DNA of 41,305 nt, taken from positions 1 to 41,305 of the forward strand of contig NZ_LWUA01000101.1 in the NCBI RefSeq assembly GCF_005222955.1. The letters run 5' to 3'. Both the position numbers and the translations under genes were made by a program. Origin of the DNA: Blastococcus sp. CCUG 61487 (GTDB lineage Bacteria > Actinomycetota > Actinomycetes > Mycobacteriales > Geodermatophilaceae). The notes under the pieces were generated by a model. That model worked only from the letters and a program-made list of their open reading frames with translations, ran no database searches and was not told the origin of the DNA. Shown piece after piece: positions 1 through 41,305 of this stretch. Numbering within the stretch: position 1 is the stretch's first letter; every line of letters begins with the position of its first letter.

Positions 1-2
1 CC

Positions 3-229
3 AGCCCGACCGACGCGGACCCGGCCGCTGCCCCGGTGCCCACGACCCCGCCGGTCTCCGAGGACCAGCGGGAGACCCAGCAGCTGGGCTCCGCCGAGGA
101 CGTCCGCGCCGCCCTGGCCCCGCCGGCCGCGCCCGACACCGGCGAGGAGCAGCCCACCAGCGTGATCGTCGCGGCCCGGCCGCCGACGAGCACCCCGCCG
201 ACGAGCACCCCGCCGACGGACGCGGCCCC
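3..229 (+). other. N-terminal cytoplasmic segment of the VanW-family gene, in a different frame
   Basis: This stretch is open in the frame of position 3 and uses G or C at nearly every third base, so it looks truly coding. It runs in from beyond the left edge. The product is a hydrophilic Pro/Thr/Glu-rich segment (including the residues EDQRETQQLGSAEDV), typical of the cytoplasmic N-terminus of actinobacterial VanW proteins. The good codon pattern leaves this frame at the C run 226-229 and resumes in the frame of the downstream gene, where the codons for SRWRRR precede the hydrophobic segment. One extra C in the run would join both parts into one reading frame. A 15-base direct repeat encoding PPTST lies at about 183-212. 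Confidence 0.6.
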
Positions 230-250
230 TCCCGGTGGCGGCGCCGCGCG

Positions 251-2017
251 GTGCTGGTGCCGGCCGGCGCGGTGCTGCTGCTCGCCGGCGGCGCGTACGC
301 CGCCGACCTGCTCGTGTCCTCCGGTGAGGTGCCGCGCTCCACGGTGGTGGCCGGCGTGGAGATCGGAGGCCTCTCCCCGGCCGCTGCCCGTGAGGTGCTC
401 GACGAGGACCTCGCCCCGCGCATCGTGGCCGAGCGCGGCTTCGTGGCGGAGGACGTCGAGGGCACCTTCTCCCCCGCGTCCGCCGGCATCGCGCTCGACG
501 TCGACGCCACGGTGCGGGCGGCCGACGCCCAGCCGCTGAACCCCTGGACGCGGCTGGTGAGCTTCTTCGCCGACCGCGACGTCGCCCCGGTCCTCGCGAC
601 CGACGACACCGCGCTGGACGCGCAGCTGGACGCGATCGCCGCGACCGTGGACCGCGCGCCGGCCGACGCGACCATCGCGATCGAGGGCACCACCCCGCGG
701 GTGGTCGAACCGGCCGACGGCCGCACGCTGGACGTCGAGGCGGCCGCCGACACCATCCTCGACACGCTGGCCTCCGCCGAGGACCCGACGACGCGCCTCG
801 AGCTGCCCGTCGACGTCGAGCCGGTCGACGTCGACACTCCGGAGGCCGAGCGGGTGCTGGCCGAGGTGGTGGAGCCCGCCCTGGCCGCGCCGGTCGGCGT
901 GACCGGCGCCGAGGGCCGGCCCTCGGCCGACATCCCGGTCGCCGCGATCGCCGCCTCGCTCACGTTCACCCCGACCGAGGCGGGCACCCTCGAGGTCGGC
1001 ATCGACCCCGCGGTCCTGCAGACCGAGCTCGGCGACGAGCTCGCCGAGTTCGGCACCCCCGCCCGGGATGCCACCTTCGAGGTCGCCGGCGGCGGCGTCC
1101 GGGTGGTGCCGTCGGTCGACGGGACCGGCATCGCCCCCGCCCGCCTGGCCGAGCAGCTCCTCGACGTGCTCACCGACCCGGCCCCGCGGTCGGTCGTCGC
1201 CGAGCTCGGACCGGTGCCGGCCGACTTCACCACGGAGGAGGCCGAGGGCCTCGGCATCCGCGAGGAGATCAGCTCCTTCACCACGAACATCGGCAACGCG
1301 GCCAGCGGCGAGAACATCCGCGTGGTCGCCGCCGAGGTCGACGGCGCCATCGTGCTGCCCGGCGAGACGTTCAGCCTGAACGGCTACACCGGCCCCCGCG
1401 GGCGAGCGCAGGGCTACGTCGAGGCGACGGTGATCCAGGGCGGCGAGCTCGCCCGGGCCGTCGGCGGGGGGATCAGCCAGTTCGCGACGACGATGTTCAA
1501 CGCCGTCTTCTTCGCCGGGCTGGAGGACGTCTTCCACAAGCCGCACAGCTTCTACATCAGCCGCTACCCCGCCGGCCGCGAGGCGACGGTCTACGAGGGC
1601 GCCATCGACCTGCAGTGGCGCAACGACAGCGACACCGGCGTCTACATCGACACCCGCTGGACGCCGAGCTCCCTGACGGTGACCTTCTACGGCACCAAGC
1701 GCTACGACATCGAGTCGATCAGCAGCGAGCGGCGCAACCACCGGGAGCCGGCGGTGCTCACCAAGGTCGACAACGGTGACTGCATCCCCCAGCCGGGCGT
1801 GCCGGGCTTCGACATCACCGTGACCCGGGTGTTCAAGGACCCGGCGACGGGCCGGGAGGTCAAGCGGGAGAACTTCCAGACCCGGTACGCGGCGGAGGCG
1901 GTCATCACCTGCGTGCCGCCGGAGGAGGGCGCGCCGCCGCCCGCTCCCGACGGCACCGCGCCGTCCAGCGCGCCTGCTCCTGCCGGTCGCCGGCCCGGTG
2001 GCCGGCGGGTGCACTGA
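251..2017 (+). CDS. VanW family protein (N-terminus displaced by an apparent frameshift)
   Basis: This is a membrane-anchored, extracytoplasmic wall-associated protein. From the GTG at 251 the product is 588 residues. It opens with a hydrophobic anchor (about residues 1-22), continues with two alternating beta/alpha regions resembling peptidoglycan-binding type 4 domains (about 35-300), and has the VanW domain at about 335-480, including the blocks LPGETFSLN, GGGISQFATTMFNA and HKPHSFYISRYP. The tail is Pro/Ala-rich. No start codon or ribosome site lies just ahead of 251, and the basic residues expected before the anchor are encoded immediately upstream in the same frame. The real start is therefore probably left of the window, and the gene is broken by a one-base frameshift or sequencing error at 226-229. 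The biochemical role of VanW domains is not settled. Confidence 0.85.
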   Translation: MLVPAGAVLLLAGGAYAADLLVSSGEVPRSTVVAGVEIGGLSPAAAREVLDEDLAPRIVAERGFVAEDVEGTFSPASAGIALDVDATVRAADAQPLNPWTRLVSFFADRDVAPVLATDDTALDAQLDAIAATVDRAPADATIAIEGTTPRVVEPADGRTLDVEAAADTILDTLASAEDPTTRLELPVDVEPVDVDTPEAERVLAEVVEPALAAPVGVTGAEGRPSADIPVAAIAASLTFTPTEAGTLEVGIDPAVLQTELGDELAEFGTPARDATFEVAGGGVRVVPSVDGTGIAPARLAEQLLDVLTDPAPRSVVAELGPVPADFTTEEAEGLGIREEISSFTTNIGNAASGENIRVVAAEVDGAIVLPGETFSLNGYTGPRGRAQGYVEATVIQGGELARAVGGGISQFATTMFNAVFFAGLEDVFHKPHSFYISRYPAGREATVYEGAIDLQWRNDSDTGVYIDTRWTPSSLTVTFYGTKRYDIESISSERRNHREPAVLTKVDNGDCIPQPGVPGFDITVTRVFKDPATGREVKRENFQTRYAAEAVITCVPPEEGAPPPAPDGTAPSSAPAPAGRRPGGRRVH

Positions 2018-2029
2018 CCGATCCCTCCG

Positions 2030-2056
2030 GCGGCCCGGCAGCCGACGACGGGCCGC
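2030..2056 (+). terminator. possible terminator after the VanW gene
   Basis: An 8-bp GC-only stem (arms 2030-2037 and 2049-2056, loop of 11) lies 12 bases after the VanW stop. There is no T tract, which is common in high-GC actinobacteria. It is modest in length, so termination is only a suggestion. Confidence 0.35.
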
Positions 2057-2082
2057 GCAGCTCCCGTCCCGTGGACAACGTG

Positions 2083-2094
2083 CACACTGATCGG
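2083..2094 (+). promoter_or_regulatory. candidate leaderless promoter -10 for the YihY gene
   Basis: CACACT at 2083-2088 ends exactly 6 bases before the ATG at 2095, and there is no Shine-Dalgarno. The same hexamer and spacing occur before the starts at 7396 (minus strand) and 18708. It departs from TANNNT at the first base, so the call rests on the recurrence. Confidence 0.4.
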
Positions 2095-3144
2095 ATGAGT
2101 GCCGTGCGGCCGGACGGCTCGCCGGCGCCTGCCGGCGAGCAGGATCCCGACGTGGGCGCTTCGGGCGCCACCCGCGCCGCAATCCCCGGGCCCCGGCGGC
2201 TGGACTCCTGGCCGGCGCTCGTCCGCGAACCCCTGCGCGTCCTGGGCCGCACGCTGGCCAAGGCTTGGCAGGACCGGATCCTCGGGCTGTCCGCCGAGGC
2301 CGCGTTCTGGCAGATCCTCTCGGTGCCGCCGTTCCTCATCGGGCTGCTGGGCTCGCTCGGCTACCTCAGCGACGTGATCGGCGCCGACGCGGTCACCGAG
2401 ATCGAGGAGTACCTGCTCAGCGCGTCCGCCGAGGTCCTGACCCCGGACGTCGTCGATTCGCTCATCGCGCCGACGCTGCAGGACATCCTCGGCTCGGGCC
2501 GGCTGGAGGTGGTCAGCGTGGGCTTCCTGGTGGCGCTGTGGGCCGGCTCCTCGGCGACGGCGACGTTCATGAACACGATCGTGATCGCCTACGACCAGCG
2601 GGACGTCCGCGGCCCGATCCGCACCCGCCTCAAGGCGCTGTGGCTGTTCGTCATCGGCATGGTCGTCGCCGTCCTGACCCTGCCGCTGCTGGTGCTGGGC
2701 CGCGGGGTGCTGGTGGCGTTGCTGCCCGACGGCTGGCAGCCGGTCACCACCGTGCTGATCGACGGGATCTACCTGCCGGCGGTGCTCGTCGGCCTGCTGC
2801 TGGCGCTCACCAGCTTCTACAACGTGGTGCTGCCCAACCGGCTGCCCTGGCACCGCCACCTGCCGGGCGCGGCGCTCGCCCTGGTCTTCTTCATGGGGTC
2901 GGCGCTGGTGCTGCGCAGCTACGTCACCGACGTGCTCACGGCCGCGCTGCCGTACGGCGCCCTCGCGGCCCCGATCGGCATCCTGCTGTTCTGCTTCCTG
3001 TTCGGGATGTCGGTGCTGCTCGGCGCCGAGCTCAACGCGACGATCCAGGCCCGCTGGCCGGCTCCGCTGCGCCGCCACGACCCGCGCCGCCGCGCCCGCC
3101 GCGAGGCCAAGCTCGCCGAGGAGGCCCGGCGCCTCGGCCGCTGA
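2095..3144 (+). CDS. YihY/BrkB family inner membrane protein
   Basis: The product is an integral membrane protein of the YihY/virulence factor BrkB family, once misnamed ribonuclease BN. From the ATG at 2095 it is 349 residues. About six hydrophobic segments follow a hydrophilic N-terminus of roughly 55 residues. The family hallmark is seen in AEAAFWQILSVPPFLIGLLG near the first segment and in the late block FGMSVLLGAELNATIQ. The C-terminus is Arg-rich and cytoplasmic. An in-frame GTG at 2071 is a less likely start, because the 2095 ATG has a -10-like hexamer 6 bases upstream. The transport or physiological role of the family is unknown. The gene stands alone between the VanW gene and the convergent DUF3039 gene. 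Confidence 0.88.
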   Translation: MSAVRPDGSPAPAGEQDPDVGASGATRAAIPGPRRLDSWPALVREPLRVLGRTLAKAWQDRILGLSAEAAFWQILSVPPFLIGLLGSLGYLSDVIGADAVTEIEEYLLSASAEVLTPDVVDSLIAPTLQDILGSGRLEVVSVGFLVALWAGSSATATFMNTIVIAYDQRDVRGPIRTRLKALWLFVIGMVVAVLTLPLLVLGRGVLVALLPDGWQPVTTVLIDGIYLPAVLVGLLLALTSFYNVVLPNRLPWHRHLPGAALALVFFMGSALVLRSYVTDVLTAALPYGALAAPIGILLFCFLFGMSVLLGAELNATIQARWPAPLRRHDPRRRARREAKLAEEARRLGR

Positions 3145-3164
3145 CCACACCCCGGCCGGACGTC

Positions 3165-3392
3165 CTACTTCTTGAGCTGCTCGTAGATCTCCTTGCAGGC
3201 CGGGCACACCGGGCTGCCCGGCTTGGGGCTCTTCGTGACCGGGAAGACCTCGCCGCACAGCGCCTCGACCATCGTGCCCATGACGGCGCTCTCGGCGATC
3301 TTGTTCTTGCGGACGTAGTGGAAGACCTCGTCGGCGTTGCCCGTGTCGGCGTCGCGGACGTCAGGCCGCTCGAGGATGTCGCTGCTGCTCAC
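3165..3392 (-). CDS. DUF3039 domain-containing small protein
   Basis: A 75-residue actinobacterial protein of unknown function that matches the DUF3039 family along its length. His25, Cys46 and the pair Cys63/Cys66 (in SPVCPACKEIY) could form a zinc-ribbon-like site; this is inference from spacing. The GTG start at 3392 is chosen because AGGGAG sits about 8 bases upstream and because the product then begins MSSSDILERP, the expected N-terminus. The frame stays open far upstream, but that extension is only antisense to neighbouring genes. It lies 74 bases downstream of the DUF3099 gene on the same strand. Confidence 0.85.
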   Translation of the reverse strand: MSSSDILERPDVRDADTGNADEVFHYVRKNKIAESAVMGTMVEALCGEVFPVTKSPKPGSPVCPACKEIYEQLKK

Positions 3393-3466
3393 TGTCTCGC
3401 TCCCTGGGTTGCTCCACGGTCTGCGCCCGGCGGTCCGGGCGTCGCCGCGCCGGGGTCCATGATGGC

Positions 3467-3799
3467 TCAGCCGTCGATGACCTTCGGGGGCCGACTCTCC
3501 AGCACGCGGTCCGGACGGGCGTCGTACCGGTTGACCTGCTGGCGCTTCTTGGGCGGCCCGTCGTTGGCCATGACCACCGCGACCCACGGCAGCACCGTGC
3601 CGAGGACGGCGAGGATGATCATCAACCAGACGATCTGGTAGAAGATCGCGGCGAGCACGAGGCAGATGGCGCGCACCAGCATCGTGTACGCGTACCGCTT
3701 CTTGCGGGCGGCCTGCTGCTCCAGCTGGCTGGTCCGCGCCTCGGTGATGAGGACCGCCTCGGGTGAGCGGGGCCGCGAGAAGTGGTGGCTGCTGGCCAC
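3467..3799 (-). CDS. DUF3099 domain-containing membrane protein
   Basis: A 110-residue actinobacterial protein of unknown function. The N-terminus carries the DUF3099 signature (PEAVLITEARTSQLEQQ), followed by a basic stretch and two closely spaced membrane segments (about residues 40-62 and 66-85). The tail is hydrophilic and basic. The GTG at 3799 is preferred because GGAGGG (3808-3813 on the plus strand) lies about 10 bases upstream; a longer in-frame start at 3877 would add low-complexity residues. It sits between the CtpE-like ATPase gene and the DUF3039 gene, all on the minus strand, and may be cotranscribed with DUF3039. Confidence 0.85.
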   Translation of the reverse strand: MASSHHFSRPRSPEAVLITEARTSQLEQQAARKKRYAYTMLVRAICLVLAAIFYQIVWLMIILAVLGTVLPWVAVVMANDGPPKKRQQVNRYDARPDRVLESRPPKVIDG

Positions 3800-3907
3800 G
3801 GGCGTCCATCCCTCCGCTGACCGGCGCCCCCGGGCTCGCCGCCCCGGGGCTGCCGGATCCGGGACCCATGGTGCCACCGCCCGGGGAGGGCGTGCAGCCG
3901 CCCGCCC

Positions 3908-6370
3908 TCACGCCCGGGAGACGGCGGGCGCCGAGCCGGCGGCGGGCGCGGGCTCGGCCGGGAGCGCGCCGCCGATCCGGGACACCGCCTCCACCAGCAG
4001 CGCGGCGACCACCCCGGGCACGACGGCCAGCAGGACGACCTCGGTGCTGACGTCGAGCAGGAAGACCCCCTCCGCCAGGGCCGGTACGGCGAACACCCCT
4101 GCCGCGGCGCCGGCCATCGTCGCGACCAGCGCCACCTTCCACGCCGCCATCGGGCGGGCCAGCACGACCACCGTCCACAGGCCGACGACGAGGACGACCA
4201 AGGTGGCGGTGGTCCGCGCTCCCTCCACCCCGGTGTCCGGGGCGAGCCACCGTGCGGTGGCGTACCCGGCGTAGGCGGCGGCGCCGGTGATCAGGCCGGT
4301 GGGCAGCGAGAACCGCAGCACCCGGCGGAGGAAGCCCGGGACGTAGCGGCGGTGGTTGGGGGCGAGGGCGAGGAAGAAGCCGGGGACGCCGATGGTCAGG
4401 GTGGAGATGAGCGTCAGCTGGATGGGGGCCAGCGGGTAGGCGCCCAGGGTGACGATGCTGATCAGCGCCAGCACGAGCGCGTAGACGTTCTTGACCAGGA
4501 ACAGGTTGGCCGCCCGCTCGATGTTGGCGATCACCCGGCGGCCCTCGGCGACGGCGTCGGGCAGGTGGGCGAACCGGCCGTCGAGCAGCACCAGCTGGGC
4601 CACCGCCCGGGTGGCCGGCGAGCCGTTGCCCATGGCCACCCCGATGTCGGCGTCCTTGAGCGCGAGCGCGTCGTTGACCCCGTCCCCGGTCATCGCGACC
4701 ACGTGCCCGCGCCGCTGCAACGCGGTCACCATCGCCCGCTTCTGGTGCGGGGTCACCCGTCCGAACACGCTGGCGCTCCCGACCACCTCCGCCATCGCGT
4801 CGGCGTCCTCGGGCAGCTCGCGGGCGTCCACGGCATCGCCGGCCCCGGTGACCCCCGGCACGCCCACTGCCGCCGCGACCGCGCCCACGGTCCGGGGGTT
4901 GTCCCCGGAGATGACCTTGAGCGCGACCCCCTCCGCGGTGAAGTAGCGCAGGACGTCGGCGGCGTCCTCGCGCAGCCGCTCGGCGAGCAGGACCAGCGCC
5001 GCGGGGCGGACGTCCTCCGGCAGCCGCGGATCGTCGGCGGTGCCGGGGGCTCCGGCGGCCGAGGCGAGCAGCAGGACCCGGCGTCCCTGAGCGGCCAGCT
5101 CGTCGGCGCGGTTCCGGGCCCCCGCCTGGTCCGCTCCGGTGGGCGCGGGCAGCACCATCTCGGGGGCGCCGAGCACCCAGGTGTGCCCGCCTGTGCGCAC
5201 CGCGGACCACTTGCGCGCCGACGAGAACGGCACGGTGGACTCCGGCGACCGGGCCGGTGCGGGGAAGACGGAGGCGAGCGCTGTTGCGGTGGCGTTGGCC
5301 GGATCGGCCGACGCGATGGTGCCCAGGGCGCCTGCCACGGCCTCCTCGGCGGCCCCGGACAGCAGTTCCAGCCGGTCGAACCCGACGTCGCCGTGCGTGA
5401 GCGTGCCGGTCTTGTCCAGGCAGACGACGTCGACGCGAGCCAGCCCCTCGACGGCCGGCAGCTCCTGCACCAGCGTCTGGCGCCGGGCGAGGGCGACGGT
5501 GGCCAGGAGGAACGCCAGCGTGGTGAGCAGGACCAGTCCTTCGGGGATCATCCCGACCAGCGCCGCGACCGTTCCGGTCACGGCCTCCCGCCAGCCGGGG
5601 TTGTCCGGGCTGCGGAACTGGCTCCAGAGCACCAGCGGCCCGACGACGGCGAGGCCGATCGCGATCCACCGCAGCAACCTGTCGGTGCCGGCCACGAGCT
5701 CGGAGTGCACGGTGGTGAAGCGCCGGGCCTCGGTGGCGAGCCTCGCGGCGTAGGCGCTCTCGCCCACCGCGGTCGCCTGCATGCGACCGCGGCCGGCCAC
5801 GACGAACGAGCCCGACCACAGCCGGTCACCGGCCACCTTGGCCACCGGCTCCGCTTCCCCGGTCAGCAGGGACTCGTCGACCGACAACCCCGTCGACTCG
5901 GTGACCACGCCGTCGGCCGGCACCTGGTCACCCGTCGCCAGCCCGAGCAGGTCGTCGAGGACGACCGCGGCGACCGGGATCTCGAGTTCCGCTCCGTCCC
6001 GGACCACCCGGGCCAGCGGTGCGTGGAGGACCGCCAGCCGATCGAGCGTCCGCTTGGCGCGCAGTTCCTGGAGGATGCCGATCGCCGAGTTGGCGACGAC
6101 CACCGCGCCGAACAGCCCGTTCTGCCACTGTCCGGTGAGCATCACGACGACGAACAGCGTGACCAGCAGACCGTTGAAGACGGTGAACACGTTCGCGCGG
6201 AGGATCTCGCTCGTGGTCCGGCTGGTCCGCGCCGTCGTGTGGTTGGTCAGCCCGGCGGCCACGCGCTGGGCGACGTCGTCCGCGCTCAGGCCCGACGGCG
6301 GCGGGCTGGGTGCGGCCGGAGCCGGCGCGACCCCGCGGCGTCCGTCGGGAGGGGAGCCGCTCGCCAGCAT
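3908..6370 (-). CDS. ctpE: CtpE-like cation-transporting P-type ATPase
   Basis: A P-type ATPase of 820 residues that uses ATP to move a cation across the membrane. It has the actuator TGE motif at 170-172, the M4 motif IPEGL (275-279), the phosphorylated Asp319 in DKTGTLT and the hinge TGDGVND followed by ALALKDADIGVAMG. Several membrane segments follow to the C-terminus. There is no heavy-metal-binding N-terminal domain and no CPC motif, so it is not a P1B copper or zinc pump. The PEGL version of M4 and the overall layout resemble mycobacterial CtpE, which is linked to calcium uptake; the ion here is inferred. The ATG at 6370 has AGGA about 8 bases upstream; an upstream ATG at 6433 would add an unlikely Arg/Ala-rich stretch. 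It is divergent from the flavodoxin gene. Confidence 0.85.
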   Translation of the reverse strand: MLASGSPPDGRRGVAPAPAAPSPPPSGLSADDVAQRVAAGLTNHTTARTSRTTSEILRANVFTVFNGLLVTLFVVVMLTGQWQNGLFGAVVVANSAIGILQELRAKRTLDRLAVLHAPLARVVRDGAELEIPVAAVVLDDLLGLATGDQVPADGVVTESTGLSVDESLLTGEAEPVAKVAGDRLWSGSFVVAGRGRMQATAVGESAYAARLATEARRFTTVHSELVAGTDRLLRWIAIGLAVVGPLVLWSQFRSPDNPGWREAVTGTVAALVGMIPEGLVLLTTLAFLLATVALARRQTLVQELPAVEGLARVDVVCLDKTGTLTHGDVGFDRLELLSGAAEEAVAGALGTIASADPANATATALASVFPAPARSPESTVPFSSARKWSAVRTGGHTWVLGAPEMVLPAPTGADQAGARNRADELAAQGRRVLLLASAAGAPGTADDPRLPEDVRPAALVLLAERLREDAADVLRYFTAEGVALKVISGDNPRTVGAVAAAVGVPGVTGAGDAVDARELPEDADAMAEVVGSASVFGRVTPHQKRAMVTALQRRGHVVAMTGDGVNDALALKDADIGVAMGNGSPATRAVAQLVLLDGRFAHLPDAVAEGRRVIANIERAANLFLVKNVYALVLALISIVTLGAYPLAPIQLTLISTLTIGVPGFFLALAPNHRRYVPGFLRRVLRFSLPTGLITGAAAYAGYATARWLAPDTGVEGARTTATLVVLVVGLWTVVVLARPMAAWKVALVATMAGAAAGVFAVPALAEGVFLLDVSTEVVLLAVVPGVVAALLVEAVSRIGGALPAEPAPAAGSAPAVSRA

Positions 6371-6475
6371 GCCGACATCCTGCCCGGGACGGGCGCTCCG
6401 TCGGGCTCGTGCCGCCGCCCCCGGAACCGGCATCCGGGCGCGCGCTCAGGGGGTCGCTCCCGCGCCCGGATCCCC

Positions 6476-6481
6476 TACCGT
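6476..6481 (+). promoter_or_regulatory. candidate -10 (TACCGT) for a leaderless flavodoxin mRNA
   Basis: TACCGT fits TANNNT and ends 5 bases before the ATG at 6487, with no Shine-Dalgarno in between. The same hexamer stands 6 bases before the starts at 13135 and 29421 on the minus strand. Confidence 0.45.
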
Positions 6482-6486
6482 GGGCC

Positions 6487-7023
6487 ATGGCCCGCGCCCT
6501 GGTGGTCTACGAGTCCCTGTTCGGTGACGCCCGCGCCATCGCCCACGCGATCGCCGAAGGCCTCTCCCCGCGGCTGCAGGTCGACGTCGTCGCGGCCGCC
6601 GAGGCGCCCGCGGAGATCGGCCCCGACGTCGACCTGCTGGTCGTCGGCGGGCCCAACCACGCCTTCTCCATGCCCCGGCCGTCCACGCGGCGAGGTGCCG
6701 TCGAGCAGTACGGGGCCCGGATCGACGACCCCGACCGAGGGCTGCACGAGTGGCTGGAGTCCGTCCGGCCGGCCGGGAGCGCACCCCGCGCTGCCGCCTT
6801 CGACACCCGGAGCGACCATCCGAAGCTGGTGGTGAAGCTGGACCACGCGGCGCGGACGGAGGAGAAGCTGCTGCGCGGCCTGGGCCTGTCGCTCCTCGCG
6901 CCCGCCGAGCACTTCTTCGTCACCGACGCGCAGGGACCGCTCGCCGACGGCGAGGAGGAGCGCGCCCGGCAGTGGGGCGCGAGGCTGGCGGACCTGGTGG
7001 TGGAAGGCTCGCCGCCGAGCTGA
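6487..7023 (+). CDS. flavodoxin family protein
   Basis: A 178-residue flavodoxin-fold protein that should bind FMN and act as a small electron carrier or quinone-reductase-like protein in the cytoplasm. The N-terminus MARALVVYESLFGDARAIA is the first strand plus phosphate-binding loop, and VVGGPNHAFSMPRPSTR is the loop near the flavin ring, in the form common in actinobacterial flavodoxin-family proteins. The phosphate loop (ESLFGDAR) lacks the T-x-T-G-x-T of classic flavodoxins, so cofactor binding is not certain. The ATG at 6487 is the family N-terminus; in-frame upstream codons are antisense to the ATPase gene. No partner reductase is nearby. Confidence 0.85.
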   Translation: MARALVVYESLFGDARAIAHAIAEGLSPRLQVDVVAAAEAPAEIGPDVDLLVVGGPNHAFSMPRPSTRRGAVEQYGARIDDPDRGLHEWLESVRPAGSAPRAAAFDTRSDHPKLVVKLDHAARTEEKLLRGLGLSLLAPAEHFFVTDAQGPLADGEEERARQWGARLADLVVEGSPPS

Positions 7024-7063
7024 CCGGCGCGCCCGGCTGACGCCCTCCCCCGGCGAGAGTCCG

Positions 7064-7396
7064 TTATCCGCGAGCGCCGCCGGGCCGGAAGATCGCCAGC
7101 AGCTCGTCCACCTCGTGGTCCGCGGTCGCCGGGTGGCGGAAGTGCTGGTGCGGCCGCAGCTCGTAGTGCGTGCGCCGGCCGATCCGGGTGCGGGTGAGGT
7201 ACCCGGCGTCGTCCAGGTCGCGGAGGATGCTCAGCGCGGCACGGGTGCTGATGCCCACCGTGGTCGCGATCTCCTCGACTCGGGCGTCACCGTCGGCCGC
7301 GACCGCGAGCAGGACGTGCCCGTGGTTGGTGAGGAAGGTCCAGGTCGGGCGCCCTGCCGCATCGCCGTCCCCACCGCTCCGCGCACTCGCCGTCAT
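7064..7396 (-). CDS. winged-helix transcriptional regulator
   Basis: A 110-residue DNA-binding protein. After a short polar N-terminus, the segment TWTFLTNHGHVLLAVAADGDARVEEIATTVGIS starts a winged helix, with the recognition helix around TRAALSILRDLDDAGYL and the wing at TRTRIGRRTHYELR. The C-terminal helix (HPATADHEVDELLAIFRPG) may dimerise or sense a ligand. There are no Cys residues, so a thiol metal site is unlikely. The ATG at 7396 is chosen over the in-frame GTG at 7414 because the hexamer CACACT ends exactly 6 bases before it. A palindrome overlaps this promoter, suggesting autoregulation. The gene is divergent from the TerC gene, though that gene has its own riboswitch. Confidence 0.82.
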   Translation of the reverse strand: MTASARSGGDGDAAGRPTWTFLTNHGHVLLAVAADGDARVEEIATTVGISTRAALSILRDLDDAGYLTRTRIGRRTHYELRPHQHFRHPATADHEVDELLAIFRPGGARG

Positions 7397-7414
7397 AGGT
7401 GAAGTGTGCTTCAC
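7397..7414 (-). promoter_or_regulatory. leaderless promoter and palindromic operator of the winged-helix gene
   Basis: On the minus strand CACACT (plus-strand 7403-7408) lies 6 bases before the ATG. It is the centre of a perfect inverted repeat, GTGAAG-TGTG-CTTCAC, at 7399-7414, with arms extendable by two bases at one mismatch. A repressor bound here would cover the -10. Autoregulation by the adjacent winged-helix protein is inferred. Confidence 0.55.
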
Positions 7415-7423
7415 TTGTTCGAG

Positions 7424-7541
7424 CGGAGGGGAGTACCCCCCAGCGTCTCGTCGTCAGTACGGGCCCTCGGAGGGCACCCGGCGAGGCGGGCCCGTACGAG
7501 CGGGCCGGGAGAGACCTCCGGTTGGTGGCACCGACCGGAGG
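7424..7541 (+). ncRNA. yybP-ykoY (manganese) riboswitch candidate in the TerC leader
   Basis: A leader RNA just upstream of a TerC/Alx gene, the classic partner of the yybP-ykoY Mn2+ riboswitch. P1 is a perfect 6-bp helix, CGGAGG (7424-7429) with CCTCCG (7515-7520). The conserved GGAGTA follows the 5' strand at 7430-7435, and AGAGA precedes the 3' strand at 7510-7514, as in known examples. A perfect 10-bp helix (7457-7466 with 7488-7497) forms an inner stem. The 3' strand of P1 is also part of an 11-bp hairpin, 7515-7525 with 7531-7541, loop of 5, that sequesters the GGAGGAG ribosome site at 7537-7543. Metal binding would keep P1 formed and free the ribosome site, so the predicted response is ON. 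The family assignment is from recalled consensus; the helices are seen directly. Confidence 0.8.
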
Positions 7542-7549
7542 AGTTGCTC

Positions 7550-8596
7550 GTGGACGTCTCGTCGTGGTTGTGGCTGGCCGTGCTCGGCCTTCTCGTCGCC
7601 ATGCTCGCCGTGGATCTGTTCGCCCATCGCCGGGCGCACGTGATCGGCGTGCGCGAGGCCGCGACGTGGTCAGCGGTCTGGGTGGCGCTCGGCGTCGCTT
7701 TCGGCGGGTGGATCTGGGCGGTCCACGGCGCGGAGTTCGGCCAGCAGTACTTCGCCGGGTACCTCATCGAGAAGTCGCTGGCCGTGGACAACGTCTTCGT
7801 CTGGGCGATCATCTTCGGCTACTTCGCCGTCCCCCGGGAGTTCCAGCACCGGGTGCTGTTCCTCGGCGTGCTCGGTGCCCTGGTGTTCCGCGGGCTGTTC
7901 ATCGCCGGCGGCGCCGTGCTCATCAGCAGCTTCGGCTGGGTGCTCTACCTCTTCGCGGCGTTCCTGCTGGTCACCGGTTACCGGATGATCCGCCGGCGCG
8001 ACGAGCACCTCGACCCCGACAGCAGTCGCGTCCTGCGGCTGTTCCGCCGCTGGGTGCCGCTGACCGACGCCTACCACGGACAGCGGTTCCTGGTCCGGCA
8101 CGGCGGCCGGCTGGTGGCCACTCCGCTGCTGGCCGTGCTCGTGCTCGTCGAGGTCACCGACATCGTCTTCGCGGTCGACTCGATCCCGGCGATCTTCGCG
8201 GTCACCGAGGAGCCGTTCCTGGTCTTCACCGCCAACGCCTTCGCGATCCTGGGCCTGCGCGCGATGTACTTCCTGCTGGCCGACCTGATCCACCGCTTCG
8301 TCCACCTGAAGCTCGGTCTGGCGCTCGTGCTCGTCTGGGTCGGCATCAAGATGCTGCTGAAGATCGACGTCGTCTACGTCCCGACCACGATCAGCCTCGC
8401 GGTCGTCGCCACGATCATCGGCACCTCGATCTGGCTGAGCCTGCGCGCCACCCGGGGTCAGGGTCGGCAGCCTCTCGAGCCACCGGCCGACCCGCCGTTC
8501 CGCGTCGCGACGGAGGCCGAGACCGCGGCGCTGGAGCCGCTGTGGCAGCGCCGCGCCCGGACGTCTGGACGCACAGACGTGACCACCGGGCCGTGA
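7550..8596 (+). CDS. TerC/Alx family integral membrane protein (probable metal exporter)
   Basis: A 348-residue protein of the TerC/Alx family with about eight or nine membrane segments. The two family blocks are present: EKSLAVDNVFVWAIIFGYF near residues 73-91 and VEVTDIVFAVDSIPAIFAV near 198-217, with the paired acidic residues thought to handle the metal ion. Family members linked to yybP-ykoY riboswitches are involved in Mn2+ export or metalation of exported proteins; the substrate here is inferred from the leader. The GTG at 7550 is set by GGAGGAG at 7537-7543. That site is buried in a hairpin of the candidate riboswitch, which implies translational control. The hydrophilic C-terminal tail of roughly 45 residues is variable in the family. 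Confidence 0.9.
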   Translation: MDVSSWLWLAVLGLLVAMLAVDLFAHRRAHVIGVREAATWSAVWVALGVAFGGWIWAVHGAEFGQQYFAGYLIEKSLAVDNVFVWAIIFGYFAVPREFQHRVLFLGVLGALVFRGLFIAGGAVLISSFGWVLYLFAAFLLVTGYRMIRRRDEHLDPDSSRVLRLFRRWVPLTDAYHGQRFLVRHGGRLVATPLLAVLVLVEVTDIVFAVDSIPAIFAVTEEPFLVFTANAFAILGLRAMYFLLADLIHRFVHLKLGLALVLVWVGIKMLLKIDVVYVPTTISLAVVATIIGTSIWLSLRATRGQGRQPLEPPADPPFRVATEAETAALEPLWQRRARTSGRTDVTTGP

Positions 8597-8611
8597 CCCC
8601 CCGCCGCGGGA

Positions 8612-9199
8612 TCAGCCGCCGGCTCGAGCCGCCTTGGCCGCCGCCTTCTGCTCCTGCTTGAACCTGCGCACCTCGACCAGGGAGTCCGGCCCGGTGATGT
8701 CGGCGACCGAGCGGCGGGCGCCGTCCTCGCCGTAGGCACCTGCGGCCTCCCGCCAGCCGGACGGGGTCACGCCGTACTGCTTGCCGAGCAGCGCCAGGAA
8801 GATCGATGCCTTCTGCGCGCCGAAGCCGGGCAGCTCCTTCAGCCGGCGCAGCAGCGTCTTCCCGTCCGGGGCGTCGGCCCAGACGTTCTCCGCGCGGCCG
8901 TCGTACCGCTCGACCAGCAGCCGGCACAGCTCCTGGGTCCGCCCCGCCATGGACCCGGGGTAGCGGTGCAGGGCCGGCGGTCCCTGGAAGACGCGGGTGA
9001 GCTCATCGGGGTCCATGGCGGCCAGCTGCGCGGCGTCCAGCGTGTCGACGCCGAGCCGGTCGGCCAGCAGCCGCGGGGCGCCGAAGGCGCGCTCCATCGG
9101 GAACTGCTGGTCCAGCAGCATCCCGATCAGCAGGGCCAGCGGGTCGCGGCTCAGCAGCTCGTCGGCGGCGTCGTCCTGGGCGATGCGGAGGCTCGGCAT
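8612..9199 (-). CDS. HhH-GPD family base-excision-repair-like protein
   Basis: A 195-residue protein that matches an actinobacterial HhH-GPD family (begins MPSLRIAQDDAADELLSRDP). Members resemble DNA glycosylases of base excision repair. The helix-hairpin-helix is LKELPGFGAQKASIF (about 120-134), with Lys130 where endonuclease III has its catalytic lysine. The catalytic Asp expected about 18 residues later is absent; the local sequence is VTPSGW (144-149). The protein also lacks a C-terminal iron-sulphur Cys cluster. It may bind DNA without classic glycosylase chemistry, or use another residue. The start ATG at 9199 lies 25 bases after the stop of the cyclase/ATPase gene on the same strand, so cotranscription is possible. 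No clear ribosome site is visible. Confidence 0.82.
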   Translation of the reverse strand: MPSLRIAQDDAADELLSRDPLALLIGMLLDQQFPMERAFGAPRLLADRLGVDTLDAAQLAAMDPDELTRVFQGPPALHRYPGSMAGRTQELCRLLVERYDGRAENVWADAPDGKTLLRRLKELPGFGAQKASIFLALLGKQYGVTPSGWREAAGAYGEDGARRSVADITGPDSLVEVRRFKQEQKAAAKAARAGG

Positions 9200-9224
9200 G
9201 CCGAGATCGTGCCCTAGGGCCCGC

Positions 9225-11882
9225 TCAGCGCGCGTGGTCGTCGCCGCGGACGTCGTCCGGCGGCGCCTCGACGAGGGCGTCCAGCGTGCGGTCCAGCGCC
9301 TCGACCACCCACCACTCCCCTCCCTCGGCCGCTGCCGCCTCGTAGGCGCGGTCGCCGAGGTGGTCCCTCGCGCGAGCGGTGAGGTCGTCCAGCAGTGGCA
9401 CGAAGGCAGCGGACGCCGGGTTGCCCGCACGTTCGCGGGTGGCCCGGGCGGCGGCGAGCGCCCGCGCGGCCACCGTGGCACAGCCCATCGCGAGGGCCAG
9501 CGCCGCGAGGCCGTCCAGGGAGTACGCCATCCCCGTCGGCTGACCGCCACGGCGGTTGACGCGGGCGCCCTCGACGACCCAGCGGCGGGCCGCTTCCTGG
9601 TTCCCGCACAGCAGCAGGACGAGCCCGCGCAGGCTCAGTGCCCGGCCGCGCATGGCGTCGTCGCCGATCTCCGCGGCCAGCGCGGCGCCGGAGGCGTGGT
9701 GGCTCTCGGCGGCCCGCAGGTCCCCGAGGAAGAGCGCGACGGTGCCGGCCGCGACCTCCAGGTACGCCTGGCCGAGCCGCTCCCCCGCCGCGGCCAGCAG
9801 CGCGGCGGCGGCCGTCACGGGCCCGAGCGCCGCGGCGGGATCCTCGCCGACCACCACGTAGGCCTCGGCAGCCGCGACCAGCCCGCGGTCGTAGGACCAC
9901 TCGTCGGACGCCGGGAGCAGCGCGCCGGCCTCCTGCGCCATGGCCCGCGCCAGGGGGAAGTCCGCGAAGATCGTGGCGATCAACGCGCGCACCGCGAGCA
10001 GACGCCCGCGGACCGCGCCGGCGGCCTGCGGCAGCGCCCGGTCCAGCCAGCCGGCCACCTCCGCCTCCGCGTCGCGCTGCGCGAGATCGACGAACACGTC
10101 CCGGGCCAGCAGCGCGACGGTCGCGACGTCACCCCCGTCGAGCGCCCGCTCGACGGCGGCACGGAGGTTGGGACGTTCGTGGTCGAGGCGGACCGTCCAG
10201 GTGCGGTGCTCCTTCCCCGCCCGCGCCGCCCGCACGGCGTCGGCGAGGTCCAGCGACCAGGCGGTGTGCGCCCGCTCCGTGTCGGCGCGATCCGGCGACG
10301 ACGCCAGCAGCTCGGCGACGTAGGCGTGCACCGGCTTAAGCATCCCGTAGCGGCGTTCGCCGGCGTCGTCGGAGACCACGACCAGGCTGGTGTCGACCAG
10401 CCCGGCGAGGGTGTCGACGACGTCGGGCTCCCCCGGACGCGCGCACACCGCCTCGGCCGCCGCCAGGGTCCACCCACCCGCGAACACGGCCAGCCGGACG
10501 AACAGCCGCTGCTGGTGCGGTTCGAGCAGGCAGTAGCTCCAGTCCATCGTGGCCCGCAACGTGCGCTGGCGGGCGGGGAGGTCCACCGGGCCGTCCCCGA
10601 GCGCGTCCAGCCTCGCCCCCAGCCGATCGAGCAGCGCCCGCGGCTCCAGCAGCCGGGTCCGCGCGGCGGCCAGCTCGATCGCCAGGGGCAACCCGTCGAG
10701 CCGGCGGATGATCTCGCCCACCACCTGCCGCTGGGCCGGGCCGGTGTCGAGCTCCGGCCGCACGGCCCGCGCCCGCGCGGTGAACAGCTGCGCCGCGGGC
10801 GCGTCCGGCAGTGGCGCCACCGGGTACTGGTGCTCCGTGCGCAGCCGCAGCAGCTGGCGGCTGGTCGCCAGGACGACCAGGCCCGGCACGCCGTCGAGCA
10901 GCCGGGCGAGCTCCGGCGCCGCCTCGACGACCTGTTCGAGGTTGTCGAGGACCAGCAGCGTGCGCGCGTCGCCCACCGCCGACGCGACGGCGGCCACGGG
11001 GTCGGAGCCGGACTCCCGGCGCGCACCCAGCGCGTCACCGATGGCGCCCAGGACCAGGGCGGGATCGGTGAGCGCGGCGAGCGGGACGAACACCGCGCCG
11101 CCCGGGAAGTCGTCGGCGACCGCCCGCGCCGCCTCGAGGGCGAGCCGCGTCTTCCCGACACCACCGGGCCCGGTGAGCGTGACCAGGCGGGTGCTCTGCT
11201 CGCCGAGCAGGCGGCGGACCGCGGCCACGTCGTCCTCCCGTCCGAGGATGGGCGGGGTCGGCGCGGGCAGGCCCGAGCCCCGCACGAGCGTCCGCAGCGG
11301 GGGGAAGTCGACGCGGAGGCCGCGCACGTCGAGCTGGTACAGCCGGACGACCCGGGGGAAGTCCTTGAGCCGGTGCTGGCCGAGGTCGCGCAGGGCGACG
11401 CCGTCCGGCAACCCGTCGCGCACCAGCGAGGCCGTGGCCTCGGAGAGGAGCACCTGCCCGCCGTGCGCCGCCGCCGCGATCCGCGCCGCCCGGTGGACAC
11501 CGAGCCCGATGAACCCGGTGCCGGCGGCACTCACCTCACCCGTGTGCAGCCCCATGCGCACACGCAGCTCGCGACGCCCCGGCCAGCGGTGCCCGGCCAT
11601 GGCCCGGCCGATCTCCGCCGCCGCGGCGACCGCCTCGACCGCGGTCGGGAAGGCGACGAAGAACGAGTCGCCCTGCGTGTCGATCTCCCGCCCGCCGTGC
11701 GCCGCCACCGCCGACCGGACCAGCCGGCGATGACCCTCCAGCAGGTCGGCGTACGCGGCGCCGGCCTCCTGGAGCAGCCGGGTGGAGCCCTCGATGTCGG
11801 TCATCAGCAGCGTGACCGGGCCGCGCGCGGGCGCACCGTCGGGCGGCTGGACGGCGTCGGGGGCGCTCGGCGGCTGGCTCAC
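9225..11882 (-). CDS. class III cyclase domain - NB-ARC-type ATPase - TPR-like regulator
   Basis: An 885-residue signalling protein. Residues 22-185 form a class III adenylate/guanylate cyclase domain with the two metal Asp residues, Asp29 (MTDIEGST) and Asp72 (TQGDSFFVAF), and Arg134. The usual purine-selecting Lys is Asp68 and the usual Asn is His130, so its substrate or activity is uncertain. An AAA/NB-ARC-like ATPase follows, with Walker A GPGGVGKT at 238-245, Walker B LLVLDNLE and the GLPLAIELAAAR block. The C-terminal half is alpha-helical and TPR-like. The LuxR DNA-binding domain found in many relatives is missing at the end. The GTG at 11882 has GGAG about 8 bases upstream. Cyclase-ATPase proteins of this layout are numerous in mycobacteria and relatives; most have no known input. 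Confidence 0.88.
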   Translation of the reverse strand: MSQPPSAPDAVQPPDGAPARGPVTLLMTDIEGSTRLLQEAGAAYADLLEGHRRLVRSAVAAHGGREIDTQGDSFFVAFPTAVEAVAAAAEIGRAMAGHRWPGRRELRVRMGLHTGEVSAAGTGFIGLGVHRAARIAAAAHGGQVLLSEATASLVRDGLPDGVALRDLGQHRLKDFPRVVRLYQLDVRGLRVDFPPLRTLVRGSGLPAPTPPILGREDDVAAVRRLLGEQSTRLVTLTGPGGVGKTRLALEAARAVADDFPGGAVFVPLAALTDPALVLGAIGDALGARRESGSDPVAAVASAVGDARTLLVLDNLEQVVEAAPELARLLDGVPGLVVLATSRQLLRLRTEHQYPVAPLPDAPAAQLFTARARAVRPELDTGPAQRQVVGEIIRRLDGLPLAIELAAARTRLLEPRALLDRLGARLDALGDGPVDLPARQRTLRATMDWSYCLLEPHQQRLFVRLAVFAGGWTLAAAEAVCARPGEPDVVDTLAGLVDTSLVVVSDDAGERRYGMLKPVHAYVAELLASSPDRADTERAHTAWSLDLADAVRAARAGKEHRTWTVRLDHERPNLRAAVERALDGGDVATVALLARDVFVDLAQRDAEAEVAGWLDRALPQAAGAVRGRLLAVRALIATIFADFPLARAMAQEAGALLPASDEWSYDRGLVAAAEAYVVVGEDPAAALGPVTAAAALLAAAGERLGQAYLEVAAGTVALFLGDLRAAESHHASGAALAAEIGDDAMRGRALSLRGLVLLLCGNQEAARRWVVEGARVNRRGGQPTGMAYSLDGLAALALAMGCATVAARALAAARATRERAGNPASAAFVPLLDDLTARARDHLGDRAYEAAAAEGGEWWVVEALDRTLDALVEAPPDDVRGDDHAR

Positions 11883-11954
11883 GGCGGGCTCCGTGGGGCA
11901 TCGGCAGGCGACGAGGATCGCACGCCGGACCGCCCCGGCGGAGCGTCGCCGGTG

Positions 11955-12365
11955 TCAGGTGCGGGCCGCGGGGACCGCCTGCGAGCGCCGGGCGGGCTGG
12001 AAGAGCTCCACCAGGTTGCCGTCGGGATCGGCGAGCAGGACCTGGCGTCCGCCGGGACCGGTGACCACGTCGCTGCGGAAGGTCTGGTCCAGGTCGCGGA
12101 GCCGGGTGACCTCGGCGTCGAGGTCGTCGACGACGAGGTGGATGCGGTTGCGGCCGGCGGTCGCGGCATCGGCGGGGGTGGCCCGCGCGCCGGAGCTGGC
12201 CGGCCCGGACAGCAGCAGTCGCAGCGGACCGCGGACGACGTCGGCGAAGGCCGGTGCGGCGTCGGTGCCGACCCGGAAGCCGAGGCGCCCGGTGTAGAAG
12301 TCGATCGCGGCCTGCACGTCGCTGACGAGGTACCGGACGCTGGCGAGCTGGGCGGGTGCATTCAC
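11955..12365 (-). CDS. VOC (glyoxalase/bleomycin resistance) superfamily protein
   Basis: A 136-residue protein with two beta-alpha-beta-beta-beta modules of the vicinal oxygen chelate superfamily: SVRYLVSDVQAAIDFYTGRLGFRVG at the N-terminus and NRIHLVVDDLDAEV with DPDGNLVELFQP at the C-terminus. The His of IHLVV and the Glu of NLVELFQ are the likely metal ligands; no partner ligands are clear in the first half. There is no Cys, so it is not an ArsI/CadI-type C-As lyase despite the arsenical neighbours. The GTG start at 12365 has AGGAGG 7 bases upstream and overlaps the stop of the ArsR-ArsC gene by 4 bases (GTGA), so the two are translationally coupled. The substrate is unknown. Confidence 0.85.
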   Translation of the reverse strand: MNAPAQLASVRYLVSDVQAAIDFYTGRLGFRVGTDAAPAFADVVRGPLRLLLSGPASSGARATPADAATAGRNRIHLVVDDLDAEVTRLRDLDQTFRSDVVTGPGGRQVLLADPDGNLVELFQPARRSQAVPAART

Positions 12366-13135
12366 GGCTGTGCCTCCTGTCGATGGGTGAGCGCGAGAAC
12401 GGGCAGCAGGTGTCCGATGCGGGCGTCGATCTCCGCGGCGATCCGCGCGAAGGCCGGATAGCCGTCGTCGGCCGTGGCCGGGTCGGGGATGCTCCAGTGC
12501 ACCCGCCGGGAGGTGCCGGGGATGTCCGGGCAGACCTCCCGCGCCTTGTCGCACAGGGTGATCACGTGGTCGAAGGCTCGCCCCGCGAGGTCGTCCAGGT
12601 GCCGCGTCGGCCGCCCGGCGACGTCGATGCCGAACTGCTCGCGCAGCACCCGCACGGTGTCCGGGTGCAGCGAGGGCCGGGGCCGTGTTCCGGCGCTCGC
12701 CACCGCGACGAGCCCGCCGGTGCGATGGCGCAGCAAGGCTTCGGCGATGGCCGACCGGGCACTGTTCCCCGTGCACACGAAGAGGACGGCGACGCGGTGA
12801 AGACGTCCCCCCTGGGCGGAGGCGATCGGCGGTTCCGCCCGCAGCATCGGGTGCAGCGCGGCCCCGGAGTCGGCGAGCGCCTCGGCGCAGCGGTCCAGGT
12901 GCAGGTGGTAGTAGCTGTCCCGGCCGTCGGAGCTGCTGCGCGTGGCGCTGACCAGCCCGCCCTCGCGCAGCACCCGCAGGTGGTAGGAGACGAGGTTCTG
13001 CGGCCGGCCGACCCGGCTGACGAGCTCGCGCACCCGCAGGTCGCTGTCCGCCAGCTCCTCCAGCAGCCGCCACCGCACGGGATCGGCGGCCAGGCGGACG
13101 AAGACCGGTGGCGTGGTGCGTCGCTGCGGCGACAT
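12362..13135 (-). CDS. ArsR-type HTH fused to low-molecular-weight phosphatase-type arsenate reductase
   Basis: A 257-residue fusion. Residues 8-90 are an ArsR-family winged helix (recognition region RPQNLVSYHLRVLREGGLV). Residues 113-250 are a low-molecular-weight tyrosine phosphatase fold of the ArsC type: the P-loop VCTGNSARS holds catalytic Cys121 and Arg127, ITLCDKAREVCP (192-203) adds Cys195 and Cys202, and Asp218 in IPDPA is the likely general acid. The predicted role is sensing arsenic and reducing arsenate; which thiol partner serves is not shown. The ATG at 13135 is picked over upstream starts because it sits 6 bases after a TACCGT -10 preceded by TTGATG. The first operon partner is the VOC gene (4-base overlap). 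No ACR3 or ArsB exporter is nearby; the divergent APC permease takes that place. Confidence 0.9.
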   Translation of the reverse strand: MSPQRRTTPPVFVRLAADPVRWRLLEELADSDLRVRELVSRVGRPQNLVSYHLRVLREGGLVSATRSSSDGRDSYYHLHLDRCAEALADSGAALHPMLRAEPPIASAQGGRLHRVAVLFVCTGNSARSAIAEALLRHRTGGLVAVASAGTRPRPSLHPDTVRVLREQFGIDVAGRPTRHLDDLAGRAFDHVITLCDKAREVCPDIPGTSRRVHWSIPDPATADDGYPAFARIAAEIDARIGHLLPVLALTHRQEAQP

Positions 13136-13141
13136 GGACCG

Positions 13142-13184
13142 ACGGTAGCCCTCGTAGCCAGAATGCATCAAGCCCTGTTGATGC
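13142..13184. promoter_or_regulatory. divergent promoter region with ArsR-type operator
   Basis: A perfect inverted repeat GCATCAA-N6-TTGATGC spans 13165-13184 and contains the ATCAA-N6-TTGAT core typical of ArsR-family operators. On the minus strand its TTGATG (plus 13166-13171) serves as a -35, with 18 bases to a TACCGT -10 (plus 13142-13147) that ends 6 bases before the ATG at 13135. On the plus strand the other TTGATG (13178-13183) is placed as a -35 for the permease gene, with a poorer -10 near 13199. One repressor could control both directions. Confidence 0.7.
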
Positions 13185-13214
13185 GTCATGGACTGCGGTA
13201 GATCTGTGCGGGAC

Positions 13215-14480
13215 ATGGACGAGCCCGATCAGCAGCCACGCGACCCCTCCCCCGGTTCCCCGGCGCCCCGGCTGGACCGCCGGCTGGGGACGGGCGACGC
13301 CGTGGTCGTCGGCCTGGGCGCCATGCTCGGAGCCGGCGCCTTCGTCGCGTTCGCGCCGGCCGCGCAGGCCGCCGGGGCGGGACTGCTGCTCGGCCTGGCC
13401 GTCGCCGCGGCGATCGCCTACTGCAACGCGACGTCCTCGGCCCGCCTGGCGGCGCTGTACCCGGAGTCCGGGGGCACGTACGTCTACGGCCGGGAGCGGC
13501 TGGGCGACTTCTGGGGCCACCTGGCCGGCTGGGGGTTCGTCGTCGGCAAGACGGCGAGCTGCGCGGCGATGGCCCTGACCGTCGGCCACTACGTCGCGCC
13601 GGAGCTCGCCCGGCCGGTCGCCGTCGCCGCGGTCGTCGCGCTGACCGCGCTCAACTACTTCGGGGTGCACAAGAGCGCGCTGGCCACCCGGGTGATCGTC
13701 GGCGTCGTGCTGGCGGTGCTCGCGGCCGTCGTCGTGGCCGGCCTCGCCGGCGGGGATCCCCGGGTGGCGCAGCTGACGCCGCTTCCCGGATCCGGGGTGC
13801 ACGGAGTGCTGCAGGCGGCCGGCTTCCTCTTCTTCGCGTTCGCCGGCTATGCGCGGATCGCCACCCTCGGGGAAGAGGTGCGCGACCCGGCCCGGACCCT
13901 CCCCCGCGCCATCCCGCTGGCACTCGGGATCACACTCGCCGTCTACGCCGCCCTCGCCGTCACCGTCCTGGCGGTGCTCGGCCCGACCGGCACCGCGGCC
14001 ACTCCGGCGCCGCTGGTCGCCGTCGCGGAGGCCACCCCCTGGACGTGGCTCGTGCCGGTGGTCCGGGCGGGCGCGGCCATCGCGGCGTTCGGCGCCCTGC
14101 TCGCGCTGATCCTGGGGGTGTCGCGCACCGTGCTCGCGATGTCCCGGGACCGGCACCTGCCCGTCGCCCTCGCCGCCGTCCACCCCCGCCACCGGGTGCC
14201 GCACCGCGCGCAGCTCGCGGTCGGGCTCGTGGTGATCGCCGTCGTGCTCGCCGCCGATGTGCGCGGGGCGATCGGCTTCTCCTCCGTGGCGGTGCTCGCG
14301 TACTACGCCGTCGCCAACGCCTCGGCCCTCACCCTCGACCGAGATCGTGGCAGCCGGCTGGTCCCTGCCCTCGGGCTGGTCGGCTGCCTGGTGGTCGGAT
14401 TCAGCCTGCCGATCGGCACCGTGCTCGCCGGTGTCGGAACCCTGGCCGCGGGCGCGCTGGTGTGGGCCGCGCGCCGCTGA
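13215..14480 (+). CDS. APC superfamily amino-acid permease-like transporter
   Basis: A 421-residue protein with 11-12 membrane segments of the amino acid-polyamine-organocation superfamily. TM1 carries GLGAMLGAGAF, the unwound helix motif of APC transporters, and YPESGGTYVYGRERLG follows TM2-3. It would sit in the cytoplasmic membrane and move an amino acid or related solute. The ATG at 13215 is preferred because an in-frame ATG at 13188 lies inside the promoter/operator region; the ribosome site is weak. It is transcribed away from the ArsR-ArsC fusion across a shared ArsR-type operator, which suggests an arsenical-responsive transporter. That substrate is inference; an ordinary amino acid remains possible. 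It converges on the SMR genes 15 bases downstream. Confidence 0.85.
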   Translation: MDEPDQQPRDPSPGSPAPRLDRRLGTGDAVVVGLGAMLGAGAFVAFAPAAQAAGAGLLLGLAVAAAIAYCNATSSARLAALYPESGGTYVYGRERLGDFWGHLAGWGFVVGKTASCAAMALTVGHYVAPELARPVAVAAVVALTALNYFGVHKSALATRVIVGVVLAVLAAVVVAGLAGGDPRVAQLTPLPGSGVHGVLQAAGFLFFAFAGYARIATLGEEVRDPARTLPRAIPLALGITLAVYAALAVTVLAVLGPTGTAATPAPLVAVAEATPWTWLVPVVRAGAAIAAFGALLALILGVSRTVLAMSRDRHLPVALAAVHPRHRVPHRAQLAVGLVVIAVVLAADVRGAIGFSSVAVLAYYAVANASALTLDRDRGSRLVPALGLVGCLVVGFSLPIGTVLAGVGTLAAGALVWAARR

Positions 14481-14495
14481 ACCGGTTGCCCGCGC

Positions 14496-14825
14496 TCAGA
14501 GACTGTCGTGCGAGCCGAGCTGCACGAGGAGGACCCCGGCGGCGATGAGCGCGATCCCTACTCCCATCGTCGCGGTGAGCGGCTCGCCGAAGACCAGGCG
14601 GCCGAGCACCGCGGTGAGGGCCACCCCGCCGGCCGACCAGATGCCGTAGGCCACGCCGAGCGACATGCCTCCGGCGAGCACCGTGCTCAGCAGGACGAAC
14701 GCCAGGAGGTAGCCGACGACGACGCCGACGATCCAGCGCCTGCGCCGGAATCCCTCCGAGGCGCGCAGCGACATGGTGCCGGTGACCTCGGCCAGGATCG
14801 CGCCGGCGAGGAGGAGCCAGCTCAC
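14496..14825 (-). CDS. small multidrug resistance (SMR) subunit, EmrE-like
   Basis: A 109-residue protein with four membrane helices. The N-terminal LLLAGAILAEVTGTMSLRAS closely follows the EmrE pattern, with the essential membrane Glu at residue 13. Such proteins export cationic drugs or guanidinium in exchange for protons. The GTG start at 14825 overlaps the stop of the partner SMR gene by four bases (GTGA), so the two are cotranslated. Paired SMR subunits usually act as heterodimers with opposite membrane orientation. The C-terminus is short (QLGSHDSL). Substrate not determinable from sequence. Confidence 0.88.
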   Translation of the reverse strand: MSWLLLAGAILAEVTGTMSLRASEGFRRRRWIVGVVVGYLLAFVLLSTVLAGGMSLGVAYGIWSAGGVALTAVLGRLVFGEPLTATMGVGIALIAAGVLLVQLGSHDSL

Positions 14826-15163
14826 GAGCGCTCCGGTTCGGCGACCCGGGCGCGTTCGGCACCCATCTCGACGACGAGCACCCCGCCGATGATGAGCACG
14901 ATGCCCACGCCCATGAGCGCGGTCATCGGCTCGCCGAAGATCGCCGCGGCCAGCAGCGCGGTCAGAACGACCCCCGCCGCTGCCCAGAAGCCGTAGGCGA
15001 CGCCGACCGGCATGCCCCGGCGCAACGTCAGGCCGAGGAGCACGAAGGACGACAGGTACCCCACGGCGACGACCACGTACCAGCGCGGGTCGTCGAGGGC
15101 GGCCTTCAGCGCGAGGGTCGCCGCGACCTCGCAGAGGATCGCGCCCGCCAACGTCGACCACAT
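14822..15163 (-). CDS. small multidrug resistance (SMR) subunit, partner of the downstream SMR protein
   Basis: A 113-residue four-helix SMR protein. It begins MWSTLAGAILCEVAATLALK, with the essential Glu at residue 12, and contains GVAYGFWAAAGVVLTALLA, the conserved third-helix block. It ends with a polar tail of about 16 residues. It is the first gene of a two-gene unit, ending in the 4-base overlap with the EmrE-like gene, in the pattern of paired SMR pumps such as EbrAB. The ATG at 15163 is directly preceded in frame by a GTG at 15166, so the start is uncertain by one codon. It is divergent from the erythromycin-esterase-like gene with only 76 bases between. Confidence 0.86.
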   Translation of the reverse strand: MWSTLAGAILCEVAATLALKAALDDPRWYVVVAVGYLSSFVLLGLTLRRGMPVGVAYGFWAAAGVVLTALLAAAIFGEPMTALMGVGIVLIIGGVLVVEMGAERARVAEPERS

Positions 15164-15239
15164 CACCGTGCTGCGTCCCCCGGTCCGACCGGCTGCGGTC
15201 GCGGAACCCTGTTGCACGACCGCCGCCCTGCCACCCAGC

Positions 15240-16547
15240 ATGCCTCGCGTGAGCGATGCATCGACCCGACGACGGCCGAGCGGTCCGCCGCTGCCCGCAG
15301 GCGTGCACGCGCTGTCCCACCTCGACCCGACCGCACCCCTCGACGACCTCGAGCCGCTGCGGGATGTCATCGGCTCGGCCCGTGTGGTCGCCATCGGGGA
15401 GAACGCGCACTTCATCACCGAATTCGCCCGGCTGCGGCACCGCGTGCTGCGGTTCCTGGTCGAGCGGTGCGGCTTCACCGTGCTCGCCTACGAGTCCGGG
15501 TTCAGCGAGGGCTTCGCCCTCGATCGCTGGGTGCGCGGTGAGCTGCCGGAGGACGAGCTGCCGGAGCTCGCCGAGCAGTGCATCCCGTCCGGCCTGGCCC
15601 GCCCGCGCGAGGTCCGGGAGATGCTCGGGTGGGTCCGCGCGCAGGCCGCCACCGCCACCTCGCCGGTGCGGTTCGCCGGGGTCGACGTGCCCTCCGCGGG
15701 CGGCTCGCTGCTGCCGTCGCTGCAGCCGCTCGGCGACTACCTGGCGGGGGTGGATCCCGCCGCCGGGCAGCTGCTGGCGCCCGCCCTCGAGATCGCCGCC
15801 GGTACCGCCGGCACGACCCAGGCACAGGCCGCTCCCCGCTACCTGCAGCTCGACCCGGCCCGGCAGGATGCGCTGACCGCTCTCCTCAGCCGGCTGGCCG
15901 ACCGATTCGACGCGCTGGCGCCCACATACGTCGACGGCGGCGGCCGGGCCGAGTACGACGTCGCCCGGTGGCGGCTGGAAGGGGCCCGCGCCGCCGACCA
16001 CCAGCTCCGCGCGATCGCCGGGGCCTACGCCGGGACGGCGTTGCCGGCGGCCGCGACCTCGCGCGAGCGGTACATGGCCGCGACGGTCCGCTGGTGGCTG
16101 GACCGACTCGGGCCCGGGGCGCGCATCGCCCTCATGGCGCACAACGCACACATCCAGCGCACCCCGGTCGTCTACGGCGGGGAGGTGCAGGTGCTGCCGA
16201 TGGGGCTGCACCTGGACCTGGCGCTCGGGGGCGACTACGTCGCGGTCGGGCTCACCAGCGGCGGCGGCCGGACCGCCGGACTGCACCCGGACGCCGGCGC
16301 CGGCCCCTACGGCTTCCGGGTCGAGGACGCGGCCCTGGAGCCGCCGCGGCCGGGCAGCGTCGAGGCCGCGTTCCGCGACGCCGGCGTCGGGTTCGGGCTC
16401 GCCGCGTTCGGCGCCCGCAGCGGTGGGGCCGCGGGGCCGGACCGCATCCGGATGGACACCGACTACCTCGCCACACCGGTGTCCGAGGCGTTCGACGCCG
16501 TCGTCCACGTCCCCGAGTCCACGGTGGCCTCCGACCTCGGGTTCTGA
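15240..16547 (+). CDS. erythromycin esterase family protein
   Basis: A 435-residue protein of the erythromycin esterase (EreA/EreB) superfamily. The active-site block IGENAHFITEF and the downstream HNAHIQR fit the family, where a His/Glu pair activates water. Between them are alpha-helical stretches usual for the fold. Whether it opens a macrolide ring is not shown; many environmental homologues have unknown substrates. The ATG at 15240 is a tentative start with no visible ribosome site; GTG at 15249 is an alternative. Conserved sequence begins near residue 25. The last 85 bases overlap, tail to tail, the end of the SulP gene on the other strand. Confidence 0.82.
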   Translation: MPRVSDASTRRRPSGPPLPAGVHALSHLDPTAPLDDLEPLRDVIGSARVVAIGENAHFITEFARLRHRVLRFLVERCGFTVLAYESGFSEGFALDRWVRGELPEDELPELAEQCIPSGLARPREVREMLGWVRAQAATATSPVRFAGVDVPSAGGSLLPSLQPLGDYLAGVDPAAGQLLAPALEIAAGTAGTTQAQAAPRYLQLDPARQDALTALLSRLADRFDALAPTYVDGGGRAEYDVARWRLEGARAADHQLRAIAGAYAGTALPAAATSRERYMAATVRWWLDRLGPGARIALMAHNAHIQRTPVVYGGEVQVLPMGLHLDLALGGDYVAVGLTSGGGRTAGLHPDAGAGPYGFRVEDAALEPPRPGSVEAAFRDAGVGFGLAAFGARSGGAAGPDRIRMDTDYLATPVSEAFDAVVHVPESTVASDLGF

Positions 16548-18208
16548 ACCGGTCCGACCGGGGTCACGTGCCGGGCGGCGTGCGCCACGGCGTCGGCCAG
16601 CCCGGTGAACACGTGCCCCCTGTCGGCGAGGTGCCGCAGGGCGCCGACGGCGGTGAGCAGCCGCAGCTGCTCCTCCCCCGCCACCTTCACCAGCACGGTG
16701 ATGCCGCGGCGCTCCAGGTCCTCGATGACCCGGCCGAGCGCGTGGGCGCCGGTGGCATCGAGCATCGCCACCGACCCGGCCCGCAGGATCACCACGTCCA
16801 CGTCCTCCGTCGCGGCGATCTCCCGGAGCAGCCGGTCGGCGACGGCGAAGAACAGCGGGCCGTCGAGACGGTAGGTGAGCACCCGCTCGGCCAGCAGCGC
16901 CCGTTCGACGGTGCCGCTGTCGTCGGTCGTCTCCTCCGCGACGACCCGGGCCGTGCGGCCCAGCCGGGCCACGGCGAGGACGACCGCCGCGGCGAGGCCC
17001 ACCGCGACCGCGGTGACCAGGTCGATGGCGACCGTGGCCACGGCGGTGAGGAGGAAGACCGCCGCATCGCCGCGGGTCGAGGTGAGCACCGCCCGGACGG
17101 TGTGCCGCTCGACCATCCGGTAGGCGGTCACCAGCAGCACCCCGGCCAGCGCGACCAGCGGGATCCGGCCCACCGCGCCCGACGCGGCGTACACGATGGC
17201 GGCCAGCACCACCGCGTGCGTGAGCGCGGCCACGCGGGTCCTGGCACCGGCCCGCGCGTTGACCGCGGTGCGAGCGATGGCGCCCGTGGCGGGCAGCCCG
17301 CCGAACAGGCCCGACGCGACGTTGGCCAGGCCCTGGCCGAAGAGCTCCCGGTCGGGGTCGTGCCGGGGGGCGTCGATCATCCCGTCGGCGACCCGCGCGG
17401 ACAGCAGGCTCTCCAGCGCGGCGAGGAAGGCGACGACGACGGCCGCGCCCACCAGGTCGCCGGCGTGCCCGAAGTCCGGCAGCGCGGGCATCGGCAGCGA
17501 CGAGGGCAGCTCGCCGATCGTGGGGACTTCGACGCCGGACAGCTCGACGACGAGGGTCACGGCGGCGACCGCCAGCAGGCTCGCCGGCACCGCCCGGTGC
17601 AGCCGCGGCAGGACGGCGGTCAGCGCGACCGCGAGCGCCAGCAGGCCGACGACCGTCCAGTCCGGCCGCGCGGCGAACGTCGACACGACCGACGCCGCCG
17701 CGGCCAGGGCGTTCTCGATCTCCGGTTGGGGCAGACCGAGGGCGCTGGGCACCTGCTGCGCGGCGATCACCACGGCGATGCCGACGGTGAAGCCCTCCAC
17801 CAGGGGCCAGGGCACGTACGCCAGCAGCCGCCCCATCCCGAGGACGGCCGCGGCGACCACGAGGACCCCCGCCATCACCGCCACCGGGACGACCACGCCC
17901 GGGCCGTGCGCGGCCACCAGGGGCACGAGCACGACGGTCATGGCGCCGGTCGGCCCGGACACCTGCAGGGACGAGCCCCCGAACACCGCGGCCACCGCAC
18001 CGGCGATCACCGCCGTCACCAGGCCCGGGGCCGCGCCGACACCCGACGCGACGCCGAAGCCGAGCGCCAGCGGCAGGGCGACGACGCCGACCGTCACGCC
18101 GGCGGCGAGGTCGCGGGCCCAGGAGCGGCGCAGGCCGGCGTAGTCGGCCCGTCGCGGGAGCAGCCGCCGCAGCACCGACCGGCGGGGCGCGCCCACGGCG
18201 GCGGTCAT
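16463..18208 (-). CDS. SulP family anion transporter with STAS domain
   Basis: A 581-residue SulP/SLC26 family protein. Residues about 25-420 form 10-14 membrane segments and include the signature SGPTGAMTVVLVPLVA and the block GLPATGAIARTAVN. The cytoplasmic STAS domain (about 450-560) includes DVVILRAGSVAMLDATGAHALGRV. Family members carry sulfate, bicarbonate or dicarboxylates; the substrate here is unknown. The ATG at 18208 overlaps the stop of the ArsR gene by four bases (ATGA), so the pair is one transcription unit. The last 28 codons or so are antisense to the esterase gene and look like a non-conserved extension. Confidence 0.9.
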   Translation of the reverse strand: MTAAVGAPRRSVLRRLLPRRADYAGLRRSWARDLAAGVTVGVVALPLALGFGVASGVGAAPGLVTAVIAGAVAAVFGGSSLQVSGPTGAMTVVLVPLVAAHGPGVVVPVAVMAGVLVVAAAVLGMGRLLAYVPWPLVEGFTVGIAVVIAAQQVPSALGLPQPEIENALAAAASVVSTFAARPDWTVVGLLALAVALTAVLPRLHRAVPASLLAVAAVTLVVELSGVEVPTIGELPSSLPMPALPDFGHAGDLVGAAVVVAFLAALESLLSARVADGMIDAPRHDPDRELFGQGLANVASGLFGGLPATGAIARTAVNARAGARTRVAALTHAVVLAAIVYAASGAVGRIPLVALAGVLLVTAYRMVERHTVRAVLTSTRGDAAVFLLTAVATVAIDLVTAVAVGLAAAVVLAVARLGRTARVVAEETTDDSGTVERALLAERVLTYRLDGPLFFAVADRLLREIAATEDVDVVILRAGSVAMLDATGAHALGRVIEDLERRGITVLVKVAGEEQLRLLTAVGALRHLADRGHVFTGLADAVAHAARHVTPVGPVQNPRSEATVDSGTWTTASNASDTGVAR

Positions 18209-18585
18209 TCCGGGCGCCGCGCGCGATCGGCCAGTGCGACGGCGTCGTCGGCCTTCCTGAGCGCGGCCAGCAGTGCCTGGTCGTCCCGGAGCGTGCGGGT
18301 GAGCATCCTGCGCGCCACCGCCAGCAGCTCCGCCGTCTGCGGGTCGCGCAACGAGCACAGCACCGTGTTCTTCTCCCGGCGGCTGTCGACGATCCCGACC
18401 CGTCGCAGCACCGCCACCTGCTGGGACAGGTGCGACAGCTCCATCCCGGTCTCGGTGGCCAACTGGCCGACGGTGCGGTCGCCCTCGGCGAGCAGCTCGA
18501 GGATGCGCACCCGGCCGGGGTGGGCGAGCCCCTTGAAGAGCTCGGCCTTCGCTTCGGTGATGGGGCGACCAGGCGTGAACGGCAT
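18205..18585 (-). CDS. ArsR family transcriptional regulator
   Basis: A 126-residue winged-helix repressor. The core runs from [30 protein letters not shown] through the recognition helix [19 protein letters not shown] to the wing [12 protein letters not shown]. It lacks the CxC of alpha-3 metal sensors and has no His-rich alpha-5 site, so it is probably not a classic metal sensor; its one Cys is in the wing strand. It is coupled to the SulP gene by a 4-base overlap and likely controls it in response to an ion, redox or sulfur signal. The ATG at 18585 has no Shine-Dalgarno but has a TAAAGT hexamer 7 bases upstream. Confidence 0.88.
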
Positions 18586-18622
18586 GGGTATTACTTTACT
18601 ACTTGATGAACTTGTCAACCAC
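18586..18622 (-). promoter_or_regulatory. AT-rich promoter/operator region of the ArsR-SulP unit
   Basis: This is among the most AT-rich short stretches in the window. On the minus strand it holds TTGACA (plus 18613-18618), a good -35, and TAAAGT (plus 18593-18598) 7 bases before the ATG; TAATAC also overlaps. The spacing between TTGACA and TAAAGT is only 14, so the exact pair is unclear. An imperfect inverted repeat TTGA-N8-TCAA at 18603-18618 could be the ArsR site. Confidence 0.5.
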
Positions 18623-18695
18623 CGAATGGGCTGTGAGTTCGCTCGCCTTCGCACGAGCCGGGGCGGTGGGGCGCGGCCAACTCCGGCCGGTCGCC

Positions 18696-18701
18696 CACAC
18701 T
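18696..18701 (+). promoter_or_regulatory. candidate leaderless promoter -10 (CACACT) for dtd
   Basis: CACACT ends 6 bases before the GTG at 18708. There is no Shine-Dalgarno. Hexamer and spacing are the same as at 2083 and at 7403 (minus strand). Confidence 0.4.
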
Positions 18702-18707
18702 GTTCCC

Positions 18708-19139
18708 GTGCGCGCCGTCGTGAGCAGGGTCGGTTCAGCCGCTGTAACCGTGGACGGCGCCGTCGTCGGCGAGATCGGCCCGGGCCTGCTGTCACTGGTC
18801 GGAGTGCGGCACGGCGACGACGTCGACGGAGCGCGACGGCTCGCCCGCAAGATCCACGAGCTGCGGATCTTCCCCAGCGAGAGCGGGGAGCTCTCCGCCG
18901 CCGACCTGGGCCTGCCGGTGCTCGTCGTCAGCCAGTTCACGCTCTACGCCGACACCCGCAAGGGACGCCGGCCGTCGTGGACCGACGCAGCGCCCGGCGA
19001 GGTCGCCGAGCCGCTGGTGGACGAGGTCGTGGCCGAACTGCGCCGTCGCGACGCCACGGTGGCGACCGGCGTCTTCGGGGCCCTCATGCAGGTGTCGTCG
19101 GTCAACGAGGGGCCGATGACCTTGCTCCTCGAGGTCTAG
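18708..19139 (+). CDS. dtd: D-aminoacyl-tRNA deacylase
   Basis: A 143-residue cytoplasmic enzyme that removes D-amino acids (and glycine from tRNA-Ala) mischarged onto tRNA. Both active-site signatures are present: SQFTLYA at 75-81 and NEGPMT at 133-138. The N-terminus [17 protein letters not shown] is the usual one, which fixes the GTG start at 18708; length matches the family. It stands alone between the divergent ArsR gene and sigB. A hairpin follows its stop. Confidence 0.95.
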
Positions 19140-19141
19140 TC

Positions 19142-19168
19142 CTCGCCCCTCGGGGTACGCGGGGTGAG
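19142..19168 (+). terminator. terminator hairpin after dtd
   Basis: The arms CTCGCCCC (19142-19149) and GGGGTGAG (19161-19168) form an 8-bp stem with one G-T pair and an 11-base loop, starting 3 bases after the dtd stop. There is no T tract. Confidence 0.5.
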
Positions 19169-19210
19169 CGACAACACTCCCTGCCGGTTGCCTGTGAACC
19201 GCGCGATCGT

Positions 19211-19237
19211 GGAACACGCAGCCCCGTCCGCGCCGTT
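19211..19237 (+). promoter_or_regulatory. candidate ECF (SigE/SigH/SigR-type) promoter of sigB
   Basis: GGAAC at 19211-19215 and GTT at 19235-19237 are separated by 19 bases, matching the GGAA(T/C)-N18/19-GTT consensus of actinobacterial stress ECF sigma factors. Mycobacterial sigB is known to be driven by such factors. The leader to the GTG at 19375 would be about 130 bases; nothing else is recognisable in this 235-base gap. Confidence 0.55.
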
Positions 19238-19374
19238 GTGCAGGGCGTACCACACCGGACCCAAGAGCCAGGGGCCGGCCCGAGACCACGGGCCCCCATG
19301 ACGCCGGATGAGCGACCGCTGCGCCCCGAGACCAGTGGATGCATCCGAACCGAACACAAGGACGAAGAAGCATC

Positions 19375-20367
19375 GTGACGCTGCTGCAGTCTTCCCCCGA
19401 CGACGCCCTCGAGGTGCGTTCCCGCACGACGCGCCGTGAGCCCGACACCACCGGACTGGTGTCGACCGATCTCGTGCGCGTGTACCTCAACACCATCGGC
19501 AAGACCGCGTTGCTCACCGCCGAGCAGGAGGTCGAGCTCTCCAAGCGGATCGAAGCCGGTCTCTACGCCGAGCGGCTGCTGGCGGAGAAGAAGAGTCTCT
19601 CCCCCGCCAAGCAGCGCGACTACAAGATCCTCGCCGTCGACGGCAAGGCCGCCAAGGCGCACCTGCTGGAGGCCAACCTCCGGCTGGTCGTCTCCGTGGC
19701 CAAGCGCTACACCGGCCACGGCATGACGTTCCTCGACCTCATCCAGGAGGGCAACGTCGGCCTGATCCGCGCGGTGGAGAAGTTCGACTACACCAAGGGC
19801 TTCAAGTTCTCGACCTACGCGACCTGGTGGATCCGCCAGGCGATCACCCGCGCCATGGCCGACTCGGGCCGCACGATCCGGCTGCCCGTCCACCTGGCCG
19901 AGCAGGTGAACAAGGTCGTGCGCACCCGCCGCCGCATGCACCAGGAGCTGGAGCGCGAGCCCACTCCCGAGGAGATCGGGCTCGAGCTGGACATGACCGA
20001 GGAGCGGGTGACCGAGCTGCTCGAGCACAGCCGCGACCTGGTCAGCCTCGACCAGACCGTGGGTGCCGACGAGGAGTCGCGGCTGGGTGACTTCATCGAG
20101 GACGCCGACGCCGCGGTCGCCGAGGACGCCGTCGCCTTCCAGATGATGAAGGGCGACGTCCGCAACGTGCTCAACACGCTCGAGGACCGCGAGCGCGACG
20201 TCGTCGTGCTCCGCTTCGGCCTCGACGGGTCGCAGCCCCGCACGCTCGAGCAGATCGGCAAGCAGTTCGGCCTGTCCCGCGAGCGGGTGCGGCAGATCGA
20301 GCGCGAGACGATGGCCAAGCTCCGCGACCCGGAGCGCGCCGACGCGCTGCGCGACTACCTCGCCTGA
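19375..20367 (+). CDS. sigB: RNA polymerase sigma factor, SigB type
   Basis: A 330-residue sigma-70 family factor without the long acidic region 1.1 of the primary factor, so of SigB/Hrd group 2 type. Region 1.2 begins near [21 protein letters not shown]. Region 2 includes [19 protein letters not shown] and the melting/-10 block [14 protein letters not shown]. Region 4 includes the [23 protein letters not shown]. It directs RNA polymerase to promoters close to the housekeeping type in stress or late growth. The GTG at 19375 is chosen over an in-frame ATG at 19339 because GAAGAAG stands just upstream and the product starts [10 protein letters not shown]. An ECF-type promoter lies about 140 bases upstream and a strong terminator follows. 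Confidence 0.92.
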
Positions 20368-20398
20368 GGCTCCATCATGATCAGCTGACCTGATCGAT

Positions 20399-20438
20399 AC
20401 GGGTCCCCCCTCACCGTCGACCGTGAGGGGGGACCCGT
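20399..20438. terminator. strong bidirectional terminator between sigB and the Pat-like gene
   Basis: A perfect 16-bp stem, ACGGGTCCCCCCTCAC (20399-20414) with 20423-20438, has an 8-base loop. It lies 31 bases after the sigB stop and 21 bases beyond the convergent gene's stop, so it can serve both. A second copy of part of the right arm (13 bases, 20422-20434 and 20442-20454) could pair with the left arm instead. Confidence 0.85.
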
Positions 20439-20459
20439 CGTCGTGAGGGGGGACGGCGG

Positions 20460-23147
20460 CTACACCGGCGACCGCATCCGCCGCGCGCCGGGGTCCACCC
20501 GCGCGGTGGGCCGGCCGACCACGCAGGTGCCGCCGGCGATCATCAGCGAGCGCCCGCCGTGCCAGGGGTTCGGCGGGCCCACGATGACCGGCTCGAGCGT
20601 CAGCCGGAGCACCTCGGGCAGGTCGTCGGCCAGCCGGGCGACCCGGAGCAGCAGGTCCTCGAGCGCGTCGGTGTCCACCGGCTCGGATCCTCGCCAGCCG
20701 TCCAGCAGCGGCCACGCCCGCGGCGCCCGCACCAGTTCGGCGGCGTCGAGATCGGTGAGCGGGAGCGTGCGGAACGCGCGGTCGCCGAGCAGCTCGGTGG
20801 CCACACCTCCGAGCCCGAAGCTCACCAGCGCACCGAAGGAGGGGTCGTCGACGATCTCCACGACCGTCGCCACCCCGGGCGCCGCCATCTCCTGCACGAT
20901 CACCGGGTCGCCGGACGGGATCGCGGCGAACGCGGTCCGCACCGCATCGGCGTCGGCCAGGTCCAGCCGGACCCCGCCGAGGTCGGAGCGGTGCCGCAGC
21001 CAGGGCGCGGTCGACTTCAGCACCACCGGGTAGCCGATCTCCTCGGCCGCGGCGACCGCCGCGTCCGCGTCGGTGACAGTCCGGGTGCCCAGCAGCGGGA
21101 CGCCGTAGGCGCCGAGCAGCGCGATCAGCTCGTCGTCGTCCAGCTCGCGGCCGTCGGGCGCCGAGGCGAGCGCCTTCTTGACCACCGCCCGCGCCGCGGC
21201 CTCGTCGACGTCGGGCAGCTCGGGCACCTCGCCCACCGGGCGCCGGCGCCAGCGGGCGTACTCGACCGCCTTCGCCAGCGCGATCACCGCGCGCTCGGGG
21301 GTGCTGTAGGACGGCACGGAGCCGCGTGCCGGCATCCCGTGCTCGTCGAGGACGGCGAGCTCGGGCGGCACGCCCTCGGTGGACAGGAAGCTGGCCAGCA
21401 CCGGCTTGTCGGAGCCGACGGAGACCTCGCGCAGCGCCGGTCCGAACTCCTGCGAGCCGGCCATCAGCGGCGGGAGGAACACCGCGATGACGGCGTCGAC
21501 CCCCTCGTCGTCCACGGCTCGTTGCAGCGCCGCCCGGAACTCCTCGGGGGTGCCGTTCGCGCCGATGTCGATCGGCGCCTCGTGCGCCAGCTCCAGCCCC
21601 TCCTCCAGGACCGCGTCGGCGACCAGGACGCCGATCGCCGTCGAGTTGCCGACGACGGCGACCCGGTTGCCCGCCGGTAGCGGCTGGTGGGCGAGCAGCG
21701 TGCCGACGTCGAACATCTGCGCCACGGTCTCGACCCGGATGACCCCGGCGGAGGCGAACAGCGCGGCGACCGACTCCTCCGGCACGGCGACCGACGTGCC
21801 GGCCAGGCCCGGGGTGACGCTGACGTGCCGCCCGCTCTTCACCGCCACGACGGGCTTCGTGCGCCCGACGGTGCGGGCGAGCCGGGCGAACTTGCGCGGG
21901 TTGCCGAAGCTCTCCAGGTGCAGCAGGACGACCTCGGTGCCGGGGTCGGTCGCCCAGTACTGCAGCAGGTCGTTGCCGCTGACGTCTGCGCGGTTGCCGG
22001 CGGACACGAACGTGGACAGCCCGATCCCGCGGCTGCGCGCCCGCTCCAGCAGGGCCACGCCGAGCGCACCGGACTGGGCGAAGAAGCCGACCCGGCCCCG
22101 CCCGGGCACCATCGGCGCCAACGAGGCGTTGAGCCGCACCGCGGGGTCGGTGTTGACCACGCCGAGGCAGTTCGGGCCGACCACCCGCATCCCGGACGCG
22201 CGCGCCGCGACCACGAGCCGGCGCTCGGCCTCGCGCCCCTCCGGTCCGGTCTCGCCGAAGCCGCCGGACACCACGATCAGCCCCCGCACGCGCTTGCGGC
22301 GGGCCGCCTCGACCACTCCGGCGACCTCGTCGGCGGGAACCGCGAGGACCGCCAGGTCCACGTCGTCCGGGACGGACTCCAGGTCGGCGTAGGCCGGTAC
22401 CCCGCGCACGTGCCGGGCCGTGGGGTTCACCGGGTACACGGGGCCGGCGAACCCGTAGTCGAGCAGGTGCCGCAGCAGCGCGTTGCCGATCTTGTCCTCG
22501 TCGTTGCTGGCGCCCACCACGGCGACCGAGGACGGGGTGAGCAGCCGGGCGATGGACCGTGACTCGCTGCGCTGCTCGCGCTCGTAGGTGACCGCGAGCG
22601 CGTCCTCGGTCTGCTCGATCGGGAAGGTGAGGTGGACGATGCCGTCCTCGTAGGAGCGGGCCGACTTGTATCCGGCATCCCGGAAGACCCGCACCATCGA
22701 GCTGTTCTGCGCCAGCACCTCGGCCACGAACCGCTTGATGCCGCGTTCCCGGCCGGCGGCGGCCAGGTGCTCGAGCAGCACCGAGCCCAGGCCGCGGCGC
22801 TGGTGGGCGTCCTCGATGAGGAAGGCCACCTCGGCATCGTCGGTGCCCGGGTAGCGGTCGTAGCGGCCGACGCCGATGACCTGGTCGCCGAGCAGCACGA
22901 CGAAGGCGACCCGGTTGTCGTGGTCGACGTGGGTGAAGCGGTGCAGGTCCTTGTCCGACAGCCGCTTCATCGGCCCGAAGAACCGGTAGTAGCGGGTCTG
23001 GTCGCTGCTGCGCTCCATCAGCCCGGTGAGGCCCTCGGCGTCGTCGGGGCGGATCGGGCGCAGGTGCACCGTCCCGCCGTCGGCGGCCACGATGTCGGCC
23101 TCCCAGTGCTTCGGCGGCGTCGGGTCGATGGATTCTTCGATCGTCAC
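20460..23147 (-). CDS. GNAT acetyltransferase fused to NDP-forming acyl-CoA synthetase (Pat-like protein acetyltransferase)
   Basis: An 895-residue two-part protein. Residues about 26-190 are a GNAT domain with the acetyl-CoA loop QRRGLGS. A CoA-binding Rossmann domain follows (SSVAVVGASNDEDKIG near 210-225), then succinyl-CoA ligase-like domains (VGFFAQSGALGVALLE) and an ATP-grasp domain at the C-terminus (PVVLKSTAPWLRHRSDLGGV). The GNAT domain comes first, as in Streptomyces PatA, the reverse of Salmonella Pat. Family members acetylate lysines on enzymes such as acetyl-CoA synthetase; the synthetase part often acts as a sensor. Catalytic activity of the synthetase part cannot be judged. The GTG at 23147 has GGAGG 5 bases upstream. 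AcuC, a deacetylase, lies immediately upstream on the same strand. Confidence 0.9.
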   Translation of the reverse strand: MTIEESIDPTPPKHWEADIVAADGGTVHLRPIRPDDAEGLTGLMERSSDQTRYYRFFGPMKRLSDKDLHRFTHVDHDNRVAFVVLLGDQVIGVGRYDRYPGTDDAEVAFLIEDAHQRRGLGSVLLEHLAAAGRERGIKRFVAEVLAQNSSMVRVFRDAGYKSARSYEDGIVHLTFPIEQTEDALAVTYEREQRSESRSIARLLTPSSVAVVGASNDEDKIGNALLRHLLDYGFAGPVYPVNPTARHVRGVPAYADLESVPDDVDLAVLAVPADEVAGVVEAARRKRVRGLIVVSGGFGETGPEGREAERRLVVAARASGMRVVGPNCLGVVNTDPAVRLNASLAPMVPGRGRVGFFAQSGALGVALLERARSRGIGLSTFVSAGNRADVSGNDLLQYWATDPGTEVVLLHLESFGNPRKFARLARTVGRTKPVVAVKSGRHVSVTPGLAGTSVAVPEESVAALFASAGVIRVETVAQMFDVGTLLAHQPLPAGNRVAVVGNSTAIGVLVADAVLEEGLELAHEAPIDIGANGTPEEFRAALQRAVDDEGVDAVIAVFLPPLMAGSQEFGPALREVSVGSDKPVLASFLSTEGVPPELAVLDEHGMPARGSVPSYSTPERAVIALAKAVEYARWRRRPVGEVPELPDVDEAAARAVVKKALASAPDGRELDDDELIALLGAYGVPLLGTRTVTDADAAVAAAEEIGYPVVLKSTAPWLRHRSDLGGVRLDLADADAVRTAFAAIPSGDPVIVQEMAAPGVATVVEIVDDPSFGALVSFGLGGVATELLGDRAFRTLPLTDLDAAELVRAPRAWPLLDGWRGSEPVDTDALEDLLLRVARLADDLPEVLRLTLEPVIVGPPNPWHGGRSLMIAGGTCVVGRPTARVDPGARRMRSPV

Positions 23148-23160
23148 GGCAGCCTCCGGC

Positions 23161-23209
23161 CGCCCAGCAGGGGCCCACCGCGAGCCCGCGAGTGGTGGGG
23201 GGCTGGGCG
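23161..23209 (-). terminator. hairpin between acuC and the Pat-like gene
   Basis: Perfect arms at 23161-23168 and 23202-23209 (CGCCCAGC with GCTGGGCG) enclose a further CCACC/GGTGG pair. On the minus strand it begins 5 bases after the acuC stop, so it may terminate or attenuate readthrough into the downstream gene. There is no T tract. Confidence 0.5.
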
Positions 23210-23213
23210 GTCC

Positions 23214-24395
23214 TTAATCACGGGGGTCGTCCGGGTCGAGTCCGAGGAGCGGGAAGCTGGCCGTGCGGGTGCGGAGGATGGCCCGGTCCACCCGGGAGCC
23301 GCTGAGACTGTCCCAGCGCGAGAAGCCGGTGTACCCGCCCTCGGTCATGTGCGTCGGAGGGCGGGCGCGCAAACCCCGGGCGGCGACGTCGTCCCGCCAC
23401 GACTGCGGGATCTCCGTCGCCGGGTCCAGCGGGGCGCCGGCCACCTCCGCGAGCAGGTGCGTCCAGGCGCGGGGCACCGCCCGGACGAGCCCGTAGCCGC
23501 CTCCGCCGAGGGCGATCCAGCGTCCGTCGCAGATCTCGTGCGCCAGCTCGTGCATCGCCCGGTAGCTCGCCCGCTGGCCGTCGACGGTGAGCGACAGGTC
23601 GGCCAGCGGATCCTCGTGGTGGGAGTCGCAGCCGCACTGGGTGACCAGGATCTGCGGCGCGAAGGCACGCAGCACGCTGGGGACGACGGCGTCGAACGCG
23701 CGCAGCCACCCTGAGTCGTCGGTGCCGTTGGGCAGCGACAGGTTGACCGCGCTGCCCGAGGCCTTCTCCGGGTCCCCGGTCTCCTCGGCGAAGCCGGTGC
23801 CCGGCCAGAGGGTCAGCGGCGTCTGGTGGATGCTCACGGTGAGCACCCGGGGGTCGTCGTAGAAGGCCGCCTGCACGCCGTCACCGTGGTGGACGTCGAG
23901 GTCGACGTAGGCGATCCGCTCGTACCCCTGCCCCAGCAGCCAGGCGATGGCCACCGCGGCGTCGTTGAACACGCAGAAGCCCGAGGCCGCGTCGCGCATC
24001 GCGTGGTGCAGGCCGCCGGAGATGTTGACCGCGTGCTGGGCGGCGCCGGTGTGCACCTGCTCGGCGGCGAGCACGCTGCCGCCGGTGATCAGCGCCGCGG
24101 CGTCGTACATGTCCGGGAAGATCGGGTTGTCCGACGTGCCGAGCCCGTAGCCCACGGTGGGGTCGGAGGGGGCCCGGCGCACCGCCTCGAGGAACGCGGG
24201 GTCGTGCACCAGGGTGAGCAGCTCTTCGTCGGCGGGCGTGGGGCGGAGCACGCGGATCCGGTCGCCGGACAGCACGCCGAGCTGGTCGGCCAGCCGCATC
24301 GTGAGGTCGAGCCGCACCGGGTGCAGCGGGTGCTCGCCGCCCATGGTGTAGCTGAGCAGAGCCTCGTCCCAGACGACGGCGACCGAGTCGCTCAC
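23214..24395 (-). CDS. acuC: AcuC-type histone deacetylase-superfamily protein deacetylase
   Basis: A 393-residue zinc-dependent deacetylase of the HDAC superfamily, AcuC branch. The active-site pair His130/His131 lies in SGGLHHAMRDA. The zinc ligands are Asp167 and His169 in VDLDVHHGDGV and Asp257 in QCGCDSHHEDPLADL. A Tyr in GGGGYGLVRAVPRAW completes the site. AcuC removes acetyl groups from lysines, classically from acetyl-CoA synthetase. The GTG at 24395 has GAGGAGG about 4 bases upstream. The next gene on the strand, 66 bases downstream, is a Pat-like acetyltransferase, so the two probably form an opposing pair. The gene is divergent from ideR. Confidence 0.92.
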   Translation of the reverse strand: MSDSVAVVWDEALLSYTMGGEHPLHPVRLDLTMRLADQLGVLSGDRIRVLRPTPADEELLTLVHDPAFLEAVRRAPSDPTVGYGLGTSDNPIFPDMYDAAALITGGSVLAAEQVHTGAAQHAVNISGGLHHAMRDAASGFCVFNDAAVAIAWLLGQGYERIAYVDLDVHHGDGVQAAFYDDPRVLTVSIHQTPLTLWPGTGFAEETGDPEKASGSAVNLSLPNGTDDSGWLRAFDAVVPSVLRAFAPQILVTQCGCDSHHEDPLADLSLTVDGQRASYRAMHELAHEICDGRWIALGGGGYGLVRAVPRAWTHLLAEVAGAPLDPATEIPQSWRDDVAARGLRARPPTHMTEGGYTGFSRWDSLSGSRVDRAILRTRTASFPLLGLDPDDPRD

Positions 24396-24536
24396 CGCAC
24401 CTCCTCGTGCCGGACCCGGCGGCGTGAACGCGGTTCGCGCACGGGCCGCCCGACGGGAGCGACGCTACCGGCGTGAGTGGCGGCACGTCCTCCTGACCGG
24501 GGCTGCGCGTCCCCCTGGAGGGCGCTCGCAGCCCCG

Positions 24537-24563
24537 TAGACTGGCCGGCAACACGGAGGAGGA
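24537..24563 (+). promoter_or_regulatory. ideR -10 element and ribosome site
   Basis: TAGACT (24537-24542) fits the TANNNT -10 and is followed by the strong repeated purine site GGAGGAGGA (24555-24563), 4 bases before the GTG at 24568. Unlike several neighbours this gene therefore has a real leader of roughly 20 bases. No clear -35 is seen. Confidence 0.6.
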
Positions 24564-24567
24564 CTGC

Positions 24568-25293
24568 GTGAACGACCTGATCGACACCACGGAGATGTAC
24601 CTCCGCACCATCTTCGAGCTCGAGGAGGAGGGCATCGTCCCTCTGCGAGCCCGGATCGCGGAGCGGCTCCACCAGAGCGGCCCCACGGTGAGCCAGACGG
24701 TGGCTCGCATGGAACGCGACGGTCTGCTGACCGTCGAGGGCGACCGCCATCTGCAGCTGTCCGAGGAGGGGCGGCTGCTGGCCACGGCGGTCATGCGCAA
24801 GCACCGGCTGGCCGAGTGCCTGCTGGTCGACGTGATCGGCCTGGACTACGCCGACGTCCACGAGGAGGCGTGCCGCTGGGAGCACGTGATGAGCGAGGCC
24901 GTGGAGCGCCGCCTGCTCTCGCTGCTGGGCAACCCCACGGTCTCCCCCTTCGGCAACCCGATCCCGGGGCTGGACCTGCTGCGCGGCGAGGAGCCGGTGG
25001 GCGGCGAGACCTCCGCGGTCCTGGACGCGCTCACCCTGCTGTCCACGACCGCGACCCCAGAGGGGCGGCCGGTCGTGATCCGGCAGATCAGCGAGCAGCT
25101 GCAGGAGAACACCGAGCTGCTGCGGGCCCTGGCCGAGCAGGGGGTGCGGCCGGGAGTCACGAAGCAGGCGCGGCTGGCCGAGGGCTCGGTGAGCCTGGAC
25201 GGTTACGTGCTGCCGATGGGCGTGGCCCAGCACATGTTCGTCAGCGCCGTCGACGAGGAGCTCACCCCGCTCGAGGCAGCGCCCCTGCTCTGA
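24568..25293 (+). CDS. ideR: iron-dependent transcriptional regulator IdeR/DtxR
   Basis: A 241-residue Fe2+-activated repressor of iron uptake genes. All metal ligands known from DtxR/IdeR fall at their usual numbers from the GTG at 24568: Met10, Cys102, Glu105 and His106 for one site; His79, Glu83 and His98 for the other. The winged helix has the recognition segment HQSGPTVSQTVARMERDGLL, and NPIPGL lies after the dimerisation domain. A C-terminal SH3-like domain completes the usual length. The perfect ligand register confirms the start. It is divergent from acuC and ends 30 bases before a strong hairpin. Confidence 0.96.
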   Translation: MNDLIDTTEMYLRTIFELEEEGIVPLRARIAERLHQSGPTVSQTVARMERDGLLTVEGDRHLQLSEEGRLLATAVMRKHRLAECLLVDVIGLDYADVHEEACRWEHVMSEAVERRLLSLLGNPTVSPFGNPIPGLDLLRGEEPVGGETSAVLDALTLLSTTATPEGRPVVIRQISEQLQENTELLRALAEQGVRPGVTKQARLAEGSVSLDGYVLPMGVAQHMFVSAVDEELTPLEAAPLL

Positions 25294-25322
25294 GGCGCCG
25301 GCCCGGGGTGGCCGATCGGAGC

Positions 25323-25364
25323 GCGGCGGGGACCGTCTCACTACGGTGAGGCGGTCCCCGCCGC
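25323..25364 (+). terminator. strong terminator after ideR
   Basis: A 19-bp stem (25323-25341 with 25346-25364) with one G-T pair and a 4-base loop TACG, beginning 30 bases after the ideR stop and ending 19 bases before the peptidase start. The downstream gene may need its own promoter or depend on readthrough. Confidence 0.8.
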
Positions 25365-25382
25365 CGCTGAGAGAGGGCCCCG

Positions 25383-27467
25383 GTGAGCTCCTCCGCCCCG
25401 TCGTCCGCCGAACCGTCCCCCGAGTCGCCCGCCGAGCAGGTGCCCTCGCCCTTCCACCGGCTGAGCGACTTCGTCGCCCTGCCGCGGATCGGTGCGCTGG
25501 CGCTGTCCCCCGACGGCTCGCGCCTGGCCGTCACCGTGGCCACGCTGGACCCCGCGAGGAAGAAGTGGCGGACCGCCCTCTGGGAGGTCGACCCCGCCGG
25601 CGAGCGTCCGGCCCGCCGGCTGACCCGCAGCGCGCCGGGTGAGTCCTCTCCGGTCTGGGCTCCGGACGGCTCGCTGCTGTTCACCTCGGCCCGCCCGGAT
25701 CCGTCGGCCGCGCAGGAGGGCGAGCCCAAGCCCGGGCTCTGGAGCCTGCCACCCGGCGGCGAGGCCCGGATGGTGCTCGCCCGCCCCGGCGGCGTCGCGG
25801 CGGTGGCCGTCGCGGCCGACACCGGTGACGTCGTCGTCGCCTCGCCCACCCAGCCGGGAGGCGCGGAGACCGAGGCGGACGAGGAGCGCCGGAAGCGGCG
25901 CGCCGACGCCGGCGTGACGGCGATCCTCCACGAGACCTATCCCATCCGGTACTGGGACCACGACCTGGGCCCGGCCGCGCCGCACCTGTTCTGGGCCGGC
26001 CGGCTGCCGACGGAGGAGGTCGCTGACGGCGAGCCGCCGGCGTTGCGCGACCTGACCCCCGACGCCCTCCCGCCGCACGGGTCGGGAACCGAGTTCGCGC
26101 TGTCGCCGGACGGCCGGTTGCTGGTCCGCTCCGAGGAGGTGCCCGACGGCCCCGCCGGGCACCGCAACCGGGTGGTGCTGACCGCCACCGACGACGGCGA
26201 CACCCGGGTGCTCGTCGACGACCCGCTCGCCGACGTCTACGGCGCCCGTTTCTCCCCCGACGGCCGCTGGGTGGTCTGCGTGCGGGAGTCGCTGTCCAGC
26301 TACGCCGAGCCACCGGACTACACCCTGCTCGTCGTCGACGTGGACAGCGGCGCGGCGCGCGACCTGACCCCCGACTTCGACCGCTGGCCGAGCGCTCCGC
26401 AGTTCAGCGCCGACGGGGCGGCCGTCTACTTCCTGGCCGACGACGACGGGCGGCACGCCGTGTTCCGCGTGGACCTCGCCGGCGGGGACCCGGTGCGGCT
26501 GACCGCCGACGGCGCGTACAGCAACCTGCAGGTCGCCCGCGACGGGAGCGCCCTCTACGCGCTGCGCTCGGCCTACGACTCCCCCGACGTGCCGGTGCGG
26601 CTCGATCCGCGGACGCCGCTGCAGGACCCCGACGTGCTGCCGAACCCGGCCACCCTCGACTCGCTGCCCGGCACGCTGACCGAGCTGCGGACGACGGCCG
26701 AGGACGGCGCCGAGGTGCAGTCGTGGCTCGTGCTGCCCGAGGGCGCCTCCGCCGACTCCCCCGCTCCCCTGGTGCTGTGGATCCACGGCGGGCCGCTGAT
26801 GAGCTGGAACTCGTGGTCGTGGCGGTGGTGCCCCTGGGTGCTGGCCGCCCAGGGCTACGCGGTGCTGCTGCCCAACCCGGCGCTGTCGCAGGGCTTCGGC
26901 CAGGACTTCGTGCGCCGCGGGTGGGGCGAGTGGGGAGCCGCGCCCTACACCGACCTCATGGCCGCCGTGGACGCCGCCGAGCGACGCCCGGACATCGACG
27001 CCTCGCGCACCGCGGCGATGGGTGGCTCGTTCGGCGGCTACATGGCCAACTGGATCGCCACGCAGACCGACCGTTTCCGGGCGATCGTCAGCCACGCCGG
27101 CCTGTGGCACCTGGACTCCTTCACCGGGACCACCGACGCGGCCTACTTCTGGGAGCGCGAGTGGGGCGACCCGCTCGCCGAGCCCAAGCGCTACGAGCAG
27201 TACTCGCCGCACCGGTTCGCGGACGCCATCCGAACGCCGATGCTGGTCATCCACGGCGACAAGGACTACCGCGTGCCGGTGGGCGAGGCGCTGCGGCTCT
27301 GGTACGACCTGCAGAAGCGCGGCGTGCCCTCGAAGTTTCTCTACTTCCCCGACGAGAACCACTGGGTGCTGACGCCGGGCAACTCGATGGTCTGGTACGA
27401 GACGGTGCTCGCGTTCCTCGCCGAGCAGGTCCTGGACCGGGAGTGGCAGCGGCCCGAGCTGCTCTGA
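25383..27467 (+). CDS. S9 family prolyl oligopeptidase-like serine peptidase
   Basis: A 694-residue peptidase with a seven-bladed beta-propeller (about residues 25-420; repeated SPDG motifs) and a C-terminal alpha/beta-hydrolase domain. The catalytic triad is Ser549 in GGSFGGYM, Asp628 in HGDKDYRVP and His660 in DENHW. The oxyanion block is WIHGGPLMSW. No signal peptide is present, so it probably acts in the cytoplasm on oligopeptides, in the manner of acylaminoacyl peptidases or dipeptidyl peptidases. The GTG at 25383 has a GAGAGG about 8 bases upstream, overlapping the end of the ideR terminator region. The stop codon lies inside a 15-base tandem repeat. Confidence 0.92.
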   Translation: MSSSAPSSAEPSPESPAEQVPSPFHRLSDFVALPRIGALALSPDGSRLAVTVATLDPARKKWRTALWEVDPAGERPARRLTRSAPGESSPVWAPDGSLLFTSARPDPSAAQEGEPKPGLWSLPPGGEARMVLARPGGVAAVAVAADTGDVVVASPTQPGGAETEADEERRKRRADAGVTAILHETYPIRYWDHDLGPAAPHLFWAGRLPTEEVADGEPPALRDLTPDALPPHGSGTEFALSPDGRLLVRSEEVPDGPAGHRNRVVLTATDDGDTRVLVDDPLADVYGARFSPDGRWVVCVRESLSSYAEPPDYTLLVVDVDSGAARDLTPDFDRWPSAPQFSADGAAVYFLADDDGRHAVFRVDLAGGDPVRLTADGAYSNLQVARDGSALYALRSAYDSPDVPVRLDPRTPLQDPDVLPNPATLDSLPGTLTELRTTAEDGAEVQSWLVLPEGASADSPAPLVLWIHGGPLMSWNSWSWRWCPWVLAAQGYAVLLPNPALSQGFGQDFVRRGWGEWGAAPYTDLMAAVDAAERRPDIDASRTAAMGGSFGGYMANWIATQTDRFRAIVSHAGLWHLDSFTGTTDAAYFWEREWGDPLAEPKRYEQYSPHRFADAIRTPMLVIHGDKDYRVPVGEALRLWYDLQKRGVPSKFLYFPDENHWVLTPGNSMVWYETVLAFLAEQVLDREWQRPELL

Positions 27468-27514
27468 CCCGCACTGCCCTGACCCGCACTGCCCTGACCC
27501 GCACTGCCCTGACC
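27465..27514 (+). repeat. 15-base tandem repeat covering the S9 peptidase stop
   Basis: The unit TGACCCGCACTGCCC occurs three times perfectly (27465, 27480, 27495) with a 5-base remnant at 27510. The first TGA is the peptidase stop, and each further copy adds another in-frame TGA. The following GACC/GGTC bases could form a small hairpin between the convergent genes. Confidence 0.85.
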
Positions 27515-27526
27515 TCGACGGTCGGG

Positions 27527-28582
27527 TCACCACCGGCCGAGGTCCGGCTCCCGGCCGGCCTCGGCGAGCAGGGACTCGACGAGAAAGGCGCGCAGCCGGC
27601 TCGGCGGGACGCAGGCCGTCAGCGCGTCGGCGAGCACCCCGGCGAGGTGGTAGCCGGGATCGCCGGCCAGCGCACGGTCCAGCGCGATGTTGGCCATGGC
27701 CCCGTCACCGCGCAGCCAGGCGGTGACCGCGAGCAGGGTGGCGGGCGCGGCGTCCAGCGGTGCCGGCGCGCGGCGGACGCACTCGGTCCACAACGCCTCG
27801 GCCGCCGGGGCCTCGGCGCCGAGGCACAGCCGCAGCGCCCGGTCGCGGACCGGCACGTCGCTCAGGCTGCACACGATCCGGGCCAGCTCGTCGTCGTCGA
27901 GCCGTTCGCGCACCGGCCCCGGCCGGAAGCGCCGGACCGCCCGCAGGATCCGCTCGTCGGCCGCCGGCCCGGTGCGTTCGTGCGGTCGGGCGGCGAACTC
28001 CGCCATGATCCGCGCGCAGGCCTGCTCGGCCGCGGCGCGGGCGACCGGCAGGGACGGGGTCAGCCGCTGCTCCAGCTCCGCCCGGTCCGCGGCGACCACC
28101 ATGCCGGCGGCGACCGAAGCGGCCGCGATCGCGCCGGTCCCGCCCGGCAGTGCGGTGCCGGCCCCCGGAGCGCAGCACGGCTGGGCGCAGTCGAAGTCCC
28201 ACCACCGGCCGCCGCGCGCCAGCAACGCCTGCTCCAGCGACAGGCCGACGTCGTCGAGGGCGAGCACCACGTCGTGCACCAGCTCCCGGTGCGGGAGACC
28301 GACCCCCGACCATCCCGGCTCGTCCGGGTCCTCCGAGACGACCACCGCCAGCGCTCGCTGCGCGCCGTCGGTGGCCAGGCGCCGGGCGAGTGACGCCGCG
28401 AGCTCGCGGCCGTGGCCCGCGGGCGGGAGATCGGCCCGCGCGGTCAGCCCGACCCGACGGCCGGACTCCCCTCCGAGGGCGATGAGGACGACCGACTCGC
28501 GCGGCCGGTAGCCCAGCAGGTGCGGCAGCCCGGCGACGAGGTCACCGGGGTCGTCGATGCGGACGGTGGGTCTGGTCTCCAT
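27527..28582 (-). CDS. DUF4192 domain-containing protein
   Basis: A 351-residue actinobacterial protein of unknown function. The N-terminus carries the family signature (IDDPGDLVAGLPHLLGYRPRESVVLIAL). The WWDFDCAQPCCAPGAGTAL segment holds three Cys residues and is conserved in the family. The C-terminal half is Ala/Arg/Leu-rich and helical (LLAVTAWLRGDGAMANIALDRALAGDPGYHLAGVLADAL). No membrane segments are seen. The ATG at 28582 gives the expected N-terminus METRPTVRI; no ribosome site is evident. It converges on the S9 peptidase gene. Confidence 0.85.
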   Translation of the reverse strand: METRPTVRIDDPGDLVAGLPHLLGYRPRESVVLIALGGESGRRVGLTARADLPPAGHGRELAASLARRLATDGAQRALAVVVSEDPDEPGWSGVGLPHRELVHDVVLALDDVGLSLEQALLARGGRWWDFDCAQPCCAPGAGTALPGGTGAIAAASVAAGMVVAADRAELEQRLTPSLPVARAAAEQACARIMAEFAARPHERTGPAADERILRAVRRFRPGPVRERLDDDELARIVCSLSDVPVRDRALRLCLGAEAPAAEALWTECVRRAPAPLDAAPATLLAVTAWLRGDGAMANIALDRALAGDPGYHLAGVLADALTACVPPSRLRAFLVESLLAEAGREPDLGRW

Positions 28583-28662
28583 GGGCGTCGACGCTGCCCG
28601 TCGGGCACCGCCGCCGGACCCCGCCGACGGGATCTGTGGAGCCACCCACGCCTGTGGACGGC

Positions 28663-29421
28663 CTAGTCGAACGCGGCGGCCTGCGCCTGGTAGGCCTGCT
28701 CGAGCAGCGCCGCGAACGCCGCGAGGTCCAGCTCGACGCCGGCACCGGTCGGGTCGACCGAGAGCGTCGTGAGGATGACCAGCCGGTCGCCGTCCTGCAC
28801 CGCGCCCACGAGCGCCGGCACCGACACCGACGTCCCGTCGGGCAGCCCGACGAGGGTCGTGTAGAGCAGGGCGGCGGAGCCGTCGCCGAGGTCGCCGACC
28901 GGCACCTCCTCGAACGTCACGGTCGCCTCCCCGATCTCCGGGGAGCTCACCTGCGCCTGCGGGCACCGCTCGACGGCCCCGGCCAGCTGGTCGATCGCTC
29001 CCTCGACCGGGCCGCCGCGGGTCAGCATCTCGACGGTGACGGTCGTGCCCTCCGTGGCGCTGACGGCAGCGACGTCGTCGAAGTCCGCCAGGTCCGGCTG
29101 GGTGCCCTCGACGGCGCCCGAGCAGGACTCGGGCGTGATCTGGACGTCGTCCAGCTCCGCGGCGATGCCGGCGCCGGCCTCGAGGTCCTCGGGCGACACC
29201 GCGGCCACCACGGCGTCGGGCCCGAAGTCGTCGGCCGTGAGCAGCCCCGAGGCGAGGTCGGGCTCGGCCTGCTCCGAGGCTGTCGCCTCCTTCGCGCCGG
29301 CGTCGGCACCCGTGTCCGCGTCGCCGTCGTCACCCCCGCCGCACGCGGTGAGGACGGCGGCGCAGGCCACGCCGGCGGCGAGCAGCCGCACGCGGCCGAA
29401 CGGGCGGGGTGTCGTCGACAT
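28663..29421 (-). CDS. putative lipoprotein of unknown function
   Basis: A 252-residue secreted lipoprotein: a basic N-region and a hydrophobic segment lead to the lipobox LTAC with Cys27, followed by a Gly/Asp/Ala-rich linker. The mature domain (about residues 50-250) has two other Cys (CSGAV, RCPQAQ) that may form a disulfide. The layout resembles mycobacterial PknH-sensor-like lipoproteins, but I cannot confirm the family. The ATG at 29421 has no Shine-Dalgarno but has TACCGT 6 bases upstream, so the mRNA is probably leaderless. Confidence 0.8.
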   Translation of the reverse strand: MSTTPRPFGRVRLLAAGVACAAVLTACGGGDDGDADTGADAGAKEATASEQAEPDLASGLLTADDFGPDAVVAAVSPEDLEAGAGIAAELDDVQITPESCSGAVEGTQPDLADFDDVAAVSATEGTTVTVEMLTRGGPVEGAIDQLAGAVERCPQAQVSSPEIGEATVTFEEVPVGDLGDGSAALLYTTLVGLPDGTSVSVPALVGAVQDGDRLVILTTLSVDPTGAGVELDLAAFAALLEQAYQAQAAAFD

Positions 29422-29427
29422 GGGACG

Positions 29428-29433
29428 ACGGTA
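29428..29433 (-). promoter_or_regulatory. -10 (TACCGT) of the lipoprotein gene, leaderless
   Basis: On the minus strand TACCGT ends exactly 6 bases before the ATG at 29421, the same hexamer and spacing as at the ArsR-ArsC gene. It lies in the 25-base gap after the Dabb gene stop. Confidence 0.5.
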
Positions 29434-29446
29434 TCCGCCGGGCCGA

Positions 29447-29740
29447 TCAGGTCCGGTACTGGACGGCGGCGCGCGAGGCGAGGATCGGGCGCACGTGCTC
29501 GGCGAGCACCGCGAGGTGGTCGGGGTGCTGGGCGTACCGGCGGAAGGCCTCGACGTCGGGGAAGTCGGCGATCAGCACCGCGTCCGCGTTGCCGTCGGTG
29601 AGCCCCGCGTCCTCCTCGACGACCAGCGAGGTCATCCCGCCCACCGCCTGCCGCAGGTTCCGGAGGGCGGCGACGGTGGTGCCGCGCCGCTGCGCGTCCG
29701 CCTCCGGGGACCACGTGAACGTGACGACGTGACGGATCAT
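29447..29740 (-). CDS. Dabb (stress-responsive alpha-beta barrel) domain protein
   Basis: A 97-residue protein that begins MIRHVVTFTWSPEA and contains DAVLIADFPDVEAFRRYAQHPDHLAVLAEHVRPIL, the two halves of a Dabb ferredoxin-like fold. Members are small dimeric barrels of mostly unknown function, some enzymes. The ATG at 29740 is picked for the typical N-terminus; a CAGGG lies about 10 bases upstream. It precedes the lipoprotein gene on the same strand by 25 bases and is divergent from the glycan operon. Confidence 0.85.
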   Translation of the reverse strand: MIRHVVTFTWSPEADAQRRGTTVAALRNLRQAVGGMTSLVVEEDAGLTDGNADAVLIADFPDVEAFRRYAQHPDHLAVLAEHVRPILASRAAVQYRT

Positions 29741-29822
29741 GCGGTGCACCCTGCCAGGTGGTGGATGCACCCGGACGGGGGTCGCGGCACGGCTGGTATC
29801 CGGGCACGTCGGGGTGCCTCGT

Positions 29823-29828
29823 TAGAGT
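29823..29828 (+). promoter_or_regulatory. candidate -10 (TAGAGT) of the glycan operon
   Basis: TAGAGT fits TANNNT and lies 8 bases before the ATG at 29837, with no Shine-Dalgarno. This would give a leaderless or nearly leaderless mRNA for the five-gene operon. Confidence 0.45.
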
Positions 29829-29836
29829 TCCCGACC

Positions 29837-31090
29837 ATGGGACGGTCGTTGCGCATCGCACTGCTGTCCTACCGCAGCAAGCCCCACGGCGGCGGCCAGG
29901 GGGTCTACGTCCGGGCGCTCTCGCGCGAACTGGCCGCGCTGGGGCACCGCGTCGAGGTGTTCAGCGGGCAGCCCTACCCGGTCCTGGACGAGGGCGTCGC
30001 CCTCACCCCGCTGCCCAGCCTGGACCTCTACCGGGAGCCCGATCCGTTCCGCATCCCGCGGCCGTCGGAGTTCCGCGACCGGATCGACGTCCTCGAGTAC
30101 GCGACCATGTGCGCGGCCGGCTTCCCCGAGCCGCTCACCTTCACCCTCCGCGCCGCGCGGCACCTCCTCCCCCGCGCCGCCGAGTTCGACGTCGTCCACG
30201 ACAACCAGTCGCTGGGCTACGGGCTGCTGAAGCTCGCCCGAGCGGGGCTGCCGACGGTCGCGACGGTGCACCACCCGATCGCCATCGACCGCGAGCTGGA
30301 GCTCGCCGCGGCGCCGTCGCTGCACCGGAAGCTCACGCTGCGCCGCTGGTACGCGTTCACCCGCATGCAGGCCAAGGTGGTGCGCCGGCTCGACGCGGTC
30401 ACCACGGTGTCGGAGACCTCGCGCACCGACATCGAGAAGTACATGGGGCTCCCCGCGTCCCGCGTGGACCTCATCCCCAACGGCATCGACCCCGCCGTCT
30501 TCGCGCCCCCCGCCGAGGGACGGCAGCGCGACGCGGACTCGATCCTGGCCATCACGAGCGCCGACGTGCCGCTCAAGGGCCTGGTGCACCTGCTGGAGGC
30601 GCTCGCCAAGCTCCGCACCGAGCGGCCGGTGACGCTCACCGTCGTGGGCACCGCGCGTCCCGGGGGCCCCGCCGAGGCCGCCCTGGACCGGCTCGCCCTG
30701 CGCGACGCCGTCCGCTTCACCGGCCCCGTGCCCGAGGAGGAGTTGATCGCGCTGCTCCAGCGGGCGGCGGTCATGGCCATCCCGTCGCTCTACGAGGGCT
30801 TCTCGCTGCCGGCCATCGAGGCCATGGCCTGCGCGACGCCGCTGGTCACCACCGACGCGGGCGCCCTCCCCGAGGTGGTGGGCACCAAGGCCGGGCTGCG
30901 GGTGAAGGCCGGCGACGTCGGGGAGCTCACCGCCGCGCTGAAGCTGGTGCTCGACTCGCCGTCGCTGGGCGAGCAGCTGGGCCGCGCCGGGCGCCGTCGG
31001 GTGCTGGACAACTACACCTGGCGGGCCACCGCCGAGCGCACCGCTGACTGGTACGCGCAGACCCTGGAACGGAAGGGACTCCCTTGCTGA
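29837..31090 (+). CDS. GT-B glycosyltransferase, family 4 type
   Basis: A 417-residue cytoplasmic or membrane-associated glycosyltransferase with retaining GT4 features. The N-terminal domain has SKPHGGGQGVYVRALSRELAALGH, the acceptor-side glycine loop. The C-terminal donor-binding domain has VTTVSETSRTDIEKY, LIPNGID and the EX7E motif in SLYEGFSLPAIEAMA. It would transfer a sugar from a nucleotide donor to an unknown acceptor. It is the first gene of a tightly packed operon; its stop overlaps the methyltransferase start by 7 bases. Confidence 0.9.
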   Translation: MGRSLRIALLSYRSKPHGGGQGVYVRALSRELAALGHRVEVFSGQPYPVLDEGVALTPLPSLDLYREPDPFRIPRPSEFRDRIDVLEYATMCAAGFPEPLTFTLRAARHLLPRAAEFDVVHDNQSLGYGLLKLARAGLPTVATVHHPIAIDRELELAAAPSLHRKLTLRRWYAFTRMQAKVVRRLDAVTTVSETSRTDIEKYMGLPASRVDLIPNGIDPAVFAPPAEGRQRDADSILAITSADVPLKGLVHLLEALAKLRTERPVTLTVVGTARPGGPAEAALDRLALRDAVRFTGPVPEEELIALLQRAAVMAIPSLYEGFSLPAIEAMACATPLVTTDAGALPEVVGTKAGLRVKAGDVGELTAALKLVLDSPSLGEQLGRAGRRRVLDNYTWRATAERTADWYAQTLERKGLPC

Positions 31091-31860
31091 CAGTCGACTA
31101 CGACCTGCTCGACCTGCGGCCGGGGATGCGCGTGCTCGACCTCGGCTGCGGCGAGGGCCGGCACGCCTTCGAGGCCTACCGCCGGGGCGCGGACGTCGTC
31201 GCCGTCGACTGGGGCGTCTCCGAGGTGCAGACGACGAAGCGCTGGCTGGGCGCGATCGCCGAGGAGGGCGAGGCGGGGCTGCGGCCCGACGGCACCCCGG
31301 CCCGCTTCGAGGTGGTGCGCGGTGACCTGCTGCACCTGCCCTTCCCCGACGCCAGCGTCGACCGGGTCATGGCGTCGGAGGTGCTCGAGCACATCCCGGA
31401 CGACGTCACGGCGATGGCCGAGATCTTCCGCGTGCTCAAGCCGGGCGGCCGGATGGTGATGACGGTGCCCCGGTACGGCCCCGAGCGGATCTGCTGGGCG
31501 CTGTCCGACGAATACCACGCCAACGAGGGCGGCCACATCCGCATCTACCGCCGCGGCGTCGTCCGCGAGCGGCTCGCCTCCGTGGGCCTGGTGCCCGGCC
31601 GGACGCACCACGCGCACTCCCTGCACGCGCCGTTCTGGTGGCTGAAGTGCGCGGTCGGCGTGGAGAAGGACAACGCCGCCGTCCGCGCCTACCACCGCCT
31701 GCTGGTGTGGGACCTGATGCACCGACCGTGGCTGACCCGCACCGCCGAGAAGCTGCTGGACCCCGTGTTCGGCAAGAGCTTCGTCATCTACGCGGACAAG
31801 CCGGCCGACGCCGGTGCCCCGACGGCCGACGAGGTGGAGCAGGTCCTTGCCGCCGGCTGA
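31084..31860 (+). CDS. class I SAM-dependent methyltransferase
   Basis: A 258-residue methyltransferase. Motif I is VLDLGCGEGRH (about 18-28), followed by the acidic end of strand 2 in VVAVDWG, and VLEHIPD with EIFRVLKPGGRMVMTVPRYG forms the later motifs. The C-terminal part (HAPFWWLKCAVG) has aromatic residues that may contact a membrane or lipid acceptor. The start is the TTG at 31084, with GGAAGGGA upstream, overlapping the glycosyltransferase gene by 7 bases. It probably methylates a sugar or lipid intermediate of the same pathway; the acceptor is unknown. Confidence 0.88.
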   Translation: MLTVDYDLLDLRPGMRVLDLGCGEGRHAFEAYRRGADVVAVDWGVSEVQTTKRWLGAIAEEGEAGLRPDGTPARFEVVRGDLLHLPFPDASVDRVMASEVLEHIPDDVTAMAEIFRVLKPGGRMVMTVPRYGPERICWALSDEYHANEGGHIRIYRRGVVRERLASVGLVPGRTHHAHSLHAPFWWLKCAVGVEKDNAAVRAYHRLLVWDLMHRPWLTRTAEKLLDPVFGKSFVIYADKPADAGAPTADEVEQVLAAG

Positions 31861-32959
31861 GCGCGCCCTGCTGCTGCCCGAGCTGCCCGGCGTGCTGACG
31901 GGCGACCAGGTGCGCGCCACCGTCGCCTGGATCGCCGCGCAGCAGGACTCCGACGGCGCCCTCCCCTGGTTCCGCGGCGGCCAGCTCGACCCGTGGGACT
32001 CCGTCGAGGCGGCCATGGGCCTGGACCTGGGCGGCGAGCACGAGCGGGCCGCAGCCGCCTACCGCTGGCTGGCCGGCCGGCAGCGCCCCGACGGCTCGTG
32101 GGCGGCCGAGTACCGCGACGGCGCCGAGGTCTCCGCCGCCGTCGAGAGCAACCACGCCGGCTACCTCGCCGTCGGCCTGTGGCACCGGTGGCTGATCACC
32201 GCCGACGAGCAGCTCGTGACCGAGCTCTGGCCGACGGTGCGCCGGGGGCTGGACCTCGTCGTCGCCATGCAGCTCGACGGCGGCGCCATCGGCTGGGCGC
32301 TGCGCCGCGACCGCACCCCGGACTCGCTGGCCCTGCTCACCGGCAACGCCAGCCTGTTCCAGGCGCTGCGCTGCGGCATCGCGCTGGCCGGGCTGGTGGG
32401 CGAGCCGCAGCCGGACTGGGAGCTGGCGGTCAGCGACCTCGGCACCGCCCTGCGCACCCGGCCCGAGGCGTTCGCCGACAGGTCGCGCTACTCGATGGAC
32501 TGGTACTACCCGATCCTCGGCGGCGCGGTCACCGGTGCTCAGGCCCGCGACCGGCTGGCCGAGGGCTGGGACACCTTCGTCGTCCCCGGCCTGGGCGCCC
32601 GGTGCGTGTCGGACCGGCCGTGGGTGACCGGGGCCGAGACCTGCGAGCTGGCGCTCGCGCTCGTGGTCGCCGGGCAGCGGGACGCCGCGCTCGAGCAGGT
32701 CGCGGCCATGCAGCACCTGCGGGACGACGACGGCTCCTACTGGACCGGCTACGTGTTCGCCGACGACGCGCGCTGGCCGATCGAGCAGACCACCTGGACC
32801 GCCGCCGCCGTGCTGCTGGCCGCCGACGCCCTCTCGGGCGCGTCCCCGGCGTCGGGCCTGTTCGCCGATCCGTCCGCGCTGCCGCCGGCCGGCACGACCG
32901 ACGACGACGCCCGGACGGCCGATTGGGTACCGGGAGGTGCGGGCACGGTCACCCCGTGA
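31847..32959 (+). CDS. alpha/alpha-toroid protein, prenyltransferase/squalene-cyclase-like
   Basis: A 370-residue all-helical protein of the alpha-alpha toroid type, usually annotated as prenyltransferase or squalene oxidase-like. QW-like motifs are seen in ATVAWIAAQQDSDGALPW, YRWLAGRQRPDGSW and MQHLRDDDGSYW. The DXDD acid motif of squalene-hopene cyclases is absent, so cyclisation is unlikely. A role in binding or trimming a glycan or lipid is possible; some glycoside hydrolases share the fold. The TTG at 31847 is chosen because GGAG stands 7 bases upstream, giving a 14-base overlap with the methyltransferase gene; a GTG at 31814 is an alternative. The middle position in the operon suggests it handles a pathway intermediate. 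Confidence 0.75.
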   Translation: MPPAERALLLPELPGVLTGDQVRATVAWIAAQQDSDGALPWFRGGQLDPWDSVEAAMGLDLGGEHERAAAAYRWLAGRQRPDGSWAAEYRDGAEVSAAVESNHAGYLAVGLWHRWLITADEQLVTELWPTVRRGLDLVVAMQLDGGAIGWALRRDRTPDSLALLTGNASLFQALRCGIALAGLVGEPQPDWELAVSDLGTALRTRPEAFADRSRYSMDWYYPILGGAVTGAQARDRLAEGWDTFVVPGLGARCVSDRPWVTGAETCELALALVVAGQRDAALEQVAAMQHLRDDDGSYWTGYVFADDARWPIEQTTWTAAAVLLAADALSGASPASGLFADPSALPPAGTTDDDARTADWVPGGAGTVTP

Positions 32960-33819
32960 CCCAGTCGCTCCCCGCTGCACCCGGCGACGTCACCGTCGTC
33001 GTCGCCAGCCGGAACCGTCGCGCCGACCTGCTGACCTCCCTCCCCCGGCACGAGGCGCCGGTGGTCCTCGTGGACAACGGCTCCACCGACGGCACCGTCG
33101 ACGCGGTGCGCGCCGCCCACCCCGAGGTCACCGTGCTCCCGCTCGAGCGCAACGTCGGCGCCGCCGCCCGGACGCTGGGTGCCGCACGCGCCGGGACCCC
33201 GTTCGTCGCGTTCGCCGACGACGACTCCTGGTGGGCACCCGGCGACCTGGCCCGCGCGGTGGAGATCATGCGCGCGCACCCGCGGCTCGCCGTGCTCAAC
33301 GCCCGCATCCTGGTCGGGCCCGAGGCGCGGCTGGATCCGGTGTGCGCGGAGATGGCCCGGAGCCCGCTGCCCGCCGACGACCTGCCGGGGCCCGCGCTGC
33401 TGGGCTTCGTGGCCTGCGCCGCCCTGGTGCGCCGGGAGGCGTTCGAGGAGGTCGGCGGCTTCGACGCGATCGTCCGCTTCCCCGGCGAGGAGGAGCGGCT
33501 GGCCCTGGACCTGGCGACGGCGGGGTGGCGCATGGCCTACGTGGACGAGGTGACCATCCACCACCACCCCTCGCCACGGCGCGACGACCCCGGTCGCCGG
33601 CAGGCGGGGATCTGGCGCAGCCGGCTGCTCACCGCGGCGATGCGGCTCCCCGCTGCCGACCTCGCCGCCGTCCTCGCCGGAGCCGTGCGGTCCGGACGCG
33701 CGGGGCGCACCGGGTTGCTCCGGGCGCTGCCGGACGTGCCGGCCGCGTTGCGCCACCGGCGGCCGATCCCGCCGCGGGTGCGTGCCGACCTGCGGTTGCT
33801 CGCGGGCGAGGCCGCCTGA
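32956..33819 (+). CDS. GT-A glycosyltransferase, family 2 (first of two)
   Basis: A 287-residue family 2 glycosyltransferase. The N-terminus has DVTVVVASRNRR and VVLVDNGSTDGTVDAV for nucleotide binding. The metal-binding acids are in FADDDSWW. The acceptor-side acid lies in FPGEEERLALDLATAGW. A basic C-terminal tail of about 70 residues has no membrane helix. The GTG at 32956 overlaps the previous stop by four bases (GTGA). The downstream gene is a clear paralogue, so the two may add successive sugars. Confidence 0.9.
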   Translation: MTQSLPAAPGDVTVVVASRNRRADLLTSLPRHEAPVVLVDNGSTDGTVDAVRAAHPEVTVLPLERNVGAAARTLGAARAGTPFVAFADDDSWWAPGDLARAVEIMRAHPRLAVLNARILVGPEARLDPVCAEMARSPLPADDLPGPALLGFVACAALVRREAFEEVGGFDAIVRFPGEEERLALDLATAGWRMAYVDEVTIHHHPSPRRDDPGRRQAGIWRSRLLTAAMRLPAADLAAVLAGAVRSGRAGRTGLLRALPDVPAALRHRRPIPPRVRADLRLLAGEAA

Positions 33820-34715
33820 TGCGGGACCCGCGGGTCGCCGTCGTCGTCATCACCCACCAGCGGCGGGACGAACTGCTGCGGGCGCTGGACCGGCTGCTGG
33901 CGCTGCCGGAGCAGCCGCACGTCGTCGTCGTCGACAACGGCTCCACCGACGGCACGGCCGAGGCGGTCCGGTCGCGGTTCCCCTCGGTGGAGCTGATCGC
34001 CAGCCGCCGCAACCTCGGCGCGGTCGGGCGGAACCTCGGCGTGGCCCGGCTGGACACCCCCTACGTCGCGTTCTGCGACGACGACACCTGGTGGGAGCCC
34101 GGCTCGCTGCGCACCGCGGCGGACACCCTCGACGCCCACCCGCGGCTCGCCGTCGTCACCGCGCGGATCCTGGTCGAGCCCGGCGGCACCGAGGACCCGA
34201 TCGTGCCCGAGCTGCGCGACTCCCCCGTGCGCGGCGCGGACTGGCTGCCCGGCCCGGCGCTGGGCTCGTTCCTGGCCGGGGCCTCCGTGCTGCGGCGGGC
34301 GGCCTTCGACGACGTCGGCGGCTTCTCCGAGCGGCTCTGGCTCGGCGGCGAGGAGGAGCTGATGGCCGGTGACCTCGCCGCCCGCGGCTGGGAGCTGTGC
34401 TACCTGCCGGCGCTCACCGTGCACCACGAGGCCAGCCGGGCGCGGGATCCGCACCGGCGCCGCCGCGACGGCATCCGCAACACCCTCTGGACGACGTGGC
34501 TGCGCCGTCCCGCCCGCCCGGCGCTACGCCGCACCGCGCACCTGCTGCGCACGGTGCCGCGCGACCGGGTCACCGCGCTCGGCCTGCTGGACGCCGTGCG
34601 GGGGCTGCCGTGGGTGCTGCGCGAACGGCGCGTCCTCCCGCCGCACGCCGAGGCCCGGTTCGCCGCGCTGGACGAGGCCCAGCGCCGCTCCACCGCCCGC
34701 CGCTACGTCTCGTGA
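33819..34715 (+). CDS. GT-A glycosyltransferase, family 2 (second of two)
   Basis: A 298-residue family 2 glycosyltransferase paralogous to the upstream one. Shared blocks are VVVDNGSTDGT, RRNLGAVGRNLG, YVAFCDDDTWWEPGSL, HPRLAVVTARILV and GGEEELMAGDLAARGWEL. The nucleotide-binding and DDD metal sites are intact. The ATG at 33819 shares one base with the previous stop (TGATG). It is the last gene of the operon and converges on the DksA-like gene, with 12 bases between stops and no hairpin. Confidence 0.9.
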   Translation: MRDPRVAVVVITHQRRDELLRALDRLLALPEQPHVVVVDNGSTDGTAEAVRSRFPSVELIASRRNLGAVGRNLGVARLDTPYVAFCDDDTWWEPGSLRTAADTLDAHPRLAVVTARILVEPGGTEDPIVPELRDSPVRGADWLPGPALGSFLAGASVLRRAAFDDVGGFSERLWLGGEEELMAGDLAARGWELCYLPALTVHHEASRARDPHRRRRDGIRNTLWTTWLRRPARPALRRTAHLLRTVPRDRVTALGLLDAVRGLPWVLRERRVLPPHAEARFAALDEAQRRSTARRYVS

Positions 34716-34727
34716 GCCCGGGGCGGC

Positions 34728-35057
34728 TCAGCGGGCGCAGTCGATGCAGGTGCGGGCGGTCGGCCGGGCGGCCAACCGCTCCTCGCCGATCGGCCGCCCG
34801 CAGTTCTCGCACCGCCCGTAGGTGCCGGCCTCCACGGCCGTGACGGCGGCGTCGACGTCGGCCAGCCGGCGACGCGCCTGGTCGAGCAGCGCGGCGACCT
34901 GCTGCCGCTCGAACGCGATCGTCGCGCCCTCGGGATCGTGCTCGTCGTCGGCGTTGGACGCCTGCGACGCGGCGACGATCTCGTCGAACTGGCGGGTCAG
35001 CGCCTCGATCTGCGCCAGCGCGGCGGCGCGCTCGTCGGCGAGCGGGTCGCCGGTCAC
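34728..35057 (-). CDS. TraR/DksA C4-type zinc finger protein
   Basis: A 109-residue protein with an N-terminal coiled-coil-like helical hairpin (about residues 5-75) and a C4 zinc finger formed by Cys83, Cys86, Cys104 and Cys107 in the pattern C-x2-C-x17-C-x2-C. Such proteins bind in the secondary channel of RNA polymerase and tune transcription. The hairpin tip has acidic residues (DDEHDPE) but not the exact DksA pair, so activity is uncertain. The GTG at 35057 overlaps the methyltransferase stop by four bases (GTGA). Confidence 0.88.
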   Translation of the reverse strand: MTGDPLADERAAALAQIEALTRQFDEIVAASQASNADDEHDPEGATIAFERQQVAALLDQARRRLADVDAAVTAVEAGTYGRCENCGRPIGEERLAARPTARTCIDCAR

Positions 35058-35734
35058 GAGTCGCGGCGCAGCAGCCGCATCGAGCCGACCGCGGAGAGCT
35101 CGGTGAAGTCGCCGGTCTCCAGCACCCGCCGGTAGACGCCGTAGGGCGCCTGGCCGCCGTCGGCCGGGTCCGGGAAGACGTCGTGGATCGCCAGGGTGCC
35201 GCCGACGGCGAGCTTGGCGACCCACGCGTCCTGGTCGCGGCGCGCCGACTCCTCGGTGTGCGAACCGTCGAGGAACAGCAGCGCCAACGGCGTGCTCCAC
35301 AGCGGAGCGAGGATCTCCGACCTGGTGACGACGGCGATGACGACGTCCTCGGCACCGGCCTCGGCGATGGTGCGGCGGAAGCGCGGCAGCGTGTCGACGA
35401 GGCCGACGGCGGGGTCGACCAGCGACGGGTCGTGGTACTCCCAGCCGGGCTGGTGCTCCTCCGAGCCGCGGTGGTGATCGACCGTCACCACCTGCCGGCC
35501 GGTCTCCCGGGCGGCGGCGGCCAGGTAGAGCGCCGAGCGCCCCATCCAGCTGCCCACCTCGAGCAGCGGCCCGGGCACGGCGACCGATCGGGCGGCGTCG
35601 TAGAGGGCCATGCCCTCGTCGTCGGGCATGAAGCCGGGGGCGGCCTGGGCGGCGGCGAGGAGCGGAAGGACCCCGTCCACCTCCCCCCTCGCAAGCTCGG
35701 GGCGAGCCTCGGGACGGGGCCGGTCGATGGTCAT
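35054..35734 (-). CDS. class I SAM-dependent methyltransferase, CmcI/family 24 type
   Basis: A 226-residue methyltransferase. GPLLEVGSWMGRSALYLAAAARE is motif I, VVTVDHHRGSEEHQPG is the end of strand 2 with a His pair, and ALLFLDGSHTEESARRDQDAWVAKLAVGGTLAIHDVFPD has the DGSH and HDVF blocks of the family. Some relatives methylate sugars or antibiotics. The ATG at 35734 overlaps the YibE/F stop by four bases (ATGA). Its location opposite the glycan operon raises the possibility of a related role, but it is on the other strand. Confidence 0.88.
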   Translation of the reverse strand: MTIDRPRPEARPELARGEVDGVLPLLAAAQAAPGFMPDDEGMALYDAARSVAVPGPLLEVGSWMGRSALYLAAAARETGRQVVTVDHHRGSEEHQPGWEYHDPSLVDPAVGLVDTLPRFRRTIAEAGAEDVVIAVVTRSEILAPLWSTPLALLFLDGSHTEESARRDQDAWVAKLAVGGTLAIHDVFPDPADGGQAPYGVYRRVLETGDFTELSAVGSMRLLRRDS

Positions 35735-36999
35735 CGGGCGAATCTAGCCTGCAGCGCGGACAGCCTCCGCTCCGTGGCCTCGCCGGCGGAGGTGGCGGCG
35801 GCCTTGGCGAAGAAGGCGCCGACCGCCGTCGTCACCGGGACCGCCAGGACCAGGGCGATCGCCCCGACCAGCGTGCGGATGACCTCCTCGGCGAGGGCGG
35901 AGGAGGTGACCAGGGTCCACATCGGCTGGTCGTAGAGCTCGAAGAGCAGCAGCAGCGGCAGCGCGGCCCCCGCGTAGGCGAAGACGATCGTGTACACGGT
36001 CGACGCGATGTGGTCGCGGCCCACCGTCATCCCCCGGTCGTACAGCTCCCGCCAGGTCATCGACTGGTCCACCTCGTGCAGCTGCCACACCGCCGAGGCC
36101 TGGGTGATCGTGACGTCGTTGAGGACGCCGAGCCCGGCGACGACGATCCCGGCGAGGACCAGGCCGGAGAAGTTCAGCGTGGGGTCGAAGTTGTTGAGGG
36201 TCGTCGTCTCCTCGCTGGTCAGCCCGGTGAGCCGGGCGGAGGAGACCGCCAGCGACCCCAGCACGGCGACCAGCGCCAGCCCGAACAGCGTGCCGACCAG
36301 CGCCGTCGTCGTCCGGGCGGAGAAGCCGTGCGCCAGGTAGAGGACGACGAACATGATCGCCGCGGAGCCGACCAGGCTGACCAGCCACGGCGAGGACTCC
36401 GACAGCAGCCCGGGGATCATGAAGTTCAGCAGGACGAAGAAGGCGAACGCCAGGCCGACGAGCGAGGCGAGGCCGCGCCAGCGGGCGACCAGCCCCACCA
36501 CGAGGGCGAACGCGATCGCGAGGGTGATGATCGGGGCGTCCCGTTCGTAGTCGAAGAACTGGTAGCCCGCACCGCCCTCCGCGCCGGCGTCCCGGGTGAG
36601 CACCAGGGTGTCGCCCTCGTCCACGCCACCGGCAACCACGTCGGGGGGCAGGTCGACCTGCACGTAGTCGCCGGCTCCCTCGCCGTCCAGCACCTCGACG
36701 ACCGCTGTCCCGCACGTCGCCGGCCGCCCGGGGTCACCGCACTCGAACTCCTCCAGCGACACCACCCGCGCATCGGGGTAGGTGGTGCCCGGCGGCAGGT
36801 AGGTGGCCGCCACCTCCTGCGCGCGGGTCGGCTCGCCGCTGGGCCACAGGACGAACAGGCCGATGATCGTCGCCAGCCCGACGGGCACCAGGACGAGCAG
36901 CATGAGCCAGACCGCCCGTCGGCGCAGGCGGAGGGTCTCCGGGCTCGGCGGTGGCGCGTCGGGATCGGGCCCGTGGGTGTGCGTATGACCGGTGGACAC
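35731..36999 (-). CDS. YibE/F family membrane protein
   Basis: A 422-residue YibE/F-like protein. A His-rich N-terminus (MSTGHTHTHG) precedes one membrane helix (about 30-52), an extracytoplasmic domain (about 55-140) with two Cys (ECGDPGRPATCG), and about seven membrane helices. The family block GVLNDVTITQASAVWQLHEVDQSMTWRELYDRGMTVGRDHIASTVYTIVFAYAG is seen in the C-terminal half. Function is unknown. The GTG at 36999 follows TAGCCT by 6 bases with no Shine-Dalgarno. First gene of the three-gene unit with a methyltransferase and a DksA-like protein. Confidence 0.88.
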   Translation of the reverse strand: MSTGHTHTHGPDPDAPPPSPETLRLRRRAVWLMLLVLVPVGLATIIGLFVLWPSGEPTRAQEVAATYLPPGTTYPDARVVSLEEFECGDPGRPATCGTAVVEVLDGEGAGDYVQVDLPPDVVAGGVDEGDTLVLTRDAGAEGGAGYQFFDYERDAPIITLAIAFALVVGLVARWRGLASLVGLAFAFFVLLNFMIPGLLSESSPWLVSLVGSAAIMFVVLYLAHGFSARTTTALVGTLFGLALVAVLGSLAVSSARLTGLTSEETTTLNNFDPTLNFSGLVLAGIVVAGLGVLNDVTITQASAVWQLHEVDQSMTWRELYDRGMTVGRDHIASTVYTIVFAYAGAALPLLLLFELYDQPMWTLVTSSALAEEVIRTLVGAIALVLAVPVTTAVGAFFAKAAATSAGEATERRLSALQARFAR

Positions 37000-37005
37000 C
37001 GGGTC

Positions 37006-37011
37006 AGGCTA
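37006..37011 (-). promoter_or_regulatory. -10 (TAGCCT) of the YibE/F unit, leaderless
   Basis: On the minus strand TAGCCT, a TANNNT hexamer, ends 6 bases before the GTG at 36999. No Shine-Dalgarno lies between. It would start the mRNA at or near the start codon. Confidence 0.5.
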
Positions 37012-37104
37012 GGAGCCGCACCGCCGGCAACCGGCCCCCGACACCGGCTCCCCTCGGGAGTGCTCGCCGGACCGCCTCGTACCGCGCCTCACGACGGCAG
37101 GGAA

Positions 37105-37181
37105 TATCTAGCACACAAGGACGTTGTATCTAGCGCATGCCCGAGGTAATCTCTAGCCGCCACTAGAGGTTCCACCTCGGG
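37105..37181 (+). promoter_or_regulatory. hsp20 promoter with phased TCTAGC repeats and nested inverted repeats
   Basis: A sigma-A-type promoter TTGTAT (37124-37129)-N17-TAATCT (37147-37152) precedes hsp20. TATCTAGC occurs at 37105-37112 and 37127-37134, and TCTAGC again at 37152-37157, so the copies are 22 and 23 bases apart. The last is the left arm of CTCTAG-N6-CTAGAG (37151-37168), itself inside a longer inverted repeat CCCGAGGT/ACCTCGGG (37140-37147 and 37174-37181). The elements overlap both promoter hexamers, as expected for a repressor. It is unlike CIRCE and differs from the HspR HAIR consensus. Binding by the MerR-type protein encoded downstream is inferred. Confidence 0.65.
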
Positions 37182-37223
37182 CAGCGAACAGACGACAACT
37201 ACACACGAGGAGGTTCCGCCATC

Positions 37224-37721
37224 ATGCTGACCGCATACGATCCGTTCGCCGCCACCTCCGCCGCCTTCCGCGCGCTGGACCAGTTGACCGGCCGGGCCGG
37301 CGCCGGCACCGCCCGCGCCCTGTCGGGCATGCCCATGGACGCCTACCGGGTCGGCGACAACTTCGTCGCCCACCTCGACCTCCCGGGCATCGACCCCGGT
37401 TCGATCGACCTCTCGATCGAAGGCAACACGCTCACGGTCCGCGCCGAGCGCAGCGTTCCCCAGCTCGAGAACGCCGAGTGGCTGATCGCCGAGCGCCCGT
37501 TCGGGAGCTACACCCGACAGCTGGTGCTGGGCCGCAGTCTCGACACCGATCGGCTGGAGGCCAGCTACCACGACGGCGTGCTCACCGTGAGCATCCCGGT
37601 GGCCGAGAAGGCGAAGGCCCGCAAGATCACCGTGAACAGGGCGGACGCACCCGCCGCGGTCGAGGCCCGCACCATCGAGGGCGAGTCCTCGTCCGAGGAG
37701 CAGAAGTCCGTCACCAGCTGA
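37224..37721 (+). CDS. Hsp20/alpha-crystallin family small heat shock protein
   Basis: A 165-residue ATP-independent chaperone that holds unfolding proteins in the cytoplasm. The alpha-crystallin domain spans about 38-135: DAYRVGDNFVAHLDLPGIDPGSIDL, NTLTVRAER, the loop with FGSYTRQLVLG and the end HDGVLTVSIPV. The conserved tail IxI-like motif is not clear (ITVNRA). The N-terminal region (MLTAYDPFAATSAAF) is the usual short variable part. The ATG at 37224 has GAGGAGG 9-10 bases upstream. A MerR-type regulator gene follows after a strong hairpin, a common partner of small heat shock genes in actinobacteria. Confidence 0.93.
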   Translation: MLTAYDPFAATSAAFRALDQLTGRAGAGTARALSGMPMDAYRVGDNFVAHLDLPGIDPGSIDLSIEGNTLTVRAERSVPQLENAEWLIAERPFGSYTRQLVLGRSLDTDRLEASYHDGVLTVSIPVAEKAKARKITVNRADAPAAVEARTIEGESSSEEQKSVTS

Positions 37722-37733
37722 TGACGGCGACCG

Positions 37734-37768
37734 GAGGGGCCGGACCCACGCACAGGGTCCGGCCCCTC
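37734..37768 (+). terminator. strong hairpin between hsp20 and the MerR-type gene
   Basis: A perfect 14-bp stem (37734-37747 with 37755-37768) with a 7-base loop begins 12 bases after the hsp20 stop. It could end most hsp20 transcripts and let a fraction read on into the regulator gene 33 bases further. Confidence 0.8.
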
Positions 37769-37800
37769 GGCGTCTCGTACCGACCCGAAGGAGGACGGCG

Positions 37801-38172
37801 ATGGCCGACGACACCGCCCCTGCCGACCCGTTGCGCCGCCTCGACGACCCCGACTTCCCCGCCCTGACCATGAGCCAGGCCGCCGAGCTGCTCGGCGTCC
37901 GTGCCGCCTTCCTGCGCAGCCTCGACTCCTCCGGCGTCCTGCAGCCGCACCGCTCCACCGGTGGCCACCGGCGCTACTCCCGCAGCCAGCTCGGCCTGGC
38001 CGCCCGACTCCGGGGACTGCTCGACGACGGCCACTCGCTGGCCTCCGCCGAGCTCATCGTCGGCCTGCAGGACCAGCTCACCGCTGCGCACGAGCACCTG
38101 GACCGGCTGCGCTCCGACGTGTCACGGCTCCGGCAACGCGCCGCGGGCAAGCCTGGCGCGGATACACCCTAG
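37801..38172 (+). CDS. MerR family transcriptional regulator (HspR-like)
   Basis: A 123-residue MerR-type DNA-binding protein. The HTH is TMSQAAELLGVRAAFLRSLDSSGVLQP and the wing HRSTGGHRRYSRSQL; a helical tail (AAHEHLDRLRSDVSRLRQRA) forms the dimerisation coiled coil. There are no Cys residues for metal binding and no ligand domain. This layout and its place after hsp20 resemble HspR, so it probably represses hsp20. The ATG at 37801 has AAGGAGG 7 bases upstream. The last codon and stop overlap the copper operator for the next operon. Confidence 0.88.
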   Translation: MADDTAPADPLRRLDDPDFPALTMSQAAELLGVRAAFLRSLDSSGVLQPHRSTGGHRRYSRSQLGLAARLRGLLDDGHSLASAELIVGLQDQLTAAHEHLDRLRSDVSRLRQRAAGKPGADTP

Positions 38173-38183
38173 GGGGGTATAGT
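38162..38183 (+). promoter_or_regulatory. CsoR-type operator and -10 of the copper operon
   Basis: ATACACCCTAGGGGGGTAT (38162-38180) is an imperfect palindrome of the ATACCCC/GGGGTAT type bound by CsoR. It overlaps TATAGT (38178-38183), a good -10. A repressor here would block the operon; copper would release it. The operator overlaps the stop of the MerR-type gene (TAG at 38170-38172). No clear -35 is seen. Confidence 0.7.
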
Positions 38184-38228
38184 TCCGCCTCGCGCTGCGA
38201 GGGTCGCGGCCACGGCAGGAGGTCCGGC

Positions 38229-38564
38229 GTGCACACCGTCGAACAGGTCGGCGACCACCAGCAGGCGAGCCTCGAGCACGCGCCGCACGGCTACATCGGC
38301 CGCAAGGACGACTACCTCAAGCGGCTGCGCCGCATCGAGGGCCAGGCCCGCGGGCTGCAGCGCATGGTCGAGGACGAGAAGTACTGCATCGACATCCTCA
38401 CCCAGGTCTCGGCGATGACGAAGGCGCTGCAGGCGGTCTCGCTGGGACTGCTCGAGGAGCACCTGAGCCACTGCGTCGTCCAGGCCGCCCGGACCGGCGG
38501 CCGCGAGGCCGACGAGAAGATCCGCGAGGCCTCCGACGCCATCGCCCGGCTCGTCCGCTCCTGA
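38229..38564 (+). CDS. csoR: copper-sensing transcriptional repressor CsoR
   Basis: A 111-residue all-helical CsoR-family repressor. The three Cu(I) ligands are Cys53, His78 and Cys82, with the same 25- and 4-residue spacing as Mycobacterium CsoR (36, 61, 65). The first helix includes KRLRRIEGQARGLQRMVEDE, the DNA-binding face. A polar N-terminal extension of about 20 residues precedes it. The GTG at 38229 has AGGAGG 6-7 bases upstream. First gene of the copper operon, with a matching operator at 38162-38180. Confidence 0.93.
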   Translation: MHTVEQVGDHQQASLEHAPHGYIGRKDDYLKRLRRIEGQARGLQRMVEDEKYCIDILTQVSAMTKALQAVSLGLLEEHLSHCVVQAARTGGREADEKIREASDAIARLVRS

Positions 38565-38590
38565 CCCCCCACCCCCCGAGAGGAACCCCC

Positions 38591-38797
38591 ATGACCACCG
38601 CCACCTTCACCGTCGTCGGCATGACCTGCGGCCACTGCGTCACCTCCGTCACCGAGGAGGTCTCCACGGTCCCCGGCGTCACCGACGTCGCGGTCGACCT
38701 CGAGTCCGGTGGCCTGACCGTCACCAGCGACGCCCCGGTCGACGAGACCGCCGTCCGCGCCGCCGTGGAGGAGGCCGGTTACTCGGTCGCGGGCTGA
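38591..38797 (+). CDS. copZ: copper chaperone CopZ (heavy-metal-associated domain)
   Basis: A 68-residue HMA-fold protein. MTCGHC (residues 11-16) is the Cu(I)-binding loop with Cys13 and Cys16, and the beta-alpha-beta pattern runs to AAVEEAGYSV. It carries copper to the CopA ATPase and perhaps to CsoR. The ATG at 38591 has GAGAGGAA upstream. It lies 26 bases after csoR and 28 before the HVHP protein gene. Confidence 0.93.
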   Translation: MTTATFTVVGMTCGHCVTSVTEEVSTVPGVTDVAVDLESGGLTVTSDAPVDETAVRAAVEEAGYSVAG

Positions 38798-38825
38798 TCC
38801 AGCCCGCACCGGCGACCGCATCGCC

Positions 38826-39752
38826 ATGAACACACCGGTCAAGCTCGCCGGCTTCGGCATCGGGCTGCTCGCGATCTTCGGCGCCGCCACCGGCGTCGGT
38901 GCGCTGGTCGGCCCGATCGGCTCGACGGCCGAGGAGTCCGCAGCGGCCGGGCACGACATGGCGGCCGAGCAGGGCGCCGCGCACGGGGAGCAGGCACCGC
39001 ACGAGCCCGACGGCACCCACCTGCCGGCCGGGCTCGTGGTCTCCGAGGACGGCTACGCGCTCGTCCTCGACCGGCCCGCGGTCGCGGCCGGGGACGCCGT
39101 CCCGCTGGCCTTCCGGATCGAGGGGCCCGACGGGCACGCGGTCACCGACTTCGCGGTCCGCCACGAGGAGGACCTGCACCTGATCGCCGTCCGCCGTGAC
39201 CTGACCGGCTACCAGCACGTGCACCCGGAGATGGACGCCGACGGCGTCTGGCGGGTGCCCCTGGAGCTCACCCCCGGCTCCTGGCGGGTGTTCGCCGACT
39301 TCGCCGCGAGCGCCGACGGCGAGGACCGGGTGCTCGGCGCGGACCTCGCCGTCGCCGGCGACCACGCCCCGCAGCCCCTCCCCGCTCCCGCGGCGGTCGC
39401 CGAGGTGGACGGCTACACCGTCGTCCTCGACGGCGAGCTGACCGCCGGCGAGGAGACCGAGCTCCGCTTCGGCATCAGCCGGGACGGCGCTCCGGTGACC
39501 GACCTGCAGCCCTACCTCGGCGCCTCCGGGCACCTGGTGGCGCTGCGCCAGGGCGACCTCGGCTACCTGCACGTGCACCCGACCGACCCGCCCGGCGGCG
39601 CGGCACCCGCCCCCGGGCCGAACATCGGGTTCGCCACGACCGCACCCTCGGCCGGCACCTACCGGCTGTTCCTGGACTTCAAGCACGGCGACATCGTCCG
39701 CACGGCCGCCTTCACGGTGACCGTCGGCGCGCACGAGGAGCACGGCTCATGA
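38826..39752 (+). CDS. membrane-anchored copper-operon protein with two HVHP domains
   Basis: A 308-residue protein of no family I can name. Residues 9-31 form one N-terminal membrane anchor or uncleaved signal, followed by a His/Met/Glu-rich linker ([20 protein letters not shown]). Two homologous beta-rich domains follow: about 65-178, with [20 protein letters not shown], and about 190-300, with [24 protein letters not shown] sits at 131-134 and 249-252, and each domain ends with a G-x-(Y/W)R-(V/L)F-x-DF block. The motif could bind copper on the outer face; this is inference from the operon. The stop overlaps the copA start by four bases (ATGA). No Shine-Dalgarno is clear at 38826. Confidence 0.82.
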
Positions 39753-41305
39753 CCACCGCCCCGACCGGGCCGCGCACCGACGTCGAGCTGCTCATCGGCG
39801 GGATGACCTGCGCCGCCTGCGCCAACCGCGTGGAGCGGAAGCTCAACAAGCTCGAGGGCGTCACCGCCACCGTCAACTACGCCACCGAGAAGGCGAAGGT
39901 CAGCGTCACCGGCGACGTCACCACCGACGACCTCATCGCCACCGTCGAGCAGACCGGCTACACGGCCGCGCTGCCCGAACCGCCACAGGCGGAGGAGCCG
40001 GCCGAGGCCGATCCGGTCGCGCCGCTGCGGACCCGGCTCGTCGTCTCCGCGCTGCTCAGCGTGCCGGTGATCGCGCTGGCGATGGTGCCTGCCTGGCAGT
40101 TCGAGTACTGGCAGTGGCTCTCGCTCACCCTCGCCGCACCCGTGGTGGTGTGGGGCGGGCTGCCGTTCCACCGTGCCGCCTGGACCAACCTCCGGCACGG
40201 CGCGGCCACGATGGACACCCTGGTCTCGCTGGGCACGCTGGCCGCGTTCGGCTGGTCGATCTACGCGCTGTTCTGGGGCACGGCCGGCATCCCGGGCATG
40301 GTGCACCCCTTCGAGCTGACCATCGAGCGCTCCGACGGCAGCGCCAACATCTACCTCGAGGCGGCCGCCGGGGTGACCACGTTCATCCTGGCCGGCCGGT
40401 ACTTCGAGGCGCGGTCCAAGCGGCGGGCGGGTGCCGCGCTGCGGGCGCTGCTGGAGATGGGCGCCAAGGAGGTCTCGGTGCTGCGGGCCGGGGTCGAGCT
40501 CCGGGTGCCGGTCGACCAGCTCGCCGTCGGCGACTCGTTCGTGGTCCGCCCCGGGGAGAAGATCGCGACCGACGGGGAGGTCACCGAGGGCTCCTCGGCC
40601 GTGGACGCCTCGATGCTCACCGGCGAGTCGGTGCCCGTGGAGGTGGGCCGGGGCGACACGGTCGTGGGGGGCACCGTCAACGCGGGTGGCCGGCTGGTCG
40701 TGCGGGCGACGCGGGTGGGCGCGGAGACGCAGCTCGCGCAGATGGCCCGGCTGGTCGAGGACGCGCAGAACGGCAAGGCCGAGGTGCAGCGGCTCGCCGA
40801 CCGCATCTCGGGCATCTTCGTGCCGATCGTGCTGGCGCTCGCGGTGGCCACGCTCGGCTTCTGGATCGGCACCGGCGCCGGGCTGCCCGCGGCGTTCACC
40901 GCGGCCGTCGCCGTGCTGATCATCGCCTGCCCCTGCGCGCTCGGGCTCGCCACGCCGACCGCGCTGATGGTCGGCACCGGCCGCGGCGCGCAGCTGGGCA
41001 TCCTCATCAAGGGCCCGGAGGTGCTGGAGAACACCCGCCGGGTCGACACCGTCGTCCTGGACAAGACCGGCACCGTGACCACCGGGCGGATGACCCTGCT
41101 CGACGTCGTGCCCGCCGAGGGCGCGGACGCCGACGCCGTGCTGCGGATGGCCGGTGCCCTGGAGGCGGCCTCGGAGCACCCGATCGCGCAGGCCGTCGCG
41201 ACCGCCGCGGCCGAGCGCGGGCCGCTGCCCCCGGTCGAGGGCTTCACCAACGTCGAGGGCCTCGGCGTGCACGGCGTGGTCGAGGGCGCGGCCGTCGTCG
41301 TCGGC
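39749..41305 (+). CDS. copA: copper-translocating P-type ATPase CopA (3' end beyond the window)
   Basis: A P1B-type Cu(I) export ATPase; the 519 codons seen end at the window edge without a stop. One HMA domain has [13 protein letters not shown] with Cys21 and Cys24. The membrane metal site is C394-P395-C396 in [11 protein letters not shown]. The actuator TGES lies in [13 protein letters not shown] and Asp438 in DKTGTVT is the phosphorylated residue; SEHPIAQAV is the start of the nucleotide-binding region with its HP motif. CPC identifies a copper or silver pump. The ATG at 39749 overlaps the HVHP gene stop, so copA is translationally coupled to it. The rest of the catalytic domain is not visible. 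Confidence 0.95.

Follow-up and report, generated by a model that had tools for sequence, protein, structure and literature searches.

One survey reported riboswitches of the yybP-ykoY class in over 75% of its taxonomic groups (PMC3766115). According to the accounts of the crystal structures of the L. lactis and X. oryzae aptamers (PMC9190785, PMC6754395), the metal-site residues lie in L1 and L3 and P1 serves as the switch helix, together with a four-way junction and a competing transcription terminator. The Mn2+ site of L. lactis is described as G9, U39, C40, A41, U44 and C45 (PMC9190785), Mn2+ is reported to stabilise P1.1 (PMC6754395), and the first G:C pairs are reported to nucleate P1.1 (PMC11087558). 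In E. coli, alx was reported as Mn-sensing (PMC9603457) and mntP as a translational ON switch (PMC11647493). The leader of cg2157 (terC) in Corynebacterium glutamicum was described as a yybP-ykoY element, with a 5'UTR observed by RNA-seq and an RF00080 score of 49.13 bits (PMC3890552). The class, its ligand, its association with TerC and an actinobacterial case, namely C. glutamicum terC, are already known, and the leader described here is a further member. Among the open-licence literature matches listed, no title dealt with an actinobacterial translational Mn2+ riboswitch.

The window, that is, the whole stretch of DNA analysed, comprises 41,305 nucleotides of the soil bacterium Blastococcus sp. 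CCUG 61487 (contig NZ_LWUA01000101.1, forward strand). An open reading frame on the + strand (7550-8596), with GTG at 7550 as the start codon, encodes a TerC/Alx family metal exporter, which matched PF03741 with 178.3 bits and the NCBIfam subfamily TIGR03718 'R_switched_Alx' with 409.5 bits (cut-off 246.4), indicating a gene of the Mn2+-export type downstream of the leader. The ribosome-binding site GGAGGAG (7537-7543, +) lies 6 nt before GTG. Like the C. glutamicum element, to which it was likened by the published description (PMC3890552), this is an actinobacterial terC leader, and comparable leaders were found upstream of TerC genes in many related actinobacteria. We consider it very probable that the leader is a yybP-ykoY Mn2+ riboswitch, in a P2-less form resembling that of alx, which controls the translation of TerC/Alx.

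For the comparison, a leader set of 110 entries was used, consisting of 80 loci with titles, 29 more loci from a family search and the window. The L1 motif GGAGTA was present at the right distance in 100 of these entries (90 distinct leaders and 10 duplicates), and the entries without it (L003, L021, L031, L045, L046, L073, L090, L091, L110 and L111) were left out of the pair counts. The motif-less entries include duplicates, as L003 and L090 have the coordinates of one and the same gene and the leaders of L003 and L045 are identical over 150 nt; also among them are Blastococcus terC copies accompanied by another terC elsewhere, as well as distant paralogues (about 45% identity). In L031 (Flaviflexus huanghaiensis) the terC leader kept the aptamer 3' half and the ribosome-site hairpin and lacked the GGAGTA half, which may reflect decay or a different 5' end. 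Of the 90 distinct leaders with the motif, 53, picked by eye for variety, made up alignments A1 and A2.

All parts of the aptamer lie on the + strand. The 5' strand of P1, CGGAGG (7424-7429), runs into the 5' side of L1, GGAGUA (7430-7435), which was invariant in 53/53 aligned rows, the rows themselves having been selected on this motif. The 5' strand of P1.2 (7437-7439) pairs with 7507-7509 and is supported by covariation, pair 7437-7509 being C-G in 44 and U-A in 9 of the 53 rows with zero exceptions, and pair 7439-7507 being absent in 8. The P3 arm with L3 and P3.2 (7446-7486) showed as many as 18 compensatory rows for a single pair, and the P4 hairpin (7489-7506) has four pairs, each changed on both sides, with 87.1% of cells paired. 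The 3' side of L1 is AGAGA (7510-7514), of which the final AGA was invariant (53/53); the L1/P1 3' side of the window reads GAGACCUCCG, compared with GAGACCAGGGAU in X. oryzae, for which GAGACC is reported at the L1 3' side (PMC6754395). RNAalifold predicted P3, P3.2, P4 and the ribosome-site hairpin unprompted, and cannot give P1 alongside the hairpin because both use one strand. A local GGGG/CCCC hairpin preferred by RNAalifold at L1 was rejected in favour of P1.2, because the C-to-U change in column 20 was matched by G-to-A in column 110 in 9/9 rows.

The metal-site loop L3, GUCAGUACG (7453-7461, +), contains C7455, A7456 and C7460, which were invariant in 53/53 rows. Its consensus is G-U-C-A-N-Y-N-C-G, with C41, A42 (column 42, A7456) and C46 invariant, so that C-A-x-x-x-C was kept in every row; U40 was found in 50/53 rows, and the Y position was G in 2/53. 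The window loop agrees with U39-C40-A41-x-x-U44-C45 of L. lactis apart from U44, which is A here, and because L3 aligns with this published Mn2+ site, A7456 is the expected metal-sensing A (PMC9190785). Metal-site residues in L1 and L3 and a switch helix formed by P1 are thus in common with the L. lactis and X. oryzae aptamers, whereas the four-way junction and the competing transcription terminator described for them are not (PMC9190785, PMC6754395). No P2 or four-way junction was found in the aligned leaders, which have just a short linker between P1.2 and P3. P2 therefore has no room, and the junction is three-way, seemingly as in E. coli alx; since this leader, reported as Mn-sensing (PMC9603457), fits the P2-less model with only a 2-nt insert there, P2 was not taken as defining. 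Between L3/P3.2 and P4, we also observed a perfect 10-bp complement, GTACGGGCCC (7457-7466) with GGGCCCGTAC (7488-7497), a rival helix that could bury the L3 metal loop; by eye, relative L002 has only GGGCCC in common with it.

The initial annotation had proposed the RF00080 covariance model as a check on the yybP-ykoY assignment, and this check succeeded in part. A permissive scan of 221 bases gave RF00080 as the best family, but the match (7411-7506) was sub-threshold, with 16.7 bits and E 0.0067 against a cut-off of 45, and a whole-window Rfam scan at the gathering score returned no RF00080 match. None of the 20 actinobacterial relatives scanned, out of 80 fetched, reached this score. At its cut-off, RF00080 (release 15) also misses the alx leader of E. 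coli K-12 and an mntP leader from a different E. coli; because these leaders fail too, the cut-off cannot decide membership, and we dropped the gathering score as a decisive test. A covariance model built from 53 actinobacterial aptamers only, termed R1, found E. coli alx end to end with 36.9 bits and E 5.4e-9; the E. coli mntP leader was not found up to E 10. The assignment to the class was borne out by this retrieval of alx with a leader-only model and by the conserved site residues in L1 and L3.

R1 identified four sites in the window's own genome. The terC leader of the window scored 82.9 bits, a match to a training sequence since this leader belongs to the training set, and the sites C220, C234 and C221 scored 64.1, 61.8 and 44.2 bits. 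They are followed by genes of the GDT1/UPF0016, TerC and GDT1 type (L115, L116 and L117, respectively), GDT1 being a divalent cation/proton antiporter according to Pfam. By eye, the switch strand of each of these three sites can pair with a downstream strand. A fifth site, C278 (18.6 bits), was rejected as chance, having an E of 0.48 and lying within a long coding frame. In the class, 77 of 118 genomes, the window's own included, had an R1 match at E up to 1e-4. Given that 0/20 relatives reached the Rfam cut-off, this points to under-annotation of Mn2+ riboswitches in these genomes. Among 29 class loci (best matches, one per genome), a TerC or GDT1-type gene was found downstream in 26, counting L141 and L152, for which the anchor was a GGAGTA within terC itself. 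The other three loci, L145, L149 and L153, gave no TerC/GDT1 match downstream of the R1 site. Their R1 sites are strong, and the short frame at L149 resembles a small membrane protein; it is possible that these sites serve other regulon genes.

E. coli K-12 alx (L113) is close to the window in several respects. Its L1 is identical, R1 aligns with it end to end without P2, its gene is annotated alx and the window protein belongs to the Alx subfamily, and the alx L3 loop, GUCAUUACG, is that of relative L013. The alx P4 is longer, with 30 nt where R1 has 3, and the alx start codon is far downstream of the switch strand, whereas the switch strand of the window pairs directly with the ribosome site. 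E. coli mntP (L112) has L1, GGGGAGTA, in common with the window, as well as the translational ON logic reported for it (PMC11647493). By eye, mntP differs from the window in its L3 and in having a P2-like hairpin.

The core of the proposed switch is the strand CCUCCG (7515-7520, +), which forms either the 3' strand of P1 or the anti-ribosome-site strand. The initial annotation had claimed this strand (CCTCCG in the DNA) for both P1, with 7424-7429, and a hairpin over the ribosome site, and both helices were found where it had placed them. The OFF-state hairpin (7515-7541, +) is made of CCTCCGGTTGG (7515-7525) and CCGACCGGAGG (7531-7541) around the loop TGGCA, with 11 pairs including one G-T. 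This description held as read from the sequence and changed on folding, when a 12th pair (7526-7530) was added and a 3-nt loop remained. Within the ribosome site, GGAGG (7537-7541) is enclosed in the hairpin, whose end lies 8 nt upstream of GTG. Of the six P1 pairs originally described, the outermost (7424-7520) was unpaired in 30/53 rows, but the five-pair core is conserved and was intact in 88/90 distinct leaders. The 151-nt region had a fold z-score of -2.84, with equally good folds in 1/200 shuffles; comparison among the leaders gave the stronger evidence.

Covariation, which the initial annotation had suggested seeking in the leaders of TerC orthologues, was present in both helices beyond shuffled controls; the shuffle figures given here are not probabilities, because shuffling leaves the relatedness of the leaders in place. 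For the hairpin, 92.8% of cells were paired in the 53 leaders, and 67 doubly changed cells were counted, compared with 19.0 ± 6.7 in shuffles (0/500 as high) and 7-15 when the hairpin was slid along the alignment. By a weaker measure, 7 pairs showed double-sided change, a number reached by 43/500 shuffles. At least 8 hairpin pairs could form in 90/90 distinct leaders with mismatches allowed, a count with a weak control, as 7% of shuffled tails reached the score of the fifth-lowest leader. For the aptamer (P1, P1.2, P3, P3.2 and P4), 91.1% of cells were paired and 151 were doubly changed, compared with 45.6 ± 7.2 in shuffles (0/500 as high) and 18-50 in slid versions, and none of five aptamer measures was reached by any of 500 shuffles. 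Loss of both alternative helices in close homologues, named in the initial annotation as a sign against the switch, was not seen among aptamer-carrying leaders, the 10/110 entries without the L1 motif standing apart.

Three-strand covariation was observed directly in columns 9/119/142 (window 7426/7518/7538), which read G-C-G in 40 rows, A-U-A in 7 and A-U-G in 6, with P1 and the hairpin both paired in 53/53. Columns 11/117/144 read G-C-G in 31 rows, G-C-A in 21 and A-U-A in 1 (Rhodococcus ruber, L009); in the 21 G-C-A rows P1 remains paired there, and C-A leaves hairpin pair 117-144 unpaired. By the shared strand and this three-strand covariation, P1 and the ribosome-site helix are mutually exclusive, which amounts to a very compact wiring of an Mn2+ aptamer to a ribosome site.

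Based on published work on the class, we infer that Mn2+ is the ligand and that it turns translation ON. P1 and the aptamer are predicted to form first during synthesis of the leader; Mn2+ bridging L1 and L3 would then hold P1 closed and keep CCUCCG off the ribosome site, so that the exporter is translated. Without Mn2+, CCUCCG would enter the 12-bp hairpin after 7531-7541 has been made, hiding GGAGG and turning the gene off. In stepwise folding without Mn2+, the four outer P1 pairs reached 0.77-0.93 with the RNA end at 7524-7532 and fell to at most 0.03 once the RNA reached 7536 and beyond. Against the model, the inner two P1 pairs reached only 0.35-0.41, and P1 stood at 0.05-0.11 with the RNA end at 7520. 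Folds with and without a P1 constraint, also proposed in the initial annotation, gave the expected outcome on one side only: the hairpin won without the constraint, and with P1 enforced the ribosome site was just partly free. The hairpin alone had -21.3 kcal/mol, and P1-enforced ensembles were 13.9-16.0 kcal/mol less stable than the hairpin ensemble, energies that exclude tertiary docking and Mn2+. Given the much greater stability of the hairpin, the choice between it and P1 is probably made kinetically, within some 10-20 nt of transcription; the gene is OFF in the model unless something holds P1, and the decision would therefore have to come early. With P1 enforced, 7537-7543 were unpaired at 0.16-0.97 in RNA ending at 7552, and 7535-7541 at 0.03-0.73 in RNA ending at 7560. 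In these modelled folds the ribosome site is only partly open, which counts against a clean ON picture.

The same aptamer could also work mainly on transcription, with the hidden ribosome site letting Rho stop transcription and translation being secondary. Rho-dependent control has been described for E. coli mntP (PMC11647493), and sequence alone does not separate a Rho-mediated from a translational output; we nevertheless hold this to be rather unlikely, given that the hairpin sits right on the ribosome site and that a scan revealed nothing resembling an intrinsic terminator. It is considerably less probable that the leader is a yybP-ykoY variant for another divalent metal instead of Mn2+. 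Altered-specificity variants are suspected within the class (PMC7266159), and the window and E. coli mntP differ in several bases of L3. However, in the window L3 the invariant A of the published Mn2+ site is retained, as are most of the residues flanking it (PMC9190785), the alx loop recurs in relative L013, and all four own-genome sites lie upstream of TerC or GDT1 exporter genes. That just a conserved ribosome-site hairpin and a promoter are present, with an aptamer likeness produced by chance in G+C-rich sequence, would fit the sub-threshold RF00080 score, but is scarcely credible against the excess of doubly changed aptamer cells over shuffles and the retrieval of E. coli alx by R1.

A translational Mn2+ switch of the yybP-ykoY class, our preferred reading, leaves one part of the locus aside. 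The palindrome GTGAAGTGTGCTTCACT (7399-7415, no strand assigned) is a candidate protein-binding operator over the probable promoter and, standing beside an ArsR-like gene, is the least explained extra of the locus. TGAA-N6-TTCA is an ArsR-type operator. Allowing up to 1 mismatch, the form GTGAA-N6-TTCAC was present within the 80 nt preceding GGAGTA in 54/90 leaders and absent in 36, and of 63 leaders with the palindrome at up to 2 mismatches, 57 had it starting 29-34 nt before GGAGTA. The 17-mer pattern GTGAAN6TTCACT occurs once in the 4.1-Mb own genome, and any further site there for the 16-mer GTGAANTNTGNTTCAC has at least 2 mismatches. Since a sigma-70 scan found no promoter, the promoter was placed by the palindrome position and by boxes resembling TTGAC that were noted by eye in a few relatives. 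The divergent gene (7064-7396, - strand) encodes a small winged-helix regulator, ArsR/SmtB-like by a weak match (NF033788, 28 bits, below the cut-off of 55), and we would guess that its product binds the palindrome. A tentative extension, which we think may well not hold, is that metals control terC at two successive levels in these actinobacteria. A repressor of the ArsR-like kind, which for the window would be the divergent gene's product, would act on the conserved GTGAA-N6-TTCAC over the promoter; RNA starting within a few bases of P1 would then decide once, kinetically and according to Mn2+, during the 10-20 nt that precede synthesis of the ribosome site. No ArsR-like relative was matched at the palindrome-bearing Arthrobacter loci; in 18 of the other 89 loci, relatives of the 7064-7396 product were found upstream of terC, within up to 2.5 kb.
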